The position numbers and the translations under genes were made by a program. DNA of 23,905 nucleotides from a virus. Below, in pieces: positions 1-23,905 of this stretch (positions are counted from its first letter, which is position 1; each line of letters begins with the position of its first letter). Location of the stretch: IMG/VR virus record IMGVR_UViG_3300020371_000056, positions 1 to 23,905 of that record; one strand, given 5' to 3'. The notes beneath the pieces are model-generated. The model saw nothing but the letters and a program-made list of their open reading frames with translations, was not told where the DNA came from and did not search any database.

Positions 1-1
1 G

Positions 2-121
2 ATTGGAGGTACTCCACCATCGGATGGCGGATCTACTGGTGTTGATATTTACACCTTCAACATCATCAAAACAGCAGCAAACACTTATACCGTCATCGGT
101 AATCAATCTAAAACCTCCTGA
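2..121 (+). CDS. C-terminal end of a virion structural protein (5' truncated)
   Basis: One frame is open from the window edge to a TGA at 119-121 and encodes about 39 residues ending in TVIGNQSKTS. The segment runs from a Gly/Pro/Ser-rich stretch into a short beta-strand-like motif (DIYTFNIIKTA) that resembles the C-termini of cyanophage tail and baseplate proteins. The other two forward frames are interrupted within this stretch or do not join a downstream gene. Only the end is visible, so no function can be fixed. The next gene starts 12 bases later, consistent with one late transcription unit. Confidence 0.6.
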   Translation: MGGTPPSDGGSTGVDIYTFNIIKTAANTYTVIGNQSKTS

Positions 122-133
122 TTAGTAGTAACA

Positions 134-1099
134 ATGATGTTTAATAACTGGTATAGAAAAGAACAACCCATTCAGGGTATGATGGGTATGGGGGGTGGTG
201 CCACTGGTTATTTGACTAGTGGCGTTGGGGGAACTGATCTAGGTACTCTGGCAAACCCAGCAATTCGTTCGCAAGACCTTATTGATGCGGGACTTAGTGA
301 TAATGGATATTATTATCTTAAAGGAGCGGGTGCTAATGATCCTGCAAGACCATATTATGTTTTCTTAGATCCCAATTTTTCTTTAGGTGCTGGTTGGATT
401 GTAATTGCCAATCATGATGCACAGAAAAGACCAAATACTGCACACCAAGCAAGACCGACAGGAAATACAAATTACATTGGATACGACCAAAATTCATCAT
501 CTAATTACAATGACTATCCAACAACATCTGTTATGGTTCCAGATGTAAGCTTTAGTCAAGATGCTTCAAAACTAGTGTGGCGAGAGTTTATTCATGCTGC
601 ATATGGAACAGGACCTTCTAATCAAGATTCAAATATTGATTCAGATACCTGGCTTACTATTCAGGCATATTATCATGGATCTTTTAATAGTGATCAGACC
701 ATTGGAACTAGCGGTACATGGGTTAAGCAGTTTGATAGTTCGGGTGGTAGAGTAAACAGTTTCTCAAGAAGATTGCAGTACAGTGGTGGGAATACCTATG
801 AGTGCAATTCTATTGGAGTTATGAATGACAGTAATGGTAGTTCTCCAAGAGTTAATGGATCAAATGCTTCTACACAAAATTATCCTGTTTACATTGGAAG
901 TTTCTCTGGTGATAGTGGTAGTGGTTACTCAGGAACATTCTCTTGGTGTGACGAAGCGGGTCAGGAAAGCACCTCTAACCCAAGTGGTTGGGGATGGGAT
1001 GACTGGCAGGATGGATCTGGTATGGGTGATGGATGGTCTGTTGAAGGGGTAGGTAATACTGCATACAGAGGATACCCATCATTCATCTTAGTCAGATAA
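134..1099 (+). CDS. Short tail-fibre/adhesin protein with cyanophage anchor and fibrinogen-like domain
   Basis: This 321-residue protein is probably an exposed host-binding tail component. Residues 1-25 (NNWYRKEQP, then GMMGMGGG) resemble the N-terminal anchor shared by many otherwise different cyanophage tail-fibre proteins. Residues about 40-95 follow the start of fibrinogen-C-like domains: NPA..SQDLIDAG, then D-N-G-YYYL, YYVFLDP and GAGWIVIANH. The C-terminus is rich in Trp, Gly and Asp and closes with GYPSFILVR, a strand typical of domain ends in this fold. There is no clear Shine-Dalgarno sequence. ATG at 134 and ATG at 137 are both possible, and homologues often begin at MFNNW, which would favour 137. 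Tail adhesin is inferred from anchor and composition; the fibrinogen-like call is by motif pattern only. Confidence 0.65.
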   Translation: MMFNNWYRKEQPIQGMMGMGGGATGYLTSGVGGTDLGTLANPAIRSQDLIDAGLSDNGYYYLKGAGANDPARPYYVFLDPNFSLGAGWIVIANHDAQKRPNTAHQARPTGNTNYIGYDQNSSSNYNDYPTTSVMVPDVSFSQDASKLVWREFIHAAYGTGPSNQDSNIDSDTWLTIQAYYHGSFNSDQTIGTSGTWVKQFDSSGGRVNSFSRRLQYSGGNTYECNSIGVMNDSNGSSPRVNGSNASTQNYPVYIGSFSGDSGSGYSGTFSWCDEAGQESTSNPSGWGWDDWQDGSGMGDGWSVEGVGNTAYRGYPSFILVR

Positions 1100-1107
1100 T
1101 ATATTAT

Positions 1108-1653
1108 ATGATAATGAAAGTTTTTAATTTTTTTCCTACTAATGTTTGGGTAGGAAATCTTGACATTGATAATAAAAAATTACTTAGCAAAATTTACAAA
1201 TTCTCAAAAAGAAAAAAATCCGAGACGGTATCTAATGAAGGAGGATACCAGGGACATCTTCTTGGCGATGAAGAATTTTATGATAAAGTCATAAAATGTA
1301 TGCCAAGGCAGAAAGATCTTTATTCATACACTATTTACGACTGGGTAAATATCAATAAGAAAGGGTCTAAAAATAATAGACATTATCATTACAATAGTGA
1401 TTTATTTCTTTCAGGAGTTTACTATGTAAAAGTTCCAGAAAGTTCTGGAAGAATAAGATTTTACGATCCCCGTGGTCCGTTTGTTAGAGGAGCAGCAGAT
1501 ACAGTTCATTTTTATGGAGACAATGCATATCAGTATATTGTTCCTCAAGAAGGGATGATACTCTTTTTCCCAACTTGGTTGGAGCATGATGTTGAAGAGA
1601 ATCAATCTGACGAAGATAGAGTGTCTATTGCTTTTAACATAAAGGTAGAATAA
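1108..1653 (+). CDS. 2OG-Fe(II) oxygenase family protein
   Basis: This 181-residue protein matches the small phage oxygenases of the 2OG-FeII_Oxy_5 type (PF13759), which use Fe(II), O2 and 2-oxoglutarate, usually to hydroxylate a protein or small molecule. Visible family signatures are the iron-binding region RHYHYNSDLFLSGVYYV (H92, H94, D98), a beta strand with RIRFYDPRGP (115-124), the distal histidine in FPTWLEH (H160), and R171 in DRVSIAFN, the usual 2-oxoglutarate carboxylate anchor. The length suits a single double-stranded beta-helix domain. The start at 1108 lies 8 bases after the preceding stop, with no clear ribosome binding site; ATG 1114 is an alternative. Such genes are common among structural genes of marine T4-like phages, and their substrates are unknown. 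Virion-protein hydroxylation is a guess from location. Confidence 0.85.
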   Translation: MIMKVFNFFPTNVWVGNLDIDNKKLLSKIYKFSKRKKSETVSNEGGYQGHLLGDEEFYDKVIKCMPRQKDLYSYTIYDWVNINKKGSKNNRHYHYNSDLFLSGVYYVKVPESSGRIRFYDPRGPFVRGAADTVHFYGDNAYQYIVPQEGMILFFPTWLEHDVEENQSDEDRVSIAFNIKVE

Positions 1654-1656
1654 ATA
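1649..1656 (+). promoter_or_regulatory. Candidate T4-type late promoter box (AATAAATA)
   Basis: AATAAATA overlaps the end of the oxygenase gene, about 18 bases before the ATG at 1675. It fits the relaxed NATAAATA late-promoter pattern of cyanophages, with one difference from T4 TATAAATA. If used, it would give a leader of only about 13 bases. Confidence 0.35.
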
Positions 1657-1674
1657 CAAATAAACGGTGGTGTA

Positions 1675-2010
1675 ATGGCAGCAATCCCCTTAAATCTGCT
1701 AATGGAAAAAGGAACGGACTTTGATGCCACCTTTAACATTCAGAACGAAGACAATACAACTCCACTCAATCTGACTGGTTACACAGCGGAAGCAAAAATG
1801 CGTCGTAGTTATTACACAACAACTGCGACAGATTTTACTGTAACTTTTGTTGATCGTTATAATGGTATCTTGAAGATTGGACTAACAAATGCAGAAACTG
1901 CAGGATTGGATCCAAGACGTTATGTTTATGATATCGTTTTAACTTCGCCTCAAGGTATCAAGACCAGAGTTATTGAAGGAGTTATTGAAGTAACACCAGG
2001 AGTAGTCTGA
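1675..2010 (+). CDS. Small virion structural protein, Ig-like (BppU-N-like)
   Basis: This 111-residue protein looks like one compact beta-sandwich. The pattern is a charged start (MEKGTDFDATFNI), a polar linker followed by PLNLTGYTAEAKMR, a central F-V-D-R-YNGILKIGL, and L-D-P-R-R-YVYDIVL before the closing strand. It recalls the N-terminal Ig-like domain of phage baseplate upper proteins (BppU family: ligand strand, 'pldLtG', 'G-x-Y-x-Y'). A weak purine-rich GGTGG precedes the ATG. Its stop overlaps the start of the next gene (TGATG at 2008-2012), suggesting translational coupling. A baseplate or tail attachment role is inferred from neighbours and fold pattern. Confidence 0.7.
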   Translation: MAAIPLNLLMEKGTDFDATFNIQNEDNTTPLNLTGYTAEAKMRRSYYTTTATDFTVTFVDRYNGILKIGLTNAETAGLDPRRYVYDIVLTSPQGIKTRVIEGVIEVTPGVV

Positions 2011-2735
2011 TGCCTAACTATAATATCTCGGTTAAGTCATCAAACTATAACGTACTTTCTGAACCACAGCAAAAATATAATGTAGGTGTTAACTACGAGA
2101 TTCCTAGTAAGTATCTACAATATGGTAATGAGATTCTCAATACCACAAACTGGGTATTTGATGGAACGACAACTGGTTATCCACTGATTGATCAAACTGG
2201 AGATGCATATACTCCAGTCAATGATCAGCAGTTAATTGTTGCTATCAACGGACTTGTGCAAGTTCCTGGTATTGATTACACAACTAGTGGAACAAACTTA
2301 ATTTTTACTAACGCACCTGTAGCAGGCGATACGGTATATGTTGTAGGACTCTCTACAACTGCAGACTTAACAAGAACAATTAATTTTGTTGTTGATGCTG
2401 GATCTGCACCAATGTCTTCTGGGATCAAAGGTGAAATGACTCTTGACGTTACTGGAGAAATTCAGTCTTGGACTGTAATTGGTGATCAAGATGGTCAGAT
2501 TCAATTTGATATCAAGAAAGTAGACTTTGCAAACTTCCCCAACTTTTCTTCCATCTGTGGAACTGAAAGACCACAACTTGGAGATATTAACACGGGAGTA
2601 CAAGCAAGAAAAAACACAAATACGACAATTTCAACGTGGAATAAAACTCTCAATGCGGGAGACATTATGCAGTTTGAAGTTGTCTATGCTATAAATATAC
2701 AGAGGTGTGTGATTTCAATGAAACTCGCACTCTAA
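2010..2735 (+). CDS. Two-domain beta-sandwich virion structural protein
   Basis: This 241-residue protein is a probable tail or baseplate-associated component. Residues 1-60 are an unassigned N-terminal segment. Residues about 65-115 carry a motif frequent in marine phage tail fibres: DQQLIVAINGLVQVPGIDY, then a T-S-G-T turn and F-T-N-A-P-V-A-G-D. Residues about 120-241 match a beta-sandwich common at the ends of phage tail proteins: IKGEMTLDVTGEIQSWTVIG, D-Q-D-G, FDIKKVDFANFP, S-T-W-N-K-T-L-N-A-G-D, and a final strand VISMKLAL. The ATG overlaps the previous stop codon, so it is probably coupled to that gene. Carbohydrate or receptor binding by the second domain is inferred, not shown. Confidence 0.72.
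   Translation: MPNYNISVKSSNYNVLSEPQQKYNVGVNYEIPSKYLQYGNEILNTTNWVFDGTTTGYPLIDQTGDAYTPVNDQQLIVAINGLVQVPGIDYTTSGTNLIFTNAPVAGDTVYVVGLSTTADLTRTINFVVDAGSAPMSSGIKGEMTLDVTGEIQSWTVIGDQDGQIQFDIKKVDFANFPNFSSICGTERPQLGDINTGVQARKNTNTTISTWNKTLNAGDIMQFEVVYAINIQRCVISMKLAL
2690..2697 (+). promoter_or_regulatory. Candidate late promoter box (TATAAATA), distal
   Basis: An exact TATAAATA lies inside the 3' end of the preceding gene, 52 bases before a second exact copy. Both point at the gene starting at 2788. The proximal copy is better placed. Confidence 0.4.
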
Positions 2736-2741
2736 TCTTTG

Positions 2742-2749
2742 TATAAATA
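2742..2749 (+). promoter_or_regulatory. T4-type late promoter box (TATAAATA)
   Basis: An exact match to the T4 late promoter sits in the short gap before the gene at 2788. By T4 geometry, transcription would start near 2755, giving a leader of about 33 bases that contains the AAGGAG ribosome binding site at 2773-2778. Confidence 0.65.
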
Positions 2750-2787
2750 ACATTATCATAGGTAAGAAACTCAAGGAGATCTTTTAG

Positions 2788-4206
2788 ATGGCACTTCTAG
2801 TCACAGACCAGGGTGAAATTGATTCGCTACGTACACTGCTTAACGCGACTCATCAGATTCCCAGGAACTTAGTTCTAAAATTATACACTAGTAATACTAC
2901 CCCTGCTGAAGCGGACGTTCCATCAGCAAACGATTATTACGAACCATATGATGCTACCAACACCTCAGGGTATGGTTCTGCAGCAACTACTGGTTATCCA
3001 ACTTGCGATAACAACAGAACTGAAGAGGATCAAGACTTCGGTGATCAGTATGGTATCCTTCTAAATGGTAATCGTTGGAATATTGCTACTACTCTAGTTG
3101 CAGTAACTACCAAAGCAACTGTCAATGGTACTACAGGAACTTATCAGATCTCAGTTCCTGATGCAGAAGACATTAAAAAAGGAGACTACGCGGAAGGCGC
3201 TGGTATTCCTACAAACACCTATGTTGTTGATATTCAAGGAACTGACATTGAACTAAGTCAGCAATTGACCGCAACTCTTACCAACGCATCTGTTGATTTT
3301 GGTAGAGGTAGAACAACTGCTTCATATCCTGAGCAAGTCTTCACCTTCTCTGGTCCTGCTGGTTCTGTCTACGGTTATTATCTAGCACGTGCTAACAACA
3401 TGCCTGAAGCCATCCAGGGTGTTGCTGATGCAGGTAGTGTCTCCGCTGGTACTCAAATCACTAAGACTGGTTGTAAAGGAGTTATTGGTGCTGACTACAT
3501 CAACCTTGCAAATATCACTGTTACTCCTGCAATTACTGCTGGTGTTTCTGGAACCTTTGAAATTACAGTTGATTCCGTAACAGGTCTTGCTGCTGGTCAA
3601 AGAGTAGAAGGTCAAGGAATTCCTGCTCAAACCCGTGTTGTTGGTATTAGCGGAACTCAAGTCTATCTTGACAAAGCACTAACTGCTGCTTCTGGTGGTA
3701 ACGCAACTTTCCACGTAGAAGTCGCAAAAGAACTAACTGCTGGAATGGTTGTTTCTCAGACTGCAACACCAAATGGTATTGCTGCTAGTACAACTATCGT
3801 TGGTATTGACTATACCACTTACACTGGAGAAATCGGTCCTCGTGTATATCTCAGCAACTCATTGATTGATAACATTCAGGTCACAAACGGTAACGATGCT
3901 GTTCTGTTTGACTTCGCTGTTATCACAACCGATCCTGGTGGTACTGCAACTCCCCACGGTCTAAATCCTGGTGATGTTATTTACATCGCACAAGGAACTG
4001 GTGGTGCTCACGTTGCAGCACACTACACTGTATTTGAGACTCCCTCCGATACCACCATTACTACAACTCCAGCACTTGGAGGAAATGTTGGTAAGGCAAC
4101 TCTATACAGCAGCATCTTCTTTGCTGAGAGATTTACAAATGGTCCATACGCAATTCAAAACAGCGGTGACCAAATTAAAGTTACTCTAAATGTAAGCCTG
4201 GACTGA
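2788..4206 (+). CDS. Virion structural protein with repeat domains inserted in its loops
   Basis: This 472-residue protein begins MALLVTDQGEI and ends with AERFTNGPYAIQNSGDQIKV plus a short strand. Those ends, together with VYGYYLAR near residue 195, match a family of small marine phage tail proteins usually well under half this length. The extra length is repeat modules. Residues about 103-172, 242-310 and 314-375 share the pattern '(K/A)G-x-x-V/A-x-G-x-G-I-P-x-x-T-x-V-V-x-I-x-G-T-x-(V/I)-x-L'. Landmarks are GDYAEGAGIP at 132-141, GQRVEGQGIP at 270-279, and a diverged copy from G319. AAGGAG at 2773-2778 gives a good ribosome binding site 9 bases before the ATG, and a late promoter box precedes it. 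A strong terminator follows the stop. Exact virion location is unknown. Confidence 0.75.
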   Translation: MALLVTDQGEIDSLRTLLNATHQIPRNLVLKLYTSNTTPAEADVPSANDYYEPYDATNTSGYGSAATTGYPTCDNNRTEEDQDFGDQYGILLNGNRWNIATTLVAVTTKATVNGTTGTYQISVPDAEDIKKGDYAEGAGIPTNTYVVDIQGTDIELSQQLTATLTNASVDFGRGRTTASYPEQVFTFSGPAGSVYGYYLARANNMPEAIQGVADAGSVSAGTQITKTGCKGVIGADYINLANITVTPAITAGVSGTFEITVDSVTGLAAGQRVEGQGIPAQTRVVGISGTQVYLDKALTAASGGNATFHVEVAKELTAGMVVSQTATPNGIAASTTIVGIDYTTYTGEIGPRVYLSNSLIDNIQVTNGNDAVLFDFAVITTDPGGTATPHGLNPGDVIYIAQGTGGAHVAAHYTVFETPSDTTITTTPALGGNVGKATLYSSIFFAERFTNGPYAIQNSGDQIKVTLNVSLD

Positions 4207-4245
4207 TACTATATACTTCAGACCCAATCTTTATTCTTCTTTCTG

Positions 4246-4276
4246 TGGGGGTTGCAATTTGCAATCCCCATTTTTT
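4246..4276 (+). terminator. Rho-independent terminator after the 472-residue protein gene
   Basis: A 10-bp stem (4246-4255 paired with 4261-4270, one G-T pair) closes a 5-base AATTT loop, followed directly by six T at 4271-4276. It lies about 40 bases past the stop codon at 4206 and 15 bases before the next ATG. Geometry and T-tract are those of a strong intrinsic terminator. Confidence 0.85.
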
Positions 4277-4291
4277 ATGCTTCTGTAGTGT

Positions 4292-7200
4292 ATGGCTGTC
4301 TATACCTTTACATCAGGAATAGAATCAGAGTCAGTTGGACAGTATTCCAACTACTTATTGAGCAGCCTTGCAATTAGAACTATTGGATCGTTTACAAAAA
4401 GAACTGCTAGAGGACTTTTTGAATTTATTAGCAGTGAAGAAAGAAGAACATACGCTTATTATCCCGCAGTTGTTGATCTTTATACAGAGATTGACTTCGG
4501 AAACATTCTTTATACTCCACAACCTGTAACAGCAACTGATACCGTACAGGTAGATGATTTAAATGCTACCTTATCAAATACTATTCTGTCAGATTCTGGA
4601 ACAGGAACAGGAACTACTGGCGGATTTAATATTGGTAGACATATTAGATTCAACAGCACAAATAAACCTAGAACGGTAGAGTTCAGTTTACCAAACGATA
4701 TCAATTCTTCACTAACCTTTGAAGTAATTAGAGGTAATGATACCAACGGTGGTGAAGATCCAGATACTGCAGCAGAAAGTTTAAACTTAGAGTATTATGA
4801 TGGAAGTTCATGGACTTCTATTGATACTGTAGTAGCACATAATGACAATACATTCAATACTTTAAAATCTGTAGAGATTACAATTCCTGTTGTAGCGAGA
4901 ACAGCAGGTACACAATTTAGATTAATACAACCAGATCATAGTGGTAATAACTGGGATCATTATGGTTTCAAATCTCTCACATATACTTACACATATACAC
5001 CAACAATTCCATCAAATGATTATGGAAGTATAACTGATCTCAATGCGACTATGGTGGATCATGGTCGTATTGTATATGTAACAACTCAAGAAGCCTTCGG
5101 ATTTGTTAAGGTAGTTAGCGAAGCGTCTTGGAAGGCGACTAACAGTTACGAAGGTACAGGTATTGCGTTTACCTTTGGTAGACAGACTTCTCCCGCCGTA
5201 TACGGTTATATCGTTGATGGAAAGGTCCGAAGTTTCCAACTTTACGGTTCTGCAGATCCAGTATTCTCCCCAAGACCTCAGATTGGGGGGGATACTTCTC
5301 TGCGTGGAAATAGTGCTATTGGAATTGGTCTTGGACACCATGGTAGTGGTGTACTATTCTCACTATCTAATGCATCAGAAAGAAAGATTTATGACTATCC
5401 AGCAACGGTAGGTGGTCTAACTCTTAATGGTAGATGCGAAGACAAATTTACACAGACGATTTCTGGAGAAGGAAATCTATTTACGTTACAGACTGCTGTT
5501 GAGCGTAGCGTATTCAGTTATGACGGATCTGGAGTACTATTCGGATTTGATAACCTTGAAGAATCTGTATGCTACGACTACAATTCTGGATCTGTCGCAG
5601 TATTTGGCAAGGAAGACTACGGATCTATTATTGGATGCACCACCAGTCTTGATATTTCAGGAACGGTATCTGGTGATGCAGGCGCATGTCTAATCAGAGT
5701 AACATTAGGTCAAACTGCAACTGTTGATTCAAGTCAACCATACAGAATTGATCTTCCAGATAATAGTCCAAGCAATTACTTGGATTATGGATTTGTATAT
5801 AACCCTGCAAACCTTGCAATTGATTATGGTCTCATTCTGGTAACTAGTGATCTAGTACCATTTGGACTATTCAGGTTTGATCCTAACGTTGGTGCAGCTG
5901 ATAAGTTCACACCAAACTGGAATGGTAGTGGTACTATCAAGATTTCTGGTAAGACCGAAGTTCCTCTTGACGTTGGTGTATTTGGAACTGGATCCTTTAA
6001 GAAACTTGGCGGTGCGGCAGAGACAGTTGCATTCTCGCAAGAAACAACAGATCTATTCAAGGTACAAGGTTCTAGTGATATTGCCTTCAGACCTAACTGG
6101 ATTGGTCAAGGTGCATTATTCTCTACTTCTGGTGTTGGATTTACAGAGTCTACTACATTCAATCCACCAGAAGATACAGTTCTATTCAACTTTGCTGGAG
6201 CAGGTGAATTCAGCTTCACGCCAAATTGGAATGGATCTGGTGTTCTATTCACTCTACAAACTGCCGTTGAACGTGCAGTATATGATTACGTTGGATCTGG
6301 AAGACTATTTGGATTCAACAATCTTGAAGAACGCAGAACTTATGATTACAACTGTAGTTCTGTCGTTGAATCTAGATATCTGGATTATGGTCTACTTGTT
6401 GACAGAGGAGCTGTCGCAATTACATCTCTCGGAACAATATCAATCTCTACATCAGAGACTGCTCCAACTGGAGGAATCCGAGTAGATCTAGGATCTACAT
6501 TAAGTATTGCTCCAGGCACAACTTATGCGATTCCATCGCAACTTACAACACCACAAACATTCTACGACTATGGTGTTGTTAATGATCTACATGATCCCCT
6601 TGAAGATTATGGATGGATTCTTGGCACTATTGCATCTGGAATGCCAGCGTGCATTTATGGTCAGATTGACATCTTTGGTTCTTCTCATAATGTATTCACC
6701 CCGAATTGGGTTGGTTCTGGTACAACTAGACTCAGCGGTGTTGCTTATGTTCCTCTGGATGCGAAATACCGAGGATTCGGATTTATCAAGAGTCTTGGTG
6801 GTGCAGCAGAAGTTGTTGCATATGCGGAAGAAACAACAGATCTATTCAAGGTACAAGGTTCTGCAGACCCAGCATTTGTTCAACAACACCATGGAGAAGG
6901 AACTCTATTCGGAATTTCTGGCGTTGCAGAAGCAGTTGGATTCAATCCAGTTGATATTACAACTCACATTAGAATTACAGGAACTGCAGGAGATCCAACT
7001 CTCGGATATGCACATGTTGGTAGTGGAACTCTATTCAACTTCTTAGGTCTTGTAGAGAGAGCATCGTTTGATTACGTTGGTTCTGGTGATATCAAACTAC
7101 ATGCAAGAAAACCAGAGATATATCAACTATCTGATCTTGCTGCGTTTACTCTTGATGATTATGTGGTTCAATCAAACTACATTAATCTTGGAGACATTAA

Positions 7201-10200
7201 CCATTACGATGGTCACACCAACCTTCGTACAATTAGACTCAAATACCTCAACCTTGAAGAAGGTCACGAGAAACATACCGAAGTATATGACGAAGGTCTA
7301 TGCAATGACAATCCAGAAATAGATTATGGATTCCTTGTAGATTCTTCCAATATAGCATGTGTTGACGAATATGGAATTATTTCGTCTGACACTAATTCTA
7401 CTACAGGATGCACTCGGGTAACTGACGGAGAAGTCTTATCAATCCAACCAGGATTTAAGTATTCTGTCGTCCCAAGTCTCATTCCTGCCAGCAGCTTTGA
7501 GGATTACGGAACTCTTACAGATACTCCAGATCCACATCGCGATTATGGTTTCGTTTGGGATACCACTGGATTCAAGTGTCCTGGTGGAAGTCTTGGAACT
7601 CTCAACGGAAATGCACTCGTCGCATTCTCTCGTCCAACAGTTGGAACAGCTGAACTTGGCGGAGTTATCAAACTGTCTGGTGTTGTTGAAGACTTCTTCA
7701 CTCCTCCATATAACGCTACAGGATATATTTCAAGACTTGGTGGAGATGCCATTACTCTGTTCAGTCTTCTCGCTCCATCCGAAGGAGGAACCCTCAGAAA
7801 ACTTGGCGGATCTGCAGAGACTGTACTTTGGGATCCAGATACCGAACAACTTCTATTCAATGTATCTGGTGCATGTGTACCAGTATTCCGTCTGTCACAC
7901 TTTGGATCTGGCACATTCAGAGTTTCTGGAGAAGTTGGTGTTGCTATTCCACGGAAGTACAGTGGTTCTGGAATTATTCCAGTCTCTGGTATTGCAACAG
8001 AAGCATTTGTTGCGAATCCTCCAGATATTACAACACACGCCAAACTCAGTGGCGAAAAAGAAGAGAGAATTCTCAACAGATACACAGGCGAAGGAAGTCT
8101 GTTTGCAATTAATGGTTCTTCTCAGTTGCTCACATTTGCTGAGCAACCAGAAGTTAACATCAGAGTTAGTGGCATTTCTGAAAATGCATTCGTACCAAAC
8201 CACATTGGTTCTGGTTCATTCAGAAAACTATCGGGTGCTGCAGAATCTGTATCGTTCAATCCAGACGAAAGACAGATGTTGTTCTCCTTTATTGGAGAAG
8301 GTCAAGAAGCATTTGTTGCAAATCCACCAGAAGAAGGAACAGAAATTATTCTGTCTGGTTCCACTACACCAGAAATTCTTACATTCTCCGAAGAGTTCTT
8401 CGGAACTATCAGTATTTCTGGAAAGTCTGCGAATGCATTCGTACCAAACCACATTGGTTCTGGTTCATTCAGAAAACTATCTGGTGCTGCAGAATCGTTC
8501 ACTGCGAATCCAGAAGAGAGACAAATGCTCTTCTCCTTTATTGGAGAAGGTCAGGAAGCATTCGTTGCAAATCCACCAGAAGAAGGAACAGAAATTCGTC
8601 TATCTGGTTCTACGGCACCAGAAATTCTCACGTTTGCAGAAGAGTCGTCTGGAACAATTACTCTGTCTGGAACTGCTGGTGTACGTTATGTACCATCTTA
8701 TGCAGGATCGGGTACATTCAGAAAACTATCTGGTGCTGCGGAATCGTTCACTGCAAATCCAGACGAGAGACAGATGCTCTTCTCGTTTACTGGAGAAGGA
8801 AGCGAGACACACACCGAGAACTATGTCGGTATTGAGAAGACAATCAAGATCCGTAGGGGTGCTCTTTCTGACTTCCAGACATTTGATTGGCAACCTTCCT
8901 GGGTATCTTCTGGAACAATCAAAGTTACTGGATCTGCAAATATCAACTTTGTTCCTGCATACGCTGGATCTGGTCTACTCAAGAAATTCTCTGGAGCTGC
9001 TGAATCTATCAGCTTCAATCCAGATGAAAGGCAGATGCTCTTCTCCTTCGTTGGAGAACGCATTTCAGAGAAATTATCTGTTGTTGAGATTGGTGATGGT
9101 AACCTATTTGGTATTGGTGGTCTATCAGAGTCCTTCGCTGCATCACCAGAAGTACGCGCTGATCTAAGAGTTTCTGGTGAGGTATTCATCAGATTCGTTC
9201 CCAACAACGTTGGATTCGGTAACATCTTTGCTATCAGTGGTGCTGCTGAATCTATTACTGTCAACCCAGATGAAAGGCAGTTGCTCTTCTCCTTCACTGG
9301 AGCAGCAGCAGAATCTGCAAGTGTTGCTGAAATTAAGCAAATTGAAGTTGATCTTAGCGGTGATGGAACTCTCGCAAGATCCTTCGCACATGAAGGTTCT
9401 GGAAATCTATCCGTATTTGGCGAAGCAATTGGTAAGTTGCTCGTCAACAATGTTGGATTTGGTAATATCTTTAACCTTGGTGGATCTGCCGAGGCAGTTA
9501 CTTTCAATCCAGACGAGAAGCAAATGCTCTTCTCCTTCACTGGAGAAAGAATTGCAGAGAAGAGAACTTCAAGAGAGGTCAGTCAGGGCGGAACAATCTC
9601 CATTACTGGAACTTCTGGAGATCCAAACCTATCATTTGCGAACGAAGCGGAAGGCAATATTCCACTATCTGGAATTGCTCGCATCAAGGTATCACAAAGA
9701 CACTTTGGTTCTGGTTCACTCTTTGCATTCTCTGGTGGAGCAGAATCTGTTGCGGGAGTACCACCAACAGAGCAAGCACTGTTCAAAGTTTCGGGAGAAT
9801 CCGAAAACAGCAGAACCGCAATATATCATGGTTCTGGTTCACTCAGAAAACTATCTGGTGCTGCCGAATCTCTTACCGTCAATCCAGACGAGAGACAGAT
9901 GCTCTTCTCGTTCTCTGGAGCGGGAACAGAAAACACTACTGCAAGAGAAGTCAGTCAGGGTGGACTATTCAAGGCATCGGGAGAAGCAGGTGTTCTTGTC
10001 AGATTTGCACACACTGGAGAGGGAACAATCTCTATCAGTGGAGATGCACATACTACACGCGCAAGAGACTTTGTTGGATTTGGCACAATTCCGACTCTAT
10101 CTGGTGCTGCAGAGTCTCTCACTTTCAATCCAACAGAAAGAGATATGCTCTTCTCCTTCACAGGAGAACGCATTGCGGAGAGAACAACATTCAGAGAACT

Positions 10201-10477
10201 TGGAACCACAGGCAAGTTTACCTTCTCTGGAACAAGTGGCGATCCTCTTCTCACCTTTGCAGAGCAACCATTTGTTAATATTGATGTCACTGGAGATTCT
10301 AAGGATGTTCGCTCCAGAGCATATCAGGGCGGAGGAACGCTGTTCAGTCTCAACAACGTTGAGGATTCCTTTACTCGCGCACCTTATCAAGGTTCTGGTT
10401 CTCTCAGAATGTCTGGCAATGGTTTCGTACAAGTACAGCTATTCCAGCCATCAAGAGTATATGTCTGGATTATCTAA
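4292..10477 (+). CDS. Giant repeat virion protein, probable tail fibre or spike
   Basis: This 2061-residue protein has no recognisable enzyme motif and is almost certainly an extended structural protein or adhesin. Residues 1-70 form a unique head (YTFTSG, then a D-F-G at 68-70). Residues about 107-238 look like a jelly-roll domain (NPEDPD-like turn, LNLEYYDGSSW, RLIQPDHSG). Larger modules built on D-[YFH]-G motifs begin near 68, 442, 698 and 1011, with further motifs such as DYG at 243 and DHG at 256. From about 1130 to 1990 a degenerate array of ~83-residue units repeats GSG(T/S)FRKLSGAAES and NP(D/E)ERQMLFSF; the latter occurs eight times, from about 1323 to 1946. A unique tail ends QPSRVYVWII. 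There is no Shine-Dalgarno sequence, and a terminator lies just upstream. It sits where T4 carries baseplate and short-fibre genes. Confidence 0.8.
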   Translation: MAVYTFTSGIESESVGQYSNYLLSSLAIRTIGSFTKRTARGLFEFISSEERRTYAYYPAVVDLYTEIDFGNILYTPQPVTATDTVQVDDLNATLSNTILSDSGTGTGTTGGFNIGRHIRFNSTNKPRTVEFSLPNDINSSLTFEVIRGNDTNGGEDPDTAAESLNLEYYDGSSWTSIDTVVAHNDNTFNTLKSVEITIPVVARTAGTQFRLIQPDHSGNNWDHYGFKSLTYTYTYTPTIPSNDYGSITDLNATMVDHGRIVYVTTQEAFGFVKVVSEASWKATNSYEGTGIAFTFGRQTSPAVYGYIVDGKVRSFQLYGSADPVFSPRPQIGGDTSLRGNSAIGIGLGHHGSGVLFSLSNASERKIYDYPATVGGLTLNGRCEDKFTQTISGEGNLFTLQTAVERSVFSYDGSGVLFGFDNLEESVCYDYNSGSVAVFGKEDYGSIIGCTTSLDISGTVSGDAGACLIRVTLGQTATVDSSQPYRIDLPDNSPSNYLDYGFVYNPANLAIDYGLILVTSDLVPFGLFRFDPNVGAADKFTPNWNGSGTIKISGKTEVPLDVGVFGTGSFKKLGGAAETVAFSQETTDLFKVQGSSDIAFRPNWIGQGALFSTSGVGFTESTTFNPPEDTVLFNFAGAGEFSFTPNWNGSGVLFTLQTAVERAVYDYVGSGRLFGFNNLEERRTYDYNCSSVVESRYLDYGLLVDRGAVAITSLGTISISTSETAPTGGIRVDLGSTLSIAPGTTYAIPSQLTTPQTFYDYGVVNDLHDPLEDYGWILGTIASGMPACIYGQIDIFGSSHNVFTPNWVGSGTTRLSGVAYVPLDAKYRGFGFIKSLGGAAEVVAYAEETTDLFKVQGSADPAFVQQHHGEGTLFGISGVAEAVGFNPVDITTHIRITGTAGDPTLGYAHVGSGTLFNFLGLVERASFDYVGSGDIKLHARKPEIYQLSDLAAFTLDDYVVQSNYINLGDINHYDGHTNLRTIRLKYLNLEEGHEKHTEVYDEGLCNDNPEIDYGFLVDSSNIACVDEYGIISSDTNSTTGCTRVTDGEVLSIQPGFKYSVVPSLIPASSFEDYGTLTDTPDPHRDYGFVWDTTGFKCPGGSLGTLNGNALVAFSRPTVGTAELGGVIKLSGVVEDFFTPPYNATGYISRLGGDAITLFSLLAPSEGGTLRKLGGSAETVLWDPDTEQLLFNVSGACVPVFRLSHFGSGTFRVSGEVGVAIPRKYSGSGIIPVSGIATEAFVANPPDITTHAKLSGEKEERILNRYTGEGSLFAINGSSQLLTFAEQPEVNIRVSGISENAFVPNHIGSGSFRKLSGAAESVSFNPDERQMLFSFIGEGQEAFVANPPEEGTEIILSGSTTPEILTFSEEFFGTISISGKSANAFVPNHIGSGSFRKLSGAAESFTANPEERQMLFSFIGEGQEAFVANPPEEGTEIRLSGSTAPEILTFAEESSGTITLSGTAGVRYVPSYAGSGTFRKLSGAAESFTANPDERQMLFSFTGEGSETHTENYVGIEKTIKIRRGALSDFQTFDWQPSWVSSGTIKVTGSANINFVPAYAGSGLLKKFSGAAESISFNPDERQMLFSFVGERISEKLSVVEIGDGNLFGIGGLSESFAASPEVRADLRVSGEVFIRFVPNNVGFGNIFAISGAAESITVNPDERQLLFSFTGAAAESASVAEIKQIEVDLSGDGTLARSFAHEGSGNLSVFGEAIGKLLVNNVGFGNIFNLGGSAEAVTFNPDEKQMLFSFTGERIAEKRTSREVSQGGTISITGTSGDPNLSFANEAEGNIPLSGIARIKVSQRHFGSGSLFAFSGGAESVAGVPPTEQALFKVSGESENSRTAIYHGSGSLRKLSGAAESLTVNPDERQMLFSFSGAGTENTTAREVSQGGLFKASGEAGVLVRFAHTGEGTISISGDAHTTRARDFVGFGTIPTLSGAAESLTFNPTERDMLFSFTGERIAERTTFRELGTTGKFTFSGTSGDPLLTFAEQPFVNIDVTGDSKDVRSRAYQGGGTLFSLNNVEDSFTRAPYQGSGSLRMSGNGFVQVQLFQPSRVYVWII
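5018..7600 (+). repeat. Diverged DYG modules within the giant protein gene
   Basis: At the protein level, modules beginning near residues 243 (with a likely earlier half at 68), 442, 698 and 1011 each contain spaced D-[YFH]-G motifs followed by a hydrophobic pair (for example IDYGLIL, EDYGWIL, RDYGFVW). The third motif of each module comes 11-13 residues after the second. Copies are diverged in DNA, indicating old duplication. Confidence 0.6.
8183..8800 (+). repeat. 249-bp in-frame tandem repeats within the giant protein gene
   Basis: A 50-base stretch at 8183-8232 recurs identically at 8432-8481, exactly 249 bases (83 codons) later. The same period holds for TTCTCCTTTATTGGAGAAGG at 8282 and 8531, and for the CATTCAGAAAACTATC landmark at 8466 and 8715. 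The following unit is 87 codons. Near-identity in DNA shows a recent internal duplication in an otherwise diverged array. Confidence 0.85.
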
Positions 10478-10480
10478 TAG

Positions 10481-10488
10481 TATAAATA
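10481..10488 (+). promoter_or_regulatory. T4-type late promoter box (TATAAATA)
   Basis: An exact TATAAATA lies 3 bases after the stop of the giant gene. By T4 spacing, transcription would start near 10494, about 21 bases before the ATG at 10515. It would serve 10515-11338 and perhaps the large gene beyond. Confidence 0.65.
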
Positions 10489-10514
10489 CATTTGAGAAAA
10501 ACTGTGCGTAAATA

Positions 10515-10973
10515 ATGACCACTCAGGTACAATTTAGGAAGGGCACAACTCCTGAACACGCTCTATTTACTGGAGCTGTCGCTGAAATTACCGTTGATAC
10601 TGATAAAAGAACGGCGGTTGTACATGATGGAAGTGATGCTGGAGGGTTTGAACTCCAGAGAGCGAGATGGGAAGTTGTAAATACCAATGGCAATTTATCT
10701 TGCGGACTAAGATATCTAATTGATACTTCAAGTTCGTCATTGACTCTGCAGATGCCATACGAATCCGCAGGAATTATTCCACACGTTGGAGACATGCTAG
10801 AACTGGTTGACTTCAAGGCAACCTGGGGTATAAATAATGTTATACTCACGACCAGTGGTGGACAACAATTTTTGAACAAATTTGGAAATATTGATCCTGA
10901 ATTTGTTCTTGATGTGACTGGTCTATACGTTCAGTTTATCTGGGACGGAACTTACTGGAGGATCTTAGCATGA
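10515..10973 (+). CDS. Virion structural protein with Mtd-like N-terminal domain
   Basis: Residues about 4-46 of this 152-residue protein (QVQFRKGTTPEHALFTGAVA, EITVDTDKRTAVVHDG, then AGGFEL) match the small N-terminal domain of the Bordetella phage major tropism determinant (Mtd_N type), used by many phage fibre and tail proteins as a trimeric attachment module. The remaining ~100 residues contain GLRYLIDTSS, a P-H-V-G-D-M-L-E-L-V-D turn and a closing W-D-G-T-Y-W-R-I-L strand, like small phage beta-barrels. No retroelement or template repeat is present. An exact TATAAATA lies 26 bases upstream; the ribosome binding site is weak. The stop overlaps the next ATG (ATGA), implying coupling. A baseplate or fibre-attachment role is inferred. 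Confidence 0.75.
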   Translation: MTTQVQFRKGTTPEHALFTGAVAEITVDTDKRTAVVHDGSDAGGFELQRARWEVVNTNGNLSCGLRYLIDTSSSSLTLQMPYESAGIIPHVGDMLELVDFKATWGINNVILTTSGGQQFLNKFGNIDPEFVLDVTGLYVQFIWDGTYWRILA

Positions 10974-11338
10974 GTTTATATCTCAGTGCAAGTACAGCAG
11001 CAGGGGCACAAACAGTACCCCAGTCAAATGACTTTACCGTTCATGCTCTAAGAAGAGACAAGGATGGTATGCTCCGTTATACCGTGGCAAGATCCACAGA
11101 CGACGAAGTTTTTGATTTTCATTATACAGATGGTAGAGAATATTATGATTTTCTACAAGGAAATGAATATCTTGACGCTACTCCAGGAGTAGATAAGCAA
11201 TATTCAAACGATCCACATGATAAATATCAACAGTTCAGGTTTGATTTCAGACGCTTGACATATTTCATTGATGATGATGGATATTTAGTTGCAAGACTAA
11301 ATAAAGATTATGACCACAACACTCAAGGACCTAAGTAA
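10970..11338 (+). CDS. Small conserved phage structural protein of unknown role
   Basis: This 122-residue protein starts MSLYLSAS and overlaps the upstream stop by ATGA. It is acidic and rich in Tyr and Asp in its C-terminal half (DFHYTDGREYYDFLQGNEYL, then FRFDFRRLTYFIDDDGYLVA), with alternating hydrophobic and charged residues typical of beta structure. No catalytic or membrane motif is visible. Its tight coupling to the Mtd-like protein before it and its position 11 bases before a giant fibre-like gene suggest a small virion or attachment component. It resembles uncharacterised cyanophage structural proteins by general pattern only. Confidence 0.7.
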   Translation: MSLYLSASTAAGAQTVPQSNDFTVHALRRDKDGMLRYTVARSTDDEVFDFHYTDGREYYDFLQGNEYLDATPGVDKQYSNDPHDKYQQFRFDFRRLTYFIDDDGYLVARLNKDYDHNTQGPK

Positions 11339-11349
11339 GGATTTAAAAA

Positions 11350-14300
11350 ATGGCAGATTTTAGACTCGGCAGACTAAAGTTTAAGTGGCGCGGTGATTGG
11401 GCGGCGTCTACTGCTTATGTCATTGACGATATTGTCAAGTACGGTGCAAACTCATATGTTTGTACTGTTAATCATACCTCAAACGCTACGGAAACTGGTT
11501 TTTATACCACCGATATCGGATACTTTGATCTCCATACAGAAGGTCTAGAGCAAAAAGGTAACTGGGCACCATCACAGTGGTATACACTTAATGATGTTGT
11601 TAAGTACGGTAATACAATTTATCGTTGTACAACTCCTCATACCTCAGGAAGTTCCTTTGCGTTTGGAAGCTTTGCAGTTTACTCTGAAGGTTTAGTATTT
11701 GAAGATACTTGGGCATCTGGAACTCTTTATCAAAAGGGTGATGTCGTAACGTATGGTGGTTACACATATATTGCCGAGCAAAACTCAACTGGTGTAGCTC
11801 CAAATACAGATACTGCATACTGGAAAGTTCTAACAACTGGTTATCTCTCACAAGGTGAGTATAATTCTGCCGAGGTATATGAACCAGGAAACACCGTTAA
11901 GTATGGTGGTCACACATATGCATGTAAAGTTACTACTAACGATGAAGTCTTAAACCTTGCTTCTGCTAGTGGCGATGGAACTACTGCTACTGCTGTTTTC
12001 CAAACTACTCAACCATCTGCGCCATATGGAATTGGTGATGAAGTTATTGTTGCTGGAATTTCAGAAGCTGCATACAACGGAACAGTTAGAGTAACCGCTT
12101 GTACAACTACTGGATTCTCTTATGCATCTGCAGCTTCTGCAGGTGGAGCAACTGGCGGTACTGCAACATATACTCCAGTTCCTAGCAACACAAGATTCTG
12201 GGATCTAGTTGTTGAAGGTTTCAACTGGACTGGTCAGTGGAATGCTAACTCAGTATATCAACTAGGAGACGTTGTTAATAGAAACGGTAACTCCTATGTT
12301 TGTATTACTTCAAATACTCTAGGCGCGGCAACTGCACCTGAACTTGATTCCAATGGTAATTATTGGAACTACTTGTCGCAGGGTGGTGACGCTGCACAGG
12401 TTCTACAAGATATCGGTGACCTAATCTATCAGGCTGCTGGTGGTATTAACAGAATTGCACTTCCTACGGGTTCAACTGGAACTGCAGCAGAACAAGCAGA
12501 AGCAAGTGGTCAAATTCTAACTGTTGGTGGTTCACCTCTGCTCCCAAGATGGGAAGCAAATAATACTACTGCACCAATTTATTATGTAACTAAAGAAGGT
12601 TCCGACTCAAATAACGGTAGAAGCATTTCTAGAGGTTTTGCTTCACTACGTTATGCTTGCGATAAGATCGCTTCACTTACTGGTTCGGATGCACCATCTG
12701 CTACAAATCCAATCACGATTTACATCAAAGCAGGTGTTTATGACGAAATTCTACCAATCACCGTTCCAGCGCATGTATCTCTTGTTGGTGATAACCTAAG
12801 AACTTCTATCATTCAAGCAGCATCTGGTAGTTCAAATATGCAGGCATTAGTGCTTGCATCTTCACTACAGCATGTTAAGTATGGTGATGTCATTACTAAC
12901 GCTGCAGAAACAAAAACTGCAAAAGTTCTGGATACAGACTATGCAAACAACATTCACCTCCTTAACATTTCAGGCGGAGAATGGGATGCAACAGACAAGT
13001 ATCTAGATATTGTAAGTCACCAGTCTTCAGATGCTAAGAATCTATTAGATGCAAACAGATTGTTTATTGCTCATGAAGCATGGCATAGACTGCAAGCAGT
13101 TGACCCAATCAACACTCCAGTTTCTGGAGATGAAGCAACAGTAAAATCAAGACTTGCAGAATTTGTTGATGCCATGGCATTCAACGTTAAGCATGGTTCT
13201 AATAACAAAGTCTATGATTACATTGTTGATCGTTTAGGTGGTAATGCAATTACTGCAACAGGTCCAGAAGACCGTTCATTGGTTGCTTATATTGAAACCA
13301 TTGCAATCCAAGTTATCAGAAATGAGACTGTTCCTGTAACTTCTGGAAACCTCCAAACTCAAGTCAAAGACTTGACGATTACTCAAGATGTTAATGCACC
13401 TATTTGTGCAACTCAAGCATCTGCAATCTCAACCTTAGTTGGACTTTTTGATACTGCAATTCAGGCAGGTAGTGCAGCGGGAATCACTCAATCACTACCA
13501 CATGTTGATATCAGTTCTGTTTCTACTAGAACTAACGCTGAATCAACAATGCTATACGTTGGTTCTCATACAGTAATCAAGGATATCATCTTCCAGGGAA
13601 TGAGCGGATTTGCTCCATCTGGAATTAATGATAAGGATCTAGATACTTCTACTATCAAAGGTGTATATCTAAGACTTGATCCTGATTCTCCAATTTCTAA
13701 GTCACCATATATCCAAAACTGTGCTGCAATTGGCGGTGCTGCTGTTGGTGTAATGATTGATGGTGGAGTTCACAGTCACTTTGACAATACTTCAACACCA
13801 TCTAACAAGTCAATGGTGTTTGACTCTTTCACACAGATTCTTGACAATGGTGTTGGTTTCTATGTAACTAGAGGTGCTGCTTCTGAGATTGTATCCTGCT
13901 TCACTTACTACGCACATATTTCATACTCCTCAACTAGAGGTGGTAAGATCCGTGCTGTTTCTGGTAACTCTTCTTATGGTAAGTATGGTTGTATCTCTAG
14001 AGGATTTGACGCTACCGAAGCAACTATTGATGGTAATGTTAAAGGTCTTAAGTTAGAATTTGATCCCCAACAACCAAAAGATGGTACTTTCACTAACGGA
14101 GAAAGAATTGTTGGTGGAACTTCAGGTGCTGTAGGTGAACTAATTAATACTCAAGAAGGCGTTAGTAAAATTTACTTCTTCCCAATTACAGGATCGTTCG
14201 TTCAAAATGAGACTGTTACTGGATCTACATCTGGTGCATATGTAACTACAACTAATAATACAAGTGCTCTAGAAGGTCAAAAAGGATTCATTCTCACAGT

Positions 14301-16041
14301 TGAAGGTCTATCATCTGCTCCAGACCAAGGCGGTTCTGTTGAACTTCAAGATAATGGAGTTAATAATGATGCTGGATCATATGTTATTTCAAACTCTAGT
14401 TATACCGCTCCTGATGGCAGAGGTACACTTACAGTTGAAAGAGGTAAGTTAGCATCATCCCCAGCATCACACACTGGTACTACAAACTTTGACCTATTCG
14501 GTTTTGTTGATGTAGCAGATCCTAGCGTTGCAGGTCAACCAACAACACTAGATACTACGGTTGATGATTCAACGACAACACTGAATGTCAACCAAGTTTC
14601 TGGTATGACAGGAACCAGTTATATCATCATTGGAACTGAGATGATGAGAGTTACTGGATTCGGTGGTGGTACTCAAATTACAGTTGATCGTGGTGTTGAA
14701 GGAACTACTGCTTCATCTCACGCAGCAACTTCAAATGTAACTGTTCTTTCAAGTAAGGCAGTTGGTCATGATGAAATTATTGAAGACTTTAGTGCTGCAT
14801 CAACTGCAGTTAGAATTGCTCAAGCAAACGTCATTGTTAAAGCACAAGACTACATCAAAGTAGATAATGAATTCTTCCGTATTACTGCAGTAGCTCCAGA
14901 TGCAACTGGTATTGTAACGTTATTCTTCTCCGACGAGAAGGTAATTGCTGCTGGTGATGGTCAGGACTTTAAGATTCGCTATCGTTACTCTCAAGTTAGA
15001 CTAACCGCTCACGACTTCCTAGATGTTGGTACTGGTGATAAGGCAAATACTAACTGGCCTTTCCTACCAAATTCACCAAATGTTCCAGATCAGGAAACTG
15101 ATGAAGATCGCCCAGGTCGTGTTTACTATGTTTCTACTGACCAAGATGGTAACTTTGCGGTTGGTAAGTACTTTAGAGTTGAACAGGCAACTGGTAAGGC
15201 AACCCTAGACGCTTCTGCGTTTGACCTTTCTGGTCTATCAACCTTGAGACTGGGTGCTATTGGTGCTCAATTGGGTGCAACTATTGATGAATTCTCAACT
15301 GATGTAACTCTATCTCAAAATAGTAACAGTAAAGTTCCAACACAAAGAGCAGTTAAGACATATATTGACGCTCTAAGTGGTGTTGTTGGAGACTTCTCTG
15401 TTGCGGGTAACCTAACTGTTAATGGAACTACAACTTCAGTTCAATCGGTTACTGTTGAAGCAAAAGATCGCAACATTACTCTAGGTAATGTTTCTACTGG
15501 AAACTTTACTGGTGATGTTACTGGAAATACAAACCAAATCACTAATGTTAATGACACTACAAATCTAGCTCCTGGAGTAGTAGTTACTCTAACAGGTGCT
15601 GGTGGTTCAAACGTTACTCTTGCTACAAACGTAAAAGTTACTGCAGTTAGTGGAACTACGGTAACGATCTCCGAAAACTTTGGTGGATCAGATTCAGTTC
15701 AGGGTGCAACATTTAGTGCTGGTGGTGCGACAGACTTCACTGCAAACACTGGTGGTATTACCATTCTTGGTACAACCAACAAAGAAATTTCTTGGTTGTC
15801 TTCTAACGATGCATTCAATATTTCCGAGAACATCAATCTTGCTGATGGCAAGAAGTTGATGATTGACGGAACTGAAGTTGTAACTGAGACCACTGTACTA
15901 GGATTTAGTTTCAGTACAGATACTACTCTCGGTGGCGCATCTCCAAGTAACACACTTGCTCCTTCACAAGCAGCAGTTAAGTCTTACGTGGATGCTGCAG
16001 ACCGTGTTACCGCAATCAACTATTACCTATCGGCAATTTGA
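11350..16041 (+). CDS. 1563-residue tail fibre/baseplate adhesin: CBM-like repeats, beta-helix, fibre C-terminus
   Basis: Residues 12-330 contain five modules of the chitin-binding CBM5/12 pattern 'W-x(5)-Y-x-x-x-D-x-V-x-Y-G-x-x-Y-x-C/A' (near 14-40, 71-95, 119-160, 168-195, 293-325). The fourth is split by an unrelated insert (about 200-290, containing GIGDEVIVAGISEAAYNGT). From 411 (YYVTKEGSDSNNG) a pectin-lyase-like right-handed beta-helix begins (IYIKAGVYDE, VSLVGDN). A helical insert interrupts it at about 550-700, and it resumes to about 900. Further phage beta domains follow: FTNGERIVGGTSGA near 914, and GTEMMRVTGF with VDRGVEGTTASSHA near 1100. The C-terminus carries TQRAVKTYIDA (1331) and NLTVNGTTTSVQS, as in trimeric fibre ends. 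AAGGA at 11337-11341 is a good ribosome binding site. Polysaccharide binding is inferred; no lyase active site is identified. Confidence 0.82.
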   Translation: MADFRLGRLKFKWRGDWAASTAYVIDDIVKYGANSYVCTVNHTSNATETGFYTTDIGYFDLHTEGLEQKGNWAPSQWYTLNDVVKYGNTIYRCTTPHTSGSSFAFGSFAVYSEGLVFEDTWASGTLYQKGDVVTYGGYTYIAEQNSTGVAPNTDTAYWKVLTTGYLSQGEYNSAEVYEPGNTVKYGGHTYACKVTTNDEVLNLASASGDGTTATAVFQTTQPSAPYGIGDEVIVAGISEAAYNGTVRVTACTTTGFSYASAASAGGATGGTATYTPVPSNTRFWDLVVEGFNWTGQWNANSVYQLGDVVNRNGNSYVCITSNTLGAATAPELDSNGNYWNYLSQGGDAAQVLQDIGDLIYQAAGGINRIALPTGSTGTAAEQAEASGQILTVGGSPLLPRWEANNTTAPIYYVTKEGSDSNNGRSISRGFASLRYACDKIASLTGSDAPSATNPITIYIKAGVYDEILPITVPAHVSLVGDNLRTSIIQAASGSSNMQALVLASSLQHVKYGDVITNAAETKTAKVLDTDYANNIHLLNISGGEWDATDKYLDIVSHQSSDAKNLLDANRLFIAHEAWHRLQAVDPINTPVSGDEATVKSRLAEFVDAMAFNVKHGSNNKVYDYIVDRLGGNAITATGPEDRSLVAYIETIAIQVIRNETVPVTSGNLQTQVKDLTITQDVNAPICATQASAISTLVGLFDTAIQAGSAAGITQSLPHVDISSVSTRTNAESTMLYVGSHTVIKDIIFQGMSGFAPSGINDKDLDTSTIKGVYLRLDPDSPISKSPYIQNCAAIGGAAVGVMIDGGVHSHFDNTSTPSNKSMVFDSFTQILDNGVGFYVTRGAASEIVSCFTYYAHISYSSTRGGKIRAVSGNSSYGKYGCISRGFDATEATIDGNVKGLKLEFDPQQPKDGTFTNGERIVGGTSGAVGELINTQEGVSKIYFFPITGSFVQNETVTGSTSGAYVTTTNNTSALEGQKGFILTVEGLSSAPDQGGSVELQDNGVNNDAGSYVISNSSYTAPDGRGTLTVERGKLASSPASHTGTTNFDLFGFVDVADPSVAGQPTTLDTTVDDSTTTLNVNQVSGMTGTSYIIIGTEMMRVTGFGGGTQITVDRGVEGTTASSHAATSNVTVLSSKAVGHDEIIEDFSAASTAVRIAQANVIVKAQDYIKVDNEFFRITAVAPDATGIVTLFFSDEKVIAAGDGQDFKIRYRYSQVRLTAHDFLDVGTGDKANTNWPFLPNSPNVPDQETDEDRPGRVYYVSTDQDGNFAVGKYFRVEQATGKATLDASAFDLSGLSTLRLGAIGAQLGATIDEFSTDVTLSQNSNSKVPTQRAVKTYIDALSGVVGDFSVAGNLTVNGTTTSVQSVTVEAKDRNITLGNVSTGNFTGDVTGNTNQITNVNDTTNLAPGVVVTLTGAGGSNVTLATNVKVTAVSGTTVTISENFGGSDSVQGATFSAGGATDFTANTGGITILGTTNKEISWLSSNDAFNISENINLADGKKLMIDGTEVVTETTVLGFSFSTDTTLGGASPSNTLAPSQAAVKSYVDAADRVTAINYYLSAI
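11385..12330 (+). repeat. Five CBM5/12-like modules encoded in tandem
   Basis: The modules are recognisable in protein, not as DNA repeats. Each has W, then AYVIDDIVKYG, WYTLNDVVKYG, LYQKGDVVTYG, VYEPGNTVKYG or VYQLGDVVNRNG, then a Y-x-C/A strand. Unit four holds an inserted domain, so spacing is irregular there. Confidence 0.65.
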
Positions 16042-16047
16042 TTGCAA

Positions 16048-16055
16048 TATAAATA
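16048..16055 (+). promoter_or_regulatory. T4-type late promoter box (TATAAATA)
   Basis: An exact TATAAATA lies in the gap after the 1563-residue gene. The predicted start near 16061 gives a leader of about 39 bases carrying the GGGAGAG ribosome binding site. It could also drive the first adhesin cassette, which lacks its own clear box. Confidence 0.65.
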
Positions 16056-16099
16056 AATAAGTAAACCAAACAATTTGATCTGTAAACAGGGAGAGACCC

Positions 16100-16420
16100 A
16101 TGGCTTCAGGAGTGTACTCAAAGGTAGACGTTTCTAACGCTACTACATGGACAGCAGTTGTTGCTGCTCCATCATCAGGAACAAAAGTAACGACACTAAA
16201 CATCGTTAACCGTACTGCAGGTTCGGCAACAATTCGTGTTGCGCTTGCATCTGCTGCAGGTTCTGTAACCGATGCAGACTGTATTGAATATGATGTTTCT
16301 CTCCCTGCTAACGGAGTTTTAGAAAGAACTGGTATTGTTCTAGACAGCAATAACGGTCTTCACGTTTATTCAAGTGTTGCTGGTCTTAGTGCTGTTGCAT
16401 ACGGTATTGACGGTAATTGA
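16100..16420 (+). CDS. Small Ig-like virion protein
   Basis: This 106-residue all-beta protein has alternating strands: VTTLNIVNRTAGSATIRVAL, a D-C-I-E-Y-D-V-S-L strand, and PANGVLERTGIVLD before HVYSS. The pattern resembles a short protein widespread in marine phages (Pelagibacter and cyanobacterial) near tail and neck genes, whose function is not established. GGGAGAG at 16089-16095 is a strong ribosome binding site 5-6 bases before the ATG, and an exact late promoter box lies 45 bases upstream, so high late expression is plausible. It may be a capsid or tail decoration or a small fibre tip. No trimerisation or enzymatic motif is visible. Confidence 0.7.
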   Translation: MASGVYSKVDVSNATTWTAVVAAPSSGTKVTTLNIVNRTAGSATIRVALASAAGSVTDADCIEYDVSLPANGVLERTGIVLDSNNGLHVYSSVAGLSAVAYGIDGN

Positions 16421-16456
16421 TATTGTTCGTTTAAAATAATATAAGGTTTATCACAA

Positions 16457-17941
16457 ATGGCAAGAAAACTTACAACCAAGCCAGCGGTAAATGCCGTAAG
16501 GACAATTGATCCTTTCCACCAACCTTGCTTTACTACTTATAGTTATGAGTATTCTGCAGGTGGTGGCGGATTCATTTCATATGATCATAACTTGAATGTC
16601 ACCTCAATGAACCGTGGTGATGGCAACCAATCATATGGAATGTGGAGAACGTATACCACTGCTGGTTACGAGTTTTTTGATGCTTGGGCAAACACAGAAT
16701 ATAATGAAACTACCTCACATGCTTCTTCTCACAGTCAACGTGCAAGTCAAACAAATCAAGTTGGATATCTAGGTCACCAAAGGTTTACTTCATCTTCTTG
16801 CAGAACACAAACAGGTTCTTGGCCTGTAGGTGGATCAGGAGCTAGTTCCTATAGAGCAAATGCATTCCGTGATGTCATGGTTCTTGCGGGTGAAACTCAT
16901 CAAGATTATGCAATTTTTGGACATCATAATGGTGGTACTGGAACTAGATTCACTGTTCATGAAAGATCTGCATCAATGTATTATCATGCATTTAACCATG
17001 ATAATGGATCTGAATGTAATATTCCAATTAAAGAATCTGGATACGAGGGAATGTATGGCACTGGTTGCTATAACAAGAAGAATCAAAAACTTCTTATTAT
17101 GGAAGGTAATGGATCTGGAAAATTCAAACCAGTTGTTTGGAGTAATGTTCCTGATTTAAGAGCACTATCACACTCTGATGGCGCATCATATGCAAACGTA
17201 GAAGAGCGTTATGCAGCATATACTGAATCCAATACCTTCATGCAAGCGTATTTCAATACAGATTCTAATGCTGATTATGCTACTTATGAAACAGGTCCTT
17301 CAACAACACTAAACAATTATAGTAGTGCTGGTGAAACAAATTGGAGAGGATGCCCAGTTCTTCATGATAATGGCATGATTTCATATTTTGTATTCATGCC
17401 AGGATATGGATCTTACTTCACTCAGTGGGACGCATCTGGTAATAATCAAGGAGAACTTCATAGATATAACCATAGTCAAACATCATATGGTTATGAACAG
17501 GGTGCATCTTATGGAATGAGATGGCAGTGTAGTTCCGATGGAAGATATGTTTGGGCATATGCACCAACATACTACTATGGTTCGGGATGGACTGGTGTCT
17601 TTATGAGAGTTTCTGACGGTAAGTGGCTATGGTTTGATTATAATGATACTACTTATGGATTCCAAACTTGTCCATTAGGAAAATCAAGTATTTTCGTCAA
17701 CTTAACATACAACACTGATGGCGGTCATGGAATGTATCACATTGTTCATGACTTAGATTATGAGTTTAGCAGAAGATCTAATGGAGAAAACTGGGACAAT
17801 TTCTTCAATCAGGCATTAACTCAACTCATTGATACTGCATATTATAGCACTTCATATCCTGGATTAATTCCTGCTACTTACGATACCTCTTTGTTCTCAA
17901 CTCCTCATCTTTCAACATCTCTCCCAGATGTTCAATACTGA
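16457..17941 (+). CDS. Probable host-recognition adhesin, cassette copy 1
   Basis: This 494-residue protein is rich in Tyr, Asn, Ser and Gly with little predicted helix. It is paralogous to the 495-residue protein at 18570: the first 230 residues align without gaps, with about 125 identities by hand count (54%). Shared blocks are RTIDP (15-19), DHNLN (43-47), ETTSHASSHS (84-93), QVGYLGHQ (101-108), HNGGTGT (157-163), CNIPI-x-ESGY (187-195) and FKPVVWSNVPDLR (223-235). Later blocks are SYGYEQG, SDGRYVWAY, YYYGSG, GKSS and SYPG. Recurrent G-x-Y-W strands such as SDGRYVW suggest a beta-propeller or similar all-beta fold, which is a guess. ATAAGG at 16441-16446 precedes the ATG. Its small partner gene follows 25 bases later. 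An adhesin role is inferred from composition, location and duplication. Confidence 0.72.
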   Translation: MARKLTTKPAVNAVRTIDPFHQPCFTTYSYEYSAGGGGFISYDHNLNVTSMNRGDGNQSYGMWRTYTTAGYEFFDAWANTEYNETTSHASSHSQRASQTNQVGYLGHQRFTSSSCRTQTGSWPVGGSGASSYRANAFRDVMVLAGETHQDYAIFGHHNGGTGTRFTVHERSASMYYHAFNHDNGSECNIPIKESGYEGMYGTGCYNKKNQKLLIMEGNGSGKFKPVVWSNVPDLRALSHSDGASYANVEERYAAYTESNTFMQAYFNTDSNADYATYETGPSTTLNNYSSAGETNWRGCPVLHDNGMISYFVFMPGYGSYFTQWDASGNNQGELHRYNHSQTSYGYEQGASYGMRWQCSSDGRYVWAYAPTYYYGSGWTGVFMRVSDGKWLWFDYNDTTYGFQTCPLGKSSIFVNLTYNTDGGHGMYHIVHDLDYEFSRRSNGENWDNFFNQALTQLIDTAYYSTSYPGLIPATYDTSLFSTPHLSTSLPDVQY

Positions 17942-17966
17942 TAGTTAATTTACTAACATAAAACCA

Positions 17967-18515
17967 ATGGCATTTTTAGTTTACAGCTTACCCTCTAAGC
18001 AAGTCGTCTTTGCTGGTGATACTAAACCCGTGTGGGCAGATGATTCGGTTGAATTAGATGGAGAAATTATTCCTACTTATAAAGTATTTGAGCAGGATTA
18101 CGATTCTTCAGAAGTTGCTGTTACTTCTTTAAAATTATCTGAAGACGGTAACTCTTTAGTAAATGCCTATCCAGGAAAAACTGTAGCAGAACAAAGAGCA
18201 GCATTTGATGCTGAAAGAGAAACCGCTCGTTTAGAAGAATTGCGAGATACAATTAAAAAAACAATCAAAGCTACATGCAGAGATTTACTTGAGACTCCAG
18301 ATTTTAAATGGAAGATTAAAAAAGCAAAGGAAACTGATGCATTTAATGGCAACAGTGATGCACTAACTGCGGTATATGCAGAAAGAAAAGCAATTAGAGA
18401 CAAAAATAATGAGTTGGAAACAAAGTTAGCTAATACTCCAACTAGCGGGTTGGAAAACTTTGATTATGAAGGATATGGAGAGGAAATTAGTATCTCGCTC
18501 CAGCAGTCTCAATAA
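17967..18515 (+). CDS. Small adaptor/assembly-factor candidate, cassette copy 1
   Basis: This 182-residue protein has a beta-like N-terminus (MAFLVYSL), an E-L-D-G-E turn, and NAYPGKT at 66-72 followed by EQR at 75-77. A strongly charged helical, possibly coiled-coil region spans about 75-125, followed by N-x-DALTAVYAERKAIRD (129-145). It is paralogous to the protein at 20091, which shares M-F-V-Y-L-like starts, NAYPGKT, EQR, N-x-DA-x-x-AV and E+xAIRD. Each copy directly follows one adhesin paralogue, so the two genes probably act as a pair. The arrangement recalls phage tail-fibre and fibre-assembly chaperone pairs, but no known chaperone family is recognised. It ends with a Gln/Ser tail and a DYEGYGEE segment absent from copy 2. 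No good ribosome binding site is seen. Confidence 0.68.
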   Translation: MAFLVYSLPSKQVVFAGDTKPVWADDSVELDGEIIPTYKVFEQDYDSSEVAVTSLKLSEDGNSLVNAYPGKTVAEQRAAFDAERETARLEELRDTIKKTIKATCRDLLETPDFKWKIKKAKETDAFNGNSDALTAVYAERKAIRDKNNELETKLANTPTSGLENFDYEGYGEEISISLQQSQ

Positions 18516-18520
18516 TATTT

Positions 18521-18528
18521 TATAAATA
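18521..18528 (+). promoter_or_regulatory. T4-type late promoter box (TATAAATA)
   Basis: An exact TATAAATA lies between the two cassettes. The predicted start near 18534 gives a leader of about 36 bases with AAAGG at 18556-18560. This would let the second adhesin/adaptor pair be transcribed independently of the first. Confidence 0.65.
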
Positions 18529-18569
18529 TCAAGAAGATACTACCTCCAACTTTATAAAGGCATATAGAA

Positions 18570-20057
18570 ATGGCTAGACGCATTACAGAAAAGGCAAAAG
18601 TTTCGGCACAAAGAACGATTGACCCATGGTCTCAACCATGCTTTGCCTCATACACCTGGGAGCACAGTTCTTATGGTGGTGGTTGGATGTTGTATGATCA
18701 TAATTTGAACTGCATCGCAGCATTGAAAGGCGATGGCAACCAAGCATATAGTTCTTTTAGATCTTATACTTCTGGAGCCAGTGAATTCTGTGATAACTAT
18801 GCATCTGCAGAATATCAAGAAACTACTTCCCATGCTTCTTCTCACAGTAGAAGAGCTGGGATGATTAACCAAGTTGGGTATCTAGGTCACCAAAACTTTA
18901 CTCCAGCAGCTACTAGATGGGGTAACACTGGTGGATGGATGTGTGGAAACTCCGCACAGAGCTATAGAGGACATATGTTCAGGGATGTTATTCCCCTTCC
19001 AAATGAAAAGTATCAAGATTATGCAGTTACGCTGCAGCATAATGGTGGTACTGGTACATTGATTCATTGTATGCCTAGATCGGCAAACCTCTATTATCAC
19101 TATGCTCTTCATGATCATAGCTGGAGATGTAATATTCCTATTCAAGAATCTGGATACCAGGGAATGTATGGTGCTGGTTCATATAACAGAAGTAAGAAAC
19201 AACTTCTTGTTATGGAAACTTCTACTAATTATACATTCAAACCTGTTGTTTGGTCTAATGTTCCTGACCTCAGAGAAATTTCTGAGAGAGGTGCGAGTGG
19301 AGTTTATAAAGATATGCCAGAGCAATATAATGGTCGTGGACAGTATGACAATAGACTTCAAACATACTTTAACGATAGCAATAACGCTGATACCACAACT
19401 TATGATGTCTCCACTACTGCTAGTAACAATTACTCTAGTGCGAATGAAGCCAATTATAGAGGAATTGCTACCTTGTGTGATGATGGGCAGATTTATTTCT
19501 TCCAGATGACTCCTGATGATGGTGCTATTCTTCACCACTGGGATGCTTCTGGAAGCTATCAAGGTGTTATCATGCACCAAGAACACAACAATACTTCATA
19601 TGGTTATGAGCAGGGTGTATCATATGGAGCAAGATGGAATCAAACTTCCGATGGAAGATATATTTGGAAGTACTGTGCATCATATTACTATGGTTCAGGT
19701 GGACATTTTGTAGCTTTAAGAGTTAAGGATGGAAAGTATCTGACTTGGTGGACTTCCGATACCAATTATGCTCGTCAAACTTGCCCAATTGGCAAGTCTA
19801 GTGTTTGTGTATTTGCTGATTATAATGCTGATGGTGGAGCTGGATTGTATAATAATGTCATTGATTTAGAAAAGAGATTTGCAACTCTGGAAAATGGATC
19901 AGGCAATCTCAATATGGAAACTAGTTGGCTCACTCAATTGGTTGATACTCCATCCAATACAACTTCATATCCTGGGATGGTTCCACTCATGTATGATACT
20001 TCACTGTTTACTTCAGAAACTGAGTTGCTCAGCACTTACTGGAGATCCCAAGACTAA
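18570..20057 (+). CDS. Probable host-recognition adhesin, cassette copy 2
   Basis: This 495-residue paralogue of the protein at 16457 keeps the same conserved blocks in the same register through residue 230. The central region (about 240-330) and several surface-like segments differ strongly, including 111-130 and 164-170. It keeps TSYGYEQG, SDGRYIW, YYYGSG, CPIGKSS, N-x-DGGAG and SYPGMVP..YDTSLF. Cysteines near 48, 74 and 125 are unlike copy 1. Unlike copy 1 it has its own late promoter box (18521) and AAAGG ribosome binding site 9 bases before the ATG. Conserved core blocks with divergent intervening segments fit receptor-binding proteins under selection, but ligand and virion position are unknown. 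A non-adhesive structural role such as a tail or neck whisker is an alternative. Confidence 0.72.
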   Translation: MARRITEKAKVSAQRTIDPWSQPCFASYTWEHSSYGGGWMLYDHNLNCIAALKGDGNQAYSSFRSYTSGASEFCDNYASAEYQETTSHASSHSRRAGMINQVGYLGHQNFTPAATRWGNTGGWMCGNSAQSYRGHMFRDVIPLPNEKYQDYAVTLQHNGGTGTLIHCMPRSANLYYHYALHDHSWRCNIPIQESGYQGMYGAGSYNRSKKQLLVMETSTNYTFKPVVWSNVPDLREISERGASGVYKDMPEQYNGRGQYDNRLQTYFNDSNNADTTTYDVSTTASNNYSSANEANYRGIATLCDDGQIYFFQMTPDDGAILHHWDASGSYQGVIMHQEHNNTSYGYEQGVSYGARWNQTSDGRYIWKYCASYYYGSGGHFVALRVKDGKYLTWWTSDTNYARQTCPIGKSSVCVFADYNADGGAGLYNNVIDLEKRFATLENGSGNLNMETSWLTQLVDTPSNTTSYPGMVPLMYDTSLFTSETELLSTYWRSQD

Positions 20058-20090
20058 ATATAATATATAAGTATAAAGGATTTAATAACC

Positions 20091-20588
20091 ATGTTCGTAC
20101 TTTACGACCTAAAACACGATAGAGTCACTCAAATTTCTGATGAAGTAATTCCAGATCCAGAATTACATGCAAATCAGTCAACCGTTCGTTTTAAGTGCGT
20201 AGAGACTGATATTGATTTATCAGAGAATTTAATTGCGGCACTGAGACTAGACTCGGATGGTGAAACTATTATCAATGCATATCCTGGTAAAACTAAATCT
20301 GAACAGCGTGAACTAGCAGAAGCAGAAGAAAGAGCAGTTACTACCCAAAGAAGAAAAGGAGAACTTGAAAGAGCTATTAGAGCAGAAGTGTTCGCTAGAT
20401 TAGAAAATCTAGACTGGAAAAATGAAAGAGCAGAAGAATTAGATTTTCTTGCTGGTAATAATGATGCTACTGCAGCAGTGCAGGTAGAAAAGCAGGCAAT
20501 TAGAGATGCTGGAAACGCAAAAGTTACTGAATTAAATGCGCTTTCAACTATGGAAGAACTTAATGCATTTAAACCAAGAAAATTCTAA
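20091..20588 (+). CDS. Small adaptor/assembly-factor candidate, cassette copy 2
   Basis: This 165-residue paralogue of the protein at 17967 starts MFVLYDL, has NAYPGKT at 62-68 and EQR at 71-73. A highly charged Glu/Arg/Ala-rich segment at about 70-120, probably helical, leads into NNDATAAVQVEKQAIRD (123-139) and a short helical tail ending KPRKF. The dipartite plan, a small beta head plus a charged helix, suits a protein that docks onto a partner and may help fold or attach it. AAAGGA at 20075-20080 is a clear ribosome binding site 10 bases before the ATG. The gene is followed by a perfect terminator hairpin before gp13. The chaperone or adaptor role is inferred from pairing alone. Confidence 0.7.
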   Translation: MFVLYDLKHDRVTQISDEVIPDPELHANQSTVRFKCVETDIDLSENLIAALRLDSDGETIINAYPGKTKSEQRELAEAEERAVTTQRRKGELERAIRAEVFARLENLDWKNERAEELDFLAGNNDATAAVQVEKQAIRDAGNAKVTELNALSTMEELNAFKPRKF

Positions 20589-20608
20589 TTTTCAACTAAT
20601 TGTTGATT

Positions 20609-20616
20609 TATAAATA
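20609..20616 (+). promoter_or_regulatory. T4-type late promoter box (TATAAATA) for gp13
   Basis: An exact TATAAATA overlaps the left edge of the terminator stem. By T4 geometry, transcription would begin near 20622, so the transcript would lack almost all of the left arm (20612-20623) and could not form the hairpin. The leader would be about 21 bases. Confidence 0.65.
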
Positions 20617-20642
20617 CCCATAGGAAACTATGGGTATTTTTT
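20612..20642 (+). terminator. Rho-independent terminator immediately before gp13
   Basis: A perfect 12-bp stem (20612-20623 with 20628-20639) closes a GAAA tetraloop, and the T-run 20637-20642 ends one base before the gp13 ATG. It should stop transcription from the adhesin/adaptor cassettes, insulating the neck genes. Confidence 0.85.
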
Positions 20643-21446
20643 ATGGCTCAGCCTGCAAGTAGGACCGAGCTAAGGGACTATTGTCTTAGACAGTTAGGGT
20701 TCCCAGTTCTGGAAGTCAACGTAGACGACGATCAAATTGATGATGCGATTGATGACGCACTTCAATACTATCGCGAGCGTCACTACGATGGCGTTGAGCA
20801 TATGTACCTCAAGCATCTGTTCACTGCTGCAGATGAAACTAAGTTTGAAACTTCCGATACTGTAACTACAGTTAACGGAACTGATTGGGAAGAAAGAAAT
20901 AGATATATTGATATCCCACCTCATGTCATGGGTATCTCTAGAGTTTTTGGACTTGCAAGTAATGCAATCAGAAACAATTTATTTGGTATTGAGTATCAAA
21001 TTTTTCTAAACGATCTATACGCAGTCGGTTCTCTTGACATGCTTAACTATTATATGGTTAAGCAATGGATGGAAACTATTGATATGGTTCTGAACAATGG
21101 ATCGTTTGTTCAGTATAGATTTAACCAACGTCAAGATAGATTATATCTAGATGTTGGTAAAGATATGCTTGATGAAGATGTATTTGTAATTATTGATTGC
21201 TACAGAGCATTAGATCCAGAAACTTTTACTCAGGTTTATAACGATCCATTTGTCAAGAAGTATGCAACTGCATTGCTCAAACGTCAATGGGGACAGAACT
21301 TAATTAAGTTCAATGGTATTCAACTTCCTGGTGGTGTCAGCATGAATGGCAGACAATTATATGATGATGCAGAAAAAGAAATTGCTTTGCTAATGGAGAA
21401 GTCCAGTAGCACATATGAATTGCCCCCAATGGATATGATCGGATGA
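20643..21446 (+). CDS. gp13: Neck protein gp13
   Basis: This 267-residue homologue of T4 gp13 (somewhat shorter than the T4 protein) is the neck protein that, with gp14, completes filled heads so that tails can attach. The start MAQPASRTELRDYCLRQLG, the acidic helix NVDDDQIDDAIDDALQYYRE, and the closing YELPPMDMIG are typical of cyanophage gp13. Other recognisable stretches are DIPPHVMGISRVFG and VKKYATALLKRQWGQNLIKF. The ATG at 20643 directly follows a terminator T-tract with no Shine-Dalgarno sequence, yet the conserved N-terminus makes it the likely start. The stop overlaps the gp14 start (ATGA), so gp13-gp16 look translationally coupled. The order gp13-14-15-16 is that of T4. Confidence 0.92.
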   Translation: MAQPASRTELRDYCLRQLGFPVLEVNVDDDQIDDAIDDALQYYRERHYDGVEHMYLKHLFTAADETKFETSDTVTTVNGTDWEERNRYIDIPPHVMGISRVFGLASNAIRNNLFGIEYQIFLNDLYAVGSLDMLNYYMVKQWMETIDMVLNNGSFVQYRFNQRQDRLYLDVGKDMLDEDVFVIIDCYRALDPETFTQVYNDPFVKKYATALLKRQWGQNLIKFNGIQLPGGVSMNGRQLYDDAEKEIALLMEKSSSTYELPPMDMIG

Positions 21447-22843
21447 AAAAGGTTTACTTCCCACAACATGGCGGAAACAGGACCGAACAGAATCTCGTAC
21501 AAGATCTCGTGGACGAGCAAATCAAATTGTTTGGTGCTGATGTATTTTATATACCTAGAACCCAATTAGTAGATAAAACTTTGGGTGAAGTTATTCAGTC
21601 AGAATTCAATCAAAGTTACATGATTGAAATGATGCTGGTTAATGTAGAAGGGTTTGGTGCTGGTTCTGAGTTCGTAAGTAAGTTTGGACTAAGAATTACA
21701 GATGAAATTACCTTTGTAGTTTCACGTAGACGATGGGAACAATCTGCAAATCCTGCTTTAAACCTAGCAGTAGATGGCAGACCCAATGAAGGAGATCTAG
21801 TTTACTATCCTCTAACAGAAGATATATACGAAATCAAATATGTTGAAAGAGAACAACCATTCTTCCAACTGGGAAAACAGTATTTTTATATTCTTACTGC
21901 AGAGCTCTACGAGCAAGGCGCGGACAAGTTTGACACAGGACTTGACGAAATTGACGATATTGAAAGAGAGTTCAGCAACATCACCACCCTTAATCTTGGT
22001 CTTACTACCAGACAACAAGCTACTGGAACAGCTAGCGTTGATTCAGGTGGTTCAATCATTGGAGCAAATGTAACTCTTGCTGGCACTGGATACAATACAG
22101 CACCTTCAGTATCTGTCTCAGGTGGTGGTGGAGTAGGAGGAATTATTGAATCAACTATTCGCGATGGCGGTGTAGTATCTTTATCAGTTGTCAATGGAGG
22201 ATCTGGATATTCTTCAAATCCAACCATTACCATTGATGCTCCACCAGAAGCGATTAACTTTATTAAAGATGAGCATGTCGTAATTGGAGGATTTGTAAAT
22301 CAGGGTTCTAATAGAAACTGGACATCATCCAATAGTGTAATTAATGTAACTGCACTTGGTGGATTTGATCCAAACTTTGCAACAACAACTCAAACTAAGT
22401 ATTTCTATTGGAAGTTTGAAGATACACGAATCTCCTATGTGTACACATACAATGGTACTGATGCAACTACAGTTCCTGGTTTCTTTTATTACGACACAGC
22501 AAACTTACAGTATGTAATCAATGCATATACTGACACCAGCACTAGTGGTCAAAGAGCATCAATGTATGATCTCACCAGTGCCACAATTGCGGAAGTTGCA
22601 GATTGGAATGGGGTTGATTATACCCTAGAGGTTATGAATCGTACAGGTAACTTCATTGATGGTGACATGATTCGCGGAGTTGAATCTAATGCGATATATA
22701 CATTAGGAACATTCTCCACAATTAATAACACAAGCACTGAATTTGATCAGAATCAATCAATTGAAGATGGTGCAGACGATATTATTGACTGGGGTGAAAG
22801 AAACCCCTTCGGTGAATTTGGTAATTTTACAGGTAGCTTCTGA
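21443..22843 (+). CDS. gp14: Neck protein gp14, enlarged by inserted domains
   Basis: This is the partner of gp13 in the head-tail neck. Residues 1-190 form the conserved part: KKVYFPQHGGNRTEQNLVQD, GADVFYIPRT, YMIEMMLVNVEGF, FGLRITDEITFVVSRRRWE, and the EGDLVYYPLTEDIYEIKYVE strand. The conserved end is EDGADDIIDWGERNPFGEFG. Between them lie extra beta domains. One is a Gly-rich pair of GTGY (214-217) and GSGY (253-256) repeats, each followed by a proline strand, known as a mobile decoration in marine phage tail proteins. Another spans about 285-430, with TRISYVYTYNG and MNRTGNFIDGDMIRG. The total of 466 residues far exceeds T4 gp14 (about 256). Start and stop both overlap neighbouring genes. 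Confidence 0.9.
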   Translation: MKKVYFPQHGGNRTEQNLVQDLVDEQIKLFGADVFYIPRTQLVDKTLGEVIQSEFNQSYMIEMMLVNVEGFGAGSEFVSKFGLRITDEITFVVSRRRWEQSANPALNLAVDGRPNEGDLVYYPLTEDIYEIKYVEREQPFFQLGKQYFYILTAELYEQGADKFDTGLDEIDDIEREFSNITTLNLGLTTRQQATGTASVDSGGSIIGANVTLAGTGYNTAPSVSVSGGGGVGGIIESTIRDGGVVSLSVVNGGSGYSSNPTITIDAPPEAINFIKDEHVVIGGFVNQGSNRNWTSSNSVINVTALGGFDPNFATTTQTKYFYWKFEDTRISYVYTYNGTDATTVPGFFYYDTANLQYVINAYTDTSTSGQRASMYDLTSATIAEVADWNGVDYTLEVMNRTGNFIDGDMIRGVESNAIYTLGTFSTINNTSTEFDQNQSIEDGADDIIDWGERNPFGEFGNFTGSF

Positions 22844-23640
22844 TGTTAGGAACACAATTTTATAACGAAGCGGTTAGAAAAACCGTAATCGCTTTCGGAA
22901 CATTATTCAACAACATTGAACTGAAGAAGACTGTTGATGGTCAAACAATTGAGACTGAAAAAGTCCCACTTGCTTATGGTCCTAAGCAGAAATTTCTTTA
23001 CAGACTTCAAGGAAATACTTCCGATGGTAGGAAAGTAGCAATTACTTTGCCAAGAATTTATTTTGAAATGACTAGTATTGATTATGATGGTGCAAGAAAA
23101 ACCGCTGCGCTACAAAAATATAAAACAGTTATTGACGATAATGGTAACGAAGTAAAAACTCAATTTGTTCCCGTTCCATATAACATAGGATTTGAAGTAG
23201 GTATTATCGCTAAGTCGCAAGACGATGGTTTACAGATCATGGAACAGATTTTACCATTCTTCCAACCATCTCTAAATGTAAGTATTAAATTCATCCCAGA
23301 CATGAATGAAGTTAGAGATGTTGCGTTTGTTCTAAACAGCGTAAACATGGAAGATGATTGGGAAGATGACTTTACTACAAGAAGGTCTATTACATATACT
23401 CTATCGTTTACCGCTAAGTCTTACATCTACGGTCCTTACACTAAGGCAGATGTTATTCGTAAGGCACGTGTCATTGAAACCATTGGAGACGCTGAAGTTA
23501 ATAAGCGACATGTTGAATTGTCATACACTCCAAAAGCAACTGTTGATTACAACCAAGACGGTCAGGTTGATGCTGCCGATGATGCATTCGTAACAGCAGA
23601 TGATGACTTCGGATTTAATGAGGGGATGGAGTTCTTATGA
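22843..23640 (+). CDS. gp15: Tail completion and sheath stabiliser protein gp15
   Basis: This 265-residue homologue of T4 gp15 (272) caps the finished tail as a hexamer and joins it to the neck. Shared features are a GTQFYNEAVRKTVIAFGTLF start (T4: YFYNSSFRRYATLMGDLFSN-like), a NIELKK strand, P-L-A-Y-G-P-K-Q-K-F, TLPRIYFEM, V-P-V-P-Y-N-I-G-F-E-V, IMEQILPFFQPSLNVSIKFI, and D-D-F-T-T-RRSITYTLSF with a final YIYGPY strand. Residues about 225-265 extend past the core and contain an EF-hand/dockerin-like loop, DYNQDGQVDAADD (235-247). The start overlaps the gp14 stop (TGATG) and the stop overlaps the gp16 start. Confidence 0.93.
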   Translation: MLGTQFYNEAVRKTVIAFGTLFNNIELKKTVDGQTIETEKVPLAYGPKQKFLYRLQGNTSDGRKVAITLPRIYFEMTSIDYDGARKTAALQKYKTVIDDNGNEVKTQFVPVPYNIGFEVGIIAKSQDDGLQIMEQILPFFQPSLNVSIKFIPDMNEVRDVAFVLNSVNMEDDWEDDFTTRRSITYTLSFTAKSYIYGPYTKADVIRKARVIETIGDAEVNKRHVELSYTPKATVDYNQDGQVDAADDAFVTADDDFGFNEGMEFL

Positions 23641-23905
23641 GTTTAGAAGAGAACATGGAAGACATCCTCAATATTGATGCAGAGGTTGTAGAAAGCAAAC
23701 CTAGCAAACCTGTTCCACCTAAAGTGGATAAGGATGACCGCACTAAAGACTATGAGTATACCCGTGGTGAATTATACTCACTCATAGATCAGGGTCAGGA
23801 GGCGGTCAGAGGTGCCTTAGAGGTCGCTCAGGAGTCAGGGCACCCAAGAGCGTATGAAGTCGCTGTAGCGGCAATGAAGCACGTTGCAGACATGACTGAG
23901 AAACT
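23637..23905 (+). CDS. gp16: Terminase small subunit gp16 (3' truncated by window)
   Basis: The ATG at 23637 overlaps the gp15 stop (ATGA), and the frame stays open to the window end, giving 89 residues. The sequence begins MSLEENMEDIL, has a Lys/Pro/Asp-rich linker (about 20-40), then YEYTRGELYSLIDQGQEAVR and AAMKHVADMT, a helical segment typical of cyanophage gp16. T4 gp16 is 164 residues, so roughly half is present. The small subunit recognises concatemeric phage DNA and regulates the gp17 packaging ATPase/nuclease, whose gene is expected next. Confidence 0.88.
   Translation, partial: MSLEENMEDILNIDAEVVESKPSKPVPPKVDKDDRTKDYEYTRGELYSLIDQGQEAVRGALEVAQESGHPRAYEVAVAAMKHVADMTEK

Follow-up and report, generated by a model that had tools for sequence, protein, structure and literature searches.

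The window analysed here is a 23,905-nucleotide stretch of viral DNA (positions 1 to 23,905 of the IMG/VR virus record IMGVR_UViG_3300020371_000056). Between its tail fibre gene and its neck genes lies a cassette of four genes, two for large proteins (ADH) and two for small partners (PAR), in the order ADH-PAR-ADH-PAR. The features of the region are:

11350-16041, + strand: tail fibre, 1563 aa (phrog_9851 tail fibre, 1230 bits)
16048-16055, + strand: TATAAATA late-promoter motif before the 106-aa gene and the first pair (consensus match only)
16100-16420, + strand: 106-aa protein between fibre and cassette (phrog_11338 tail fibre, E=2.7e-4)
16457-17941, + strand: AdhA, ADH copy 1, 494 aa, predicted propeller-like receptor-binding protein
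17967-18515, + strand: ParA, PAR copy 1, 182 aa, chaperone-like partner
18521-18528, + strand: TATAAATA late-promoter motif before the second pair (consensus match only)
18570-20057, + strand: AdhB, ADH copy 2, 495 aa
20091-20588, + strand: ParB, PAR copy 2, 165 aa
20609-20642, + strand: TATAAATA (motif at 20609) fused to an intrinsic-terminator hairpin directly before gp13; cassette boundary
20643-21446, + strand: gp13 homologue, neck protein (head-tail adaptor; phrog_211, E=5.6e-48)
21443-22843, + strand: gp14 homologue, neck protein (head closure; phrog_460, E=1.4e-117; Pfam T4_neck-protein)
22843-23640, + strand: gp15 homologue (tail sheath stabiliser; phrog_227, E=6.1e-93)

All four ORFs of the cassette lie where an earlier note on this DNA had placed two proteins of ~495 residues, each followed by a small partner, and the presence of orthologues in many other contigs indicates that these ORFs are real genes. 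AdhA and AdhB are identical at 257 of 492 positions (52%; 8 gap positions, E=5e-170). The first 230 residues, described before as gapless, are nearly so (two compensating 1-residue gaps), and the homology reaches far beyond them, the alignment spanning the entire proteins. ParA and ParB, which are 35% identical across 152 residues (E=8e-25), both carry the NAYPGKT..EQR and E(R/K)xAIRD motifs on which their proposed paralogy was based, and they belong to one family.

The tail fibre, which has five CBM_5_12 stretches (Pfam, E=1.3e-25), is encoded 5′ of the cassette in the core loci with enough sequence for synteny to be read. The 106-aa protein shows 37-39% identity to S-CAM3 gp160 and PSSM2_302, has the equivalent position in S-CAM3 and P-SSM2, and is a possible adaptor. 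T4-like relatives share the order fibre, 106-aa gene, one or two ADH-PAR pairs and gp13-gp14-gp15, and most of the IMG/VR relatives carry the cassette between the tail fibre gene and gp13-gp14-gp15. The gp14 and fibre genes of the window have their closest counterparts in cyanophages (S-PM2, Syn1, S-CAM3, and P-SSM2 among them), which places the window in a T4-like phage near Kyanoviridae. Moreover, the 193-kb contig of one relative carries two photosystem reaction-centre genes, and that relative is thus a cyanophage; the host of the window phage itself is probably a cyanobacterium. The window gp14 is 466 aa long compared with about 292 aa in S-PM2 and Syn1, and its residues about 174-300 make up an additional, glycine-rich domain with matches to PHROGs of the baseplate and virion-structural kinds.

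In marine T4-like phages, the region between VrlC and gp14 has been named the host recognition cluster [PMC7029224]. In S-CAM3 and P-SSM2, the homologue of the 106-aa gene follows the tail fibre and, further on, there are two or three tandem cysteine-rich paralogues, while S-SSM7 has three such paralogues directly after the fibre. The paralogues in this slot (loci L031, L032, and L035) are cysteine-rich and glycine-rich, unrelated to ADH and PAR, and 56-60% identical among themselves in S-SSM7 and 38% in P-SSM2. The recurrence of duplicated proteins of different families is the behaviour expected of a host-recognition slot. However, in experimental evolution of the cyanophage S-TIM4 the mutations did not fall preferentially in hypervariable regions [PMC6224464], a result that cautions against over-reading the slot as a host-recognition site. 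Two genes after the tail fibre of Pelagibacter phage Mosig (516 and 136 aa) were considered as the same pair and discarded, neither giving a profile match.

All three TATAAATA sites are consensus matches to the T4-type late promoter, whose core ATAAATA shows a weak enrichment in the whole window, with 10 occurrences compared with 5.7 expected, a count that 6 of 100 shuffles reach. Among the relatives, TATAAATA is kept before the 106-aa gene in most and before gp13 in most or all, while its presence before the second pair is confined to the window clade, L003, and L005. It is present in three of the 16 distinct partner-to-adhesin spacers of relatives (L001, L003, and L005) and absent from 13; hence the promoter of its own that was ascribed to the second pair, and that the motif at 18521-18528 would provide in the window, is missing in most relatives and is a local feature, not one general to the duplication. 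The T-run of the hairpin before gp13 ends at the gp13 start codon (fold -16.5 kcal/mol, z -5.4). The fusion of motif and terminator is kept in 32 of 32 distinct PAR/gp13 spacers (one of which the annotated start truncates), with the two arms mostly changing in step, and Syn1 and S-PM2 (L029 and L030) have GATAAATA in the hairpin loop before gp13 instead. In this arrangement, the terminator would stop read-through from upstream but spare late RNA initiated within the left arm. Immediately upstream of the 2061-aa gene at 4292, the spacer holds a further hairpin with a T-run (GGGGGTTGCAATTTGCAATCCCCATTTTTT).

Relatives of the cassette were gathered by IMG/VR scans with single proteins and with alignments, and dozens were found. 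As the finds are pattern-based and some contigs are near-identical, the counts given here are of distinct sequences and not frequencies in nature. Among the distinct ADH of the core family, PAR comes directly next in 65 cases and a second ADH and then PAR in five, and two ADH lie at contig ends. Likewise, all 64 testable PAR are preceded by ADH (two more lie at contig starts), and a separate PAR search in IMG/VR gave no PAR outside an ADH context where the context was visible. The distinct locus layouts comprise 17 ADH-PAR-ADH-PAR, 24 ADH-PAR (including some two-copy loci that are truncated, for example L001 and L062) and five ADH-ADH-PAR, such that one-copy and two-copy versions both exist alongside a large-large-partner order. 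In the five loci with this last order (L075, L076, and L080-L082), the first and the second ADH each form one clade within the group. The layout implies that a dedicated partner gene is not required for each large protein, and it suggests that a single PAR can serve two ADH. The obligate pair proposed earlier therefore holds in that no core ADH was found without PAR, while a strict one-to-one relationship fails in these five loci. A scan of genome contigs returned one contig, L117 (WTIV01000013.1), with a two-copy cassette; despite its binning as a Euryarchaeota MAG, it is a phage contig, since the locus adjoins the same fibre gene. In the one-copy loci L066 and L067, a hairpin (GGGTCAC..GTGACCC) lies between ADH and PAR.

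Other phages encode ADH relatives that are more distant, with 27-36% identity along part of the protein. In three of their loci (L091, L092, and L094), an ORF of 92-97 aa with a similar linker motif directly follows the first ADH; it is the sole match to the PAR profile in each locus, and a weak one (E=3e-4 to 0.02), and the second ADH is followed by a small protein unrelated to PAR. In L085, L087, L088, L089, and L095, ADH is followed by a different protein of about 150-175 aa. Thus, the position behind the adhesin retains a small gene even when this gene belongs to a different family. The locus L091, with its two distant ADH, also encodes a Phage_tail_APC chaperone (positions 1973-2350, E=3e-16) after another structural gene; together with the differing small partners of ADH, this indicates that a single fibre region holds more than one type of partner.

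In the ADH tree, the first copies stand apart from the second copies in most two-copy loci, which argues for an old duplication. AdhA and AdhB of the window are, by contrast with this split, sisters (SH-aLRT 99). The AU test disfavours placing AdhB with the other second copies (p=0.012, for a group defined only once the tree was known), and neither grouping of the window copies is rejected by the PAR tree. As the group was post hoc and the PAR tree does not resolve it, the window copies may have arisen either by an independent duplication in the window lineage or through gene conversion.

Compared with the nearest relatives, the amino-acid identity of the window proteins is 80-89% for ADH and PAR, 95.5% for the fibre, and 98.9-100% for gp13-gp15. 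At the nucleotide level, the identity goes from about 96% to 82-95% over 16.5-20.5 kb and then to about 99% at gp13, and dS is 0.20-0.39 in the cassette genes versus 0.01-0.19 in the flanking genes. By these figures, which rest on one close pair of genomes, the four cassette genes are the fastest-diverging block of the neighbourhood. Since the synonymous differences are raised as well, exchange with other phages probably contributes; with dS raised and dN/dS staying below 0.4, positive selection is not shown. ADH is accordingly a fast-diverging gene within a host-recognition region, as a receptor-binding protein would be.

What kind of protein is ADH? Sequence searches against Pfam, PHROGs, PDB sequences, and cultured phages gave no significant match, and a tblastn search of 50,697 cultured phage records turned up neither ADH nor PAR. 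The ADH of one relative gave weak hits to Arthrobacter terminases (E at least 0.02), which were taken as chance. The ADH model, built from 27 sequences (pTM 0.82, pLDDT 73), shows strands in successive groups of three to four. Its best Foldseek matches in the PDB are Photorhabdus propeller lectins (E=3.5e-5), among 29 matches at E<=0.001. When the structural neighbours were re-aligned, those on top were mostly propellers (lectins, sialidases, and others), with Z at most 8.7, a value that can reflect merely a common arrangement, and TM-scores of about 0.3. A search for internal blade repeats with hhalign gave none that was significant. We regard a propeller-like fold, closest to the propeller lectins, as probable for ADH, with modest confidence in view of the TM-scores, the Z values, and the absence of a significant repeat.

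Searches with PAR against Pfam, PHROGs, NCBIfam, PDB sequences, and cultured phages matched no named family. There is a match to phrog_26358, of unknown function (E=6.7e-8 for L080), and there are weak matches to the tail-fibre families phrog_1348 (E=2.8e-4) and phrog_8716 (E=0.044); the profiles of phrog_26358, phrog_1348, and PAR gave no match in whole cultured cyanophage and pelagiphage records. In the AlphaFold model of ParB (pLDDT 90), five strands (residues 2-6, 11-16, 34-38, 51-53, and 60-62) and a short helix (23-26) form residues 2-62 and are followed by four helices (69-159). The mean identity among PAR is 43% at residues 107-150 versus 25% at residues 1-58. A Foldseek search of the PDB with the PAR model gave no significant match, although the Pam3 complex is deposited there as 7YPX, and re-alignment of the fold matches covered only helical hairpins of unrelated proteins. 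PAR thus has, in the ParB model, the two-domain layout of tail-fibre assembly chaperones (an N-terminal strand domain and a helical C-terminal domain), and it is encoded directly after its presumed client gene, as in all 64 testable cases above. A profile match to a Tfa-type family is lacking: none of Tfa, Caudo_TAP, Phage_tail_APC, and DUF4376 is among the Pfam matches listed at E<=1 for 27 partners, and hhalign aligned PAR with Phage_tail_APC at a non-significant probability of 6% on 16 columns. We therefore liken PAR to a chaperone by layout and gene order and do not claim membership in a family.

Collectively, we favour, with somewhat better than even confidence, an explanation in which each cassette encodes a receptor-binding protein (ADH) together with a dedicated partner (PAR) that serves it as an intermolecular folding chaperone or as a transient cap. 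The pairing of a receptor-binding protein with a folding factor had been suggested before, and it is the best reading given the inseparable gene order, the location in a host-recognition region, and the fast divergence. In this model, the predicted N-terminal strand domain of PAR is joined via the conserved YPGKT/EQR linker to the predicted four-helix domain, through which PAR would oligomerise. The variable N-terminal domain would hold the nascent ADH until folding and mounting are complete (the 106-aa protein perhaps attaching ADH to the fibre), after which PAR would leave or stay as a cap. ADH would then bind a surface glycan or protein of the probably cyanobacterial host. Two diverged copies could give the virion two specificities or a mixed tip, and dual receptor specificity is a plausible outcome. 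A propeller is not obviously in need of a trimerising chaperone, which counts against this explanation.

Alternatively, PAR might not be a transient chaperone but a permanent part of the structure, either an adaptor by which ADH is mounted on the fibre or baseplate or a subunit of the tip. The inseparable order of ADH and PAR is what such a part would also show, and there are precedents: Mu Tfa remains on its fibre, and the Mu and Ur-lambda chaperones are present in mature phages [PMC9608196]. However, the five loci in which two ADH share a single PAR speak more for a reusable helper than for a stoichiometric mount, and the distant relatives keep only a short form that resembles the N-terminal part of PAR. 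We consider the permanent adaptor unlikely, if worth keeping in mind.

In T4, gene 12 and wac lie directly before gp13. As the cassette occupies this very place, its products could be neck or collar appendages that replace T4 fibritin or the short fibres in function, as the earlier note had considered, and not tail-fibre tips. The gene order agrees with that idea, but no homology of ADH or PAR to fibritin or gp12 was found in Pfam or PHROGs (a Collar match in one ADH member, E=0.41, is not significant), the ADH model is without the long helix typical of a coiled-coil fibre, and the terminator cuts the cassette transcription unit from gp13 in all core loci examined, all of which makes such appendages improbable. 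We give equally little credence to ADH being a polysaccharide-degrading enzyme with a propeller catalytic domain and not a pure binder. Several of its structural neighbours are propeller glycosidases, lyases, and sialidases, and endosialidases of the K1F type are trimeric propellers on a stem [PMC4901313], yet it is lectins and not one enzyme family that lead the structural lists, no catalytic motif was identified in ADH, and there is no match to an enzyme family in Pfam or PHROGs.

Little is known of host recognition in T4-like marine phages, and host range is difficult to deduce from sequence. The ADH-PAR unit is a recurrent, hypervariable, and self-contained cassette of adhesin and helper, with no relative among the cultured phages searched. 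It provides a concrete gene pair to test and, for uncultured cyanophage-like contigs, names a block of proteins that had lacked annotation. Its one-copy, two-copy, and shared-partner variants allow asking whether a phage receptor-binding protein chaperone is client-specific. More tentatively, and in our view doubtful as a whole, the locus may represent an undescribed device: paired, diverged propeller adhesins, each with its own chaperone of a new family, one chaperone being able to serve two adhesins, and a mixed propeller tip with two specificities. As part of that reading, the chaperone family would have converged on the Tfa layout or diverged from it beyond recognition.

How does the cassette compare with known systems? 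The host recognition cluster of marine T4-like phages is a hypervariable island with tail fibres, and the window cassette lies at its neck-gene end; the available part of PMC7029224 describes this cluster as a region and not as an ADH-PAR gene pair. The Photorhabdus lectins PLL and PHL, the best Foldseek neighbours of the ADH model, are cellular lectins with about 8% identity to ADH and TM-scores of 0.3-0.4. Among phages, Gp45 of phi11 is a receptor-binding protein with a propeller that probably binds sugar; unlike ADH, it is five-bladed, with stem and tower domains [PMC4901313], and it ranks 40 in the Foldseek list for ADH (probability 0.25) with no sequence similarity to it. In the literature searched, no propeller receptor-binding protein of a cyanophage was found.

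For the pair as a whole, the myocyanophage Pam3 offers a fibre protein, gp24, with a partner of ~160 aa, gp25 [PMC9608196]. Sequence, profile, and fold searches gave no link to this pair, and no duplicated cassette is described for Pam3 [PMC9608196]. Residues 1-55 of gp25 (162 aa) form a five-strand sandwich with one short helix, residues 64-162 form a four-helix domain that trimerises, and the N-terminus is variable while the C-terminus is conserved [PMC9608196]. Compared with this published description, and in layout only, PAR agrees with gp25 in length, element order, and linker position. The Alteromonas phages V22 and A5 have a tail fibre with a chaperone of the DUF4376 type, whereas PAR matches neither DUF4376 nor Phage_tail_APC; the likeness lies in their adjacent genes for a receptor-binding protein and its chaperone, which constitute a transferable host-recognition module [PMC7289586, PMC10579305].
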